Shown here: piece after piece, positions 1 through 64,000 of the stretch | How positions within the stretch are numbered: the first letter of the stretch is position 1 | How the letters are laid out: every line of letters starts with the position of its first letter | Origin: Deltaproteobacteria bacterium | Lineage (GTDB): Bacteria; Lernaellota; Lernaellaia; JACKCT01 | DNA length: 64,000 nucleotides | Assembly: GCA_027493875.1 (NCBI GenBank) | Contig: JAOSJX010000012.1 | Span: forward strand, 248,001 to 312,000 | Direction: 5' to 3' | Position numbers and translations under genes: made by a program | Notes under the pieces: generated by a model | Databases searched by the model: none | Told to the model about the DNA's origin: nothing | The model's input: only the letters and a program-made list of their open reading frames with translations

Positions 1-930
1 AGCGCCGTGCCGATCACGATGAGGGCCGCGCGGAAATACATCGGCATCGGAAAAGGATAAACGAGAATGATGAGAAAGTAGTGCAGGATTAAAAAGAGCA
101 GCGATTCCTTGCCCGCGAACTCCAACCCGTTCGAGAAGCGCGAGGTCCCGGGCCCCCGATACACGTGACGCAGCACGAGAAACGCCAGGCCGCCGCCCGC
201 GCCGGTCTGCAGGACGTAGCCGGGAACGCCGCGGAAGACAAGCTCCGCGGTGCTGCCGAAATACGCCTGTTCGATAAACAGCGAGCCGACGATCATGGCG
301 ATGAAAAGCCCGCCGAGCGCGATCTCGCCGACGCGGCTTCGCGTGCGGTAGATCGCCGCGCCGAGGAGAAAGAAAACCGCCCACGGGAAAAGGGAGAAAT
401 GCGCGAAGAACTGTTTTTCCAGAAGGGCATGGCGTGAATGGCCGCCATCGTGGGATCGATTTTCATACGCACCGGGAGGTAAACGGCGTAGACGGTCACG
501 GCAAGAATCAAATAAACGAAACCCTTCGGCGAGATACCGCGTGACGAGATAAACGAACGCCGTACACAGCGCGACGCCCTGAAAAATATCCGGCACGCCG
601 CCGAGGAGAATGATCGAGCCGACGCCGATGTTGTAGGTATAGCCGAGCGTGAAGAGCAGCAACGCCTGACCCAGATAAAACCTCGTCATCGCGAAGCCTT
701 CTTTGACGCGGTTGCGGTCCCAGAAGGTGAGGACGTTCATGCCGGAAGCGATGAAGAACATCGGCCCCGAAAAAATCCATCACGTAAAGGACGACCTTGG
801 TCGCGAGGGGGAGGGCGTCGAGATCGCCCGCCCGCGCGCGCATCGCATGGCCGACGAGCATGAGATAGCACGCCAATCCCTTGAGCAGGTCGATCTCGTG
901 AAAACGGCCGTCTTTTGCGCCACGCTTCAT
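1..930 (-). CDS. Membrane acyltransferase, HGSNAT/DUF1624-like (partial)
   Basis: The 3' end runs off the left edge. The N-terminus has the family opening motif EIDLLKGLACYLMLVGH, followed by many hydrophobic segments. This matches the heparan-alpha-glucosaminide N-acetyltransferase catalytic family, multi-pass proteins that acetylate sugars. The neighbouring gene is a clear paralogue: both contain GVPDIFQG, FAHFS-FPWA, LRHVYRG and LEFAG-ES. The reading frame is broken at least three times (near 770 in an A6 run, near 520 and near 420), and reading through the breaks gives one continuous family-like protein. The natural substrate cannot be told from sequence; cell-surface glycan acetylation is inference. 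Confidence 0.7.
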
Positions 931-976
931 CGTCCCCGAAAAACCGCGTCACACTATCGCAAGGTCCGCTCGCGGG

Positions 977-2134
977 CTAGCCCGTCGGGTCTGCGACGTA
1001 CCGCCGCAGCAAGCGCGCCCGCAGGGTTGGGAAAACCAATGCGAAGGCGTACATCGCCGGAATGCCCGTGACCATGGCGATCGGGACGCGGCCGTAAGCG
1101 AGATGAACGACCCCGGCGGTGAAAAAACCCGCCCAGATGACAAGGCCGGCGGGGACGAAAAACCGTTTGCGGGACAAGGCTTCGCGCGCGCGGACGAGCG
1201 CGGGCAGCGTGCCGAAGGAGAAAGCGACGGCGAGCACGGTCCGGACGTAGAGATTCAACCCGTATTTTCCGAGCAGCAGAATGACGAAAACGACGGCGAG
1301 ATGGTGGACGAGAAAAAGAAAGGATTCGCGGCCGGCGAATTCCAGGGAACGCAGGAGGGGGTTTTCCCGCGCCACGGTAGACGTGGCGGACCAGCAGCAT
1401 CAGCGCGACGGCGGCGCCGGCGTAACGTGCGGTGTAGGTCGATCCGGCGCGCCAAAGCATTTCGTGGTGCGTGAGGTAATACGCGGGACGCATCACGAAC
1501 GTGCCGTATAAAAACAGCGCGAAAAAAGCAGCCCGACCGACCATTGCGCGCGGCGGGACGCCGCCTGCTCGATCAGCAAGCCCATGGCGACGTAGCCCGC
1601 CCATGGAAAAAACGAAAAGTGCGCGAACAGGAACCGCGGGATCGGGCCGAGACGTTCGAATCCTTCGGGCGTCGAGGGCACCGCGTCGTGCGCGCCGCCG
1701 GACACGCCGAACACCGCGACAACGACGACCATCACCATCCACAACGGCGCCCCGACGCGGACAAGACCGTACGCCAGGAGCGTGCCGAGCGCGATGCCCT
1801 GAAAGATGTCGGGCACGCCGAGGTGCAGCGTGCCGAGCGCGAGGTTGTAGGAGAGGCCGAGCCCGAACAGCAGCACCGACTGGATCACGAAAAAACGCGC
1901 CATCCCCGGCGCGGACGCGCCCCGTTTCGCGGTGAAGTTCCACACGTTCGCGCCGGCCGCCGCGAAAAAAACGACGGCGCCGAAATCGATGTCGTAAACG
2001 ATGTTCTGCGCAAGCAGAGGCATCGCGGGGCCGCCGGCCTCGTGGTACGCGGTCTGCACGCGCAGCGGATGGGAAATGACCATCGCGAGGCACCCCAGGC
2101 CGCGCCAGAGGTCGATATCGGGTCGGCGTGTCAT
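977..2134 (-). CDS. Membrane acyltransferase, HGSNAT/DUF1624-like
   Basis: Multi-pass membrane protein of about 385 residues, opening with RPDIDLWRGLGCLAMVISH, the family's N-terminal motif. It is paralogous to the gene immediately downstream in the same orientation and shares its internal signature blocks. Two frame breaks, near 1525 (A6 run) and near 1380, split it into three ORF-track pieces that join smoothly. It probably acetylates a periplasmic or surface sugar, but no catalytic assignment beyond family is possible. It is likely co-transcribed with the downstream paralogue, 46 bp away. Confidence 0.72.
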
Positions 2135-2147
2135 CCGACGGTGCGCG

Positions 2148-3019
2148 CTACCGGCTCGGCTCGATACCGTCGAGCCACGCGCGCAACGCGCGTCCGTAAG
2201 CCGGTCCCGCCGTCATCGAAACGTCGTTATGACCCGCGCCGGGCACGATGTAGAGCTTCTTCGGTTCGCGCGCCGCGTCGTAGAGTTTTTGCCTTCGTCA
2301 ACGGGGATGAGCTCGTCGCGGTCGCCGTGCACGACGAGAACCGGCACGGTGATCTCCGAGAGCTTTTTCAACGACTCGTAACGTTCGGACGCGAGCAGCG
2401 CGTCCGACGGAATCATCGGCAGAAGCAGGCGTGCCACGGAGGGAATCGACGTAAACGTCGACTCCAGGACAATTCCCATGACACGGCGTCCTTTCGCCAC
2501 TTCGGCCGTCACGCCGCCGCCAAGGGATTTTCCGAAAATCACGATGCGCGCCTCGTCGATCTTTTCGCCGTCGGTGAGATGTTTGAGCGCGGCTTGTCCC
2601 GCGGCGTAGAGAGACGCCTCGCTCGGCTCCCCCGTGCTTTTGCCGTAGCCCGGATAGTCCACGAGGAACAATCCGCATTCGAGCGGCGCAAGTTCCTCGT
2701 GGATGAGCGCCCACTCGAAAACCGTTTGCGCGTTGCCGTGAAAGAACAAAATCGTCGGGCGTCCCTCGGGCGCCGGCCAATAGAGCGCGTGGATTTCGTT
2801 GCCGTCGCCGGCGCGAAAGAAAACCTCGCGCGCGCCGCGCGCGTAGGACGGCGGGCCGGCGTCGCGGGGGAGACGCGTCGGATAATAGAGAAAACGCCTG
2901 ACGATCGTGTCGAACATCGGGACCTCGCTGTCGGGAGTCGACGGGGATTTCCGGCATCCCGCGAAGACCGCCGCGGAGGCGGCCGAAATCACGAAGAACA
3001 AAAGGAGCCGGTTCCTCAT
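2148..3019 (-). CDS. Alpha/beta-hydrolase lipoprotein
   Basis: About 290 residues. The N-terminus has a lipoprotein signal with lipobox AVFAGC, so it is probably membrane-anchored outside the cytoplasm. The hydrolase core shows the oxyanion segment FFHGNAQ, the nucleophile elbow GKSLGGG (Ser about 165), the acid in HGDRDELIP and the His in GHND. This is the layout of YfhR/ABHD13-type serine hydrolases. The C-terminal His is reached only after correcting one missing A near 2293 (an A5 run where six are needed); the ORF-track version loses the His. Its start faces queG across a short divergent spacer. Confidence 0.8.
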
Positions 3020-3089
3020 GGTTGTTTTCTAGACCGAAACTCCGTGCGTTGGAAGGATGAGGGATAAAATTATGATAGAGATGTGAACG

Positions 3090-4190
3090 ATGACGACGGT
3101 GAAGGCAAACGACGGTCTCGGCGCTCTTCTGGAGAAGCTGGCGCCGAAGCACGGTTTTCCGCTATCGGGCGCGCTTGATCTCGACGCGGCGATGCCGGCG
3201 TTGGCGGAACACGCGCGCCGGTACGACACGTGGATCGGGCGCGGATATCAGGGGACAATGCGTTATCTGGATCGCGGGCGCGGCCGCCGCGCGGACCCGC
3301 GCGCCGTTTTTCCCGAAGCGCGCGGCGTGTTTTGCGTGGCGGCGCCTTATGGTCCTCGCGACGGCGATGAACATCCCGACGATCCCGCGGACGGCGCGAG
3401 CTACGCGCGCTATCTGCGCGGACGCGATTATCACGCGGTCATGAAGGAGCGGCTGGCCGCGCTTCTGGCCGAGGCCGCGGCCGTGATTCCTTTCGAATAC
3501 AAAGTATGCTGCGACACGAGCGCGGTGCTCGAACGCAGCCTCGCGCATTTCGCCGGACTCGGTTGGATCGGAAAAAACACCTGCCTTATCCACCCGGCGC
3601 TCGGCAGCTATTTGTTTCTGGCCGAGGCGTTTCTATCCGTCTCGCCCGGCGGCGTGCCGCGGCCGATGCGCGACCACTGCGGCACGTGCCGCGCGTGTCT
3701 CGACGCATGCCCCACGTCCGCGTTTCCGGAGACCGGCGTGCTCGACGCCACGCGCTGCGTTTCGTATTGGACGCTGGAACACCGCGCACCATTTGTACCG
3801 TCAAACGCCGATCTCGACGGCGCGCGTCATCGCATCGCCGGATGCGACGTGTGCCAGGAAGTCTGCCCCTACAACCGCAAGCCGCGCCCGGCGTTGTGGC
3901 CGGAGTGGAACGACCGGGACGCCGACGCGACGTTTCTCCGCGCGTGGGAGGATCTGCTGACCGAGTCGGAAGATGAATACGCGCAACGCGTCGCGCGCTC
4001 GGCGTTGTCGTGGGTGAAGCCCGCGCACTTCGCGCGCAATCTCGCGTACGCGGTGACTGCCTGCGCGCGGGATTGGGCTCCCGCGCGGCGCGCCGGCGTG
4101 CGTCTCCTTGTGGAGCAGCGGTTGCGGGATGAGCGTGATGAAAACGCGCGCCAGGCGTGGTCGCGGTGCGTCGCCGCGCTCGGCGAATAA
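3090..4190 (+). CDS. queG: Epoxyqueuosine reductase QueG
   Basis: Intact, 366 residues, close to the family length. QueG reduces epoxyqueuosine to queuosine in tRNA, using a cobalamin-dependent iron-sulfur enzyme. The two 4Fe-4S clusters are visible as CGTCRACLDACP and CDVCQEVCP. The segment LGWIGKNTCLIHP is characteristic of the family. No other queuosine gene is nearby, so it stands alone. The ATG is about 70 bp from the divergent hydrolase lipoprotein start. Confidence 0.96.
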   Translation: MTTVKANDGLGALLEKLAPKHGFPLSGALDLDAAMPALAEHARRYDTWIGRGYQGTMRYLDRGRGRRADPRAVFPEARGVFCVAAPYGPRDGDEHPDDPADGASYARYLRGRDYHAVMKERLAALLAEAAAVIPFEYKVCCDTSAVLERSLAHFAGLGWIGKNTCLIHPALGSYLFLAEAFLSVSPGGVPRPMRDHCGTCRACLDACPTSAFPETGVLDATRCVSYWTLEHRAPFVPSNADLDGARHRIAGCDVCQEVCPYNRKPRPALWPEWNDRDADATFLRAWEDLLTESEDEYAQRVARSALSWVKPAHFARNLAYAVTACARDWAPARRAGVRLLVEQRLRDERDENARQAWSRCVAALGE

Positions 4191-4191
4191 T

Positions 4192-5385
4192 CTATCGGGA
4201 CAACGCGGATTCGGCGAGCCGCGCAAAGATTTCGACGCCGACCGGCATGACGCGCTCGTCGAAATCGAAGTGCGGATGATGGTGCGGGTGGATGAGGCCG
4301 AGTTTTTCGTTGCGCGACCCGAGAAAAAAATAGCAGCCGGGGACGCGTTCGAGATAGAACGACATGTCCTCCGCCGCCAGCGTGGTTTCCGACTCGACGA
4401 CGGCGTCCGCGCCGAGCACCCCCGCGGCTTCGCGTGCGACGAGGGCGGCCGCGTCCGCGTCGTTGACCGTTACAGGATAGTGCTCGATCCATTCGTAGCG
4501 CGTCTCGGCGCCCATCGCGGCCGCGATGTTTTGCGCAACGGCGCCGATCCGGTCTCGCATGAACGCGCGCCGCTCGGGGCGCAGCGTCCGCACCGTACCG
4601 CGCAGCCGCACCTCCGGCGCGATGATGTTGAAATTCGAGCCGCCGTGAATTTCGCCGACGGTGAGCACCGCGGGTTCCGCGGGCGGGATTTCGCGCGTGA
4701 CGATGGTCTGGAGCGCGCCGACGATCTGCGCCGCGACGGGGATCGGGTCCACGGAAAGATGCGGCATCGCGCCGTGGCCACCCTTACCGACGACAGTGAC
4801 GATGAACTCGTCCGCGGAGGCCATGAACGGTCCGGCCTTCAGCGCGACGTACCCCGCGTCGAGATTGTTCCAAAGGTGCAGGCCGAAAACGCGGGCGGGC
4901 TCGGGATCGCGGAGCGCGCCGTCGCCGATCATCGGCTTCGCGCCGCCCGGACCTTCTTCCGCCGGCTGAAATAAGAGTTTGATCGTGCCGCCGAACCGGT
5001 CTCGCGTCGCGGCGGCGTACTCCGCGAAAGCCAACAGAATGGCGGTATGGCCGTCGTGTCCGCACGCGTGCATCCGACCGTCGTTGACGGACCGGTACGG
5101 ACGATCGGCGGTTTCCGTGAGCGGGAGCGCGTCCATGTCGGCGCGAAACGCGACCGCCGGCCCGTCGCCGCCGCGCAGCGTTGCGATCACGCCGGTTTTC
5201 GCGGCGCGGCGCACGTCGTATCCGAGCGCGGCCAGCCGTTCGGCCACGATCCCTCCCGTGCGCTCTTCTTGAAACGCGAGTTCGGGATGGCGGTGCAGGT
5301 CGCGCCGGGTGGCGACCATTTGATCGTAAAGCGCGCGAATTTCCGGCCTCACGTCGGCCTTGATCTCATCCATGGTTCCCGCCAA
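4192..5385 (-). CDS. M20D family amidohydrolase (hippurate hydrolase-like)
   Basis: Intact, 397 residues. Metal-dependent amidohydrolase of the IAA-amino acid/hippurate hydrolase family. Metal-binding motifs are FRADMDALP, HACGHDGH and QPAEEGPGG, and the dimerisation domain lies in the middle third. Near the C-terminus HPHHHPHFDFDE supplies the last conserved His. Such enzymes release amino acids from N-acyl conjugates, and the substrate is not predictable here. The annotated start may be four codons long; MDEIKADV is an alternative. It converges with queG, whose stop lies next to this gene's stop. Confidence 0.93.
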   Translation of the reverse strand: MAGTMDEIKADVRPEIRALYDQMVATRRDLHRHPELAFQEERTGGIVAERLAALGYDVRRAAKTGVIATLRGGDGPAVAFRADMDALPLTETADRPYRSVNDGRMHACGHDGHTAILLAFAEYAAATRDRFGGTIKLLFQPAEEGPGGAKPMIGDGALRDPEPARVFGLHLWNNLDAGYVALKAGPFMASADEFIVTVVGKGGHGAMPHLSVDPIPVAAQIVGALQTIVTREIPPAEPAVLTVGEIHGGSNFNIIAPEVRLRGTVRTLRPERRAFMRDRIGAVAQNIAAAMGAETRYEWIEHYPVTVNDADAAALVAREAAGVLGADAVVESETTLAAEDMSFYLERVPGCYFFLGSRNEKLGLIHPHHHPHFDFDERVMPVGVEIFARLAESALSR

Positions 5386-5417
5386 TCTTCCCTTGCCGGC
5401 CGTCGAAAGGAAAATGC

Positions 5418-5582
5418 ATGCCGCGAAAACGCCGCTTAGGGATCTTCGTTGTCGGCGGCCTTTTCGTGGCGGCGTGCGTTCCGATCGGCAGCGCCCTCAA
5501 GGACTATGGTTTTTTTCATTCGCTGGGCATCGTCGCCGCGATCGGCCTGGTTCTCTATGCCCGTCACCAGCGCTTGATCTAA
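5418..5582 (+). CDS. Small two-TM membrane protein (54 aa)
   Basis: Too short for the ORF track. It reads MPRKRRLGIFVVGGLFVAAC and continues to ARHQRLI then TAA. It has a positively charged N-terminus and two hydrophobic stretches, consistent with a small inner-membrane protein. An AAAGGA Shine-Dalgarno sequence lies seven bases before the ATG, which supports translation. The TAA stop is formed by the first bases of the palindromic element at 5580-5762, so the original C-terminus may have been altered by that insertion. No family recognised. Confidence 0.5.
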   Translation: MPRKRRLGIFVVGGLFVAACVPIGSALKDYGFFHSLGIVAAIGLVLYARHQRLI

Positions 5583-5762
5583 CCCGCATTTCTCACCAGC
5601 TTTCTCCTACGGCGACGGATCCGCCGGCTACGACTTGCGTTTCGGCCCGCGCCCGCTGCGACGTACTGTTCAAGTACGCCTCGCGTTCGCGGCCCTCCAA
5701 CGCGGCGTCTCGCCTGCCGCCTCCGCCGCCTCGCGACGAAACCCGATGAGAAATGCGGGCTA
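5580..5762. mobile_element. MITE-like palindromic element with TA duplication
   Basis: The ends are near-perfect 16-bp terminal inverted repeats: TAACCCGCATTTCTCA at 5580-5595 and the complement of TAGCCCGCATTTCTCA at 5747-5762, with one mismatch. TA at each outer end fits a target duplication. The exact centre holds the palindrome GTACTGTTCAAGTAC (5663-5677). The two arms are imperfectly complementary along their length, so the whole unit can fold as one long hairpin. There is no ORF of its own. It lies between two convergent genes and supplies the stop codons of both. It could be a Tc1/IS630-type MITE or a bidirectional terminator-like repeat. No second full copy was seen in this window. 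Confidence 0.75.
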
Positions 5763-7573
5763 ATCCTTGCTCAGTTCCTCTTGCACGCGGCCGAGGAGGT
5801 TGGCGGCAATCGAAAACGCCGCGCGCGCGGCGTCCAGCGCGCCGGCCCGGGCGTGGCCCGCCACCTCCGCGAAAACGTCCGTCAACATCCCGATGTCGAA
5901 ATTCGCCGCGGTTTCCGCAATCGCGGCGGCGTGCGTGACGGCGGCACCGAGGTCGCCGGCGTCCAGCGCGTCCCGAAGGCCGGCCTCTTTTTACGCGCGT
6001 TTCGTCCACGAAAAGCCGCGCGAGGTCGCGTACCAACTCGGCGTCGTCGGCGAAGGCGGCTATGAGCGAGGCGCGGTCCACGACCGCGGCCGCGCGCGTT
6101 GACGGCGCCCGTTCTCCGGCACGCGGGATCGGGCCGTCGAGGATGTCGAGCAAGGCGGCGGTTTGGAACGGCCGCGGGAGAACGGCGTCGAATTCCTCCG
6201 TCGGCGTCGTGGCGTCGCCCAAGGCGATCAACCGGGCGCCCGGTTGGCTTCGGCGCAAGGAATCGCGCAGCGCCTCGCCGCCGGACGGCCACGCGGCCGG
6301 ATCGGCGAAGACGATATCCCATCGCGCGCGGCGAAGCTGTTCGGCCGCTTCCTCTTCATCGGCGGCGACCGCGGCGAAGATGCCGTATTTCGCGAGCAGG
6401 TGTTCGAGAATCCACTGGGCCATCGGATTCGGTTCGATCACGAGCGCCCGCGCGCGACCCCGCGTTTCGTCGAGCAGCGAATGGCGCGTGACGATGTCGG
6501 GCGGAGGCGGCCGCAGGCCCGCGGCTGATAAAAGCGCCGACCGTTCGAGAACGGACTCCAACGCCTCGTCCGAATAGGGGGGCGTGAGATAGAAGGAAAA
6601 GCCGATCTCGCGCAGGCGCGCCGCGTCGCCCGGACGCCCGTAGACCGCCAGCAACCCGATGACCGTTGCGTTGAGCCGCTCATCCGCGCGAACGCGCCGG
6701 CCGAGATCCTCGGCCTCTTGCCCCGTCGTTTCCGTCGCGATGACAAGAAGGTGGTACGGCTCGTCCGTCGTTTGAAGCGCGCGATAAGCGGCGTCAAACG
6801 TTTCCTCAACGCGCCACGCGCACGCGTGCCGGCCACAGAGATCGCCGACGCGGCGCAGGGCGGCCGGGTCGTCGCCGGTCAGCAAAAGACGCAATTCCGA
6901 AAGCGTTCCCGGTGCGGCGGCCGTTTCTCCGCGCGGCGCGGCGTGATCGAATGGGAGGGCCAGCGTCATGGTGGTCGACCCCGATTCGCCGGACTGATCC
7001 GTGATCGTGCCGCCGAGGCGGGGGTGCCAACAACGCCAGCAACTGCGCCTCGAGCCCGGTTGCCGCGTCACGATTCTTTGGGGCGTGGTCCGCCGTCACC
7101 GCCACCGCGACGACGACGCGGTTTTCCGTCTCGGATTCAAGCGTGACCTCGATCGGAATGTGGCCCACCGCCGGCACGCCGGTGCGCAGGAGCAGTCCCA
7201 ACGCCTGGCTGAAGCGCGCCGCGTCGCCATAGACGAACGCCGGCACGGCCGGATGGACATCCAGCGTCACCGCGGTGCCGTCGCCCGCGGCGCGGTCCGC
7301 GGCGTTGCGCAGTGCCCGGCGCAGATCGAAGCGCCCGCGCGACACCGGAAAGTTTCCGGCGCGCAGGCGTTCGAGATCCAGAATCTCGTTGAGCGACGCG
7401 ACGACGTCGCGCGTTTGTCCGGCGAGATCGCGCAGGAGCGCGGCGCGCGGCGCGTCGCCTTCCTGCTCGGCGAGGCGTTCCAGCACTTCCAGCGCCGCGC
7501 TGGCCGGCTGGCGGACGCGGTGGCTGAGCGTCGCGAAAAATCCCGCCCGCGGTGTCTTGTCGTTTTTACTCAT
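5760..7573 (-). CDS. Hybrid histidine kinase-like protein with degenerate domains
   Basis: About 604 residues after repairing two frame breaks (near 7015 and near 5990, an extra A). Order: HisKA with phospho-acceptor His18 in LSHRVRQP, a HATPase-like domain (about 75-210), two receiver-like domains (about 225-345 and 360-470) and a C-terminal Hpt-like domain. There is no sensor or membrane segment. The ATPase lacks the N-box Asn and the G1 and G2 glycines. Receiver 1 has no Asp at the acceptor site (LLVIATE). Receiver 2 keeps an Asp (IVFADP) but has Arg in place of the switch Lys. The Hpt-like domain lacks an aligned His. Its start overlaps the upstream gene's stop as ATGA, so it closes that operon. 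Probably a scaffold or regulator rather than an active kinase. Confidence 0.72.
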
Positions 7574-8770
7574 TTCGCCCCCGGGCGCCGGTTCAACAAG
7601 CGTTTCGCCTGTTGCGCGGTGGTGGCCGGAACCTGGCGGCTATGCGCCAGACGGTGCAGATCTTTCGCGTTCAATCGGCCGATGTGCCGCACGACGAAGG
7701 CCATTGGCGTTTTCGGATGCCAGAGAAGATTGAAAGCGATTTCGTAACTTCGTACCCACTCACGGTTGCGGCAAATGGTCGCAATGACGTTTTGCGACGT
7801 CGATCGTTCCTTCACGGCGTCCGCAATTTCGCGCGGCGTGATTCGCGGATTCCGCAAAACGCAATCCTGAATCATTTTGCTGGGGCTCTTGATGAGAAAG
7901 GTCCGCGCTTCCTTGTTGCCGCGCAAAGCAAGCAACAGACGGTCCACCATGGTCATCGTGGCGATGCGTTGGATGAAGGGACGCCGCTCGTCCTCCGTGA
8001 GATCCTCATCCGGGTCGCGCATCAGATCGAAGGCGAAAAGGTCGGGGGTATCAAAATCCTCGGAGAGGATGTCCTCGATGCGAAAGCCGGAGTGCAGCCG
8101 GTCGTCGGGGAATTCCATGGCCTGCGCCGGTTTGCCGGCCGCCGCCGCTTCCTCGCGGCGTTTCTTTTCTTCCGCGCGCGCGGCTTCCGCGGCGCGCGCG
8201 GGCCTCCTCGACGGCGGCCCGTTGCTCGCCGCCGAGATCCTGCGCGTAGGGGTGCCCTTTTTCGATTTCGTAGAAGCGCTCGAGCCGCTCGACGAGATTT
8301 CTCGGCGTCAGCGCGTTGTGCGACAGCCCGTAGAGAATATCCGGGCAACGCAGCAGCGCCTGTTCGTTCTTGCCGACGATGTCGACGATTTCGGGCCGAT
8401 CGGTGCGCGCCGCGAGATGGGCGAGCGTCTCGTCGCGCACTTTGGGATGCAGCGCGACTTTCTGGTAGATGTTCGGATTGTCGTAGCGGCGCGTCGCGAT
8501 GAAGTGGAGGATCTTCGGGCTCAATTCCTGATTGATGCCGACCAGTGTCAGCGCTTCGGGCAGTTCCTTGAGGCTGCGTTTGGCCTCGGTCCGGACGCGT
8601 TCGTCTTTGTCGCCGCTGAGATAATAAAGCGCGGTCAGTAGGTCCGTGGTGCCGAGCGGCACCAGCCCCTTGGCGCACGCGAAACGCTTTTCGACCGGCG
8701 TGTCCGGCGGCAGCGTTTCGCGGAGCGTCGGGCTGAGCTCTTGAAATTCAAGCGCCTGAAAGCGGGCCAT
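7570..8770 (-). CDS. Alpha-solenoid (HEAT-like) cytosolic protein
   Basis: About 400 residues and mostly helical, with repeated 30-40-residue units such as GDKDERVRTEAKRSLKELP and ATRRYDNPNIYQKVALHPKV. The middle section is charged and Ala/Arg/Glu-rich, and a second helical block follows, ending RLLNRRPGAK. No signal peptide or catalytic motif. One frame break lies around 8200. The repeats resemble the HEAT/DUF2336 class used for protein interaction, but I do not recognise a named family. It lies between the HflK-like gene (80 bp upstream) and the degenerate kinase (overlapping stop/start). Confidence 0.6.
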
Positions 8771-8850
8771 GATCCGTCCGGTCGCGAGAGGGTGGGGCAT
8801 GATACCGTAGGCCGGAGAAGCGTCAATGGCGGGCGAACGAAAGAGGCGGA

Positions 8851-9847
8851 TCAGGGCGTTTTCGGCGCGTCCCCCGCGTCCACCGGCGAAGAAGCCGGTC
8901 CGGGCCGATCGATCATGTTGACTTCGATGTCCGGTTTCTGGCCCGGCGCGAGGACGACGACGTTCGCCTCGGGCAATACTTTGCGGATGGTGTCCGTGTA
9001 AAGATCCCAGCGCGTGAGTTCGGGCGTGCGGAGGTACTGATCGAGCACGTGATTGAAACGGTCCGCGGCGCCTTGCGCCAGATGGCGGCGCGACTGAGCG
9101 GCGGCGTCCGCTTCTTCGAGGATGCGGCCCGCCTGGCCGCCGGCGAGGTTGACGACGCGTTCGCGTTCGCGTTCGGCGTCGTTGATGACGCGCGCCGCCC
9201 TCGGCTTTGGCGTCATTGACGTTGCGGAACGCGGCCGCCGCTTCCGCCGGCGGATTCACCGACTGAAGATTGAGCGCGACGAGCGTGATGCCCGCGCCGT
9301 ACCCGTTGAGGCTCGCCTGCGCCTCCGCCCGGGCGTCGGTCTGAATGCCCGCCTTGCCGGACGTGAGAACGTCGTCCACGTTCATCCGCGCGACCGCACC
9401 GACGAGGGCCGCGCGGACCGCCTGATCGACGACGAGTTCCGGCTTTTCGCACGCGAACAGGTACGATCCGAGCCCCGTGATCTTATATTGAATCACGACG
9501 GACAGGTCGATCAGGTTTTCGTCCCCGGTCAGCAGCGAGAACGGCTCGTCGGCGCCGATCTCCGCGCGAAGGACCTCGCCGGTTTTCACCTTCGTAACCT
9601 TCTCGATCCCCCACGGCAGACGCACGTGCAGTCCCGATCCCACGGCGTCGTCCACGAGGCGTCCGAAGCGCTGCCGCGCCGCGGATTCCTCGACGGAAAC
9701 GGCGAAAACCCCCGCGGCGACCGACGCGGCGACGACGAGCGCGGCCAGCGCGAGCAGAGCGCGGCCCTTGTTCGCGCGCAAGAAGACGGCCGTCGCGCGG
9801 ATCGCACGGACGCTGGGCGGCGTCAGGGGGAGATCGTCAGGGGCCAC
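8851..9847 (-). CDS. SPFH/band 7 protein, HflK-like
   Basis: About 332 residues. It starts at GTG 9847, which overlaps the end of the HflC-like gene by 11 bases. An N-terminal transmembrane segment (about residues 30-50) is followed by a band-7 domain with GSGLHVRLPWGIEKV and LTGDENLIDLSVVIQYKI, the typical HflK signature, then a long charged helix (AERERERVVNLAGGQAGRI). HflK and HflC form a membrane cage around the FtsH protease. One frame break lies near 9205. The C-terminus ends in a short Pro/Asp-rich tail. Confidence 0.82.
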
Positions 9848-10715
9848 TCAAATACCTCATCAGGTCCGAGTTCGACTCGATGAACACCGTCGTATCCTTG
9901 TCGACGATGCGTTCGTAGCTTTGGAGCGTGCGGAGCAGCCGGTAAAAATCCGGATCTTTCTTGTACGCCTCGGCGAACACCTTCATCGCGTCCGCTTCGC
10001 CCTGGCCGCGGATCGCCTCGGCTTTGCCGCGCGCGTCCGCCACGATGCGCTCTTTCTCCGCGGCGGCGCGGGCTTCGACCTTCAGCGCTTCCTCCTCGCC
10101 CTCGCTCCGGTACCGGGTGGCGATGCGGTCGCGCTCGGCGCGCATGCGTTTGATGACGCTTGCGCGGTTTTGCGGCGGAAGGTTGAGCCCGTTGATCTGC
10201 AAATCCGACACTTCGATTCCGAAGCTCTTGCGCGCGATGGCGTCGACGGCCTTCGCCACTTGACCGGAGAGCTCGCGGAGTTTGACCTTTGACGCGTCGG
10301 TGTTGATGAAGCTTTCGATCGGCTCGCGGCCCACCGCCGCGCCCATCTCGGACGCCGCGATATCCAGCAGACGCGCTTCGGCCTCCGGCCGGTTCTTGAC
10401 CGTCTGCGCGAAACGCAGCGGATCGTCGATGCGCCACGCGATGAAATTGTCGATGACCACGTTCTTTTTATCCTGCGTCAGCATCTCGGTGGGTTCGTTG
10501 TCGAAAATGAGCAGGCGCGCGTCCATGCGCACCACGGACTCCACGGGCCACGGCCACTTCAGGTGCAGGCCGGGACCGACGGTCCGATCCAGCGGGCGGC
10601 CGAAACGCGTCACGATCGCCGTTTCGGTTTCGTCGATGGTGAATAGCGCGGTGAGCGCGACGAAGAGCACGATAATCGCCGCCGCGCCGGCCAAGATTTT
10701 TGCGATCGGACTCAT
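9837..10715 (-). CDS. hflC: SPFH/band 7 protein, HflC-like
   Basis: Intact, 292 residues from MSPIAKIL. The start at 10715 is preferred over the longer ORF because a GGGAGA ribosome site precedes it and it overlaps the upstream stop as ATGA. One N-terminal membrane helix is followed by a band-7 domain with VTRFGRPLDRTVGPGLHLKW and LTQDKKNVVIDNFIAWRI, then the long helix and C-terminal ADAMKVFAEAYKKDPDFYRLLRTL, all typical of HflC. It should form a hetero-oligomer with the HflK-like product and perhaps with the SPFH half of the fusion encoded upstream. Confidence 0.88.
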   Translation of the reverse strand: MSPIAKILAGAAAIIVLFVALTALFTIDETETAIVTRFGRPLDRTVGPGLHLKWPWPVESVVRMDARLLIFDNEPTEMLTQDKKNVVIDNFIAWRIDDPLRFAQTVKNRPEAEARLLDIAASEMGAAVGREPIESFINTDASKVKLRELSGQVAKAVDAIARKSFGIEVSDLQINGLNLPPQNRASVIKRMRAERDRIATRYRSEGEEEALKVEARAAAEKERIVADARGKAEAIRGQGEADAMKVFAEAYKKDPDFYRLLRTLQSYERIVDKDTTVFIESNSDLMRYLSGP

Positions 10716-13021
10716 GGCGTTTGGTCTCCCTTCGGAGGGATAGGGACATTGGCGTCTTTCCAAAGAACCACGCCGCGGCCCGCGGTGCCGGGGGGCACCA
10801 CGAACTTCTCGCGGCCGGGAAGAACGGACTCCGCCGTTTCGATTTTCAGAAGATGCGACAGCAAATCCGGAGCCACGGCGAAGGCGTCGGACTGGGCGGA
10901 AAAGCCTTGCGACCTCCCGGCGGCGACGGTGCGCGCCCCGTCCGCTTCCGCCGAGGCGGCGGCGACGGTTTTTTCGCCCTGGCCCCGCGCGAGCGGCACC
11001 TCGCGCGCGAGCGTTTCGTGCGCCTGGTGGATACGTGTTTCGCGGTCCTCGCGCGCGCTGGAGACGTCGCGGAACGCGAACACCGCGTCCTGCGGCGGAT
11101 GAACGTCCACAACGTGCACCGAATCGACGCGCACACCGGCGCCCGCGGCGTCAAGGCGTTTTTGGAGGTCTCCGGCGACGAATTTTTCAAGGCCCGGCCG
11201 GTCTTCGGTTACGAGATCGTCGAGCCGCGACCGCGCGACGTACTCGCGCGCGGCGGCCTGCGCGTAGAGCGAAACGATATCGTTCGCCTTGCCGACGCCG
11301 TAGAAAAACGCGTACGGATCGGCCAGCGAATAATGCACGGTGAAACTCACGTCCACGAGATTCTCGTCGCCCGCGATGTACGACGACTCGGCCTCGTTGC
11401 GGTTCATGGCCGCGATGGCGCTATGCCATTGTCCCGGCGCGTTCGACTGCAACAATTGCTTTCGGTTTTCGAGAAGAAAGAGATCCGTCCGGAATCCGAC
11501 GTCGGTTTTGCGGGGATAACGCGTGCGCCACACGTCCGCCCGGCCGACCGGCGCCGGCGGCGCGTAATGCAGCCCCGGCGGGATATCGCGGCGCACGAGC
11601 TTTCCGAAGCGAAATTCGAAAGCCGTCGAATCCGGCGGTACCGTGTAGAAGCCCGAGGCGAGATAGGCGAGGGCGGCCAGCGCGAGTCCGCCGCCGACGA
11701 ACGCCCGGCGCCGCCGTTGCCAGAATGCGCGGCGCTCGTTTGCCGCGGCGTCTTCGGTGCCGCCGAAAAAACCCTCGATGTTGCCGAGAAACTCGCGGAG
11801 GCCCTGGCGGAGGGCGCCGGCTTTGAGGCGCCAGAGGCAAAGCCCGAGCAGGACGATCGCGCTGACCCACTGCAGGTAACCGACGACGCCCTCGCCCGAC
11901 GCGGCGAGTTTCGCGGTGATGTTCCACCCCGTCAGGCCGAGGAAATAGTCCAGCGCGAGACCCGCCGCAAGCGACGTGGCGACGATACTGCCGAGATACG
12001 TGCTGACGAAACGCCGTCCGAAGTGGCGCGTCAAAAGGACGATCGTCGCCGCGTTGGTGGCGGGTCCGGAGAGAAGAAAGACGAGCGCCGCGCCGGGGCT
12101 GAGGCCCTTGGCGACCAAGGCCGCCGCGATCGGCGTGCTGCCCGACGCGCACATGTAAATCGGCACCCCGGCGAGCAGCATGATGAGCATGGCGGGCAGG
12201 CCGGACCCCAAGCCGAGCGCGGCCAGATCGCCGGGGATCGCGACGCCGATCGCTCCGGCGAGCAGAATGCCGACGAGCAGCCAGAACGCGATGTCGTCCA
12301 TCATGATGACGAAGCCGTAGCGGAAAACGCGGCGGAGTATTTGGGGGAACGGCGTGTGCTCCGGCGCCGCGTCTTCCGCCGCCACGGTGGCGCCGTCGCT
12401 CCGAAGCGGTTTGCGCCAGATGTCCGCGATGAACGCGCCCGCGGAACGGGCGAACCCGCCGAAGCCCACCACGTGCGGTTCCGGCGCGGGGGCGTCGGGC
12501 GGCGTCGCGGCCGGCGGCGGCGAATCGTCTTCGGGCCACGCGATGGCCGCAATCCCGGCAACCATCGCCGTGAGAAACGAAGCGAGCGGCCGGGCGATCG
12601 TCATGATCGGCCCGAACATGGCCCATGTCAGCAGGATCGCGTCGGCGCTGGTTTCGGGTGTCGTGATGAGAAACGACAGCCCCGCCGGGCGGCTCGCGCC
12701 CTTATTGCGCAGCTCGATGGACACCGGAACGATGCCGCAGGAGCAGATCGGCAGCGGAATGCCGAAACACGCTGCGGTCGCTACGGCGCCGAGGCCGGTT
12801 CGGCCCATGATCGCGAGCACCAGCCGCCGTGACAGCAGCACGTGGAAAAGCCCCGCCACCAGCAGGCCCAACAGGACGAGCGGCGACGCAAGGAGCATCA
12901 CCTGCCACGATTCCAACAGGATGCGTTTCGCCAAGTCGAGCACGGTTCCCCGAGACGGCGCACAGGATGCGCCCGCCGCCCGCGCGGTGTCAACCGACGG
13001 GGCGGCTCTTCGCTGTCCCAT
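10712..13021 (-). CDS. Permease (ArsP/SO_0444-like) fused to SPFH domain
   Basis: Intact 769-codon ORF. Residues about 25-410 form a multi-pass permease with the motif PICSCGIVPVS, the paired segment YMCASGSTPIAAAL and LSGPATNAATIV, matching the ArsP_1/DUF318 (SO_0444 Cu/Zn efflux) family. A further membrane helix (about 435-455) leads into an HflK-type SPFH domain (about 460-735) containing IAGDENLVDVSFTVHYSL and a C-terminal helix. An alternative GTG start at 12943 removes 26 non-conserved residues. The gene heads an SPFH gene run. The fusion suggests a transporter built into, or regulated by, an HflKC-type membrane assembly. Substrate unknown; metal or metalloid efflux is inference from the permease family. 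Confidence 0.85.
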   Translation of the reverse strand: MGQRRAAPSVDTARAAGASCAPSRGTVLDLAKRILLESWQVMLLASPLVLLGLLVAGLFHVLLSRRLVLAIMGRTGLGAVATAACFGIPLPICSCGIVPVSIELRNKGASRPAGLSFLITTPETSADAILLTWAMFGPIMTIARPLASFLTAMVAGIAAIAWPEDDSPPPAATPPDAPAPEPHVVGFGGFARSAGAFIADIWRKPLRSDGATVAAEDAAPEHTPFPQILRRVFRYGFVIMMDDIAFWLLVGILLAGAIGVAIPGDLAALGLGSGLPAMLIMLLAGVPIYMCASGSTPIAAALVAKGLSPGAALVFLLSGPATNAATIVLLTRHFGRRFVSTYLGSIVATSLAAGLALDYFLGLTGWNITAKLAASGEGVVGYLQWVSAIVLLGLCLWRLKAGALRQGLREFLGNIEGFFGGTEDAAANERRAFWQRRRRAFVGGGLALAALAYLASGFYTVPPDSTAFEFRFGKLVRRDIPPGLHYAPPAPVGRADVWRTRYPRKTDVGFRTDLFLLENRKQLLQSNAPGQWHSAIAAMNRNEAESSYIAGDENLVDVSFTVHYSLADPYAFFYGVGKANDIVSLYAQAAAREYVARSRLDDLVTEDRPGLEKFVAGDLQKRLDAAGAGVRVDSVHVVDVHPPQDAVFAFRDVSSAREDRETRIHQAHETLAREVPLARGQGEKTVAAASAEADGARTVAAGRSQGFSAQSDAFAVAPDLLSHLLKIETAESVLPGREKFVVPPGTAGRGVVLWKDANVPIPPKGDQTP

Positions 13022-13042
13022 CCAATGAGATTCCGCTAGGTT

Positions 13043-13751
13043 ATGTCCATGCGCCCGTTACGCACCGCGCATCTGACCTATGATGTTGTCGACAAGGCCG
13101 CGTCGCCGCTGGGCGAGGTGATGCTCCGGCGTTACACGGCCGACACCGGCGAGACCGGCTACGAAATCCGGCTCGGCGGCAATTTTCTCATGGCGACGCA
13201 CGGCGACAGCTCCGAGCGCGCGATGGCGCGTCTCGCGCACGACATGCTTGGCGCGCGGGACGGCGTGCGCGTCTTGATCGGCGGGTTGGGCGTCTCGTCC
13301 ACGCTGCGCGAAGCGCTCGAGCTGCCCGGCGTCACGGACGTGCGCGTCGTGGAAATCTGCGAAAAAAGTCGTCGAATGGAACCGCCGGTGGTTCGGTGAC
13401 GCATGCCGCGAGGCGCTCGACGATCCGCGGACAACGGTCGTCATCGCCGATCTCGCCGCGCATCTTCGCGAGACGGCCGACGCCTTCGACCTGATGTTGC
13501 TCGACGTGGATAACGGCCCCGGCTGGCTTGCGGCCGAGGGCAACGCCGGGCTTTACGAAGTGGCGGGCTTGACGCTTTGCCGCCGCCGTCTCGCGCCCGG
13601 CGGCGTGATCGCCGTATGGTCGCCGTCGCCCAACGGCGTTTTCGAGGAGCGTTTCGCGCGCGTTTTTCCGGACCGTCGCGTCGTCGACACGACGGAGCTC
13701 GGCCGGGCCGTGGACGAGCCCGGAGATATCATTTACATCGGCCGCCCTTGA
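13043..13751 (+). CDS. Spermidine synthase-like SAM-dependent enzyme
   Basis: About 235 residues once an extra A near 13370 (A6 run) is removed. The fold signals are VRVLIGGLGVSSTLREAL for the nucleotide-binding loop, VVEICEKVVEWN after correction, and FDLMLLDVDNGPGW for the active-site strand. These match the spermine/spermidine synthase superfamily. The protein is shorter than true SpeE and lacks its N-terminal beta domain, so polyamine synthesis is not assured. It reads away from the permease-SPFH gene and is followed by corA after 32 bp. Confidence 0.75.
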
Positions 13752-13783
13752 CGGGCCGGGGTGCGTCGCGAGAAAAAGCGGAC

Positions 13784-14884
13784 ATGACGAAAAGGCGTTC
13801 GCGAAAGCGTAAGAGGAAGACCAAACCGCCGGGTCTTCCGCCGGGGACGCTCGTCGTCGATCCCGAATCGCCGCCGCCGGTGATCCACGCGATCGCGTAC
13901 GACGCCGACAACATCGTCGAAATGGCGATCACCGAACCTGAAACATTGACGGAGCTGATGACCAGATGGCCGGTGACGTGGATCAACGTCAACGGCCTGG
14001 GCGACGTCGCGATGGTGGAGCGCCTCGGGCAGGTTTTCGGCCTGCACCGCCTCGCCCTCGAGGATATTCTCAACGTCACGCAGCGCGCCAAGCTCGAGGA
14101 GTACGCGGGCGGCTATTTTATCATCGCGCACATGATCCGCCTCCCGGAGCATCTGGCCACCGAACAGATCAGCCTCTTCGTCGGACGCAATTTCGTGCTG
14201 ACGTTTCAGGAGACGGCGGGCGATTGCCTCGACGGCGTGCGCGATCGGCTGCGCCACGCGCGAGGGCGCGTTCGTGGAGAAGGAGCGGATTATCTTGCCT
14301 ACGTGATCCTCGATTCCGTCACCGACAACTATTTTCCCGTCGTCGAAACCTTCGCGGAGCGGCTGGATACGTTGGAAGAGGCCGTGTTCACGGCGCGCGA
14401 GAACGACATCGTCGAACGCATTCACGAGATTAAAACGGAGCTCCAGCATCTTCGCCGCCAGCTCTTTCCCCAACAGCAGGTATTGTCCATGCTGGCCAAG
14501 GACGAGCTCCAGTTGATCCGGCCGGAAACGCGCCTGTTCTTCCGCGACGTGCAGGATCACACGGTGCAGGCGATCGAACTCATCGACAGCCACCGCGAAA
14601 CCGCGACCGGACTCGTGGACGCCTATCTGTCGATGGTCAGCCGTAAGATGAACGACGTGATGAAAGTCTTGACGATCATCGCCACCATCTTCATCCCGCT
14701 GAGTTTCATCGCCGGTCTCTACGGCATGAACTTCGATACGAACCGGTCGCCGTGGAATATGCCCGAGTTGCGTTGGACCTTTGGTTATCCTTTCGCCTTG
14801 GGGTTAATGGCCTCGGTGGCGGCGGGGCTCATTTTCTTTTTCCGCCGGCGCGGATGGATCGGAAACGGCCGGCGGAACGGCTGA
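13784..14884 (+). CDS. corA: CorA-family magnesium/cobalt transporter
   Basis: Intact, 366 residues. A large N-terminal cytosolic domain is followed by a long helix and two C-terminal membrane segments. The signature YGMNF is at residues 313-317, at the end of the first membrane helix, followed by the outer loop and the second helix, then a basic C-terminus. CorA forms a pentameric channel for Mg2+ or Co2+. The N-terminus has an unusually basic leader (TKRRSRKRKRKTK) before the conserved domain. The usual MPEL loop motif is visible in degenerate position as NMPELRW. Confidence 0.94.
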   Translation: MTKRRSRKRKRKTKPPGLPPGTLVVDPESPPPVIHAIAYDADNIVEMAITEPETLTELMTRWPVTWINVNGLGDVAMVERLGQVFGLHRLALEDILNVTQRAKLEEYAGGYFIIAHMIRLPEHLATEQISLFVGRNFVLTFQETAGDCLDGVRDRLRHARGRVRGEGADYLAYVILDSVTDNYFPVVETFAERLDTLEEAVFTARENDIVERIHEIKTELQHLRRQLFPQQQVLSMLAKDELQLIRPETRLFFRDVQDHTVQAIELIDSHRETATGLVDAYLSMVSRKMNDVMKVLTIIATIFIPLSFIAGLYGMNFDTNRSPWNMPELRWTFGYPFALGLMASVAAGLIFFFRRRGWIGNGRRNG

Positions 14885-14912
14885 GGCGACTTATCGCCGC
14901 GGCCGGATCGGA

Positions 14913-15848
14913 TTGGGCGTGCGCAAGACGTTATTGATCGTCATCGTCCTCATGGCCGGTATCGCGACGGCCGAAGTGGCGCTGACGCTCGGCCGATACG
15001 GCGATTCCGCTCCCGGCTTGTTGCCCGACGGGACGCCCACGCGCGGCCATTCCTACGAAACGCGCAATCCGTACGTCAACCGGACTTTCTCCGACGCGAC
15101 CATCAACATCGTCGTGTTCGGCGGCGCCTGGGTGTTCGGGCTCGGGTGCGACACCGACGAAACCTTTTCGGCGATCCTCGAAAAATCGTTCGCGGCGAAC
15201 GATCCGCCGGTGCGGGTCGTGAATCTCGGGCAACCGGATTTCACCTCGGCGGAAGTCGCGAAAACTTTTCCGCGGATGCTGGCCCGGTATAAGGCGGACG
15301 CCGCGGTCGTGATGACGGGGCTGACGGACGCGGTGCCCCTTCTTTTAAAGGACGATTACTTCGCGCGCCGTCCGTTTACGATCGCCGAACGCGGGAGCCT
15401 CGACGTCGTCCGTCTCGTGCGGCTCTACGGGACGCTGCGCTTCGCGGCCATGGTGCACGGCGGCGGATTCAAACGCGCGTCGGAAACGACCTTCAAGGCG
15501 CGTTATTTTCCCATGGAAAAAACGCAGGACAATCTCCTCGAAATCGGGAAGCGGGCGGCGCGGCTTCGCGTGCCGGTGGTTTACGTGACGTTTCCGCGAA
15601 ACGAGGCGTCGAGCTGGCTCCACCCTCACTATCCGATTTACAACGAACGCAATCTTCTGATCCGCACCACCGCCTACAATTACAATGCGAAATTGCTCGA
15701 CCTCGAGGCGCTCATGCATCCGCTCAAAACGCCGGAGTACCTATTGCCATGGATGCGTTGGCCGCATCCGAATGCCGCCGGCCACGCCTACATCGCGGAC
15801 AATCTCCGGACGGAACTCATCGCGGCGGTCCCCGGCCTGAATCTTTGA
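14913..15848 (+). CDS. SGNH/GDSL hydrolase-like protein lacking catalytic Ser
   Basis: Intact, 311 residues, starting at TTG 14913 (GTG 14919 is an alternative). An N-terminal membrane anchor or signal is followed by an SGNH-like fold. Block I reads VVFGGAWVFGLGCDTDETF where active members have a GDS-type motif, so the nucleophilic Ser is Ala. The C-terminal block RWPHPNAAGHAY keeps the His but lacks the usual Asp three residues before it. It may be a non-catalytic binding protein or use different chemistry. It lies between corA and the RidA gene on the same strand. Confidence 0.7.
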   Translation: MGVRKTLLIVIVLMAGIATAEVALTLGRYGDSAPGLLPDGTPTRGHSYETRNPYVNRTFSDATINIVVFGGAWVFGLGCDTDETFSAILEKSFAANDPPVRVVNLGQPDFTSAEVAKTFPRMLARYKADAAVVMTGLTDAVPLLLKDDYFARRPFTIAERGSLDVVRLVRLYGTLRFAAMVHGGGFKRASETTFKARYFPMEKTQDNLLEIGKRAARLRVPVVYVTFPRNEASSWLHPHYPIYNERNLLIRTTAYNYNAKLLDLEALMHPLKTPEYLLPWMRWPHPNAAGHAYIADNLRTELIAAVPGLNL

Positions 15849-15861
15849 AAGGGAGAACGAC

Positions 15862-16251
15862 ATGAGTAAGACCGCGTTATCCACGCCCGACGCCCCCGGC
15901 GCGATCGGGCCCTACAGCCAGGGAATCGGCGTCCCCGGTTTGGTGTTCACCAGCGGGCAGCTTCCGATCGATCCGAAGACCGGTGACATGCCCGGCGACA
16001 TTAAGGCGCAGGCGCGCGTCGCCCTCGCCAACGTCGCGGCGATTCTCAAGGCCGGCGGAAGCGATCTGTCGAAAGCCGTCAAGCTCACGGTCTTCCTTAC
16101 GGACATCGCCGATTTCGCGGCGATCAACGACGTGTACAAGGAGGTCTTCGCCGGCGCCGAGCCCTATCCGGCGCGCTCCGCCGTGCAGGTGGCCGCGCTG
16201 CCGAAACCGGGGGCGAAGGTCGAGATCGAGGCGGTCGGCGTGACGGCGTAG
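15862..16251 (+). CDS. ridA: RidA/YjgF family deaminase
   Basis: Intact, 129 residues, the normal size. RidA hydrolyses reactive enamine/imine intermediates from PLP enzymes and acts as a cytosolic trimer. Diagnostic segments are GAIGPYSQGI, FTSGQLPIDP, and PARSAVQVAALPKPGAKVEIE, which contains the substrate-binding Arg and the Glu. A GGGAGA ribosome site precedes the ATG. It lies 13 bp after the SGNH-like gene and may be co-transcribed with it. Confidence 0.95.
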   Translation: MSKTALSTPDAPGAIGPYSQGIGVPGLVFTSGQLPIDPKTGDMPGDIKAQARVALANVAAILKAGGSDLSKAVKLTVFLTDIADFAAINDVYKEVFAGAEPYPARSAVQVAALPKPGAKVEIEAVGVTA

Positions 16252-16529
16252 CCCGGGGTGCGGTATCCGTGTCGGCGAGATGCCGATCGTCCGGTTTCCT
16301 TGATGCGACCCCACGTTCCCGTTCCACAGCGTTTCGCGCAGCGGAATGGTACGATGTAAGTCCGCTTTTTTATCTTATGTATTGTGCAAAGATCGGCATA
16401 GACCGTGATTCGCGGAAATGCGGGTGATTTTATGTTGAGATTTGCGGCGTAATGAAATTTGCGAAAGTATTTATTGCAATCATCTTGGGTATCGTGATAT
16501 CAATAGCGATATAGAAATGGAGGCAGGGA
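16252..16529. other. AT-rich intergenic region upstream of Asp-rich lipoprotein
   Basis: Noticeably less GC-rich than its flanks, especially from 16360 onward. It should hold the promoter for the following lipoprotein, but no confident -35/-10 pair was found. It contains one tiny hydrophobic ORF (16452-16514, listed separately) and a GGAGG-type ribosome site just before 16530. The string GAAATGCGGG near 16413 resembles part of the terminal repeat of the element at 5580 but has no partner. Confidence 0.5.
16452..16514 (+). CDS. Possible 20-aa hydrophobic peptide
   Basis: The ORF encodes MKFAKVFIAIILGIVISIAI and stops 15 bases before the next gene's ATG. It looks like a single membrane helix with a basic start. 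It could be a leader peptide or a truncated signal sequence, or chance in an AT-rich stretch. No good ribosome site precedes it. Confidence 0.2.
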   Translation: MKFAKVFIAIILGIVISIAI

Positions 16530-18870
16530 ATGCGCCGCGGCGAAAGAAACCGGATTTTGGTCTTCGCCGCGGCGATGTGCTTAATGGCTATCGGAGCGCC
16601 GATGGGATGCTCCTGTGGCGAGAGTGATTCTGACGATCCGGGCGGGATCGGAGAATTTGACGACGACACCGATCCCAGCGCCGCTGACGACGACGATCTG
16701 ACAGGCGATGACGACGATACTATTCCCACGAATGACGACGATTTCGACGATGACGATCTCGACGACGACGTTGATGATGACCTCGACGACGACGCGGATG
16801 TAGTCGGCGAAGATATTTGCGTCGACGTTTGGGACGACGTCGGCGAGTGCCCGCGCGGTTTTCTGACGCCGGACGGGGCGTGCATCGAACGCATCGCCGG
16901 CGGCGCGCCCGGCCGCGAGGGTGTGTCCCTCGCCGTCGGGCCTGACAACCTATCCTACGTCGCCTCCGTCAAAGGCCGCGATCTCCGCATCTACACCATT
17001 GACTCTTCCGGCGCGGCACCGTCATGCACGGTACGCACGATCGACTTCATGGCCGCCGGGCCGTCGATGGTCGTGGCTTCGGACGGCCGTTTTCATCTCG
17101 CTTATACGAATCTCTGGACCGACACGCTGAAGTACGCGACGGACGCATCGGGAACCTGGATCTTCGAGGATATCGCGGACGTGGGTCCGCAGAGGACCTT
17201 TTCCGACGAAACGCTCTACCACGCGCACGCCTCGGTCGCCGTCGGCCCGGACGGCAACCCGCACATCGCCTACATCAACCGGACGGACGCCGATCTTCGC
17301 TACGCCAAGAAAAGCGGCGGGACCTGGACGACCGAGCCGGTGGTGACCGAGGGCAATTTCGGAGCGCAGACGGGCATCGCGGTGGACCCGTTCGGCCATG
17401 CGCACATGGTCGCGCGCAGCGTAATGACCTTCGGCGCTTATATGGTTTACGCGACGAACAAAACGGGGACGTGGACGACGATGTATCCGTCCGGCAACGC
17501 GCGCGGCCCGGCGGTCGCGACAGACGCGGCGGGGAACGCGCACATCGCGGTCTGGCTCGATCCCGGCTCGTTCCTCCAACTGACGTACATCACCGACGCA
17601 TCGGGTTCCTGGACCTCGGAAACGCCGGGGTCCGTTTTAGCGGGCCACGATCCGGCCATCGTGGTGGATGCGTCGGGCGCGGCGCATATCGCCGACTGGT
17701 TCACCACGTTAAACGGGCTGGGCGCCGGGTAGCTTCACGAACAAGAGCGGAATCTGGAAACGCTCTCTCGCGCTGCGCGAGGACGACGACCACAGCAATA
17801 TCCTCAACTTCTCGCTCGCGCTGGACGCGGCCGGCGAACCGCGGATCGCGTATTACATCCAGGAGGAGATCCGGGCGCTGCGGTTCGTGACCCACGAAAA
17901 CGGAACGTGGGTGGCCGAGGCGTTGGATGCGGGTACCGCCGGAAGTATTTGGTGGGGCATGGACAACATCGACAGTCAGTATTTGCTAACCAATAACTAC
18001 GATTTTCACTACGAATATGGCCATAGAGTTTCAGATACGGACAACTGGGCGTATGAATCAATTATTCCCGAATACCAATCCACCTTGAGCGATTTTACGG
18101 ATTTTATTGTCGACGAGTTCGGACACGCGCACTTCGTTCGCCCTTATAATCGCGATCTGCTTTATGCGACGGATTCGTCGGGGGCGTGGCAAACAGAACT
18201 GTTACCCGCACTATCGGGCGGCGTCTTATTATTTCCCTCAATAGACGTCGGGCAGAGCGATTCCGCGGCCGTTGCCGTTGTCGAAGTCGATAGCGGCGTT
18301 CTCGTTTCTACTTTTGCCGACGGAGAATGGGAATCATTCGATTTGGTTGACGGGTTAGGAACAAACCGTGTCGCCTTAAAATTCGATGCCGTCGGGACGG
18401 TCCATCTCGCTTACGGTCGTGAGGACGGCATCGCATACGCAACGCAATCCGGCGATTCGTGGAACGTCGAGCTTGTTGATTCCGCCGACAACGATGCTTC
18501 TTACGCATACGATCCCATTGTCCTTTGTTTAAGCTCTGGTGACGAACCGCGCATCGCGTACAGCGCCGGTCAGAAAACATATTTTGCGTGGAAATATTTA
18601 GGCAATTCTTGGGTCATTGACGAAATTGAGTTTGACGCGGCTTATCTCTCCTTAGCCGTTGATGACGAAGATATGCCCCATCTCTTTTTATCTCTATACG
18701 ATCAAGCGGGCGTTTATTACGTCACCGGACAGCCAGGTACGTGGCAAACATCAAAAATCGACAACGCGGCATTTATGATTTCTTCCGCTAGCACTTTGGG
18801 TGAAGTCATTCGTTCGGCGTACCTCGGCACTGACAATGAAGCCAATTTAGTAAGGGTTCGTATCAATTAA
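16530..18870 (+). CDS. Asp-rich lipoprotein with propeller-like repeats
   Basis: About 780 residues after correcting an extra G near 17729. A lipoprotein signal (lipobox APMGC) is followed by an Asp-rich spacer (about residues 40-90, runs of DDDD and DDDVDDD), then a short Cys-containing segment. The rest consists of repeats of about 45 residues, each with a variant of DPFGHAHMV or DAAGNAHIAVW, suggesting a beta-propeller-like surface domain. No catalytic residues recognised. The second half (from about 17,900) is less GC-rich than the first. A GGAGGCAGGGA ribosome site fixes the start. Confidence 0.75.
16657..16800 (+). repeat. GAC/GAT codon repeat (Asp spacer)
   Basis: Simple trinucleotide-like repeat encoding the Asp-rich spacer of the lipoprotein. 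It is in frame and mixes GAC and GAT with occasional Val, Leu and Ala codons, so it is a coding low-complexity tract rather than a free satellite. Confidence 0.8.
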
Positions 18871-18892
18871 AGGAAGAAAAGGGGAATCAACC

Positions 18893-20288
18893 ATGGCGAT
18901 GAGACGGTTTCTATCAGCGATTATTTTGGCGTTTCTCCCTTCGGTTTCGCTAGCTCAGCCCGCGGACTGGAGTTCATATTCGAGCTATTACACCGCCAGT
19001 GGAGCAATTTCGAGGAAGGAACGGATTGGGACGTTGTTTGGCAGGGAGAATTTTCTCTATCGACAATGCCGGTATTGGGCGGGTGGTTTGATCTTAAGAT
19101 TAATAGCAACTATAACGGTCCGTACTGCGTCGGCATAATAGTCTATAAATCTAAGGCGGAGGTCGGCGCAAGCATCACCGAAGGAGACATATACGGATAT
19201 TTCGCGACAAAAAAAGATCATGTTCCGAACCCATTGGATTGTGACAATCTCGTCAATCTGTCTGACGAGAATCCGGGAATTCGAGCAATACACGCCCCGG
19301 CATTCTCTTCCTCCACGGAGACGGGACGCGGGGATCGTTTCTTCAGGCGATGGAGATGGCGCGCATTACGTCGACGGATGACGTGCCCAAGTTTGTTCTC
19401 ACGATCTCCGGGCCGGGCCAGCAGTACGATTGCTCCGATCCCTATCCCTACGAATGGTACACGACGGATGCATGGATGCCGGAGTGTTTCCTGCCAAATG
19501 GGGGCTTCGGCGATCAAATCAGCTTCGGCGAATCGATGACACACAGCGATGAGGATTCGGACAACGAATATCTGGACGGTTTCTACGCCGACAGCACGCC
19601 GCCCGACGAAGAGCACAGCTATTTCTTCGGCTACGTGTTGGCGACGTTAAGAGGAATAAACTTTTTCAAGCAAGTCTTGGATGTCGATCATAACAGCGGC
19701 GGCGCCCAGGTTACGAACGGAAAGCTGGTCGTGGGCGGAATTTCCGTGGGTGGCATCGTGGCCCTTTTGGCCAACAGCGTGGACGATCGTCTCGACGGCG
19801 CGTTCACCTGGGAGGCGACCGGCGCGCAGGAGTACAGCTTCAAGACGCTGGGCGTATGGATGGCCAACCGGCTTGCGTCCAATTCCACGTACGATCCTTA
19901 TGCTTTTATCGACTGCGACGATACGTCGCCCGATGCGTTGACGAAAAAAGCCTGCGAAATGCTGGATTACTACGACCCGGTCAACTTCGTCCGAAAAAAT
20001 CCTGTGCTGATCGTGACGGGCGCGCAGGACGAAACCTTTACGCCCGTCGCATATCAAGCGGCCTACAACGACTACGTTGCGGATGACTGCGGCGGGACCT
20101 GCCCGAAGGTCTCGCGCGCGCTCATCGGCGACGTGGACCATTTGTATTTCCTCATGCTCACGGACAAAATGGAGCTGCGTTCAATGGAGGCCTACGGAAA
20201 CAAGGATCCGAGTTATGACGACAATCCGGCGGCGGACTATTACGCCGTCAGCACGCAGGCGTTTTCCATTCGGCATTTCGTGCACTAA
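18893..20288 (+). CDS. Secreted alpha/beta hydrolase (N-terminal part)
   Basis: It starts with a Sec signal peptide (RRFLSAIILAFLPSVSLAQPA). Two frame breaks (near 19005 and near 19290) split an otherwise continuous protein. The hydrolase core begins GILFLHGDGTRGSF, the nucleophile elbow is GGISVGGIVAL, the acid follows in VTGAQDETFTP and the His in GDVDHLYFL. The order and spacing fit a serine esterase or dienelactone-hydrolase-like fold. An in-frame TAA at 20286 ends it, yet the same frame continues for 459 more codons (next feature). An AAGGGGAA ribosome site precedes the ATG, and the gene follows the Asp-rich lipoprotein by 22 bp. Confidence 0.7.
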
Positions 20289-21665
20289 TCAATCAACGGA
20301 CAGGACTACTTCGATCCCCCGACGCCGATTGAAATCGACCTTTCGGTGAACGGAGACGTTTATACCTACACGTTGACCAACTGCTATTCGGAATCCTACA
20401 CGCCCGAGCCGGATGAAGTTCGATTCAACGTGACGGTCGACGGATTCTTTCATACGTTGCCCGCGTGCAACGTCGGCGACCTCAATGAACAGGCGGGAAC
20501 CTACCGATTAGATGACGGCGACGAGCCGCTCTACCTCTATAACTCCAACTGCCGTGACGGGCAGGGCGTTCTCAATCGCAAATGCGCGATCAGCGAATCC
20601 AATATTGTTCTGCTCGATACCGGAGATGTTTTTCTCGGGGTGAATGCGGGCGCTCCGTCAGGTACGGTTTGCAAGCAATTTCAAGTGATCTTCGACGGCA
20701 TCGATCCGCCGGACAATTTCGCGGCGTGGGTAGAATGGCGGTATCAGGTGGAGGACATCGGCCGGGTGGCCGTTACGGGAGAGATCGGCTGTCCGAATCT
20801 GGGAGATGATGACGACGATGACGAGTGCGCGTACGGCGAAATCACGCAGGCTTGCGTTCGCGACAAGCTGATTTTCGGTGAGGGATATCCGGCCTATCAA
20901 ATCAATCCTGATATTGAGTGGATTCATCTCAAGGTCAGCGATGAGGAGGACATCGGGACGTACGTGATCGACCAATACGAGGAATTCGGCGGAATGGTTT
21001 CGGTGCCGTTCGCGGATGTCGAGGTGCTTGAGCAGGACACGGGGGACTCCTATGGAACACCCATAACCGGGACGGCGGACGCGTTCGGTTGGGTCATGTT
21101 GGAGGACATCCCCGATGACACGGTGGCGATCAGGGCTGAGGCGAATGGCTACGCGGCGACGGTGGAATATTTCTTCCCGGTCCCGGTCCAACCGGACTTC
21201 GGGATTCTTCTTTTCCCCGATGACGTGGTGGACGACTGGTACGACGAAGTCAGCGAGACGCGCGAATCGGGCAAGGCAACCCTGTTCGTCCTGGTCGAAT
21301 ACGCGAGTCCCGATTTCGAGACTTACGAGTCGGTCGGGTGCGCCGAAGCGTCACTCGATGTGGCCGGGGACGTGTACTACGTGGCGCCGAATATTTATGA
21401 CGAATGGCTGCCTGATCCTAACCGCGATCCTTCCGACCCCATCGAGGACGGCGAAGGGACGTATCACGAGGAAGGCGAGACGGTCTCGTCGTTCGTGGCG
21501 ATGAACGTGACGCCCGGCGAGGTAACCGTCGCCATCGACGCGGACGGCGAGGAAGAAGAACTCGTCATCCCCGACGTGTGCGCGGACTGCTTCGTCAACA
21601 CCTACATCACCTATTGGACCACGTCCTACGCTTCCAACCCGACCGGCACGTGGTGTACGGAGTAA
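20289..21665 (+). CDS. Beta-rich C-terminal part of the secreted hydrolase, or separate ORF
   Basis: Same reading frame as the preceding gene, beginning right after its TAA. It has no signal peptide and no convincing start (first GTG near 20346), although its content looks extracellular: Cys pairs, a short DDDDDDE run, and a carboxypeptidase-regulatory-like beta domain (PFADVEVLEQDTGDSYGTPI). The simplest reading is that it is the C-terminal region of the 18893 protein, cut off by a nonsense codon or base error. It ends TGTWCTE. No enzymatic motif seen. Confidence 0.5.
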   Translation, partial: SINGQDYFDPPTPIEIDLSVNGDVYTYTLTNCYSESYTPEPDEVRFNVTVDGFFHTLPACNVGDLNEQAGTYRLDDGDEPLYLYNSNCRDGQGVLNRKCAISESNIVLLDTGDVFLGVNAGAPSGTVCKQFQVIFDGIDPPDNFAAWVEWRYQVEDIGRVAVTGEIGCPNLGDDDDDDECAYGEITQACVRDKLIFGEGYPAYQINPDIEWIHLKVSDEEDIGTYVIDQYEEFGGMVSVPFADVEVLEQDTGDSYGTPITGTADAFGWVMLEDIPDDTVAIRAEANGYAATVEYFFPVPVQPDFGILLFPDDVVDDWYDEVSETRESGKATLFVLVEYASPDFETYESVGCAEASLDVAGDVYYVAPNIYDEWLPDPNRDPSDPIEDGEGTYHEEGETVSSFVAMNVTPGEVTVAIDADGEEEELVIPDVCADCFVNTYITYWTTSYASNPTGTWCTE

Positions 21666-23459
21666 AAAAGTGAGCAACGATGGGGCGCGGCCAATGCCGC
21701 GCCCTCACTCTTGCGCGGCATCGCTTCCGCGGCGAGCAGGTGGCCTTTGAGGAATTGGCGGTAGGGCGCTTCTTCCTCGGGCTGCAAGCCCACCGGGAGC
21801 GGCGCGTCGGCCGCGCGGGAAATCGCCTCCTCGTCGGCCAGGCCGTACCAGATGTGACCGATGACGGCGCCGACCTCGATCACCGCACGGGCGTCCGGAT
21901 CGATCGCGGCGAGGTCGCTGCGAACGATGTCGCTGTCCCATTGCCGGCTCGACGCAACGCCGCACCCGATGCCGAGCCGGCAATAGGGCCACCAGCGTTC
22001 CGGGATCGCCGCGCACTTGTCGACCGCGACTTGCAGGCTGCCGATGTGGAAAAGCCCGTAGGTGATCCCCGCTCCGAAGGACATGCTGCGCTTGGCGTGA
22101 TCGGGAACGCGCTCGATCAGTCCCGGGACCTCCGCCGGGCTGCGTCCCCACTTGCTGCCGATCTCGAGATAGATCACGTCGCGGTCGAACGCGGGGCGTT
22201 TGAGCCGGTCGAGTTGCGGATGCGCGAAGTCAAGCATCGCCGCGTTGCCCGCGACGCCGATGGCGAGAAGGATGCCGAGCCCGCCGAGCGCGGCGATGCG
22301 GCCTTGCTTCGACGCGCGGGCGAAAACGACGGCGGCGCCGGAGCGACATCATCGGGTAAAGCTGAAATATATGGGCGTGTGTCTCCGGGTCGCGGCCCTC
22401 CCATGTCGTGGCGAAAAGCCCGTACCCCGACAAAACGTACGCGCAGAAAAACGCCGCCGAGTAGATCCAGGGGACGGCGGACGCGAGGGCCGCTTCCGCG
22501 CCGGTCTTTCCCTCGCCGCGCGGCAGCATGGCGCGCACCCACGCTCCGAGCCGCGCCCGCTGAATCCAAAGAAAGGTAGCGCCGGCCGCGAAAAGCACGA
22601 TCTCATAGGATATAACTTACCGCCTTGTCGAGCACCGCATGGCCGAGCCGGATGTGCATGCCCGCGGCGAAATCGCGCGTGAGCAGATCGAACGCGCGGC
22701 GAGCGACCTGAATAATCCACGGCGTGTCCGACGAGCGCGCCATGGCGTCGCTGAAGCGGTACAGGCCCCAGAATTCGTGCGTGATGTTGTAGGCGAACCA
22801 CGGCGAAAAGCCGACGAGCGTAAAAGCGGCGGCGATCCAAAAAAATTCCGCGACCGCCACAAACGCGTTTCGGCGAGATGCCAGACAAAAACGCACGTCA
22901 CCGGCGCGACGAGATACCCGTAATGCACCCACGTGCCGAAACCCCAGAGAAAGCCGAGAACCGCCGCGCGCGCCGTCGTGCGCTTCCTTCGAAAAGAAAT
23001 TCATGAAAGAGAAAAAGCGTGAGCGCGGTGAGCGCCGCGGTTTCGGCGTAGTTGCCCCAGGGCAGGGCGGTGATCTGCGTGAGGTAGGGAATCGGCGCCA
23101 GCGCGAGAAGCGCCGTGTAAACGGCCGCGCGCCGTCCCGCGAGCTTTTTCGGCCCATGCGGTCTGGCACAGCACCAGCAGAAGAGTCGTGGCCAGTGACA
23201 CCGCCTTCAGGCCGACGAAGGTGCGTCCGAGGGCGGCAAAAAAAGGAATTGTCAGCAGTCCGAAAAAAAAGGTTCCGCCTTCGTAGTCGCCCGGCTGGTA
23301 TTCGAGCAGCGGCAACGGCGGGCCGTCCATCACGAGCGCGGCGATACTGCCGGTCTTGTACTCTTCTTCGTCATAGACGAATTCCGAAAAACACAGAAAC
23401 AAGACGCGCACGGCAATGACCGCCAAGGTGACGGCGATGAGAAAATTCCGCCGCGTCAT
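21626..23459 (-). CDS. GT-C-like membrane glycosyltransferase (PMT/ArnT type)
   Basis: About 610 residues rebuilt from several frames (breaks near 23150, 22990, 22880, 22600 and 22330). It starts MTRRNFLIAVTLAVIAVRVL; after the first membrane helix comes the acidic motif FVYDEEEYKTG, the position of the catalytic Asp/Glu in GT-C lipid-linked sugar transferases. Many further helices follow, then a soluble C-terminal domain (VIYLEIGSKWGRSPAEVPG). The ORF as it stands ends at 21626, overlapping the facing gene; a TGA at 21705 in another frame may be the true end. Its start overlaps the stop of the upstream lipoprotein gene as ATGA. Donor and acceptor unknown. Confidence 0.6.
21683..21704 (-). 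terminator. GC-rich hairpin between convergent genes
   Basis: Perfect 9-bp stem GGGCGCGGC/GCCGCGCCC with loop CAAT. An outer GTGAG/CTCAC pair extends it, and on the minus strand this is followed by a T6 run, fitting an intrinsic terminator for the membrane glycosyltransferase-like gene. It may also act on the plus strand. Confidence 0.5.
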
Positions 23460-24802
23460 GAGGCACGCCCGATTGTGGAGGCGATCGTCTCGGCGCTGGA
23501 GCCGCCTTCAACGGTGAAATCCGTTTCGCGGTTCTCGACCGAACGCGAGGCGACGACGCGCCCGCGCTCGCTCCCCGTGATGAACGCGATGCCGCGGCGG
23601 TTGCCCGTCGCCGTGAATCCGTTCACCAGTGCGTCATCCGTGTCGTAAAGGAAGAGCAAACCTTCCCATCCGTTTCCCGTGCTTCGGCCGCCGAGCACCG
23701 CCGCGCGCGGCGAGGATCTGATCGAAATCCCCTGGTAGCCACAACCGTCGACGCGCGCGTTCAGGATCGTTCCCGCCGGCGCATAGTAGAGGAAAATACC
23801 GTGGCGTTCGCATCGCGTCACCGTGCACTCCTCGGTCACGCTTCCGAAAGAGCCCTGAATGTCGATGCCGGAGTCGGCGTAATTTCAGAATAACAAAACC
23901 GCGGATGTGGATGAAATCCGCTTCCGCGTGAATGCCGTCTTCAAGCGGCGTTTCGCCGCCTTTCGCGCCGTCGAGAATCGGCGCCGGCTGGCCCGGCCAC
24001 GCCGCGAGCACGGTCGGCGCGTTCGGCGTTCCCCACTGGTCGGCGCGAATCGTGACCGTTTCGCGAAACGGTTCGCCCGCGTCGCCGGAGGTCGCGAAAA
24101 CGCGGTCGCCGGCACCCGCGCGCAATCGTTCCACGGCTTTTGCGATGGTGCGCAGCGGTGCGTCTTCGGTCCCGGGCGCGTCGTAGCGTCCGCGAGACGC
24201 GTCCACGTACCACGTCGTTCCGCCAGCCGGAAGATAGGGGAGACCTTCGTCGCCGAAGCGCGACGGATCGCCCGGATCGAACGCCGCGAGCAACCGGCCG
24301 GCGTCGGGCGCATCGGACTGCGCCACCGCGCGTAAGGCGTCGAGAGCCGCCGCCCCTTTTTCATGAACGGCTTTTTCGAGAAACTCCCAACCCTGTTTGT
24401 CGCGAAGACGCGCCAGCGCAAAGTATGCCGCGGTGCGCACGCGTTCGTCGTGCCCCGACGCGGCATCGATCAAGGCGTCGACGGAATCCGAGTCACCGAT
24501 TTCCCCCAAGGCCCAGACGCATGCCGACCGAACGGCCGGCGCCCGCTCGACCGCCACGCATCGCCGCAGCGCGTCCGAGGCGTCCTGATCGCGGATCGCC
24601 CCGAGCATCACCGCGGCGAATTTTTTTGAACGTCGCGGTCGTCGTCCGGGTAGGCCAGCATCTCGCGGAAGGACGCGGCATCGGTCCGTGGGATGAAACG
24701 GCGGGTGTCGGCCGCGCCGGTCGGGGCTTCACGCGTGCACGCCGCGCATGCGCAAAACAGGCACACGATCAAAAACGCGCGCCGGATGGTTTTCGTGAGC
24801 AT
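23456..24802 (-). CDS. Lipoprotein with HEAT repeats and right-handed beta-helix
   Basis: About 448 residues. The lipoprotein signal is MLTKTIRRAFLIVCLFCACA followed by the lipobox Cys. HEAT/PBS-lyase-type repeats (about residues 60-150: VRSACVWALGEIGDSDSVDAL) lead to GGTTWYVDASRGRYDAPGTEDAPLRTI-type sequence typical of right-handed beta-helix proteins, and then the helix repeats. Breaks at about 24625 and 23885 are frame errors. The family includes polysaccharide-binding or -cleaving proteins, but no catalytic set is visible. It is translationally coupled to the downstream GT-C-like gene, suggesting a shared role in surface polysaccharide (inference). Confidence 0.68.
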
Positions 24803-24839
24803 GGGGCCGGATAGTAGCACGCGCGCTAAACGCAAAAAG

Positions 24840-24869
24840 AAGACGGCGGAGCCGAAGCTCCGCCGTCTT
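24840..24869 (-). terminator. Intrinsic terminator after the lamin-tail protein gene
   Basis: 13-bp perfect stem AAGACGGCGGAGC/GCTCCGCCGTCTT with loop CGAA. On the minus strand the stem is followed by CTTTTTGCG, so it ends transcription of the gene at 24894-26639. Confidence 0.8.
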
Positions 24870-24893
24870 TCGTTTGATTCCATTATTGTCGCG

Positions 24894-26639
24894 TCAGCAG
24901 CCGGAGCAGCCCCCGCAACCGTCATCGTCGTCATCATCGTTGTCGTCGTCATCGTCCGCGGCGTCGTCATCCGCGTCATCGTCCGCGTCGTCGTCCGCGT
25001 CATCGTCGGCGTCGTCATCCGCGTCGTCGTCGTCGCCGGGAACGTTGCACGCGTTGGCCTCGCCGGGGGTGGGCGTTCCGTTTTGCCAGGTATTTGAGAG
25101 GTCCTCGCTTGTTTCGTCATGCGTTGACCCGTCAAAGCGGCAGCCGTTGTTATCCCCCGTTTTTTCTTCCGCGCCTTCATCGGGATCGCATCGTTCGAAG
25201 CTCTGATCCGTCGGATTCGCGGACGAGGAGATCAAATCCTGGTCCGTGGTCGCCGTGTCGTCCTGATAGTCGCTTTCAAGAGCGTCCGCATCGACGCCGT
25301 CAATCGAAACATCGGTTTTGTCGACGAAGCCGGACTTGTCACCCCACCCGGCGATATCGCAGTCGCAGACGAGGTCGTCCTCGCCGTCCCAATAGTAGAG
25401 CACGACGGCCGGACCGTCTTGCGTCAGATCGCCTTGATCGTTGATCGAGCCGGTAAAGGCTTCCATCAATTCCTGAACGCCGTCCGCGCCGCCTTCCTCG
25501 TACAACTCGTAGTCCGGGTCGAAGCCGTACTTGGCGTTGAAGTTGGTCGTCCCCGAAAGGCTGACGACGACGAAGTCGCCCGGGTCGATGCCCTTGCCGT
25601 TGCTCGGGAACTTGGCGTTGAAATAACCGCCCGCGCCTGATTTCGTGTCGACCGTCGCATCCTGCGTCACGACGCCGTAGTAGAGGTCGCTGTTCGACAG
25701 GTAGATATTGCCCAAGCCGATCCACTGGTCGGTCGGGTTGTACAATTCGACGAAATCGTCCGACGTGCTCACCGCGACGATTTCATTGAGCAGCGGACAC
25801 ATCTCGGGAACGAACTCGTAAAAATCGTCGTCATCGTCGATATCGTCGTCATCGACGTCGTCATCCACGTCGTCGTCGACGTCATCGTCAACGTCATCGT
25901 CGGCATCATCATCCACGTCGTCATCGACATCGTCGTCGGCGTCGTCATCGGGGTCGGGCGGCGGACGATCCGCGCCCCCATCGTCGGTGGGGCCGCCCTG
26001 GTCCGGGTCGTCGATCTCGAAAACGATCCAGTCGCAGTGCTGGATCAAGCCGTCTTCGCCGATGCGGATCGGCCATTCGCCGCGAATCGGCTCGTTGGGG
26101 CCGTAGATGATCGGGTTTTCGTCGGTGCCGAAGACATCACGCCGGTGGGCGGTGGGCTGCATGTCCGGACCGCCGAGGAGGTCCGCGCTTGTCGGCGTAA
26201 TGAAAATCCTCAGTGAGGCGCCGCCCGGCAGCGCCTTCGCGTTGATCTTTAACCGGAAGTTCGGGCCCTTTCCGTCGGCGAGGTCGCCGTTGATGTCGGG
26301 GTGCAGCCCGAGCTTCGGGTTCTGCGCGTAGCCGGGAGGCTCCGAGTAGCCCTGGGCGACGATCTTCCAGCTTCCGTCCGGATTGCGTTGAACGTACGCG
26401 CGGTCGCCGGGTGTGAAGCCGTCGTCCCAAACCCCGGGATTCACGATCGACTGCTGCAGCGGCGCGATACCGAGATGCTGCCCCGAGTCGTTGTAGTGAT
26501 CGACAAAATATTGCCAACCGTTTGTTTCGCCGTCCTTCGGCCACTTGTAGGGTTCTTCCGCCCAAACGCTGACGGCAACCGCCACCGAAAGGACAAAGAG
26601 GAGCGCCAGAGCGAGTAGCAATGTGCGACGATGGGACAT
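24894..26639 (-). CDS. Secreted lamin-tail-domain protein with Asp-rich tail
   Basis: Intact, 581 residues from MSHRRTLLL; the ribosome site GGGAGGTGG decides this start. A Sec signal (cleavage about AVSVWAEE) is followed by a beta-rich N-terminal domain, an Asp-rich spacer of about 55 residues (DDDVDDD repeats), a lamin-tail domain (LLNEIVAVSTSDDFVELYNP), and a second Asp-rich run that ends GCGGCSGC. Lamin-tail domains in bacteria occur on secreted nucleases and surface proteins. The Asp runs may bind Ca2+ or space the domain from the surface. No catalytic motif seen. Confidence 0.85.
   Translation of the reverse strand: MSHRRTLLLALALLFVLSVAVAVSVWAEEPYKWPKDGETNGWQYFVDHYNDSGQHLGIAPLQQSIVNPGVWDDGFTPGDRAYVQRNPDGSWKIVAQGYSEPPGYAQNPKLGLHPDINGDLADGKGPNFRLKINAKALPGGASLRIFITPTSADLLGGPDMQPTAHRRDVFGTDENPIIYGPNEPIRGEWPIRIGEDGLIQHCDWIVFEIDDPDQGGPTDDGGADRPPPDPDDDADDDVDDDVDDDADDDVDDDVDDDVDDDVDDDDIDDDDDFYEFVPEMCPLLNEIVAVSTSDDFVELYNPTDQWIGLGNIYLSNSDLYYGVVTQDATVDTKSGAGGYFNAKFPSNGKGIDPGDFVVVSLSGTTNFNAKYGFDPDYELYEEGGADGVQELMEAFTGSINDQGDLTQDGPAVVLYYWDGEDDLVCDCDIAGWGDKSGFVDKTDVSIDGVDADALESDYQDDTATTDQDLISSSANPTDQSFERCDPDEGAEEKTGDNNGCRFDGSTHDETSEDLSNTWQNGTPTPGEANACNVPGDDDDADDDADDDADDDADDDADDDAADDDDDNDDDDDDGCGGCSGC
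24918..25040 (-). repeat. GAC-type repeat encoding C-terminal Asp run
   Basis: Near-perfect reiteration of GAC/GAT/GCG codons, read on the minus strand as DDDADDD units immediately before the Gly/Cys-rich C-terminus. Confidence 0.8.
25824..25955 (-). repeat. GAC/GTC-type repeat encoding internal Asp spacer
   Basis: Reiterated 12-bp units read on the minus strand as DDDVDDD and DDDADDD between the N-terminal and lamin-tail domains of the same protein. Confidence 0.8.
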
Positions 26640-26817
26640 CATCCACCTCCCGTCCGCGAAGACATTCATGTTGTGCGGTCCCAACGCTAGCACAATGGCG
26701 CTCGTTCGACAACGAAAATTTCGGCAAAAAGCTTATAACATGTTAATAATACTTGATATTTTATGAGTAAGAGGCGTCTCCATTGACACCGCTTGCGCGA
26801 CGGGCCTAATGGTTTGA
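26640..26817. promoter_or_regulatory. Divergent AT-rich promoter region
   Basis: Separates the lamin-tail gene (minus) from the M14 peptidase gene (plus). The middle 26,715-26,770 is very AT-rich and contains several -10-like strings on both strands. On the plus strand a TTGACA at 26783 could be a -35 box, but the matching -10 is weak and would leave almost no leader. Shared regulation of the two secreted proteins is inference. Confidence 0.4.
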
Positions 26818-29478
26818 ATGAAACGACGCGGCATCCGATCTTTCCTGTTGTTTCCGCTGGTGCTGATCGTGACCTGCGGTTTCTGGTCAACGGCAAATCC
26901 CGCTTGGGGCTGGTCCGACGAGCGCGAGTTATTGGTCGTCGCGGACATCGAGAATCCCGCGGACGTCGCCGCCCTCCGTGATGTTCCGGGACTGATCATT
27001 GAAGAAACGTATGACGGGTGGGCGCAGGTGCGTTTGACGGAGTCGGCCTACGAGCAGTTCAAAGACTGAATCTCGCACACGAGATTGCCGTCACCGATCT
27101 GCGCGCCTGGCATTTTCGAAATGCGCAGGCCGCGTGCGTTCCGTGCGGAGATTGGCACGACCATGATTGGATGATGACTCAGGCGGACGCCTGCGCCGCG
27201 GATCATCCGGATATCTGCGCCGTGTCGGACATCGGAACGTCGGCCGGCGGGTACCGGATTGCGGCGGTAAAGATTTCGGACAACGTCGGCGACCATGAAG
27301 ACGAGCCCGCCGTGCTTTTCGAGGGATCGGTTCACGGCAACGAAGTCGTCGGCGCCGAAGTGAACGTTCACATGATGAACTATCTCACGGACAATTTCGG
27401 CCTCGCGCCCGACGTGAATTTTTCTTATCGAAGAGCGCGAAATCTACTTTCTCTTCTCGACCAACCCGGACGGTCTGTGTGCGTGCTCGCGCTATAACGA
27501 CAACGGCGTCGACCTGAACCGTGATTCCGGTTTCGGCTGGCACCACGACGGAAGCTCGCCCGCGCCGCTGTCTCAGCCCGAGTCCCGCGCGATCTGGAAC
27601 ACGTGGCGCGGCCGGCCCTTCGCGTTTTCGACAAGCTGGCACGGCGGCGACGAAGTCTTTCTTTACGCGTGGAGCTTCACCCATGAGGTACCGCTCGACG
27701 TCGCCGAGTACGAATTTCTCGGCGCCGACTACGTCGGCCTCCATCCTTATATCGATGACTACGAGCAAGGTGTCGGCTTGTACGCGCTGCCGTATCACGG
27801 TTCCACGAAGGACACGGCGTACGGTTCGTTCGGATCTCTGGCGTGGACCATCGAACTTTCGACGATCAAAGCGCCGGACTTTGCGACGAGGTACGCGTCG
27901 TACATGGCGGACAACGAAAGCACGGTGCTGCGTCTGATCGATCTCGCCGGCGCGCAGGGCCTTGAGGGCGTTGTGACGGATGCCGACACGAGCGGTCCGT
28001 TGGCCGCGACGATCGAAGTGAACGGCCGGATGATCGCCTACGCCGATCCCGACAACGGCGCGGTCCATCGTTTTCTCCTGCCGGGAATTTACGACCTGAT
28101 CGTTCGCGCGAACGGCTACGAGCCGGCCGAGATGCACGGCGTCACCGTGAACGCGAATCAACTTGCCGATATTTCCGTGGCCTTGGAGCCGGAAGACGAA
28201 CCGCGGGCGTACCTGCATCAGGTTCTTTACAACTTCAGCTCGGTCGATGAAGCGACCGCGGAGCAGGGATTTTTTGTTCTCGGCCCGCCTGACGGCCGGG
28301 CGTTTCCGATCGGCATTCAACAAAATCTTTCCGGCCTGGGCGCGACGGATAGTTTTCTCGTGGCGGATTTCGGGGCGGCGGGTCTCGGCGACGCATCGGG
28401 CGACGATTTCGCGGTGTTCGACGGAGACGCCACGGATGCGGAACCGTATTCGGTGTTCGCGTCCACCGGTGACGCGTTCGGGCCGTGGACCCTGGTGGGC
28501 GAGGGCGCCGGAACGCAGGCCTTTGATCTTGCCGACGCGCCGCTCGCGGCGGTGCGTTATTTGAAAATCGCGCATCGCGAGACCGTCCGCGGCAAGGCCG
28601 ACGACAACGGCTTGGAGCTCGACGCGGTCGGCACGCCGACGACGCAAGCGAATTTTCTGGCGGACGTTACGCAGGGCCCGCCGCCGCTGACGGTGCGGTT
28701 TACGGACCATTCCGTCGGGTCGCCGACGAGCTGGGCTTGGGATTTCGGCGACGGCGGATCGAGTACCGAAACCGATCCCGAACACGTGTACGCCGAGGAC
28801 GGCGTGTACACCGTATCGCTCTCCGTCGTCGGACCGCTCGGCGGGAATACGCATACGAAAACCGATTATATCGTCGTCGCTTCGGAATTCCCCGCCGCGT
28901 CCTTCGACGCGCAGCCGAAAAACGGTTTGCCGCCGCTCGACGTTTCGTTCCTTAATTTTTCCACGGGGACGATCGACGAAACGCGTTGGGACTTCGGCGA
29001 CGGCGAAACGTCGGCGGAAACGGAACCGGCGCACCGCTACACCGCCGCCGGAACGTATACCGTCTCGCTGACCGTCTCCGGCCCCGCCGGCTCGGACAAC
29101 GCGGTCATGGACGGCATGATCGTCGTCGGATGCCCGGCACCCGAGGCGGATTTCAACTATGGTCCCGACGAAGGTCCCGCCCCGCTCACGGTCGATTTCG
29201 CGAACGCGACGGACTCGGTGGAAGGATGCGGGACGGCCGCGTTGTGGGATTTTGGCGACGGTGGCGAGGGCTCCGGAAACGAAATCCGGCACACGTATGC
29301 CGAGCCGGGCGTCTACTCCGTCGGCCTGCTTGTCTCGACGCCGGGCGGCTCCGACCACGCGTTTAAAAACAACATCATTAAGGTCGGCGTGGACGGTTCG
29401 TCGGACGACCTCGACGACGACGCCGATGATGATGACGACGATGACGGAGGCGGCGGCGCATGCGGATGTTCCTCATAA
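26818..29478 (+). CDS. Secreted M14 zinc carboxypeptidase with PKD domains and Asp-rich tail
   Basis: About 886 residues with two frame breaks (near 27065 and near 27425). Order: signal peptide (CGFWSTANPAWG), pro-region, then an M14 domain with the zinc motif GSVHGNEVVGAE, STNPDG and VDLNRDSGFGW, the third zinc ligand in STSWHGGDE and the catalytic Glu in AWTIELST. A carboxypeptidase-regulatory beta domain (GLEGVVTDADTSGPL), a further beta domain and three PKD domains (WDFGDGG, WDFGDGE, WDFGDGG) follow. The C-terminus is Asp-rich and ends GGGGACGCSS. A secreted metallopeptidase with surface-attachment modules. Confidence 0.85.
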
Positions 29479-31077
29479 GTGGAGACGCGTCCCGTGGAAG
29501 CGCCGCGTAGAACGCCGTCGTTCTTCTCGCGCGGCTTTCTTCTCGACGAGCAATTTGAAACGCGCTGCCTTCTCGCCGGCCTTGGTTTTTTGGCGGTGTT
29601 GAATCTCGCGGTCGCGTTGACGAATCGCGCGCCGCTGACGGTCATCGACAGCCATATCCTGTCGTTTTCGTCGAAAGCGGCGATGAGCATCGTGAACGGA
29701 GAAAATCCGTTTCTGAAATCCTACTACAACTATCCGCCGCTGTTTTTTTGCGTTAACGGCCTCCTCCTCGCCGTCGGCGTTCCCTACGGCCGCTCGGCGG
29801 TGACGTTGCTTGCGACGTTCTGGATGGCGTGGGGAACCGCGGGACTGTTTTTACTCGTCCGCGACGTGTGGGATCGGCGAACGGCGATTTTCGTCACGAT
29901 GCTCTGGCTGGCCACTCCCGCCGCGGCCGTCGGTCTGCGCGTCGTGAACATCGATCACGGGCACATGGCGCTGTTGCCGTGGTTTATTTGGGCCGTCCAT
30001 CGCTCCGCGTTTCTCGACCGATGGGGCTGGGCCGCCGCCGCCGGCTCGCTCTTGGGGGCGGGTTTTTTGGTACGCTGGAATTTTCCCTTTGTCGTGGCGC
30101 TTCCGGTCGCGGTCTTGGCCGCCGCGGCGCTGCGCGGGGCCACGCCGCGGCGCGTGGCGGGTTTGCTCTTTTTTACGGCGCCCGCGGCGGTTGCAGCGCT
30201 TCTTCTCTTCTTTCTGCATCGAAAAGGAATCACGGTAACGCCTGACCTCGGCGGCGGTCTCGAAAGGGACTTTCCGCAATTCTGGGCGGCGGATAGCCTC
30301 TTGTTCTACCCGCGCGTGATTTACCATTTTCTCCTCGGCCCGTGGTTGATCTGGCTGATCGCCGGAGGGCTCGTGGACGCGCTGCGGCGGGACGGACCTG
30401 GAACGATTTGGCCGATACTCACGGTCGCCGGCGCGCTCGTATTTTCGTTTGGGCGCCGAGTAAAAATCGTCTACTTCTTCGCGCTCGTGCCGATGCTCAT
30501 CGCCTGGGCGGCGCCCCTCTTCGCCGCGTCACGGACGGCCGTGCGGTTGCTGATCGCCGCGGCGGTGCTTTTAAGCGTGACGCCGCATTCGCCCGATGTC
30601 CCGCCCATCCGAGATCGTCATCTCGCCGGCTACGGACAATATCTGGGCACCGTTCACTTCGCGGATTCGGGGTTGCCGCCTATCAATCTTTTCTCCGCGC
30701 GGCGTTGCCCCGGGGCGGGACGGTCGGCATCTTGAGGCTGCCGGACCGCGACGCGCCGGAGGGCGACGATCCCGGCCTCGGCATTTATCGCGAGTTTCTT
30801 CTCCACGCGACGTTGTACGCGTCGCTTCGCGTGCCGGTCGCGGCCACCAATATCGATCCGGGACAGACGCTGCCCTCCGGACCTGGACGCGATGCTCGTG
30901 CCGGCGGTCGAGGAGACGAAAACGCTCCTTCGCGGCGCGCCGTTCGAAGGATTCGCCATCGCCGCGCTTGTTCACGAGTCGGTCCGGGACACGTACTGGT
31001 ATTTTGTTCCGAAAGCCGAATTCACGCGGCTGCGCGCGCATCCGGCGACGAGGCTCGTCACATTATCTGAATCTTGA
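29479..31077 (+). CDS. Multi-pass membrane protein, GT-C-like
   Basis: About 533 residues. It starts with GTG directly after the stop of the peptidase gene, so translation is probably coupled. Ten or more hydrophobic helices are followed by a soluble C-terminal part (GTVGILRLPDRDAPEGDD, then PAVEETKTLLRGAPFEGFAI). The loop after helix 1 reads VIDSHILSFSSKAAMSIVNG and then YNYPPLFF, like the sugar-transferase loop of ArnT/PMT families but without the double acidic motif. Frame breaks lie near 30645 and 30882. Function uncertain; lipid-linked sugar transfer is the best guess. It converges with the CapA gene, overlapping by 20 bp. Confidence 0.55.
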
Positions 31078-32215
31078 GGAAAGGCCCGATGTTGTCCTTC
31101 CCCCGGCGGACGTATTTCGCGAACGCGGCGGGATCCCCGGACTTTTGAATCTGCAGTCCAAGCGCCTCTTCGAACTCCTCGTCCGTGAGCGGCCGGGGGT
31201 TGTACTTGGTGACCCGGTTGTTGCACAGGATCGGGTAGAGCTTCATGTCGGCGCGCAGCTTTCCGCCTTTCTCATAGACGATGAGTTTCGCCGTCATGCT
31301 GTAGTTCGGCGCCTTGAGCATCTTGTAGCGGCCGGGGCTGTTGAACATGAAATTGCCCAGGTTGTAGACGATCCAGCGGCCGTCGTGTTTCTCAAACTGC
31401 TGGTACTGGCGCGCGCCGTGGCCGACGATCAGGTCGGCGCCCGCCGTCAGCAGCTCGGGCGCGAGTTTCTTTTGCTTTTTCGTGGCCCAACTGTAGTTGC
31501 CGCCCCAATGCGGATACGCGACGGCGAAAGCGTTCGGGTTTTCTTTTTTGAATTGGCGGATGACGCGCCCGGTGCCCTTGGCCGACAATCGCGACGCCCC
31601 CGGCTTGTCGCCTTTCGCGTAAAACGAATACTTTTTGTCGTAACTGCGGCTGTATTCGAAAGCGCCGAACACGGCGAGCGTAAACGTCTGCCCGCCCACC
31701 GGAAAATCCTTGACGAACGGCGCGCGCGCCTCCTTTTCCGTCTTCCCCGCGCCGAAGACCGTGATCCCGGCCTTGCCGAGCACGTCGAACGTCTGCATCA
31801 GCCCCGGCAAACCGAAATCGAGCGTATGATTGTTCGCGAGGCTCACCGTGCGGATGCCGTATTTGTTCATCGCGCGGGGCGTGTGAACGACGTCGGTCCA
31901 GTGGCAATACGCCTTCGAGTCGGCGTAAGGCGACTCCTTGAGATCGGTCACCGGCGTTTCCAGGTTTGCGATGACGAAATCCGCGTCCCGCAGCATCGGC
32001 GCGAGTTTGCGGAGGGAAAAATCGTAGCCGCGTTTTTTGACGAGCTTGAGGCCGGGTCCGTAATTCTCTCCGTAACTGAAATCACCGGCAAAAAGAATCG
32101 TCACGGCGCCGTCGGGCTCGTCGCCTTTCGTCTCACGCACCGTTCCGGGTTTTTGACAGGCGGCCATCCCGAAAGCCAGAGCCCCCAACGCCAGCGTCAC
32201 AAGATACGATCGCAT
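31058..32215 (-). CDS. CapA-family lipoprotein (poly-gamma-glutamate system type)
   Basis: Intact, about 385 residues from MRSYLVTLAL, chosen because it gives a clean lipoprotein signal (lipobox GMAAC). Metallophosphatase-like CapA fold: LFAGDFSYGENYG, ANLETPVTDL, LANNHTLDFG, AVAYPHWGGNY, GHGARQYQQF and VYNLGNFMF are all in family order. CapA/PgsA proteins take part in capsule poly-gamma-glutamate handling, but many homologues occur without that pathway, and no capB/capC is present here. It is divergent from uvrC. Confidence 0.88.
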   Translation of the reverse strand: MRSYLVTLALGALAFGMAACQKPGTVRETKGDEPDGAVTILFAGDFSYGENYGPGLKLVKKRGYDFSLRKLAPMLRDADFVIANLETPVTDLKESPYADSKAYCHWTDVVHTPRAMNKYGIRTVSLANNHTLDFGLPGLMQTFDVLGKAGITVFGAGKTEKEARAPFVKDFPVGGQTFTLAVFGAFEYSRSYDKKYSFYAKGDKPGASRLSAKGTGRVIRQFKKENPNAFAVAYPHWGGNYSWATKKQKKLAPELLTAGADLIVGHGARQYQQFEKHDGRWIVYNLGNFMFNSPGRYKMLKAPNYSMTAKLIVYEKGGKLRADMKLYPILCNNRVTKYNPRPLTDEEFEEALGLQIQKSGDPAAFAKYVRRGKDNIGPFLKIQIM

Positions 32216-32318
32216 TCCCGTCCCCATCGTCATGTTGCCCGCGTTGTAGCGCGTGAGGCCGGGGCGTTGCAAGCGGGTTCGTCTTTCGAATCCACCGCCG
32301 CGTGCTAATATCCCGGCG

Positions 32319-34160
32319 ATGCCGAACGACAAGATCGCGGAAAAACTCAAAATCCTGCCGACGCACCCGGGCGTGTACCTCTGGAAGGACGCGCAGGGCG
32401 TCGTGATTTATGTCGGCAAGGCGAAAAATCTGCGCCACCGGGTGCGGAGTTACCACCAGCGCGTCGAGGAAAAGGACATCAAGACGCAGCTCATGGTCCG
32501 CCGCGCGCGTGATCTGGACTGGATCGTCACCGACTCGGAAAAAGCCGCGCTTCTTCTGGAAAACACGCTGATCAAAAAGCACCGCCCGCCTTACAACATC
32601 CGGCTTCGCGACGACAAAAATTTTCTGTCGATTAAACTTTCCACGCGGGACCGGTTCCCACGGCTCTATCTCGTCCGGCGTATCCGGCGCGACGGGTCGA
32701 TCTACTACGGTCCTTTTTCGAGCGCCCACGCGGCCCGCGCCACCTTCAATTTTCTGAACCGGCATTTTCTCCTGCGCGAATGTTCCGACCGGGAATTCGC
32801 GGCGCGGAAACGTCCGTGCATTCGCTACCAGATCGGACGGAGCGCCGGGCCGTGCTGCGATATGGTCTCGAAGGAGGACTACGACGCGATCGTCCGCCAG
32901 GTGCGCCTTTTCTTCGAAGGAAAGGGCGAGGATCTGATCGGCGCCGTCGAGCGCGACATGGAGCGTCTGGCGGAAGAGACGCGGTTCGAGGAGGCCGCCC
33001 GAAAGCGCGATCTCGTCGCCTCGCTGCGCCGGACGTTGGAGAAGCAGCAAACGGAAACGCCCGATCTGACCGACCGCGACGTTTTCGCGCTTTACCGCGA
33101 AGGCGCCTCCGGTGTCGTTGTCGCGTTGTTTGTTCGCAAGGGAAAAACCATCGGCCAGCGCGCGTTTCCGTTTACCAATCAGGAAGGCGATGACGGCGAG
33201 ATCATCGCGCAGGTGGTGCAGGCCTACTACGCCGACGACGCGTTCGTCCCCGAAGAAGTTCTGACGCAGCACGCGCCGGGCGAAATGCCGGAAACGGTTC
33301 GCGAGTGGCTGGCGGACCTCCGCGGTGCCGCGGTGCGCCTCGCGGTGCCGAGGCGCGGCGACAAAGCGCGGATTGTCGAGATGGCCGCGGAAAACGCGCA
33401 CCAACAATTCGAGCAACGCCGGGCGAAGTTGGCGGACGAGCGGGAAATCCTTGAGTCGGTGCGCACGGCGCTCGACTTGTCGCGCCTGCCGCTCGTCGTC
33501 GAGTGTTTCGACATCAGCAACGTCCAAGGAACGCACGCCGTCGGCAGCCAGGTGACGTTTATCGAAGGCCGGCCGGAAAAAAGAGCGCTACCGGCGATAC
33601 AAGGTGCGTGTGAAGGAGACGCCCGACGATTACGCGATGATGCGCGAAGTGCTCGACCGCCGGGTGCGCCGGGCGATGGAGGAGGGCGATTGGCCGGATT
33701 TGCTGCTGGTGGACGGCGGACGCGGCCATCTCGCGGTCGCGGTGCAGGCGCTCGCCGACGCCGGCGCGCCCAAGTTGGAACTCGCCGCCATCACGAAAAT
33801 CCGCGACCGGCCGGCGGGGACGGGGGCGCCGAAGACATGATCTACCGGCCGGGAAGAAAAAATCCGATCACGTTCAAACGCGGGTCGACGGCGCTCCACT
33901 TTTTTCAGCGCGTTCGGGACGAGGCGCACCGGTTCGCCGTCGAGTATCACCGCAAGCTCCGCACCAAAGCGCAGACGCGCAGCGCTGTGGACGACATCCC
34001 CGGCGTCGGCGCCGCCCGCCGCAAAGCGCTCGTCAAACATTTCGGCTCGGTCAAGCGGCTCGGCGAGGCGAGCGCGGACGACATCGCCGCCGTTCCCGGG
34101 ATCGGTCGAAGCCTTGCGGAAAAGATCGTCCACGCCCTCGCGGAACGAGGCGATGCGTAG
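32319..34160 (+). CDS. uvrC: UvrABC system subunit C
   Basis: About 613 residues, the normal length. It starts at MPNDKIAEKL. GIY-YIG nuclease domain (GVYLWKDAQGVVIYVGKAKN), UvrB-binding UVR motif (RFEEAARKRDLVASL), RNase H-like nuclease (LVVECFDISNVQGTHAVGS) and C-terminal helix-hairpin-helix pairs. UvrC makes both incisions in nucleotide excision repair. Two opposite frame errors are visible: an extra A in an A6 run near 33582 and a lost base near 33825. The 80 codons between them read correctly only in another frame. Its stop overlaps the comEC start by 8 bp. Confidence 0.95.
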   Translation: MPNDKIAEKLKILPTHPGVYLWKDAQGVVIYVGKAKNLRHRVRSYHQRVEEKDIKTQLMVRRARDLDWIVTDSEKAALLLENTLIKKHRPPYNIRLRDDKNFLSIKLSTRDRFPRLYLVRRIRRDGSIYYGPFSSAHAARATFNFLNRHFLLRECSDREFAARKRPCIRYQIGRSAGPCCDMVSKEDYDAIVRQVRLFFEGKGEDLIGAVERDMERLAEETRFEEAARKRDLVASLRRTLEKQQTETPDLTDRDVFALYREGASGVVVALFVRKGKTIGQRAFPFTNQEGDDGEIIAQVVQAYYADDAFVPEEVLTQHAPGEMPETVREWLADLRGAAVRLAVPRRGDKARIVEMAAENAHQQFEQRRAKLADEREILESVRTALDLSRLPLVVECFDISNVQGTHAVGSQVTFIEGRPEKRALPAIQGACEGDARRLRDDARSARPPGAPGDGGGRLAGFAAGGRRTRPSRGRGAGARRRRRAQVGTRRHHENPRPAGGDGGAEDMIYRPGRKNPITFKRGSTALHFFQRVRDEAHRFAVEYHRKLRTKAQTRSAVDDIPGVGAARRKALVKHFGSVKRLGEASADDIAAVPGIGRSLAEKIVHALAERGDA

Positions 34161-36586
34161 GCCGCTCGTTTTCGTCGCCCTCGTCTTCATCGCCGGAATC
34201 GTCACGGGGGCGCGCTTCGACGTCCGCGGCGTCCCGACGATCGCGGCGTGCGCCGTGGCGGTGTCGGCCTTTGCGGCGGCCCGCCGGAAAACCAAACGGG
34301 CGAATCCCTGGTGGCTCATCGCGTTTTTATTCGCGGCGTACGGCTCGTGGTCCGCTTCCGCGGCGTTGCTTCCGACCGCGTCTCCCGGAGACGTCTGGAG
34401 CTACGCCGGGCAAGGCGACGTGACGCTCGAAGGCGTCGTGCGCGACGCACCGGAATCGAGCGGGGACGAAACGCGGTTTGCGCTCGCCGCGGAAAAAGTC
34501 ATGTTGCCGGCCGGCGCCTACGTCCCCGTTCACGGCCGGGTGTCCGTCACGCTTCGGGGCATCGGCACGCCGGTCGACTTCGGCGACCGCGTTCGGTTTG
34601 CGACGAAGCTCCGCCGTATTCAGCCGTACGGCAATCCTGGGGCGTTCCGCGTCGACCGCTTCTATGCGAACAGGGGCATTTACGCCGCGGCCTACGCCGA
34701 TGCGTCGACGGTCGAGCGCGCCGCGTCCGGGCTCGGCTCGCCGATCCGCTCGGCGGTCGAAACCATGCGATCGCGGTTGCGCCGCCACCTGGAAAGCTCG
34801 CTCCCCGACCCCCAGCGCGAAATTCTCAAGGCCCTGTTGCTGGGTGAGCAGGACGGCATTCCCGAACCCGTCCAACGCGCGTTTCGTCAGGCGGGCGTTT
34901 CGCATTTGCTGGCGATTTCCGGCCTGCATATCGGGATGGTCGCCGCCGCGGCGTTTTTTCTCTTTTTTGCCCTCATGCGCCTTTCGCCGCGCCTGCTCCT
35001 CGCGGTCAACGCGATCAAAGTCTCCGCGGCGCTGTCTCTCGGGGCGGCCCTCGTTTACTGCGTTATCGCCGGCGCGCACGTCCCCGCGGTGCGAGCAACG
35101 GTGATGATCGCCGTCCTGCTCGGCGCGATCCTCGTGGACCGCCAGCGCGATCTGCTGTCGGCACTCGCGCTGGCGGCTGTTCTCATCTTGTTGCGGTGGC
35201 CGCTCAGCGTCTTCGAGGCGGGATTCCAACTTTCGTTCGCCGCCGTCACGGCGATTGTGCTTATCGCCCCGCGCGTCGCGGCCTTTGCGAGCGGCGAGGC
35301 GGACGCGATCGATCTGGCGTTTCCGCCGCTCAAGCGGCGCGTCCGCGTCTGGGCGGCGTTGACCGCCGCCACCCCCGTCGCGGCGCTGCTCGGAACGGCG
35401 CCGATCACCTCGTTTCATTTTCACGCGGTCGCGCCGTACGCGCTCGTGACCAATATGCTGCTGGTGCCGCTTTATTCGTTTTTCGTCGTGCCGGCCGCGT
35501 TCCTCGGCGCGGTGCTGCTGCCTCTTTCGGCCGCGTGGTCGATTTTTATTCTCAAACTCGCCGTTTACGCGCTCAATACCGGCTACCTCGCCATCGACTT
35601 TTTTTCCGCGCGGCCCGGCGCGTATTTCATGGTCGGGCAACCGAGTTTTTTTGAAATCGCCGCCTCCTACGGCGCGGTAGCCGCGTTCGCCTATTGGAAG
35701 CGCGGAAAGTGGTTTCGTGCCGGCGCCATCGCCGGCGTCGCGATCGTCGTCGGGTACGGTCCGGCGGTGCGCGCCCTCGACGCCGCGCGGGACGATTTCC
35801 GCTTCACGGTCCTCGACGTGGGACAAGGTTTATCCCAACTCCTCGAAGCCCCACGAGGACGCAAATATCTCATCGACGCCGGTCCCCGATACGGAGAACG
35901 CTTCGACGCCGGCGAACGCATCGTCGCGCCATTCCTGTGGCACCGTCGCATTCGTTCACTCGATGCGGTGATCGCCTCGCACGCGGACGCGGATCACTTC
36001 GGCGGACTGGAATACGTCATCCGTCATTTTCGCGTCGGCGCGTTGTGGGTTACGGGGCGGGGGCCGGCGGCGGACGAAACTCTTTACGCGCAACTCATCG
36101 CGGCGGCGAGGGAGCGCGGTGTCCCCGTTCAGGTGATCGACGGAAACACGCCCCCCGTCGACGCGGGGGGCAACGCTTGGCGTTCTCCGGCCGCGCGAGC
36201 ATCCGGCGGAGGACGCGCTGTCCGACGACAACGCGGCGTCCCTCGTGATGAAGATCGTTTTCGGCGCAACGAGTTTTCTGGTCACGTCCGATATTCACGC
36301 GGAAACCGAATCCGTCGTGCGGGCGTCGGACGCGCTGCTCGCATCGGACGTGATCGTGATGCCCCATCATGGCGGAGAGGGGAGTTCGACGGAGGAGTTC
36401 ATCGCCGCCGTCGGGCCGCGGGTGGCCATCGCCTCCGCCGGCCGCGACAGCCGCTTCAAACATCCCGCGCCCGCGGTGCTGGGACGTTACCGCGACGCGG
36501 GTGCGCGGGTGTTTCGCACGGACAAGAACGGTATGGTGGAATGCGTCAGCGACGGCAAAACCGTTTCGTGCGCGTCGGCGTGGTGA
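34153..36586 (+). CDS. comEC: ComEC/Rec2 DNA-uptake channel protein
   Basis: About 811 residues. N-terminal membrane helices and an OB-like domain, then the competence domain (LLAISGLHIGMVAAAAFF), more helices, and a C-terminal metallo-beta-lactamase domain with FTVLDVGQGLS, SHADADHFGGLEY and MPHHGGEGSS. ComEC translocates single-stranded DNA across the inner membrane in natural transformation. One frame break lies near 36170 in a G6 run. It overlaps the uvrC stop. No other competence gene is in the window. Confidence 0.93.
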
Positions 36587-36649
36587 TTTCCGCGCGGTTG
36601 AACGTGCCGCGGAAAACGTGATATTGCCCGTCATCCACGGGGAGCGGTC

Positions 36650-37930
36650 ATGCTCGTCAAAGCCATTACCGGATTTCAGGACATTTTGCCGGACCGCGCG
36701 GCGCGCTTCGCGCGGCTGGAGAAGACCGCCCGCGACGTTTTCGCGCGGTACGCTTACCGCGAAATCCGTGTGCCGGAAATGGAATACACGGAACTTTTCG
36801 CCCGCGGCATCGGGCAGACCACCGACATCGTCGAAAAAGAGATGTTCACGCTCCAGGATTCCAAGGGGCGCGCGATGAGTTTGCGTCCCGAAGGAACGGC
36901 GGGCGTCGTACGGGCGTTCATCGAAAACGGCCTCGCCACGCAAGACCCGCAGGCGCGTCTGTTCTATATGGGCGCGATGTTCCGCCACGAAAAACCGCAA
37001 AAGGGCCGCTTCCGCCAATTTCATCAGATCGGCGCGGAGGCGTTCGGCTCCGAGGATGCGCTGCTCGACGCCGAAGTGATCGCCATGCTCATGGATATTC
37101 TGCGCGAAGCCGACGTTCCCGGTCTGCGTTTGGAGATCAACAGTATCGGCGACGACGACAGCCGCGGGCGTTTCCGCAAGGCGCTGGTCGAATATTTTGA
37201 GAAGCACCGCGACCGCTTGTGTAAGGACTGTCTCCGCCGCTTGGACACGAATCCGATGCGTCTGCTCGACTGCAAGGTTGAATCGTGCATCGGGATCGTG
37301 CGAAGCGCGCCGACCATTCTTCCTTTTCTCAACGACGATTGCGCGGCGCACTTCGATTCCGTTCAGAACTACCTGCGCGCTTTCGGCGTCGAATTCTTCG
37401 TCAACGAACGCATCGTGCGAGGCCTCGACTACTACACGCGCACCGCGTTCGAGGTGACGACCGACCGTCTCGGGGCGCAGAACGCCGTCGCCGGCGGCGG
37501 ACGTTACGACGGGCTCGTCGAATCGCTCGGCGGTCCCAAGGTGCCGGGCATCGGCTTTGCGATCGGGATGGAGCGCGTCGTTGAACTTATGGCCGAACGC
37601 GACGAGGACGCCGCGCAAACCGCGTCGATCATGCTCGTGCCCATGGACGAAAACGCGCGGCGGGTGTGCGTGCGCCTCGCGGCGGCCATCAGGGCGCGCG
37701 GCGCAAGCTGCCTCGTGGGCGTCGACGGCCGGAGCGTGAAGGCGCAGATGAAAAAAGCCGATCGCGCGGGAGCGCGTTTTGCGCTCGTGATCGGCGAGAA
37801 GGAACTCGAGGAGAAGCGCGTCGACGTCAAAGACATGGGCGAAAACCGTCTCGCGCCGGACGGCATCACGCCTGAGGATCTCGCCGAGATGTTTGCGGGC
37901 GCGATGGCGGAATCGGGGAGCGCGTCATGA
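36650..37930 (+). CDS. hisS: Histidyl-tRNA synthetase
   Basis: Intact, 426 residues. Class II synthetase with motif 2 MFRHEKPQKGRFRQFHQIG, the histidine-specific region VRGLDYYTRTAFEV and motif 3 GGGRYDGLVESLGG with GFAIGMERVVEL, then the anticodon-binding domain. Its stop overlaps the next ATG as ATGA. Confidence 0.97.
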   Translation: MLVKAITGFQDILPDRAARFARLEKTARDVFARYAYREIRVPEMEYTELFARGIGQTTDIVEKEMFTLQDSKGRAMSLRPEGTAGVVRAFIENGLATQDPQARLFYMGAMFRHEKPQKGRFRQFHQIGAEAFGSEDALLDAEVIAMLMDILREADVPGLRLEINSIGDDDSRGRFRKALVEYFEKHRDRLCKDCLRRLDTNPMRLLDCKVESCIGIVRSAPTILPFLNDDCAAHFDSVQNYLRAFGVEFFVNERIVRGLDYYTRTAFEVTTDRLGAQNAVAGGGRYDGLVESLGGPKVPGIGFAIGMERVVELMAERDEDAAQTASIMLVPMDENARRVCVRLAAAIRARGASCLVGVDGRSVKAQMKKADRAGARFALVIGEKELEEKRVDVKDMGENRLAPDGITPEDLAEMFAGAMAESGSAS

Positions 37931-38962
37931 AATCGATTCGCTTGCACGAGCACGGCGGCGTCAGAAGGGATAAAATTCGACGACGTCCCCGAGCCGGGCG
38001 CGCCGGGAGCTGGTCAAATCAAAGTCGCCATCCGTGCGATGGCGCTCAACCATCTCGATCTTTGGATTCGCCGCGGCATGCCGCACATTCGCCCCGCGTT
38101 GCCCCTCGTCATGGGTTGCGATGCGGCCGGCGAAGTGACCGACATTGGAGAAGGCGTCACCGATTTCTCCGCCGGCGACCGCGTCATGCTGACGCCGATG
38201 ACGTTTTTGCCGGCGCTGCGAGGCTTGCCTCGCCGGCGAGCACAGCCAGTGTGTCGAGTTTCAAATGCGCGGCGAACACAACGACGGCTAAGCTTCGCCG
38301 AGCAGGTCGTCGTGGACGAATGGCAGGCGCGGAAAATCGGCCCCGACGTTTCCTTTGAGGACGCCGCCGCTTTCTCTCTGACGTTCTTGACCGCGTGGCG
38401 CATGTTGATGACGAAAGCCGGTCTGCGCCCGGGCGAAACGGTGCTCATTCACGGAATCGGCGGCGGCGTGTCTTACGCGCTTCTCGCCATCGCCAAGCTC
38501 GTCGGCGCCGCCGCGATCGCGACGACGGGCGAGGCGTGGAAACGCGAGAAAGCGCTGGCGCTCGGCGCCGACGCCGCGCTCGATTACACGAGCGACAAGC
38601 TGGTCAAAGAGATCTTCGCCGCGACCGACGGGCGCGGCGTGGATGTGGTCGCCGATTCCGTCGGCGGACCGACGTGGAGCGTCTCGGTCAAAGTCGTGCG
38701 CTCCGGCGGACGCATCGTGACGTGCGGCGCAACGGCCGGCGCTCAGCCCGGCGCGGAGCTCACGCGCATTTTCTGGAAACAGATTCACGTCATGGGCAGC
38801 ACCATGGGTACGCTGGGCGAGTTCACCGAGATCACGCGCCTGCTGAATGGTGGACGTCTCCGCCCGCTCGTGGACCGCGTCTTTCCCGCCGCCGATATAC
38901 ACAAGGCGCACGAACACCTGGAGCACGCGGGCCAATTCGGCAAAATCGTGCTCGTGTTTTAG
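37927..38962 (+). CDS. Zinc-type alcohol dehydrogenase (MDR family)
   Basis: About 345 residues with at least three frame breaks (near 37970, 38225 and 38280). Medium-chain dehydrogenase: LNHLDLWIRRGMP and PLVMGCDAAGEV in the catalytic domain, a structural-zinc loop that reads CEACLAGEHSQC after correction, and the nucleotide-binding segment VLIHGIGGGVSYALLAIAK. The C-terminal half is intact and ends FGKIVLVF. Substrate unknown. It is coupled to hisS by a 4-bp overlap. Confidence 0.82.
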
Positions 38963-38964
38963 CT

Positions 38965-39930
38965 GTGCCGCTGCGAAAAATAATTCTGATCGTGATCACG
39001 ATCGCCGGGGCGATCGTGCTGAAGCTCGCGTTCGACCGTCTCCAAGCCCCGGCTATCGAGGATGCGCCTATTGCGGCGCCGTCGCCGCCGGCGAATAGCG
39101 CACCGCGTATCTTTCGACACGTGCGCGAGAATCTCACATTGAAAAAAGATCTCGATCTCGGCGCGATGACTCTCGACACGATTTTTTCGATCGAGGCCGA
39201 CGGCCTGACGATCGACTGCGCGGGCCATCGCATCGTATCGCGCGCGGAGACGGGAATCGTCGCCAACGATGTTCGCGGATTAACCGTCAAAAACTGCCTG
39301 TTCGAAGGCGTGCGCGATGGATTGGCGTCCCGAGGGGCACGGGATGTCGCTGTTCGTGGCGGCGCCTTCACGGTGCGCCGCCACGGCATCCGCATGCAGC
39401 ACGCGGCGGGCGTGGTTGTGGACGGTGTGACGTTTCGGGCGACGGAGCATCACTCGTTGGCCATGGCCGTCGAGTTTACGCTGTCGGAGAACGTGGCGGT
39501 CGAAAACTGCGTCGTGCGGGGTTTCGACCAGGGCATTCTTTTTGTGGCGAGCCGGGAAGTGAACGCGGCGAACAACGACATCGCGGACATCGTCGAGACC
39601 GGGATCGGAACCTTTCAAGGAGAAAAACTCAATGGGTCCGGGCCGGGCGTGATCCGCGGCAACAAGATCGTCCGGGCGATGATGGGGTTGGAAATCGACG
39701 CCGGCAGTTTCGATCTCGAAATCGCGGACAACGAGATTCGGCGTTGTGAATCCTGGTTGCGTCTTTCGGACGGCGGCGGCGAGCATCTATACAATCCGCT
39801 GCGAAACATCCGTTTCGTCCGCAACCGCATCGACCAGCGGATCGACGTCGAATCCTTCGGTCTCCAGGACGCGACCGGCATTTTTTTCGAGAACAACGTG
39901 GTGGAAAAACGGATCGGCGAAGATTCCTAG
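38965..39930 (+). CDS. Right-handed parallel beta-helix protein
   Basis: Intact, 321 residues from GTG 38965. An N-terminal membrane anchor (KIILIVITIAGAIVLKLAF) and a Pro/Ala-rich linker are followed by pectate-lyase-like beta-helix repeats such as LTIDCAGHRIVSRAETGI and GLTVKNCLFEGVRDGL. Resembles NosD/CASH-type carbohydrate-binding or cleaving proteins; no catalytic residues assigned. It lies two bases after the dehydrogenase gene, and its stop overlaps that of the convergent deacetylase. Confidence 0.8.
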   Translation: MPLRKIILIVITIAGAIVLKLAFDRLQAPAIEDAPIAAPSPPANSAPRIFRHVRENLTLKKDLDLGAMTLDTIFSIEADGLTIDCAGHRIVSRAETGIVANDVRGLTVKNCLFEGVRDGLASRGARDVAVRGGAFTVRRHGIRMQHAAGVVVDGVTFRATEHHSLAMAVEFTLSENVAVENCVVRGFDQGILFVASREVNAANNDIADIVETGIGTFQGEKLNGSGPGVIRGNKIVRAMMGLEIDAGSFDLEIADNEIRRCESWLRLSDGGGEHLYNPLRNIRFVRNRIDQRIDVESFGLQDATGIFFENNVVEKRIGEDS

Positions 39931-40647
39931 CGCGCGTGCTTTTCGATTTCGCGAAGCGGGAGAATTTCGAATCCGGCGTCCAAGGCGTGGGGAATAATCT
40001 TGTCCAGCGCCGGGATGATCGCGTCGTGCGAATCGTGAAAGAGGACCAAGCCCCCGTCGCCGTTGTGGATCGCCCGGCAGACGGTCTCGACGATCGGCTC
40101 CGGTCCCGGCCATGCCCAGTCGCCCGAGTCGATCTGCCAAAGCACGATGCGGATATGGTTCGCCGTCATGTATCGCCGAAGCATCGCCCGCGTCTTTCGG
40201 TCGCCGCCACGCGTCCACGGCAGGCCCCACGGCGGGCGGAAGTAGTGGTAGGGGTAGTTGTTCGGATACCGGTCGCGCAGCACGTCGTTGACCGCGCGTT
40301 TGGCTTCCATGATTTCCTTGTCGAAAAAAATCCTGCGACGCCCGCGTCAATTTCGCGTGGTTGAACGTGTGCGTGCCGATGAGGTGTCCGTCCTCGTCGA
40401 GTTTGCGCACGACGTCGGGATACTCCCTCACGCGCCATCCTTGAACGAAAAATGTTCCCTCGATGCCGCGTTCTTTGAGGTAGGTGGAAATGTCGAAGGT
40501 GTGCTCGTCCCGCGGCCCGTCGTCGAAGGTCAGGCACAGCCGCCGCCCGAAACGGTGGTGCGAGAGCACGCCGATATCGGCCCCGCCGGTCTCAAGCGTA
40601 TGCCGCAGGGACAGATATCTCTGTTTGATGAAATGCTTCAAACTCAT
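39927..40647 (-). CDS. NodB-type polysaccharide deacetylase (CE4)
   Basis: About 240 residues after correcting one break in an A7 run near 40325. CE4 motifs: CLTFDDGPRD (motif 1), GTHTFNHAKLT (motif 2, metal His pair), YHYFRPPWGLPW (motif 3), DWAWPGPEP region and VLFHDSHDAIIPAL (motif 5). It removes acetyl groups from N-acetylated glycans, metal-dependently. No signal peptide is obvious. It reads away from the UbiA-family gene across a 150-bp spacer. Confidence 0.88.
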
Positions 40648-40797
40648 TGGCCGTGATTTCGGACAGTCGGTCCCGGTACGTTAGCCGTAATCCGCGTCCG
40701 TGAGAATGGAAATTACCGAAACGTCCGAATCGGCTGAAGTAAAAACAAGACTCGGCGCTAAAGACCTGAAAGAAAATGCAAGCTAAGATGGGCGGCA

Positions 40798-41679
40798 ATG
40801 AAAGCGTCCCTCGCTGAAATGCTTTGGATTTCCGTCCGGCCGAAGCATTGGATCAAGAATACGCTCCTGTTCGCGGCGCTCGTCTTTGCGCGCGAACTCG
40901 GCGACATGACGCTTCTGGCTCGGGCCGTGGCGGCATTCGTCGTCTTTTGCATGCTCGCGTCGGCAAGCTACCTCATCAATGACGTTCTCGACCGTCAGGG
41001 CGACCGTATTCATCCCATGAAAGGATCTCGGCCCGTCGCCGACGGACGGTTGGGCGCCGGAACAGCCCTTGCCGTGGCCGTTCTCTTAGCGGTGGCCGGG
41101 TTGTGGGCCGCGTCGACCCTCGGCCGGGCGTTCGCCATGGTCGCCGCCGTCTTTGTCGTCACGCACTTGCTCTATAGCGCCTTTCTTCAGCACGTGGTGA
41201 TCGTCGACGTCTTCGCGCTGGCCGCCAACTATGTCCTGCGGGTCGCCGCGGGCGCGGTTGTGGTGAACGTTCCCATGAGTCCGTGGCTCGTTATTTGTAC
41301 GTTGCTGCTATCGCTTTTTCTCGGCTTGTCGGCGCGTTCGCTTGATTTCAAGCTGCTTGGGGAGCACGCGGGCGCGCATCGCCGCAGCTTGGCCCAGTAC
41401 AACCCCTACCTGCTCGATCAGATGATCGCCGTCATCACGAGCGCGATTCTCATTACGTATACGCTCTATACGATTGCCCCGGAAACGGCGGCGAAGTTTG
41501 AAACGGACAAGCTCGTCTTGACCGTCCCTTTTGTTCTTTACGGTATCTTTCGATACCTCTATCTCTTGCATCGTGGCGATCAACGATTATCGATCGAACG
41601 CGCGCTCGTCGCCGACCGGCCGATGTTGGTCAACGCGGCGCTCTACACTCTGACGATTGTTTTGATTGTTTACGTTTGA
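40798..41679 (+). CDS. UbiA-family prenyltransferase (DPPR synthase-like)
   Basis: Intact, 293 residues with about eight membrane helices. RPKHWIKNTLLF and NDVLDRQGDRIHPMKGSRPV are the motifs of the decaprenyl-phosphate phosphoribosyltransferase branch of the UbiA family, which attaches phosphoribose to polyprenyl phosphate for arabinan-type glycans. The second Asp motif is LSARSLDFKLLGEHAGAHR. Exact substrate not proven. The neighbouring NodB deacetylase is consistent with surface-glycan work. Confidence 0.88.
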   Translation: MKASLAEMLWISVRPKHWIKNTLLFAALVFARELGDMTLLARAVAAFVVFCMLASASYLINDVLDRQGDRIHPMKGSRPVADGRLGAGTALAVAVLLAVAGLWAASTLGRAFAMVAAVFVVTHLLYSAFLQHVVIVDVFALAANYVLRVAAGAVVVNVPMSPWLVICTLLLSLFLGLSARSLDFKLLGEHAGAHRRSLAQYNPYLLDQMIAVITSAILITYTLYTIAPETAAKFETDKLVLTVPFVLYGIFRYLYLLHRGDQRLSIERALVADRPMLVNAALYTLTIVLIVYV

Positions 41680-41706
41680 TGCAGCTCGGCCGGCACGACG
41701 ACGACG

Positions 41707-42472
41707 TCAGGCGCCCGCATCCCTGATTTCCGCGGCGAGGGCTTCAAAAGCCTGCGCGCCTTTGGTGCGCGGCGCGTATTCCCAAATCGTCTGGCCCATA
41801 CTCTGCGCCTCGTCCACTGTGACGTTGTAGCCGATCACCGTTTTTGCCAGCTGCGGCCCGAAAAAGTCCCGCAGCTTCTGCAGAATGGCGTTGGCAAGAC
41901 GCGTATTGCGATACAGCACCGGGAACGACAAGGCTGATACGGAGATCGGATTTACCGTAATTTTTTTGGATTGCTTCGACTGTTTCAACGATTTCCGCGC
42001 AGCCGTCGAGGGCGAGATAGGTCAGGCTGACCGGGATGACGATCTCGGTGGTCGCAACGAGGACATTCAGCGTCAGCAGGCCGAGAGACGGCGGCGTATC
42101 GAAAACGACGACCGCGTAGTCGGTCAGCCCGGCGACTTTCGACGCGAGTTTGGTCGCCCGGTTCTCGTCTCCCGCGGCCGCGATGGAAAATTCCGTGAGG
42201 GTTTTATTCGAGACGATGGCATCGAGTCCCGAAATCCGCGTCGGGCGAACGGCGTCGGAGACCCGGACGGAATTATCCAGCAGCAAATCCAACGTCGTCG
42301 GGCCCGGCGCTTTCACGTCGAGGCCGAGGCACTTGCCCGCCTGACCCTGGGGATCGAGGTCGACGAGCAGCACGCGCCCGCGGCCGTGCTCGGCCAGATA
42401 GGCCGCGACGTTCACCGCGAGGGTCGTTTTGCAACTGCCTCCCTTTTCGTTGACAAAAGCAATGGAACGCAC
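41707..42472 (-). CDS. ParA/Soj-family ATPase
   Basis: About 255 residues after repairing a break in a T7 run near 41965. The deviant Walker A motif reads VNEKGGSCKTTLAVN, with the signature Lys kept but Cys where most ParA have Gly. Walker A' VLLVDLDPQG and Walker B VVVFDTPPSLG are normal. These ATPases position chromosomes, plasmids or protein cargo on the nucleoid. No ParB or parS is present, and the gene sits 37 bp after a small coiled-coil gene, so a cargo-positioning role is possible (inference). Confidence 0.88.
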
Positions 42473-42509
42473 GCCGGACTCCTCGCGCTTAAAAAGGAAT
42501 GATCAAGTG

Positions 42510-42827
42510 TCAGCCGAGATCGGCGCCGAGTTTTTCGAGGCGAAGCGCCAAGCTGTCGATGCGGTCTTCGAGCCGGGACACGTTCTTTTCCAGTCCCTGC
42601 GCGCGCTCGGCGAGGCGATCGTAATCCCTCTTACTCGGAATGCCCGCCATCGAGGAAACCAGCGCGACATTGCGGTCAAAACGGCGTTTTGTTTTCGCGG
42701 CGCGTTGAACGGCCGCTCCCAGCGCGGACGCGAACCGCGGATTCGTGAGCAATTCGTGGGTCATATCCGCGATCGTCTCATCGCGCATTTTCCCTAGGCG
42801 CGTAATAAATCCTTCTTGATTACTCAC
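42510..42827 (-). CDS. Small coiled-coil, phasin-like protein
   Basis: 105 residues from GTG 42827, which has the ribosome site GGAGAGGAA; the longer ORF-track start is not supported. An Ala-rich amphipathic N-terminal part is followed by GIPSKRDYDRLAERAQGLEK and a heptad-patterned C-terminal coiled coil. This resembles phasin/PhaE-like granule-associated proteins, but no PHA synthase is in the window. It probably forms an operon with the ParA-like gene downstream and could be its partner or cargo adaptor. Confidence 0.6.
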   Translation of the reverse strand: MSNQEGFITRLGKMRDETIADMTHELLTNPRFASALGAAVQRAAKTKRRFDRNVALVSSMAGIPSKRDYDRLAERAQGLEKNVSRLEDRIDSLALRLEKLGADLG

Positions 42828-42936
42828 GGGTTCCTCTCCGAGAAAAACGCCCAACCATCATCACAAACGTTTCCTCCAAGTCAAGTGACGAAGAATTTTG
42901 AATGGCGAAAGCGCCTCGGAAATGACGCGGCGCGGC

Positions 42937-42949
42937 TGACTAAAAGTCA
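42937..42949. promoter_or_regulatory. Palindrome, possible TetR operator
   Basis: TGACT-AAA-AGTCA is a perfect 5-bp inverted repeat in the spacer between the phasin-like gene and the first TetR gene. Its position fits an operator, but the assignment is inference. Confidence 0.35.
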
Positions 42950-42989
42950 CAAAGATCCTTGAATTTTCGGGGAAATCGCCGTTAGTCGC

Positions 42990-43017
42990 TTGACCAAAGT
43001 CTCGTCTTGGATAGTAT
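42990..43017 (+). promoter_or_regulatory. Sigma-70-type promoter for first TetR gene
   Basis: TTGACC and TAGTAT boxes separated by 16 bases, about 55 bp upstream of the TetR start. Good match to the housekeeping consensus by eye. Confidence 0.5.
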
Positions 43018-43072
43018 TTTTCGAAGCAGGGCGGTGTACGGACCACTTTTGTTTTTGAATGCGGGGGATCAA

Positions 43073-43646
43073 ATGAGCGATAAAAAGGATCTGATTATCC
43101 ACGCGGCGACGATGCTATTTGCCCGGCGAGGTTTTTGCCAACACCACGGTCGAGGACATTTCCCAAATGGCCGGCCTTGGAAAAGGGACCGTCTATCTCT
43201 ATTTCCGCAGCAAGGAGGAAATCTTTGTCGAGGTCATGAACGCCGAATCGGAAAAGTTCTTCAAGCCGATCCGCGACGTGCTCTCCAAAGACGGACCCTT
43301 TGAGGCGCGTCTGCGTGATTACATTAAAACGCGGCTCAACTCGATCGACTCGATCGTGAAGAATTACAACATGTCCCAACCGGTGTACGAAGAGACGATC
43401 AACGAGCTCAACCGGGCGGGCCGCCTTTTCGGACGCGTGGAATGCGAGATTCTCGAACAGATGATATCGCAGGGCGTCGCGCGCAAGGAACTCGCGTTCG
43501 ACGATACGCAACTCGTCGCGCAGGCGATTACCGCCACGCTGGATTCGCTCGACATGCCGTGGCTTTTCGAGGAAAAAAGCTCCGACGCCATCGAGCGCAA
43601 AACCGAAACGCTGGTTCGTTTTTTTCTGAAGGGACTCACGGGCTAG
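43073..43646 (+). CDS. TetR-family regulator
   Basis: About 190 residues from MSDKKDLI. The N-terminal helix-turn-helix reads AATMLFARRGFANTTVEDIS after removing one extra T near 43131, then GLGKGTVYLYFRSKEEIF. The C-terminal ligand-binding domain ends RFFLKGLTG. It lies upstream of a second TetR gene and an RND efflux operon and probably takes part in its control. About 37% of residues in the DNA-binding part are shared by eye with the second TetR, so the two may be duplicates. Confidence 0.9.
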
Positions 43647-43916
43647 GAGCCGGCAGGCCGTGGACCGGCACGTCGACGGATGAGCGCCGGGACGCCGATC
43701 TCAGGGTCACGAAGGCTTCAAATACGTTCCAATATTTCTGCGCCTTCGTTCCTTGATCTCAAAGCTCCGACACTCCACGGCTCGACGATCTTTGCCCCCG
43801 GGCTCCGAGGCGTCCGACGAGCGATAAAATAGACCGATCCTCTTGACAAGAAGGCCTAAGGGCGCATCATGACCGCGACGACCGTTTTGGTCATTGATCC
43901 GCCGAGAAAACTAATC
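43647..43916. promoter_or_regulatory. Spacer with promoter and inverted repeat upstream of second TetR
   Basis: No ORF of note. A TTGACA at 43843 with CATCAT 16 bases later is a plausible promoter. Immediately downstream ATGACC (43869-43874) and GGTCAT (43889-43894) form a spaced inverted repeat, positioned as an autoregulatory TetR operator between promoter and start codon. The remaining sequence (43,650-43,800) shows nothing recognisable. Confidence 0.4.
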
Positions 43917-44496
43917 ATGACTGACGTCAAGAAAAGAAGCCATCGTCGAATCCGCCATCCGCCATTTCGCGCGGCGCGGTCTTCACAAAACGACCGTCAA
44001 CGAGATCGCCGCCGGCGCCGGCATGGGCAAGGGCACCGTCTATCTCTATTTCCAGAGCAAAGAGGAAATTTTTTCCGAGGTCGTGCGGCGGGAAACGGCG
44101 CTCTTTCTCGACCGCCTCGAGGAAGTTGTGCATGAAGACCACGGGATCGCCGACAATCTCAAGCGCTTTATCGTCGCCCGCGTCACTCACCTGTCCGAGC
44201 GCGTCATGCTGCACGCCGTCAATCAAGACATTTTCTCCGAAGTGCGGACCGAGGGTGAAAAAGCCGTCGCGTACGCGGTGGAAAAAGAGCGCGAGATCGT
44301 CGAAGCGATGCTTCAACGCGGTATCGACAAAGGCGAACTGCGAACGTTTGACGTCCACGACATCGCGCTCGCCTTCATTTCCGCTCTCAAGGGGATCGAG
44401 TCACGCTGGGTTTTTCAGGGCGAGGATCTCGGGCTCGAACGGAAAGTGGAGCTGCTTGTTGATTTGATTATCAACGGGGTGAGATACCGGAACTGA
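43917..44496 (+). CDS. TetR-family regulator of the efflux operon
   Basis: About 192 residues from MTDVKKEAIVESA; the upstream ATG at 43869 falls in the presumed operator. One extra A near 43930 breaks the frame. Helix-turn-helix RHFARRGLHKTTVNEI, then GMGKGTVYLYFQSKEEIF. The C-terminal domain ends LIINGVRYRN. It lies 35 bp before the TolC-like gene in the same direction, so it is most likely the local repressor of the efflux operon. Confidence 0.9.
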
Positions 44497-44531
44497 ACGG
44501 CGAACCCACCCCGGGAAAGCGTTCCGTATCC

Positions 44532-45963
44532 ATGGGTTTCTGGCGACCAAGCGCCGGGCCGACGGCCCGGCGCCCGTTCTTAGGAGCATGGCTCTTCGGC
44601 CTCGCGCTCGCCGTCGTCCTCGTCGCCGCCACCGTCCACGCTCAAGACGCCGCCGAGACCGCCGCCGACCTGACGTCTTTAACGCTTGAGCAGGCCATCG
44701 GCATCGGGCTGTCCGCCGGTGAGGAACCGCAAATCGCGCGCGAGGAAATCAATCGTGCCGACGCGGTCGTCACGGAACACTATTCCGCCGTTTTTCCCCA
44801 TCTCACCGGCATCTCCGGCTATACGTACAACATCGAGCGGCCCGTCCAAAAAGTCGATTTCAGCGGCTTTAATCCGCTGCTGGCCGAGTTGAATCTGCCC
44901 CCGATGGAACCCGCAGGAAATACCGCTCGTCTACCGGCACGAATGGGAGTTCGGCCTGCACGCAACGCAGAATCTCGTGACGTTCGGACGCATCGGTAAA
45001 GCGCTCGATCTGGCCAAACAGTCGCGTGAAGCCAGCCGCGAAAGTGCGACGCTGACGGATCAGGACACGGCGGTCCGAATCGCCGAGGCGTACTACGGCG
45101 TGGTCCTGGCGAAAGAGTTGGCGCAGATCGCCCATCAGAACAAACAACTTGCCGATCTGCATCTGAACGACGCCCTCGCGCACCTCAAAGCGGGACTGCG
45201 AAGCGACTTCGACGTCATGCAAAACCGCGCCGAGGTTTCGTCGGCCGAAGCCAATGTGATCGAACTTGAGTCGCGCGAAGAGATTGCGAAAAAAGCGCTT
45301 CTGTCCGCGATGGGGCAGCCGCTGGACCGCGATGTGGAAGTCGCCGAAAACTTTCGCGAAGAAGTCGTCGAGGGCGATGCGGACGAACTGGTGGCCACGG
45401 GTGTGTCCCGCCGGCGCGAGTTGGTCCTTCTCAATCTGCAAAGCGGGATGAGCCGTACCGCCGCGGGTCTGTACACCGCGAACATGCTGCCGACGATCGA
45501 CGCCCGGATGGACTATACCTGGTCCGGCGTGAGCCAGACCGAGGAAGACCGCGTCTGGCCCGTGGAAGACGATTGGCGCAATTTCTGGTCCGTCGGCGTC
45601 GGCCTCACCTGGCCGATCTTCGACGGCTTCGAAAACTGGGGAAAACGGCGTCAGGCGTTGGCGCAGGAACGCATCTCCAAACTTCGTCTGGCGCAAAGCG
45701 AACGCACGATCGCGCTTGAAATCGAGCAACTCACCAAAAGGCGGGACGCGCTGATGAAGCAACTCACCGCCCGCAAGGACGCGGTCGACCTCGCACAGCG
45801 GGCCTTCGAGTTGGCCTCGCTTCGGTACGACTCCGGGTTGGGGACGCTCATCGAGCGGGCGGATGCCAAAGCCGTTTGGACGCGTGCGCGCGTCGCACTC
45901 CTCCAAACGCTGTACGATCTGAATCTCGCGCGGGTGCACTTGCGGCGCGCATTGGGAGAGTAG
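44532..45963 (+). CDS. TolC-family outer-membrane efflux protein
   Basis: About 477 residues with one frame break near 44927. Signal peptide (GLALAVVLVAATVHAQ), then TLEQAIGIGLSAGEEPQIAREEINRA, the usual start of the TolC alpha-barrel, and long coiled-coil helices in two halves (LADLHLNDALAHLKAGLRSDFDV and DLAQRAFELASLRYDSGLGT). It forms the exit duct for the pump encoded by the next two genes. Short spacers (35 and 4 bp) support one operon. Confidence 0.9.
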
Positions 45964-45967
45964 AGCG

Positions 45968-47070
45968 ATGAAAAAAAGCGTGGCCATGGTGCTCGGCGTC
46001 GGCGTGGCGGTCGCGGGTCTCGTCGCTTTCCGCTTCGCGTCCCGCGGCGAGGAAAAAGTGGAAAGCATCGAGGATATTCAGAAAACAGAGGGCGTACCGG
46101 TCGAGGCCTTGGCGATTGAACGCGCGCCTTTTGAGCGCTGGCGTGTTTTTTCCGGCGCGGTCGAGGGCAAGGTCCAAGCCTCCATCTACGCGCATTTCCC
46201 GGCGCGCGTCCGCGCCGTCCACGCCCGGCAGGGGGGGATAAGATCGGCGCCGGCAAACTCGTCATCAGCCTCGACCCGCTCTCCAGCGCCGGCTCCTACA
46301 GTGCGCTCAATCAGGCGCGCGTGCGCGTTGAAGACGCCAGGCGGCTCTACGAACGCATGAAGCCGCTCTACGACGCCGGGGCTATCAGCCGCGAAGAATT
46401 CGATCAGGCGAAAAGCGCGTACGACATGGCGTCGTCGGGCCTGACGGACGCGTCGCATTCGGTGCAGTTGGCCAGTCCGATCCAGGGCGTGTTGACGGAC
46501 GTTCGCGTCGACGCCGGCGACCGCGTCGAGAGCGGCGATACGCTCGCCGTGGTCGCGGACCTTTCGGAACTGCGGCTGATTCTGGACGTTTCCCAGAACG
46601 ACGTGGAGGAGTTTGAGGAAGGGCAGGTTGTCGTGATCGGGCGCGACGCCGCGGCCCGATCGAACGCCCCGGCCGGGCGCGTCGCGCGCGTCGGCCTTTC
46701 CGCCGATGCGAAAACGCGGCTCTTCCGAGTGGAAATAGCGCTCGAGGCCGACCCCGAATTACGTCCGGGGACGCTACGTTACGCGCAAGTGCGGACGTAC
46801 CGTCACGACGACGCGATCGCCGTGCCGTTGGCGTCGGTGCTGGAAGACGGCGGAGGGCGATACGTGTACGTCGTCTCTCCGGACGGCGCCGCCGAGCGGC
46901 GGAACATCGTCGTCGGCCGGAGCAGCGAGGAATTTTACGAAGTCGTCTCCGGACTCTCTGACCGGGACCGCGTCGTCGTTTGGGGCCAGAACCGCCTTAA
47001 GGAAGGCGCCAAGGTCAGGATCGTCGGTCAGGGCGACGGCGCCGCGGCGGACGAAGGCGAGGCCGCATGA
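45968..47070 (+). CDS. RND efflux membrane-fusion protein (HlyD/AcrA type)
   Basis: About 367 residues with one break in a G7 run near 46232. N-terminal anchor (MVLGVGVAVAGLVAFRF), lipoyl-like halves either side of a short hairpin (ARVRVEDARRLYERMKPLYDAG), the segment ASPIQGVLTDVRVDAGDRV, then beta-barrel and membrane-proximal domains (IAVPLASVLEDGGGRYVYVV). It links the inner-membrane pump to TolC. Stop and next start overlap as ATGA. Confidence 0.92.
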
Positions 47071-50000
47071 ACGTCGCCCGCGTCGCCGTTGACCGGCCCG
47101 TTCTCGCGACGGTTCTTATCGTCGCGCTGGTCGTGTTCGGCGCCTTTTCCTTCTTTCAATTGTCGCAGGAGTTGATCCCGAAAATCGACTTTCCGGTAGT
47201 CGTGGTGACGACCGTCTATCCCGGCGCGGGGCCGAAGGAAGTCGAAACGCAGGTCACGGAAAAACTTGAAGAGGAAATCGGGTCCGTTGCCGGGCTGCGC
47301 AAACTCGATTCGCAAAGCCTGGAAAATCTGTCCATCATCATCGCGGAGTTCGAGCTCGAAGTGCCCAGCGCGCTGGCGGCGTCGGACGTCAAGGACAAGG
47401 TCGATCTGGCCGTCCAGCAGCTTCCGGATGACGCCGATCCGCCCGTCGTTCAACAGTTCAGTTTCGGCGCCTTTCCCGTCCTCAACGTCGCCGTGTCATC
47501 CGACCGGCCCTCGCCGAAACCACGCACTTGGCCGATACGCGCGTCAAGGACGCGCTCTCGCGCGTGCCCGGCGTCAGCAAGGTCGAATTGGTCGGCGGCC
47601 TCCAGCGCGAAATCGTCATCGCCTGCCATGCGGACCGGCTGCGTTCCTACGGACTATCGATCCTCGACGTCGCCGCGTTCATTCAGGCGGAAAATCTCAA
47701 CTTCCCGGCGGGCACCATCACGGGTCCCCTGAACGAATATTCGTTGCGGATGGTCGGCGAGTTTACCGATCTCGACGAACTGCGGCGCACGCGGCTCGTC
47801 ACACCCTCGGGCGCCGTCGTGCATCTGCGCGACATCGCCGACGTCGAGGACGCGCACGAGGACCCGCGCACGCTCGCGCGCTTTCTCGGCCGCCCGGCGG
47901 TTTCGCTCCAGGTCATGAAAAAGACGACGCCAACACGGTCCAGACCAGTGACGGCGTCACGGCCGCGCTTGCCAAACTCCGACCCTGGCTCGATGCGGAA
48001 CGGATCGATGCCGTCGTCGCCAACGACCGCGCCGACTACATCCGCGAATCCGTCCGCGATGTGCTCACGAACATCGTGATCGGGATTCTGCTTACGTCGC
48101 TGCTGCTCTATCTGTTCCTGCACGATATCCGCTCCACGGTGATCGTCGCCGTCGTCATGCCCGCCAGCATCGTCGCCACGTTCTCGCTGATGTATTTCGC
48201 CGATTTCACGATCAACAACATCACGCTCATGGCCATCGGCATCAGCATCGGCGTGCTCGTCACAAACTCCATCGTCGTGCTCGAGAACATCAACAACAAA
48301 CTCGCCGAGGGCATGAGCAGCCGCGACGCGTCCGTGATCGGCACGTCGGAAATCGCCGTCGCGGTCATTGCCAGCACGATGACCAACCTCGTCGTCTTTT
48401 CGCCGATCGCGTTCATGAAGGGCATCATCGGACGTTTCTTCTACCAATTCGGCCTCACCGTCGTGTTCGCGACGCTCGTCTCGCTGGTCATGTCGTTTAC
48501 GATGACGCCGCTCATGGCGAAGCTGTTGCTCAAGCGGCGCGCCACGGGAGAGGTCGAGCACAAGCACGCCGCCCTGCCGATGCTCGCGCGGTTCGACCGG
48601 GCCTGGGACCGCTTCTACGACGAACTCGCCTCCGACTATCGCCAAGCGCTGACCTGGGCGCTCCACCATCGGGCCCTCGTCATGATCGTCACGGCTCTCT
48701 CCTTCGCCGGGGGCTGCGGCCTCATGACGCAGGTCGGCAGCGAGTTCTTTCCGCACGGCGACGAGGGCATCATTCTCATTCAGGCCAAGTTGCCCGCGGG
48801 AACGAGCATCGAGCAGACCGACCGCACGCTCGCGCAAGTTCGAGGGCTGGTGGAGAACCTGCCCGAGGTCAAAACGACGCTCTCGGAAATCGGGGGCTCC
48901 GGCGTCGGCGTCGAGGAGGGACAGATCACTCTCAAGCTGGTCGGCATGGACGAGCGCGACCGGAGCACCGACGAGATCGTTGACGCGATCCGCCCGCGGC
49001 TCGCGTCGATTCCCGCGGCGGATATCCGCACGGCCACTTCCGCGGGCATGGGCGGCGGCGCCGACTATCCGATCCAGATCGAGATCACGGGCCCGGACCT
49101 GACCGTCGTCAACGGCCTGGCGGAGAAGGTCGCCGGGATCGCCCGGTCGGCGCCCGGCGTCATCGACGTGCATACCACCTACGAGTCCGGCAAACCGGAG
49201 TTGTCCTTTGTTCCGGATCGTTCGCAGATGTCGCATTACGGCGTCACGTCCCTGCAGGTGGCCATGGCGCTGCGCACCGCGTTTCAAGGATCCGAAGTCT
49301 CCTACTACCGCGAGGCGGGGGAGGACTATGACGTGCGCGTTCGCATGGCCGGCGGCGAGCGCGCCGACGTGGCGTCGTTCGAAAACGTCGTGCTCCGCAC
49401 CGCCGAGGGGTACCTGCCGCTCACGCAACTCGGCCAGATCAGCGCTGACGCGGTCGGAAACCAAAATCGAGCGTAAAAACAAACAACGCGTCATCCGCGT
49501 GCGTGCCAACGTCTCCGGAACCACCTCGGGCGAGGCCGTCGAACTGATCCAACCGAAGATCGCCGCAAGCGTCACGCCGCCGCCCGGATACGAAATTTTC
49601 TTCGCCGGCGAGGCCGAGCATATGGCCAAGGAATTCGGCTATATTTTTCAGGCGCTCATCCTGGCGATCCTGCTGACCTACCTCGTGCTCGCCGCGATTC
49701 TCGAGGACTTCGTCCATCCCTTCACGATCATGCTCACGCTGCCCCTCGGCATGATCGGCGTCGCGTTGGCGCTGTTCGTCGGCGCCGTGTCCATCAACCT
49801 CATGAGCCTCATGGCCATCGTCATGCTGGTCGGCATCGTTGTGAACAACGCCATTCTGATTCTGGACTACGCCAAGCAGCTCCGGCTGAAAGGGAAGGAG
49901 CTGGTGGACGCCCTGCTCGAAGCGTCCTCCACGCGGCTGCGTCCGATCATCATGACCAACCTCGCCATCGCCGTGTCGGTCGCGCCGCAGGCCGTCGCGG

Positions 50001-50161
50001 GCGCGGGCGCCGAATTCCGCCGCGCCCTCGCCGTCGTGACCATGGGCGGCGTTCTGGTGAGCGCGGTGTTCACCCTGTTCCTGATCCCCTGCATTTACAC
50101 GGCCTTCGACCGCTTCACGATCAAACCCGCGGTCGAGCCGGCGCCCTCCCGGCAAAGCTGA
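47067..50161 (+). CDS. RND efflux permease (AcrB/HAE1 type)
   Basis: About 1031 residues, full family length, with three frame breaks (near 47505, 47928 and 49462). It begins NVARVAVDRPVLATVLIV and has two six-helix blocks with large periplasmic loops. In membrane helix 4 (about residue 400) the sequence is GVLVTNSIVVLENI, where most RND pumps have Asp in the VDN/VDD motif used for proton relay; here it is Thr-Asn (codons ACA AAC). Helix 10 has GIVVNNAILILDYAK. Substrate unknown; multidrug or envelope-lipid export are both possible. Confidence 0.93.
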
Positions 50162-50212
50162 CCGAATTTCGTCACGGGCCACAAAACCGTTTCCCGCGTC
50201 GCACGATTCCTC

Positions 50213-50237
50213 TATAATAAAGCGTTAATGATACGCT
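50213..50237 (+). promoter_or_regulatory. -10 box and inverted repeat before phosphatase gene
   Basis: A perfect TATAAT (50213-50218) is followed at once by AGCGT-N7-ACGCT (50221-50237), a possible operator overlapping the transcription start. No convincing -35 box, so an activator or extended element may be needed. Confidence 0.4.
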
Positions 50238-50278
50238 GTTGACGCGGCCAAGGCCGACGATTCGAAGGATATAAAGTT

Positions 50279-51988
50279 ATGAAAATCGTGCGAATCATCT
50301 TGTGTGTGGGAGCCATCATGGGGATCGGCGTCAACGCCGACGCGGCGTCGCCGTCCGCGGCGCCGGATCATATCCATCTTTCGTGGCAACAATCGCCCGC
50401 CACGACAATGACCGTCATGTGGCGGACGAGCAACGCCGTCACCGCGTCGCAGGTGCAATACGGACCGACCGCGAGCTACGGCAATAACGTCAATGGAACC
50501 TATGAGGCGCTCCCCGAAGGACGCGGCAACGCGCACATCGTGGAGATCACCGGCCTCGATCCGAATTCGACGTATCACTATCGCGTGGGAGACGGCGGCT
50601 CGAATTGGTCGGCGGACTATCTTTTCTCAACGGTTTCCGAATCCACGGACATGTGTACGCCCGTCAAGTTCGTGGCCATGGGCGATTCGCGCAGCAGCAC
50701 CGGCGACGGCGCGTCCATTTATTGGTCAACCGTTATGGACGCCGCGACAGACGAGGAGCCGCAGTTTGTGCTCTTCAACGGCGACGCCATTGCCGAGGGC
50801 GACCAGCAAGAATCCGGATGGGAGGATTGGTTCGAGAAGGCGGCCAGCGACCTCCGCACGCAGCCGATGATGATGGCCTGGGGTAATCACGAGGACCGCG
50901 GCGACGATACGTTCCTGAGGAATTTCGCGCTCCCCGTCAACGACGATTCCGGCACAGAGGATTTTTACGACTTCCGCGTCGGCCCGATCCACTTCTTCGC
51001 CATGGATACCGAGCGCGTGGACAACCGCTGGGCGCGCCAGGCGACGTGGCTCGACGGCAAGCTCTCCGCCACGGACGCGATCTGGACGGTCGCTTATCAT
51101 CACCAGCCGACCTATTCGTCGGGCACGACGCACGGCTCGACGGACGAGTGCATCGACTACTGGGCGCCCGTATTCGACGATCACCATCTCGATATCGATA
51201 TCGGAAGCCACGACCACATCTACGAACGCACCAAGCCGATGTTCGACGAATCGCCGATTCCCAATCAGGATTACAGCCAGGGAACGATGTATCTCGTCAC
51301 CGGCGGCGCCGGCGCGTTCACCAATCCCATTCTCAACATCTTCAACAATTTCTACCTCAAGGGCATCGGCGCAACGCACTACATTCTCTTCGAGGTCGAG
51401 TTCAACAAACTGCGGCTGCGCGCGTTCAGCGAGCTCGGCGTCGCCTACGACGATTACACGCTCGAAAAACCGGAACTTGCTTACCCGACCGCCGCGTTCG
51501 AGGCCGACCGCGCCGAGATTTATCAATACGAAGCGGTCACGTTCAACGGCACCGACTCGGTCGATCCCTGCGGCGAAATCATTCAGTGGACATGGGATTT
51601 CGGCGACGGCGGTGTGGGTAACGGCGAAACCGTGCAGCACACGTACAGCGAAGACGGAACCTTCGATGTCACGCTCACCGTCATGGACCTCGACGCCAAC
51701 ACGGACTCGGTCACGCTGACCTTCGACGTTCTGCCGGGCACGCCGCCGGACGACGACGCCGATGACGACGCGGACGACGACCTCGACGACGACATTGACG
51801 ATGATGCCGACGATGATCTCGACGACGACGCGGACGACGACGCCGTCGACGATGACGACGATTTCAATCCGCCCGACGGCGACGACGATTCGGCGGGCGA
51901 TGACGACGCCGGTGTCGGGGGCGACGACGATGACGAAACGCGCGCTACCGGTGACGACGACGACAGCGACGGCGGATGTGGCTGTTGA
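50279..51988 (+). CDS. Purple acid phosphatase-like protein with PKD and Asp-rich tail
   Basis: Intact, 569 residues. Signal peptide (GIGVNADAAS), N-terminal fibronectin-like PAP domain (about 27-118: HIHLSWQQSPATTMTVMW), then the metallophosphoesterase core (about 127-385) with MGDSRSS, NGDAIAEG, WGNHEDRG, AYHHQP and GSHDHIYER supplying the two-metal site. A PKD domain (WTWDFGDGG) and an Asp-rich stretch of about 85 residues follow, ending DGGCGC. Probably a secreted or surface-held phosphatase that releases phosphate from organic esters. Confidence 0.9.
   Translation: MKIVRIILCVGAIMGIGVNADAASPSAAPDHIHLSWQQSPATTMTVMWRTSNAVTASQVQYGPTASYGNNVNGTYEALPEGRGNAHIVEITGLDPNSTYHYRVGDGGSNWSADYLFSTVSESTDMCTPVKFVAMGDSRSSTGDGASIYWSTVMDAATDEEPQFVLFNGDAIAEGDQQESGWEDWFEKAASDLRTQPMMMAWGNHEDRGDDTFLRNFALPVNDDSGTEDFYDFRVGPIHFFAMDTERVDNRWARQATWLDGKLSATDAIWTVAYHHQPTYSSGTTHGSTDECIDYWAPVFDDHHLDIDIGSHDHIYERTKPMFDESPIPNQDYSQGTMYLVTGGAGAFTNPILNIFNNFYLKGIGATHYILFEVEFNKLRLRAFSELGVAYDDYTLEKPELAYPTAAFEADRAEIYQYEAVTFNGTDSVDPCGEIIQWTWDFGDGGVGNGETVQHTYSEDGTFDVTLTVMDLDANTDSVTLTFDVLPGTPPDDDADDDADDDLDDDIDDDADDDLDDDADDDAVDDDDDFNPPDGDDDSAGDDDAGVGGDDDDETRATGDDDDSDGGCGC
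51744..51870 (+). repeat. GAC-type repeat encoding Asp run
   Basis: Reiterated GACGAC-GCG/CTC/ATT units read as DDDADDD, DDDLDDD and DDDIDDD near the phosphatase C-terminus. Confidence 0.8.
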
Positions 51989-52083
51989 AAATGGGCGTGG
52001 TTACCGTCGGAGCAAACTCGGTTCAAACACAGTCACGTAAACCCGCGCGGCCGCCAGGCTGGATCGTTCCTTGGGCCGGCGAA

Positions 52084-53020
52084 TTAAGGCTGTCCGTTCG
52101 CCATCAGCTTGACGAGCACGACCTCGTTGCCGTGGTCGTTGTAGTGAACCTCGTCGAAATAGAAGCGCGTCATGAGGATACCCCGGCCGTGCGCTCCGGG
52201 GATGTTGAGTTCGTCGAAACCGTCCATCCAATGCCGCCAGTCGAATCCGTTGCCCTCGTCGGTCACGATGAATCGGCACGCACCCTTTTCCACTTTCATC
52301 TCCACCGTCACCGAGCGGTCGGCGAACCGCGGTTCCGCGCGGCGCTCTTGCAGAACGTGGAGGTAGTGCTCCTGTTCCAACGCCTTCGTTTTCGTTTCGA
52401 AATCGATTTCCAAGCTGCCGTGCTCGATGGCGTTGATCAAAATTTCGTAAAGACCGAGGCGGATCGACGTGCGGTCCGACTCGTCGAAGAACGGCTCGAG
52501 AAAACGCGTAAACAGGTGGGTCGCCGGCGTGACCATCGCGGTGTCGTTGCCGAGCAACATGCGAACGTCCAGGTGATCGACGAGCCCGGCGACCAGGTAG
52601 CCGGACGGCTCGGAAGGTTCCTCGCGCAGCGCCTCATAACGCTGAGCCAGTTCGCGGATTTGTTCGCCCCGAACGGGTTTATCGATCACGCCGCCCGCGC
52701 CCGAGCGCAGGGCGGAAAGCGTCCCCGCGGACTCTCCCGATTCCGTCAGCACAACGACCAGCGTGTCCGGCGCGGCCTGCTTGACGCTTCGGATCAGATC
52801 TTCACCGCCGCCGTTTTTCGCGCACGGCGTCGTGAAGACAAGAAATGGCGCGTCCTCGCGAAACGCGCTGAGCCCGTCGGACGGATTCGGAAGCGCAACG
52901 CACCTCGTAGCCCGAATCGGTCAGCACGCGCCGCAACACGTCGCGATCGTCGCTTTCGCGCTCGACGACCAGGACTCTTTTGAGCCGAGCCCCATCGCGC
53001 GGGTTGGTGTCCACAAACAT
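52084..53020 (-). CDS. Pseudo-receiver fused to RsbW-like serine-kinase ATPase domain
   Basis: About 312 residues with one frame break near 52902. The N-terminal receiver-like domain starts RVLVVERESDDRDVL and keeps the switch Lys (IDKPV), but the phospho-acceptor position reads PFLVFTTPC, with no Asp. The C-terminal domain (about 180-310) is a HATPase of the anti-sigma type, with EILINAIEHGSLEID as N-box, VTDEGNGFDW as G1 and GAHGRGILMTR as G2. Such proteins control sigma factors or anti-anti-sigma factors. A GGACGGAGGTGA ribosome site precedes the ATG. Its partner is not encoded nearby. Confidence 0.75.
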
Positions 53021-53207
53021 GGATCGGGGTCACCTCCGTCCTTTTTTGATCGGCGGAATGGCCAAAACGCTTTAGTTTCCCGGCGCTTTTTACGATTTTG
53101 TTGAACGATCGGTCAAACGGCGTAAGGCGGTTTTTCGCGATCAGCACCATTCCGGTCGGGGGAGAAGACCTTGCAAAAACGCCGGTATTTCGCGTAGTGC
53201 GAACGGC

Positions 53208-54936
53208 ATGCCAAAACCGCGTGAGACGCTTGTGCCGAAACTGTCGAAATATCAACATGTTCTCCTTGTAATTTTCCTTGCGCTTGCGGTCCCGGCGGCC
53301 TCACAAACCACCCCGGACTTTCTTTGGCCCGTGGACGCGCGGCCGAAGGAAGTGACGTCCGTTTTGTGCGACAAGCGCAACGGCCACCCCCACGGCGGGC
53401 TCGATATTTCGCTGTTCGGCCAGGACGGCACCATTCCCATCGTTTCCGTCGATGCCGGCGTGCTCATGCGCATCCGCTCGTCGCGCTTCGGCTACGGCAA
53501 CGCGGTATACGTCAAGATGCCCGGCGGCAAAGTGGCGGTCTACGCGCACCTCAACCGCTTCAGCCCGCGTCTCCAACACGTGGGGGACGACATCCGCCGG
53601 CGCACGGGCCTTACGCGTCTCGATTACTATTACGAAGAATGGGAGATGAACGTGCCGATCGCGCGCGGCGAGGTCGTCGGTTACGGCGGACGCACCGGCA
53701 CCTCCACTCCGCATCTGCACTTCGAACTTCGCCAGGACGACTTGGTCAACCTGAATCCGCTGACGAACGGCTTCGCGGTCGAGGACCGGATCGCGCCGGT
53801 GATCGACGCCGTCCTTTTCGTTCCGGCCGACGATCACGCGCGCGTGAACGGTGGCGCGGCCCCTCTCGTGGTGCGCGTCGAAACTCCGGGGAACCGTCGC
53901 GTCGGTCGCCGGACGCGTGGGAGTGGCCGTGCGTTCGCACGATCGCCATCGCGCGAAGGGGCGGACGTTCTCGCCCTTTCGGATCGTCGTGCGCCTGGAC
54001 GGCGAAGACTTTTTCGAAACGCGATACGACGAGTGGGGCTACATCGACCGCAACATTCACCTCGCGCAGTACGACACGGGACCGGACAAACGGCTCTATC
54101 AACGCGCGTATAACCCGTACCCGGTGGAGATTCCGTTTTTCTCCGCGCCGGACGCGGGGACTTTCGCGTCGCTCGCGCCGGGACCGCACGACGTGGAAGT
54201 GATCGTCGGCGACGCGGCGGGTAACGAGGACCGCGCGACGTTTACCGTCGAGGTCGAGGCCGCCGATCCCAACCGCCGCCCGTGGCCGCGCGGCGCGGGG
54301 ACCGATTTTTTCGACAACAACAAGCTCACCGAGGCGGACGGCGGCGCCTTCGTCGTCGAGGGTTTCGAGTTCAGCTTCTTCGAGCCCTTCAACGGAACGA
54401 TCGCGCGCGACGAGACCGCCGGGCCGTTGTGCTACTCGGTGTCCGGAGCGCCGATGCCGGTGCGTCGGACATTCGGCGTGCGTTTCGCGGCCGGCGACGC
54501 GGCGGATCCGTCCAAGCTCGGCGTCTATCAACGCGCTGGTTCTGACTTACTCCTTTTTCTCGGTAATAAGCAAAGCCCCGTGGCCGGGAGCGTCAGCGCG
54601 GAGGCGACGGACTTCGGGACCTTCTGTTTGCGGCGCGACGACACGCCGCCGACGATCGACACGCTCAAGATCGCGGGACGCGCCGCGCAGCCGGCGACCT
54701 TCCGCGCGCGCGACGACCGTGCGGGGTTCGCCTTCGACGCGGTACACGCGTGGGTGGACGACGAGCTCGCGATTGTGGAATTTCAGACCGGAACAGGGCG
54801 TGGCGCGGTGCAAGTCCCGTGGACGCTTAAGCCCGGAGCGCATACGCTGCGTCTGGAAGTGCGCGACCGACAAGGCAATGAAACGGCGCGCACGACGGAT
54901 TTTCGGATCACCGCACAAGGAACGGCGGCGCCGTGA
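53208..54936 (+). CDS. LytM/M23-family peptidase-like secreted protein
   Basis: About 576 residues with one break near 53890. Signal peptide (VIFLALAVPAASQ), then an M23 domain (about 40-195) with the zinc ligands in HPHGGLDIS and the His pair in PHLHFELR. The large C-terminal remainder is a series of beta-sandwich segments (FSPFRIVVRLDGEDFFETRY, LRLEVRDRQGNETAR). M23 enzymes cut peptidoglycan cross-bridges or serve as activators of other hydrolases. The first ligand His and Asp and the HLH motif are present, so catalysis is possible. Its stop overlaps the next GTG. Confidence 0.88.
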
Positions 54937-55473
54937 AAAAAAAATCTCTTCGTCGCGCTGACGCTGGTGACGATGGTGACGGCGTGCGGCAAACCGCCCG
55001 GCGGCGTCATCATGGATTTCGAGGACGAGGCGGACCTGGACCGCCTGCTGTGGAAATGCCACGCGACCTTCGAGCGCACGGAGGCGATCAGCGGCCATGG
55101 TCGTTATGCGTTGACGGCCAAACTTTTTCCGGAGGAATTGTATCCGGGCGTGGAGTTCTTCGATCCGCCGCGCGACTGGCGCGGATACCGGGCGTTCGCG
55201 TTCACGGTGTACGCGCCGGACGCCGCCGGAGAGACGCTGCATATCCGCATCGACGACAACCCGGACGACCGGGATTTCGAGGGCCGCTACCAGGGCTACG
55301 TCAAACTCACGGGCGCGGTGCAGCACGTCGAAATTCCGCTTGACGAGATTCGCAACCAACCGCCGCAGGGCCCGCTCAGCCTGGGCACGATCCGCAAGCT
55401 CGTCATCTACCTCTACAACCAGGACAAACCGCGCACGCTAGTGCTGGACGACCTGAGGCTCGTCGGACCGTAA
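54933..55473 (+). CDS. Small lipoprotein with carbohydrate-binding-like domain
   Basis: About 180 residues from GTG 54933. Correcting an A9 run to A8 gives the signal MKKNLFVALTLVTMVTACGK with lipobox VTAC; the ORF track misses it. The mature part (IMDFEDEADLDRL, AFAFTVYAPDAAGETLHIRI, RTLVLDDLRLVGP) is beta-rich and resembles CIA30/galactose-binding-like sandwich domains. It is coupled to the LytM gene by a 4-bp overlap, so the two may work together at the cell wall. Confidence 0.7.
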
Positions 55474-55497
55474 GGGCGACGCGCGGTCGGACGGCGT

Positions 55498-57268
55498 TTA
55501 TTCAACCCAGCGAATCTCCACGCGCCGGTTTTCCGCGCGCTCGTCGTTGGTCTGATTCGCGTTGAGCGGACGCGAGTCGCCGTAAGCCGCGGTCTCGATC
55601 GAATCCGCGCCGACGCCGAGAGCGACCAGCGCCGCTTTCACCACCGCCGCGCGCCGCTCGGAAAGAAGCATGTTGCGCTCGTCGGTCCCTTCGGGGGACG
55701 CATGGCCGGAGACCATCAAGCGAACGGTTTCACCCTCGGCCTTGAGCTTGCGCACGATTTCCGCGGCGTTCGCGATGGTTTGCTGGTAGGGATAGACGAT
55801 CTCGTTGGAATCGAAATCGAAATGGATCATCCCGAACGAGACCGGTTCCTTCGCCAGAGCGATCGTCACGTTCTCGGAAGCCCCGGCCGCGAGTTGAACG
55901 TCCCGCTCGGCGGAAACCAGACCGGATTTCGAAGCCGTAAGATGATAGGAGCCCGCGTCGAGCTCTCTCTGCCACGTCCCGCTCCCGAGAATCGCCGACG
56001 AAACCGCGCCCTGAGGGTCGCGGACGTCCAACCGCGCCCCGTCGACGGGCTCCGATGTCTTGGCGCCGACAATGTTGACGGTCAACGAGGCCGGGGCCGG
56101 CGCGGGGACCGCATCGAGAACCAGTGTTAACGTCGCCGTTGCTCTTTCGGTTACGACCGCGCCGGATGTCGCGGCGTCATGTCCGTCGGCGGACGCGGTC
56201 ACGCTGTAGGTGCCGGGAGTCACCTCGGCTTGGTAGTTTCCGGTATCGTCGGTGATGACTTTAAAGGCCCGCGGGCCGACCACGCTTAACGTCGCGGACA
56301 ACGGATTTCCGCCGCCGTCGGTGACGCGTACGTCAAGAAACCCATTGTTGGCCTCCGTGTCGCAGGACGGGGCGTAATCGATACCCGCGACCACGCGGTA
56401 GCTTGGCGATCCGAGCCCGCCGCCGAGCCCGCCGCCGCCGCCGCCGGAGGCGCGAACGCCCGATCCCCAAGATTTTCGCAGCGCGCCGAGGATTTCCATC
56501 GGGTTGCCGCGAACGCGGTCGTACGAGGCCGAATCGAACTGCTGTCCCTGGAACTCGACGCCGACGCTCCAACCGCCGCCGATATCGCGGTTGACGCCCG
56601 CGCCGAAAACGTAGGCGTCACCCACGCCGACGCCGAGAATGTCGCGCTCCGGGCGAACGAGATAGCCGCCGTTCGCGGCCACGCGGACCCCACCGAGATC
56701 CTTCTCCGCGGAAAGGCGCGCGCCGAAATGCGCGGCCCCTTCGCCGAGGAAAACATCCGCGTCGCCCGTCGGCAGTGTCGCCCAGGCCGTCATCGCCAGA
56801 CCGGCCCACGCGCGTTCCCGGATCGAGAAAACGAAACTTAACGAGGGCTCGCGCGTCGCCGACGGTGGTGCGGTCCTCCATCGCCGCGCTCTGGAGCCCT
56901 TCGTTCTCGATGTCGTCGAGCGACTTTGCGCGCGCGAAGTGAAACGGAATATCGGCGCCGAGGGCCAACCAGGACACGAGGCCGAAGGAACCGGCCGCGT
57001 TGAGACTCGTCACACGGTCGACGACGCCGGACTCGAAGGCGTCATCCTCCCGCAACTCCACCGGGCTGTCCGCAAAATTCCAATAGAGACCGAGCGCGTA
57101 ACACAGCGAATCCGGGACGCGCGTGTCCTCGGTGCCCAGGTAACGCCCACCGAAGGGATCGGGACGAAAGGACTGCGCGTCGAGCGCGTCGTCCACCGCG
57201 AAAACCGGTGCGGCGGCAAGCGCGACGAGAAGTACCGCCCAACAAATGAATTGACGTCGCGCGCGCAT
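55498..57268 (-). CDS. OmpA-family outer-membrane protein
   Basis: About 590 residues with one break near 56840. Signal peptide (WAVLLVALAAAPVFAVD), a beta-barrel-like N-terminal half, two carboxypeptidase-regulatory/PEGA-type beta domains (about 325-470: GNYQAEVTPGTYSVTASADG), then an OmpA C-terminal peptidoglycan-binding domain (IHFDFDSNEIVYPYQQTI, VSGHASPEGTDERNMLLSERR). It anchors the outer membrane to peptidoglycan. Confidence 0.88.
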
Positions 57269-57283
57269 GCCGTGCGTGCCCCG

Positions 57284-58448
57284 CTACAGGGAGCAGGAGC
57301 CTCCCGTTAATCCGCGTCCGTCGCCCAACTCATCCTCGCCGTCCGCGGGTACCACCTCGTCGTCAAAGTCGTCGTCGGCTTCCGGAATCGTCGTCGTCCT
57401 CCGGAAACGGCGACCCCGAGGTGGTCGTCGTCGTTCCGTCGCCGGTGGTTGTCGTCGTACTCGTCGAAGGCGCGTCCGTCGTCGACGTGGTGGACGTCGT
57501 CGTGGTCGTGACCGTCGCTCCGGTGGTGGTGCTTGTCGCCGCCGTCGTGGTCGTTGTGCTTCCCCCGGTGGTCGTTGTCGTCGACGGGGGGTACTGGTCG
57601 TTGTGGTGGACGGCAGGACCGATGTTGTCGTGGTTGAGCTCGACGTGGTGGACGTCGACGAAGTGCTGGTCGTTGTCGTTGTTGGTGTCGTCGATGTTGT
57701 CGTGCTCGTGGTGGTTGATGTCGTTGACGTCGTCGACGAACTCGTTGTCGTGGACGAACTCGTACTCGTGCTTGTGGAGGACGATGTCGTCGTGGAAGAC
57801 GACGTCGTTGTCGTGGTGGTCGTCGTGGTGGTCGTGCCGCAATACACACTCACGCCGCGAATCATGAGATTGCCGGGGGCCACCTCGGTATCCCAGGGAT
57901 CCCAGCCCGCCGATTCCGACCCGATCCACCCGTGCCCAAGACGCGGCGGCGTCTGGTCAAGCCCCCACCGCACTGTCGCCGCTCGTTTGAAACTCCAGCC
58001 CGACGCACCACGACCCGCCGGCGATCGGCACGTCGAATTCGGGCTCCCCCGACAAGTCGTACGACAGGAAGGCCGGGATCGCCGGGCCGAACGGGTCCGA
58101 CGTCCAGACCGGCGCGCCTTCCGGCGGGCCGTTGCCATCCGAGTCGACGAAAACGATCCACCGCAGCGACAAACTGATATCGAGGGGCGCGAGGAACGCC
58201 GAGATCTCTTGGAGGTACGATGGGGTATCCGCCGGCTCGATGCACGTGACGAACGACACGCCCACCGCGCCGGTGAAAAGCGCTTCCCAGCCGCCGTCGT
58301 CCTCGATCAGCGGTTCGTCCAGCGGGATGGCGCACGCGGTGTCCGCCGTAAACTCGTCCAAGGCGTCAAAATCCGCATGCGCCCGCGCGGCCATCAAGCC
58401 GAGCAACGCTAAAACAAACGCAAGCGGGGCGAGAAAGCGTCGTGTCAT
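57284..58448 (-). CDS. Secreted protein with long Thr/Ser-rich tract and Asp-rich Cys tail
   Basis: About 388 residues from MTRRFLAPL. Signal peptide (LALLGLMAARAHA), a beta-rich N-terminal domain of about 170 residues (LRWIVFVDSDGNGPPEGAPVW), then about 140 residues almost wholly Thr and Ser (TTTTSSSTTT type), and an acidic end DDDFDDE...GLTGGSCSL. Frame breaks lie near 57960, 57585 and 57390. The Thr/Ser run resembles a mucin-like, possibly O-glycosylated spacer. No enzymatic motif recognised. Confidence 0.65.
57417..57836 (-). repeat. ACG/ACA/TCG-type repeat encoding Thr/Ser tract
   Basis: Low-complexity coding repeat, read on the minus strand as Thr/Ser runs. One or more small indels inside it change frame; repeat-rich DNA of this kind also varies in length. 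Confidence 0.75.
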
Positions 58449-58542
58449 ACCACCCACCGGCCGTCCCGGAGCGCGTGCGCGCAGGAGGGACAGTCTTCTC
58501 GCTTCTATCGGCGAATCGGCGGAAGGTATTGAATTTAGGTGG

Positions 58543-59606
58543 TTAGGAGTGCGCGGCCTTCAGTTGCCCGCACGCGGCCAAAATGTCCTGGCCACGGCTC
58601 CGGCGCACCACCGTGTTCACGCGGGCGTCGAGCAACACGCGTTGAAAGGCGCGGATCTCCGGCTCGGGCGTCGGCTCGTAAGGGCAGCCTTCCCACGGGT
58701 TGAAGCAAATGAGATTCACGTGCGCTTTGAGCGGAGCCATCAGCCCCACGAGCCGCCGGGCGTCCTCCGGCGTGTCGTTCACGCCGCGCAGCATCACGTA
58801 CTCGTAGGTGATCCGCCGCCGGTTCGACAGCGGGTAGTCGCGGCAGGCCGCGAGCAAATCCTTGAGCGGGTATTTCTTGTTGACCGGCACCAGCCGCGTC
58901 CGCGTTTCGTCCGTCGTCGCGTGAAGCGAAATCGCCACCGACACTTCCGTATCCCGGCCCAGCCGGCGGAGCGCCGGAACAATGCCGGCGGTCGAGATCG
59001 TCACCCGCCGCGTCGAGAAATTCATGCCCATGTCCTGGATCAGAATATTCGCCGCGCGGACGGTGGCGTCGTAATTGATGAGCGGCTCGCCCATGCCCAT
59101 GAACACGACGTTCGTCACGGCGCGTTCGGGCCAGGCGCGCCGCGCCGCGAGAACCTGCTCGACGATTTCCCAGGTCTCGAGATCACGCTCGCGGCGCATC
59201 GTGCCGGTGCGGCAAAACGTGCAGTTCAGGCTGCACCCGACCTGCGTACTGATGCACACGGTCAGGCGGTTCGGTTCCGGGATCAGCACGGCTTCGACCC
59301 GCGCGCCGTCCTGGAAGGCGACGAGGAGCTTGCGCGTGCCGTCCGACGCGGATTGTACGGAAACGGTACGCGCGCGGTCGAGCCGGAACCGGCGAGCCAG
59401 TTCGGCGCGAAAATCCCTGTGGATATCGGTCATGTCCTCGAACGACGCCGCGTCGCGCTAAAAACCCACCGGTAAATCTGGTCGGCCCGAAAGGGTTTCT
59501 GGCCGAGACGGCGCATCTCGTCGCGCAGCGCGTCGGGCGTCAGGCCCTTGACCGCCGGGCGCGTCTCGGGCAGGCCGGGCGCCTTGTTGGTTTGGGTGTT
59601 CCCCAT
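58543..59606 (-). CDS. rlmN: 23S rRNA/tRNA adenine-C2 methyltransferase RlmN
   Basis: About 354 residues from MGNTQTNKAPG (an in-frame ATG at 59642 would add 12 non-conserved residues). Radical-SAM motif CSLNCTFC, VVFMGMGEPLINY, VTISTAGIVPALRRL and the C-terminal RSRGQDILAACGQL with the methyl-carrying Cys are all diagnostic. It methylates A2503 of 23S rRNA and A37 of some tRNAs. One break in a T5 run near 59462 separates the N-terminal accessory domain. Confidence 0.95.
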
Positions 59607-59681
59607 CGCGGCCGATGACGTTATGGTGACGCGCCGTTTCATGTCAATGTGAAGCGGAGATTTGGGTCCGCGGAAGACTGA

Positions 59682-60916
59682 ATGAGAACAGCCGCCCTTC
59701 GCTTCTTGCTCCCGGCGCTCGCCGCCGGGCTTCTCCTGGTTCGGCTTCCTGCAAGGATCGCTACGGCCCCGTGCCCGGCGTTTCCGAGTATAACGAGCCG
59801 CCCGGTTGGTTCGCGGTCAGCGACGACGAACGGGCATTGTCCACGGTGATCGAGGATCTGGCTGCCGGCATCTCACCGGACGCCGTGCCGGAGCACGACA
59901 GCGCGTTGTCCGCGGCGGCGCGCAATCTCGCCTGGACCGTCAAGAAACGCGGGCTCGATTCCTTGGAGAGCGTCGATCACGAGGAATTTCAAAAAGTGCT
60001 GGTCGACATGGGCGTCACCGACAGCGCGTTTCGAACTGTCTTGTTCAACGTCTTCCGCAAACGCGACGTCAAGGGATTTCTGCGCGACAGCCTCGACCGT
60101 GATTTTCAAACCGCCCAATACACGCATTACGGGGTCGGTGCGGTGCAGATGTGGTGGCCTCCGACGCTCGTCTCCGCGGTCATCCTGTCGCGCAAGCCGG
60201 CGCGTTTCGATCCGTTTCCTCGCACCGTCGATCCGGGCGAGGAGTTTTTTCTGCAAGGCGACCTGCTGATCCGGAGCCGGGGTTACAGGGTCATCGTCCA
60301 GGGACCCAAACGCGCCGATCAATTCGTCCCGAGCGTCACCGCCGCGGGTCTCTTTTTCCAGCCGCTGCGCCTCACGGAGCCCGGCGAACACATCGTCGAG
60401 CTGACGGTCGAGACGAACCAGGGCCCGGAGGTGGCCACGCTATTCACGGTGCGTGTGACCGGCGAGTCCGATATGCCGCCGCCGATTCCCGTGGATCGCC
60501 GCGTCTTCACCGACGGCGAGGCCGCGCGGAACTATCTTTTGGACCTCGTCAACGCGGAGCGCCGCCGGGTGGGCGTCGGGCCCGTCTCGTCGTCCGTGGA
60601 TTTGACCGACATGGCGCAACGTTACGCCGAGGAGATGCGCCGCGAATCTCTGGTCGCGCACGTCTCGCCGATCACCGGCGACTGCGCCGACCGCGCCGAG
60701 GCGGCGGGCATTCCCTTTGAACGCATCACGGAGAACATTGCCGTCAACCAGACCGTGGGCGATGTCCACCGGTCGTTCATGGATTCCCCGGCGCACCGTG
60801 TCAATGTGCTCGATCCGGAAGTCGATTTCGCGGGGATCGGCATTGCCTTCGGGGAAGACGCCAAACAGGTCTACGTGGTCGAAAATTTCATCCGCTACCG
60901 GAACCGGCGTCGGTAA
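59682..60916 (+). CDS. CAP/SCP-domain lipoprotein
   Basis: About 411 residues. The true start is ATG 59682: MRTAALRFLLPALAAGLLL, then after one break near 59740, GSASCKD, a lipobox-type junction. The ORF-track start at 59771 misses this. The middle part is unknown. The C-terminal CAP domain (about 260-405) has LLDLVNAERRRVGV, YAEEMRRESLVAHVSP, FERITENIAVNQTV and FMDSPAHRVNVLDP, which include the conserved His/Glu cavity residues. Bacterial CAP proteins act outside the cell; function varied. Confidence 0.82.
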
Positions 60917-60967
60917 GACCACGAAAAAACCGGGAAAATTTGGCTTTTTCTCTTAAGCCGGGTGTTC

Positions 60968-60973
60968 TATACT
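60968..60973 (+). promoter_or_regulatory. Possible -10 box of signalling operon
   Basis: TATACT lies about 15 bases before the structured leader. No clear -35 box at the right distance, so confidence is low. Confidence 0.3.
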
Positions 60974-60984
60974 GCCGAAAATAA

Positions 60985-61093
60985 GGTAAAATACCCTAAT
61001 ACACGCTTGCGGGCGTGAAGGGTAACCCGCATGCCTCGCGGACTTCCGCCGATGCGGAAGTGAGGTTGGGGCTTGCGCGAAGCGCGAGGGTCG
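60985..61093 (+). promoter_or_regulatory. Structured 5' leader with consecutive hairpins
   Basis: Between the CAP gene and the GGDEF gene. TACCC (60992) can pair with GGGTA (61020) around hairpin CACGC/GCGTG (61002-61017). Next comes a perfect 8-bp hairpin ACTTCCGC-CGAT-GCGGAAGT (61042-61061). Then CTTGCGC-GAA-GCGCGAG (61072-61088) overlaps the GAGGG ribosome site just before ATG 61094. Looks like a cis-regulatory RNA that could hide the ribosome site. It does not match the c-di-GMP-I riboswitch consensus by eye. Confidence 0.4.
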
Positions 61094-62241
61094 ATGGCGA
61101 CAACGCAGGAAAACGTGGCCGACGTCCAAGAGGTCGTCAAGCACCACATTCTCATCGTGGATGACGAGGAGGAAAACCTCGATCTCCTGGAGTCCACGCT
61201 GCGCCGCGGGAACGTTCTGTTCAAAGCCGCCAGCGGCGAGGAAGCGAAGACGATCATCGAGAGCGAGACCGTCCAAATGGTCATCACCGACCAGCGCATG
61301 CCCGGCATCTCCGGCACGCAGCTTCTCGAATACCTCCGCGAAAAGGACGACCGCATTATCCGGATTCTCATCACCGGCTACGCGGATATGAAAGTCGCCG
61401 TCGAGGCCATCAACAAGGGCGGCGTTCATCGCTACATCAACAAGCCGTGGGATCCCGGCGAGCTGCGCAAGATCGTCGCCGCGGAACTCGCGCGCTTCGA
61501 CCTCGAGGAACGCAACAAGCAGTTGACCGAGGCGCTGATGCGCCAGAACGAGGAGTTGGAGCGGAAAAAGAGCGAGATCGAGCGCCTGGCGATGGAATAC
61601 AAAAGAGCAAAAAGAGGTCGCCGTCGAGATGAGCGACAAGCTCGCGCGTTCGAACGTCGACCTGCTCAAAGCGCAGGAAGAAATCAAGCTCCAGAACGTC
61701 AAGCTCGAAGCCGCCAACAAAAAGCTCGAGCGCCTGTCCATCACCGACAGCCTCACCGGCTTCTACAACAAGCGGTACATGCATCAACTCCTCGAAAGCG
61801 AACTCGGCCGCGCCAAGCGTTACAGCAAGAGCCTGTCGCTGATGATGGTGGACCTCGACAAATTCAAGCACGCCAACGACTCCTACGGCCATCTCTTCGG
61901 CGACGCGGTGCTCAAAAGCGTGACCGACACCATTCGGAAAAAAATATCCGGGAGACCGACTGGCCGACGCGCTACGGCGGCGACGAGTTCATCATCATCC
62001 TGCCGCACATCGGCGTCGACCGCGCGCACTACCTCGCGAAACGCATTCACGCCGACATCCGCGCGCTGCATTTGCCGGCGCCCACCGGCGAACCTTTCGT
62101 CCCCACCGTGTCCGTCGGCATCGCCTATTTTCCGATGGAGGGAAGGAAGAAGTCACCAAGGAAGAGCTCATCGAGGCGGCCGACAAAGCGCTCTACGAGG
62201 CCAAGGAAGGCGGCCGCAATCGGATTGTGATCGCCGCGTAA
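61094..62241 (+). CDS. Response regulator with GGDEF diguanylate cyclase domain
   Basis: About 382 residues with three breaks (near 61612, 61948 and 62147). Receiver domain (HHILIVDDEEENLDLL, acceptor Asp in MVITDQRMPG, switch Lys in YINKPW), a coiled-coil linker of about 80 residues, then a GGDEF domain: SITDSLTGFYNKRYM, the active site RYGGDEF, and the inhibitory I-site RETD five residues before it. It makes c-di-GMP when phosphorylated and should be product-inhibited. It lies 3 bp before a PAS histidine kinase gene, its probable partner. Confidence 0.92.
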
Positions 62242-62244
62242 ATC

Positions 62245-63931
62245 ATGTTGAACCGCATCGTTCGCTGGATCGTCAGAAATACCGCCCTGGGCTTCTTTAT
62301 CTGCGTGACCCTGCCCTCCACGGGCATCCTCGTCTTCGCCGTCATGGCGCTGAACGCCACGGCCGGAAAAGCGCCGACGCCGCGCGAATACGCGCTGGTC
62401 ATCGGCATCTGGGCCATGCTGGCGGTCGGCGGCGGCCTGTTCGCCTTTTTTCGTCGGAAAACGCCTCGGCCAATCGCTGGAAGGCATTTCCGACGCCGCG
62501 GAATCGCTGGCGCGCGGCGATTCCCCCGCGCAACTCAGCGATTTGACGCAAACGGGCTTCTGGAAAGTCACCAAGGCGATTTCACGGCTCGGCGAGGTCG
62601 TCGACGAACGCACCGAATCGCTGTCGGACGAACTCAAAAACAAACTCGGCGCGCAGCTCTCCGAGGAAAAACGGCGCTTCGAGGCCTTCCTTCGCGGCAT
62701 CGGCGACGCGGTGACGATCGTCGACCAGGACTACCGCATCATCTACGTCAACGACACCGTCAAACGCGTCTTCGGCGATCCCACCGGCGAGTATTGCTAC
62801 AAGTTCTACGAACATAAAACGGAGGTGTGCGGCGGCTGCCCCGTGAAAAAATCGTTTGAAACCGGCAACGTCGAGACGAGCCTGCGGCGCGTCTATACCA
62901 AGGAAGACAAGCTGCTCTACATGGAAAACACGGGCAGCCCCATCCGCGACGAACGCGGGCGCATCATCGCCGGCATCGAGCTCGCGCGCGACGTTACCCA
63001 GCGCATCCGCCTCGAACGCAGCGTCGAAATCCGCTCGCGCGAACTCGCGATGGCCAACGAGGAGCTGCGCATCACCAACGAACAGTTGCAGCGCGCCTAT
63101 GAAGAACTCAAAGCCGCCCAGTCCGCGCTCTTCCAGTCCGAAAAAATGGCCTCGCTCCGGCGTTCTCGTCGCCGGCATCGCGCACGAGATCAACAACCCG
63201 ATCAACTTCGTCTACGGCTCCATGCCGCTGTTGGAAGAAAACATCAACGCGCTGCTCGGCCTGATCGCCACGCTCGAAAAGTGCCGCTCCCCGAGGAGCA
63301 TCGCAAGACCATCGAGCTGATGAAAACCGAGCTCGATCTCGACTACGTGCGCGAGGACGTCCGCAAGATCGTCAAAAACGTCACCACCGGCGCGCAGCGC
63401 ATTAAGGAAATCGTCGCCAACCTGCGGACCTTCTCGCGCGTCGATTCCAGTGAAAACGCCGACGTGGACGTGCACGAGGGGCTCGACAGCACCCTCGAAA
63501 TTCTGCGGCACGAATACAAGAACCGCATCGAGATCGTGAAGGAATACGGCGAAGTGCCGCGACTGATCGGCAGCCCCGGCAAGCTCAACCAGGTGTTTAT
63601 GAATATCCTGCATAACGCCATTCAGGCCATCGAGGACCGCGGCACGATCACGCTCCGGACGCGCGTCGAAGACGGCAACAAAGCGGTCATCGAGATTCAG
63701 GACACGGGATCGGGCATTCCCGACGAGGTGCTCAGCAAGATTTTCGATCCGTTTTTCACCACGAAAAAAGTGGGCGAGGGCACGGGGCTTGGCCTTTCGC
63801 TCAGCTACAGTATTATCCAGGACCATAAGGGCAAGCTTTCGGCCGAAAGCCAGCCGGGCAAAGGCACCACGTTCCATATCGAATTGCCCATCCATGGCGC
63901 GGCCGGCGGCGTCCAGCAAAAGGCTTCGTAA
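62245..63931 (+). CDS. PAS-domain sensor histidine kinase
   Basis: About 561 residues with three breaks (near 62460, 63157 and 63290). Two N-terminal membrane helices, a HAMP-like linker, a PAS domain (IGDAVTIVDQDYRIIYVNDT) containing a CGGCP pair that could bind metal or sense redox state, a coiled coil, HisKA with VAGIAHEINNPINF, and an intact HATPase (NQVFMNILHNAIQAIED, DTGSGIP, GTGLGLSLSYSI). Likely phosphorylates the GGDEF response regulator encoded upstream. Its stop overlaps the def start. Confidence 0.9.
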
Positions 63932-64000
63932 TGAGCGTCCGGAAAATCGTGTTGCATCCCGACCCCGTCCTCAAGGAAAAGTGCGCCCCCGTGCGCGCAT
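63931..64000 (+). CDS. def: Peptide deformylase (5' fragment)
   Basis: Only 23 codons are present before the window ends: MSVRKIVLHPDPVLKEKCAPV. This matches the usual N-terminus of peptide deformylase (basic start, then a PDP-L-x-x-C-PV pattern). The enzyme removes formyl from nascent proteins. It overlaps the kinase stop by one base (TAATG). Confidence 0.75.
   Translation, partial: MSVRKIVLHPDPVLKEKCAPVRA

Follow-up and report, generated by a model that had tools for sequence, protein, structure and literature searches.

Why should a metal permease be covalently joined to an HflK-like protein? The question is raised by one gene in the window, i.e. the whole stretch of 64,000 nucleotides that was analysed. 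An earlier note had described this gene as a single intact open reading frame (ORF) linking an ArsP/SO_0444-like permease, an extra helix and a band-7 domain, followed by two further SPFH genes, an alpha-solenoid gene and a 'degenerate kinase'. The gene and its surroundings comprise the following features:

10712..13021, minus strand: fusion gene, 769 aa, SO_0444/ArsP-type permease plus TM helix plus HflK-like SPFH domain
11834..12910, minus strand: permease half, residues 38-396 (NCBIfam NF033936, CuZnOut_SO0444)
12734..12748, minus strand: ICSCG motif of the permease, within PLPICSCGIVP (sequence)
10796..11734, minus strand: HflK-like half, residues 430-742, with N-terminal TM, SPFH domain and long C-terminal helix (TIGR01933, AlphaFold, Foldseek)
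9837..10715, minus strand: hflC (TIGR01932, 206 bits, cut-off 134)
8851..9847, minus strand: second hflK-like gene, K2 (Band_7 3e-20; frameshift at about 9200-9207)
7570..8770, minus strand: alpha-solenoid (HEAT-like) gene (weak HEAT_2; frameshift between about 8225 and 8115)
5760..7573, minus strand: histidine kinase-like gene with C-terminal receiver/Hpt-like region (HisKA 1.4e-5, NCBIfam kinase matches)

ORF inspection, Pfam and NCBIfam confirmed the described architecture. The frame starts with ATG and runs through 769 codons with zero internal stops. Pfam places ArsP_1 (PF03773) at residues 43-358 (E 3e-40) and Band_7 at residues 460-669 (E 1.7e-15) of the same protein, and such fusions recur in relatives. 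The permease half scores 329.3 bits against NF033936 (cut-off 300), covers positions 1-348 of the 351 in the model and has both its CSC motif and its GPATN loop intact. In the case of the other half, the TIGR01933 hflK model matches residues 458-742 with 125.2 bits and thus fails to reach its equivalog cut-off (159.4). This score, together with a clade of its own (see below), marks the fused SPFH half as HflK-like and not as an HflK orthologue. The 'extra helix' corresponds in the AlphaFold model to an HflK-type N-terminal TM, H426-455; an N-terminal TM helix is a feature of any HflK.

A simple explanation for such a gene would be an assembly artefact, in which an indel removed the stop between two adjacent genes. 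Indel errors are indeed present in this assembly, as frameshifts in the neighbouring genes and in ftsH show. However, the same fusion ORF is unbroken in G001, from the window's family (58% identical), and in G004, from the same class (42%), with the junction in the same place, and more than 90 other loci carry fusions with other pumps, isolates such as Rhizobium metallidurans DSM 26575 included. The stop or frameshift between the halves that the earlier note had named as grounds for rejecting the fusion is thus absent, and the survey described below shows linkage where the note had considered that homologues might always be two unlinked genes. Conservation in relatives rules the artefact out for practical purposes; its probability is next to nil.

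The genes following the fusion are tightly packed. The hflC ATG overlaps the fusion stop codon by 4 bases (ATGA), and K2 starts with a GTG at 9847, inside the 3' end of hflC, so that the two further SPFH genes with overlapping starts and stops are as the earlier note had described them. A tblastn search with the G001 orthologue locates a change of frame in K2 at 9200/9207, the solenoid gene aligns with its G001 orthologue in two frames (56% and 54%), and the kinase gene is frameshifted near 7020 and 6000, its G001 orthologue likewise aligning in two frames. Altogether at least four frameshifts fall in consecutive genes within window positions 5700-9900. Because the G001 orthologues of K2 and of the solenoid gene are uninterrupted, and because ftsH of the window's own genome is also split between two frames (G000:C1:116673-118413), the breaks in K2, solenoid and kinase genes are probably indel errors of the assembly. 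Thus, the solenoid and kinase genes are present as claimed, but the kinase looks degenerate most likely because assembly errors have broken up a histidine kinase gene. Both genes are also seen in G001, but they are absent from the shared neighbours of the wider locus set and were therefore not counted as part of the system.

To place the window gene in a broader frame, 84,980 named species genomes were scanned with the HflK part. The query was a four-row alignment, as a six-row alignment was too diverse and a single-sequence query matched nothing. The scan returned 80 loci from many phyla. Transporter halves were typed with models built for this analysis, and representatives were checked with Pfam. 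Overall, at least 96 transporter-HflK fusions were identified in many phyla; counted by partner and including the window, there are 46 with cation diffusion facilitators (CDF), 26 with ArsP/SO_0444 permeases and 22 with P1B-type ATPases, plus two further fusions. In Pfam, the same HflK domain sits on a CDF (PF01545) in G003 and G005, from the window's class, and in the more distant group represented by G030. The P1B-type halves consist of E1-E2_ATPase plus HAD over about 660 aa and come mostly from Acidobacteriota, and the ArsP/SO_0444 fusions come from Rokubacteria, Planctomycetota and others. As named in the sequence records, the carriers belong to at least 8 phyla and include cultured strains. 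In a separate draw of 386 genomes, picked for kinship and diversity and not for the fusion trait, the fusion is present in at least 26 genomes of about 16 families, one of them (G347) counted by open-frame length only. The fusion reported in the earlier note is therefore real, but what had looked like a single permease case belongs to a modular system spread over many phyla.

No fourth transporter type was found; long open frames with atypical lengths of 816-1052 aa proved to be fusions with ArsP, CDF or P1B. A 650-aa frame in G031 was rejected as a new fusion, its HflK lying behind apparently non-coding sequence. A tblastn search for plasmid-borne copies gave distant matches, largely annotated as plain HflK. 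In L096:5161-6984, an in-frame stop alone separates the P1B and HflK frames, and the P1B part is already broken; we read it as a decayed or mis-sequenced fusion. L040:6418-8142 (minus strand) encodes an SO_0444-like permease whose N-terminus is extended by another type of membrane domain, about 230 aa long and without Pfam assignment, and by its sequence appears as a second kind of fusion within the SO_0444 family.

The neighbourhood survey suggested by the earlier note returned the same trio. The order [transporter-HflK]-HflC-HflK is kept in every checked locus whose contig extends far enough. Two more SPFH genes follow the fusion in 68 of 73 loci; of the remaining five, three have contigs that end, and L054 and L104 have an HflC-like ORF as the next gene. 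Where HflK and HflC are encoded as a pair only, they are of the ordinary kind and have no transporter attached. Other neighbours are less constant. A parvulin-type PPIase adjoins the trio in 23 loci, nearly all of CDF type, and is usually the next gene downstream (large PpiC/SurA-type examples are L052:8902-11028 and L100:2-1723), a possible link to a periplasmic client or chaperone. A two-component kinase lies near the trio in 22 loci, and copper genes (CopC/CopD, SCO1, DUF305) are close to it in a few. Some operons have a fourth SPFH gene upstream, as in Bradyrhizobium (L048:3179-5229), Rokubacteria (L097:434-2524) and G090 (L157:7766-8713), and in L048 and L097 an FmdA/acetamidase-type gene stands between this upstream SPFH gene and the fusion. 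A small conserved, apparently single-TM protein without a Pfam match comes after the trio in ten P1B-type loci (e.g. L115:8838-9413).

Important insight can be gained from the tree of the HflK domains, which was calculated with IQ-TREE under LG+C20. In it, all fused HflK domains group together in a single clade (support 99/97), apart from the HflK encoded by the third gene. Within this clade the transporter partner has changed at least four times; the exact number is unsure because some branches are long. With AU-test groups defined by partner type and not taken from the tree, a single clade was rejected both for the ArsP fusions (p = 0.0002) and for the CDF fusions (p = 0.00007). In the case of Bradyrhizobium L048, a CDF fusion is nested in the Rokubacteria ArsP fusions with a support of 100/99. 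Its operon and that of Rokubacteria L097 (ArsP) are alike, with the order SPFH, FmdA-type amidase, transporter-HflK, HflC and HflK, and the transporter alone differs. This pair is the clearest pump swap in the set.

At the residue level, almost all transporter halves that are complete keep the catalytic motifs of their families. CSC and GPATN are kept in the fused permeases, the former in all those checked with the N-terminus covered. CPC, DKTGT and GDGxND are kept in all 14 complete fused P1B ATPases, and neither an HMA domain nor a CxxC motif was detected near their start. In P1B fusions such as L053, L056 and L061, the CPC lies in TM6 and the last helix is of the type HQ(I/L)(A/S)SFxVMxNSLRLL; to our knowledge, this combination fits none of the usual P1B subclass signatures. 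Most fused CDFs have HxxxD in both TM2 and TM5, four deltaproteobacterial CDF fusions have no HxxxD motifs, and the Bradyrhizobium CDF fusions have only DxxxD, in TM2. A cytosolic C-terminal domain was not detected on the fused CDFs.

The predicted structures agree with these assignments. In the AlphaFold monomer of the window protein both halves are confident (mean pLDDT 78.5; pTM 0.52), the HflK half showing the SPFH strands at 458-512 and a helix at 644-714. The best PDB matches of this model in Foldseek are the E. coli HflK/C structures 9cz2 (4e-11) and 7vhq (2e-10). In the model of a CDF fusion, the six TM helices match YiiP with an rmsd of 2.6-2.9 A in the best matches, and the HflK TM and SPFH domain come after TM6. 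It is important to add that inter-domain confidence is low in the AlphaFold monomers (pTM 0.52 and 0.48), and the placement of the domains relative to each other is uncertain.

What could hold such different transporters on one kind of HflK? We know of no common fold and no common energy source for ArsP/SO_0444 permeases, CDFs and P1B-ATPases. What they have in common is limited to transition-metal substrates and a C-terminus able to lead into the N-in HflK helix, which is why the dome must, in our reading, matter for the metal. Since the fusion is conserved, involves three families and is followed by the cage genes where the contig extends far enough, transporter and SPFH assembly are likely to act as one complex, a pattern otherwise hard to explain. 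The association that the earlier note had deduced from the covalent link is thus supported by the conservation of this link and by its recurrence in three unrelated families of metal transporters; that the transporter is housed in, or gated by, the cage would be a further step.

Our main reading, with a probability of roughly 0.6, is that a metal transporter forms one of the subunits of an HflK/HflC-type SPFH cage and is tethered under its periplasmic dome. In detail, the transporter-HflK protein would co-assemble with the adjacently encoded HflC and second HflK, and its TM and SPFH domain would take the places of HflK within a dome on the periplasmic side of the cytoplasmic membrane. For this orientation, the positive-inside rule gives only a weak signal, with more K/R before than after the HflK TM in just 56 of 94 fusions. 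The transporter half would then sit within the membrane patch enclosed by the dome, and by gene replacement one cage chassis has been fitted with an SO_0444/ArsP permease, a CDF antiporter or a P1B-ATPase. The common element would be the cargo, a transition metal ion probably of the Zn/Cu class, and not one transport mechanism. Most likely, the ion would be exported from the cytoplasm into the dome lumen, where it could be kept from the open periplasm or handed to a client. Co-assembly, periplasmic orientation, metal identity, transport direction and release into the lumen are steps that we infer. Points that speak against this reading are the low inter-domain confidence of the monomer models, the lack of a recognisable metal-regulator site upstream of the fused operons, and the CDF fusions in which the HxxxD motifs are missing or reduced to a DxxxD in TM2. 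Taken as a whole, the recurrence with three families suggests that metal pumps operating inside a protein dome form a widespread machine that has so far gone undescribed. Its fullest form, a modular organelle-like device whose interchangeable pumps move ions into or from an enclosed chamber and not the open periplasm, we put forward tentatively, with the odds somewhat against it.

A more modest role of the SPFH part would be just to gather the transporter in a membrane microdomain, or to protect it from, or offer it to, FtsH; a closed compartment would then be functionally unnecessary. Such a role would be in line with the literature on E. coli HflK/C, which modulates FtsH and organises the membrane, and with the FtsH-HflKC assemblies and the stomatin-bound aquaporin-1 in the PDB. 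The window's genome also has an ftsH gene, but on another contig and unlinked to the trio. Moreover, clustering leaves unexplained why two accompanying cage subunits are present wherever this is checkable, and why the cargo is chosen from three metal-transporter families with no other cargo found. We regard a scaffolding or stabilising role as unlikely, though as one of the two main rivals of our reading.

A second alternative concerns what the complex is for. Under Zn or Cu shortage, it might import or re-route scarce metal, the dome concentrating periplasmic metal over an importer or feeding metal to client proteins. This possibility is brought up by P. aeruginosa, where three SPFH genes, PA2437-2439, lie in the cluster of hmtA, a P1B-ATPase reported to import Zn/Cu, and are induced 9-14 fold upon znuA deletion (PMC4542158). 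The same genes are raised in Zn-depleted cells (PMC11761036), and Zur binds the PA2439 promoter (PMC8531726). With a similar operon that responds to a lack of zinc and contains an ATPase reported to import, the export direction of our main reading can be questioned. However, the likeness of the Pseudomonas operon to the fused trios is one of gene content, and homology between them is putative: the operon combines a P1B-ATPase with three SPFH genes in one metal-regulated cluster, but HmtA is a separate protein and the gene order is different. The importer claim for HmtA has been called unconfirmed in a review (PMC10393844), and export is the known activity of the CDF and SO_0444 families. A search for Zur, MerR, ArsR and CsoR consensus boxes in front of the fused operons gave nothing convincing, and no Zur-like box was among the results. 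In the class of L083, no hmtA-type operon was found and more P1B fusions were found instead. Altogether, metal allocation under shortage appears unlikely, but it is the other main rival of our reading.

PaFlo5-7 is the only three-SPFH operon that has been described in P. aeruginosa (PMC13086221); presumably, it is PA2437-PA2439. The SPFH papers make no mention of a metal link of these genes, and the fused trios offer a lead toward one. In a wider sense, it has been difficult to say what SPFH cages are for, since their cargo tends to be weakly bound and hard to capture. In the fusions, the gene itself specifies the cargo, which offers a direct test for the idea of an SPFH dome around a transporter. 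They also suggest what many genes now annotated merely as permease or HflK might do.

Among the closest known systems is the E. coli HflK-HflC cage with FtsH (7vhq, 7wi3, 9cz2), which shares with the fusion an HflK-type TM, SPFH domain and long helix, and has its hflC partner next door, as in the fused trio. In contrast to E. coli HflK, the fused HflK belongs to a separate subfamily and carries a transporter covalently at its N-terminus, and the operon has an additional second HflK and no ftsH link. On the transporter side, the permease half of the window passes the cut-off of the SO_0444 family (NF033936) and has its motifs. In this family, Cu/Zn efflux is known only for SO_0444, which protects Shewanella from Zn and Cu stress, as judged by mutant fitness, and lies in an operon with a ZntR-type regulator, with an SPFH part unmentioned (PMC3219624), whereas the fusion has an SPFH half. 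The CDF fusions superpose on the TM domain of YiiP, most of them with HxxxD in the same two helices, but they continue after TM6 into an HflK-like domain and not into a detectable cytosolic C-terminal domain. In aquaporin-1 bound to human stomatin (9zd2, by its entry title), an SPFH assembly likewise holds a membrane transporter, as proposed for the fusion, but the contact is non-covalent and the cargo is not a metal transporter. In the open-licence literature no HflK or SPFH protein fused to a CDF, P-type ATPase or permease was found, an absence that is not proof, and neither Hinderhofer 2009 nor the 2026 paper on Pseudomonas SPFH proteins mentions a transporter fusion. The components as such are already known, from SPFH cages that enclose membrane proteins to the SO_0444 permeases, CDFs and P1B-ATPases; new against the literature found are the covalent fusion, the trio operon with exchangeable pumps and its breadth, and there is a real chance that the fused trio represents a new kind of compartmentalised metal transport.
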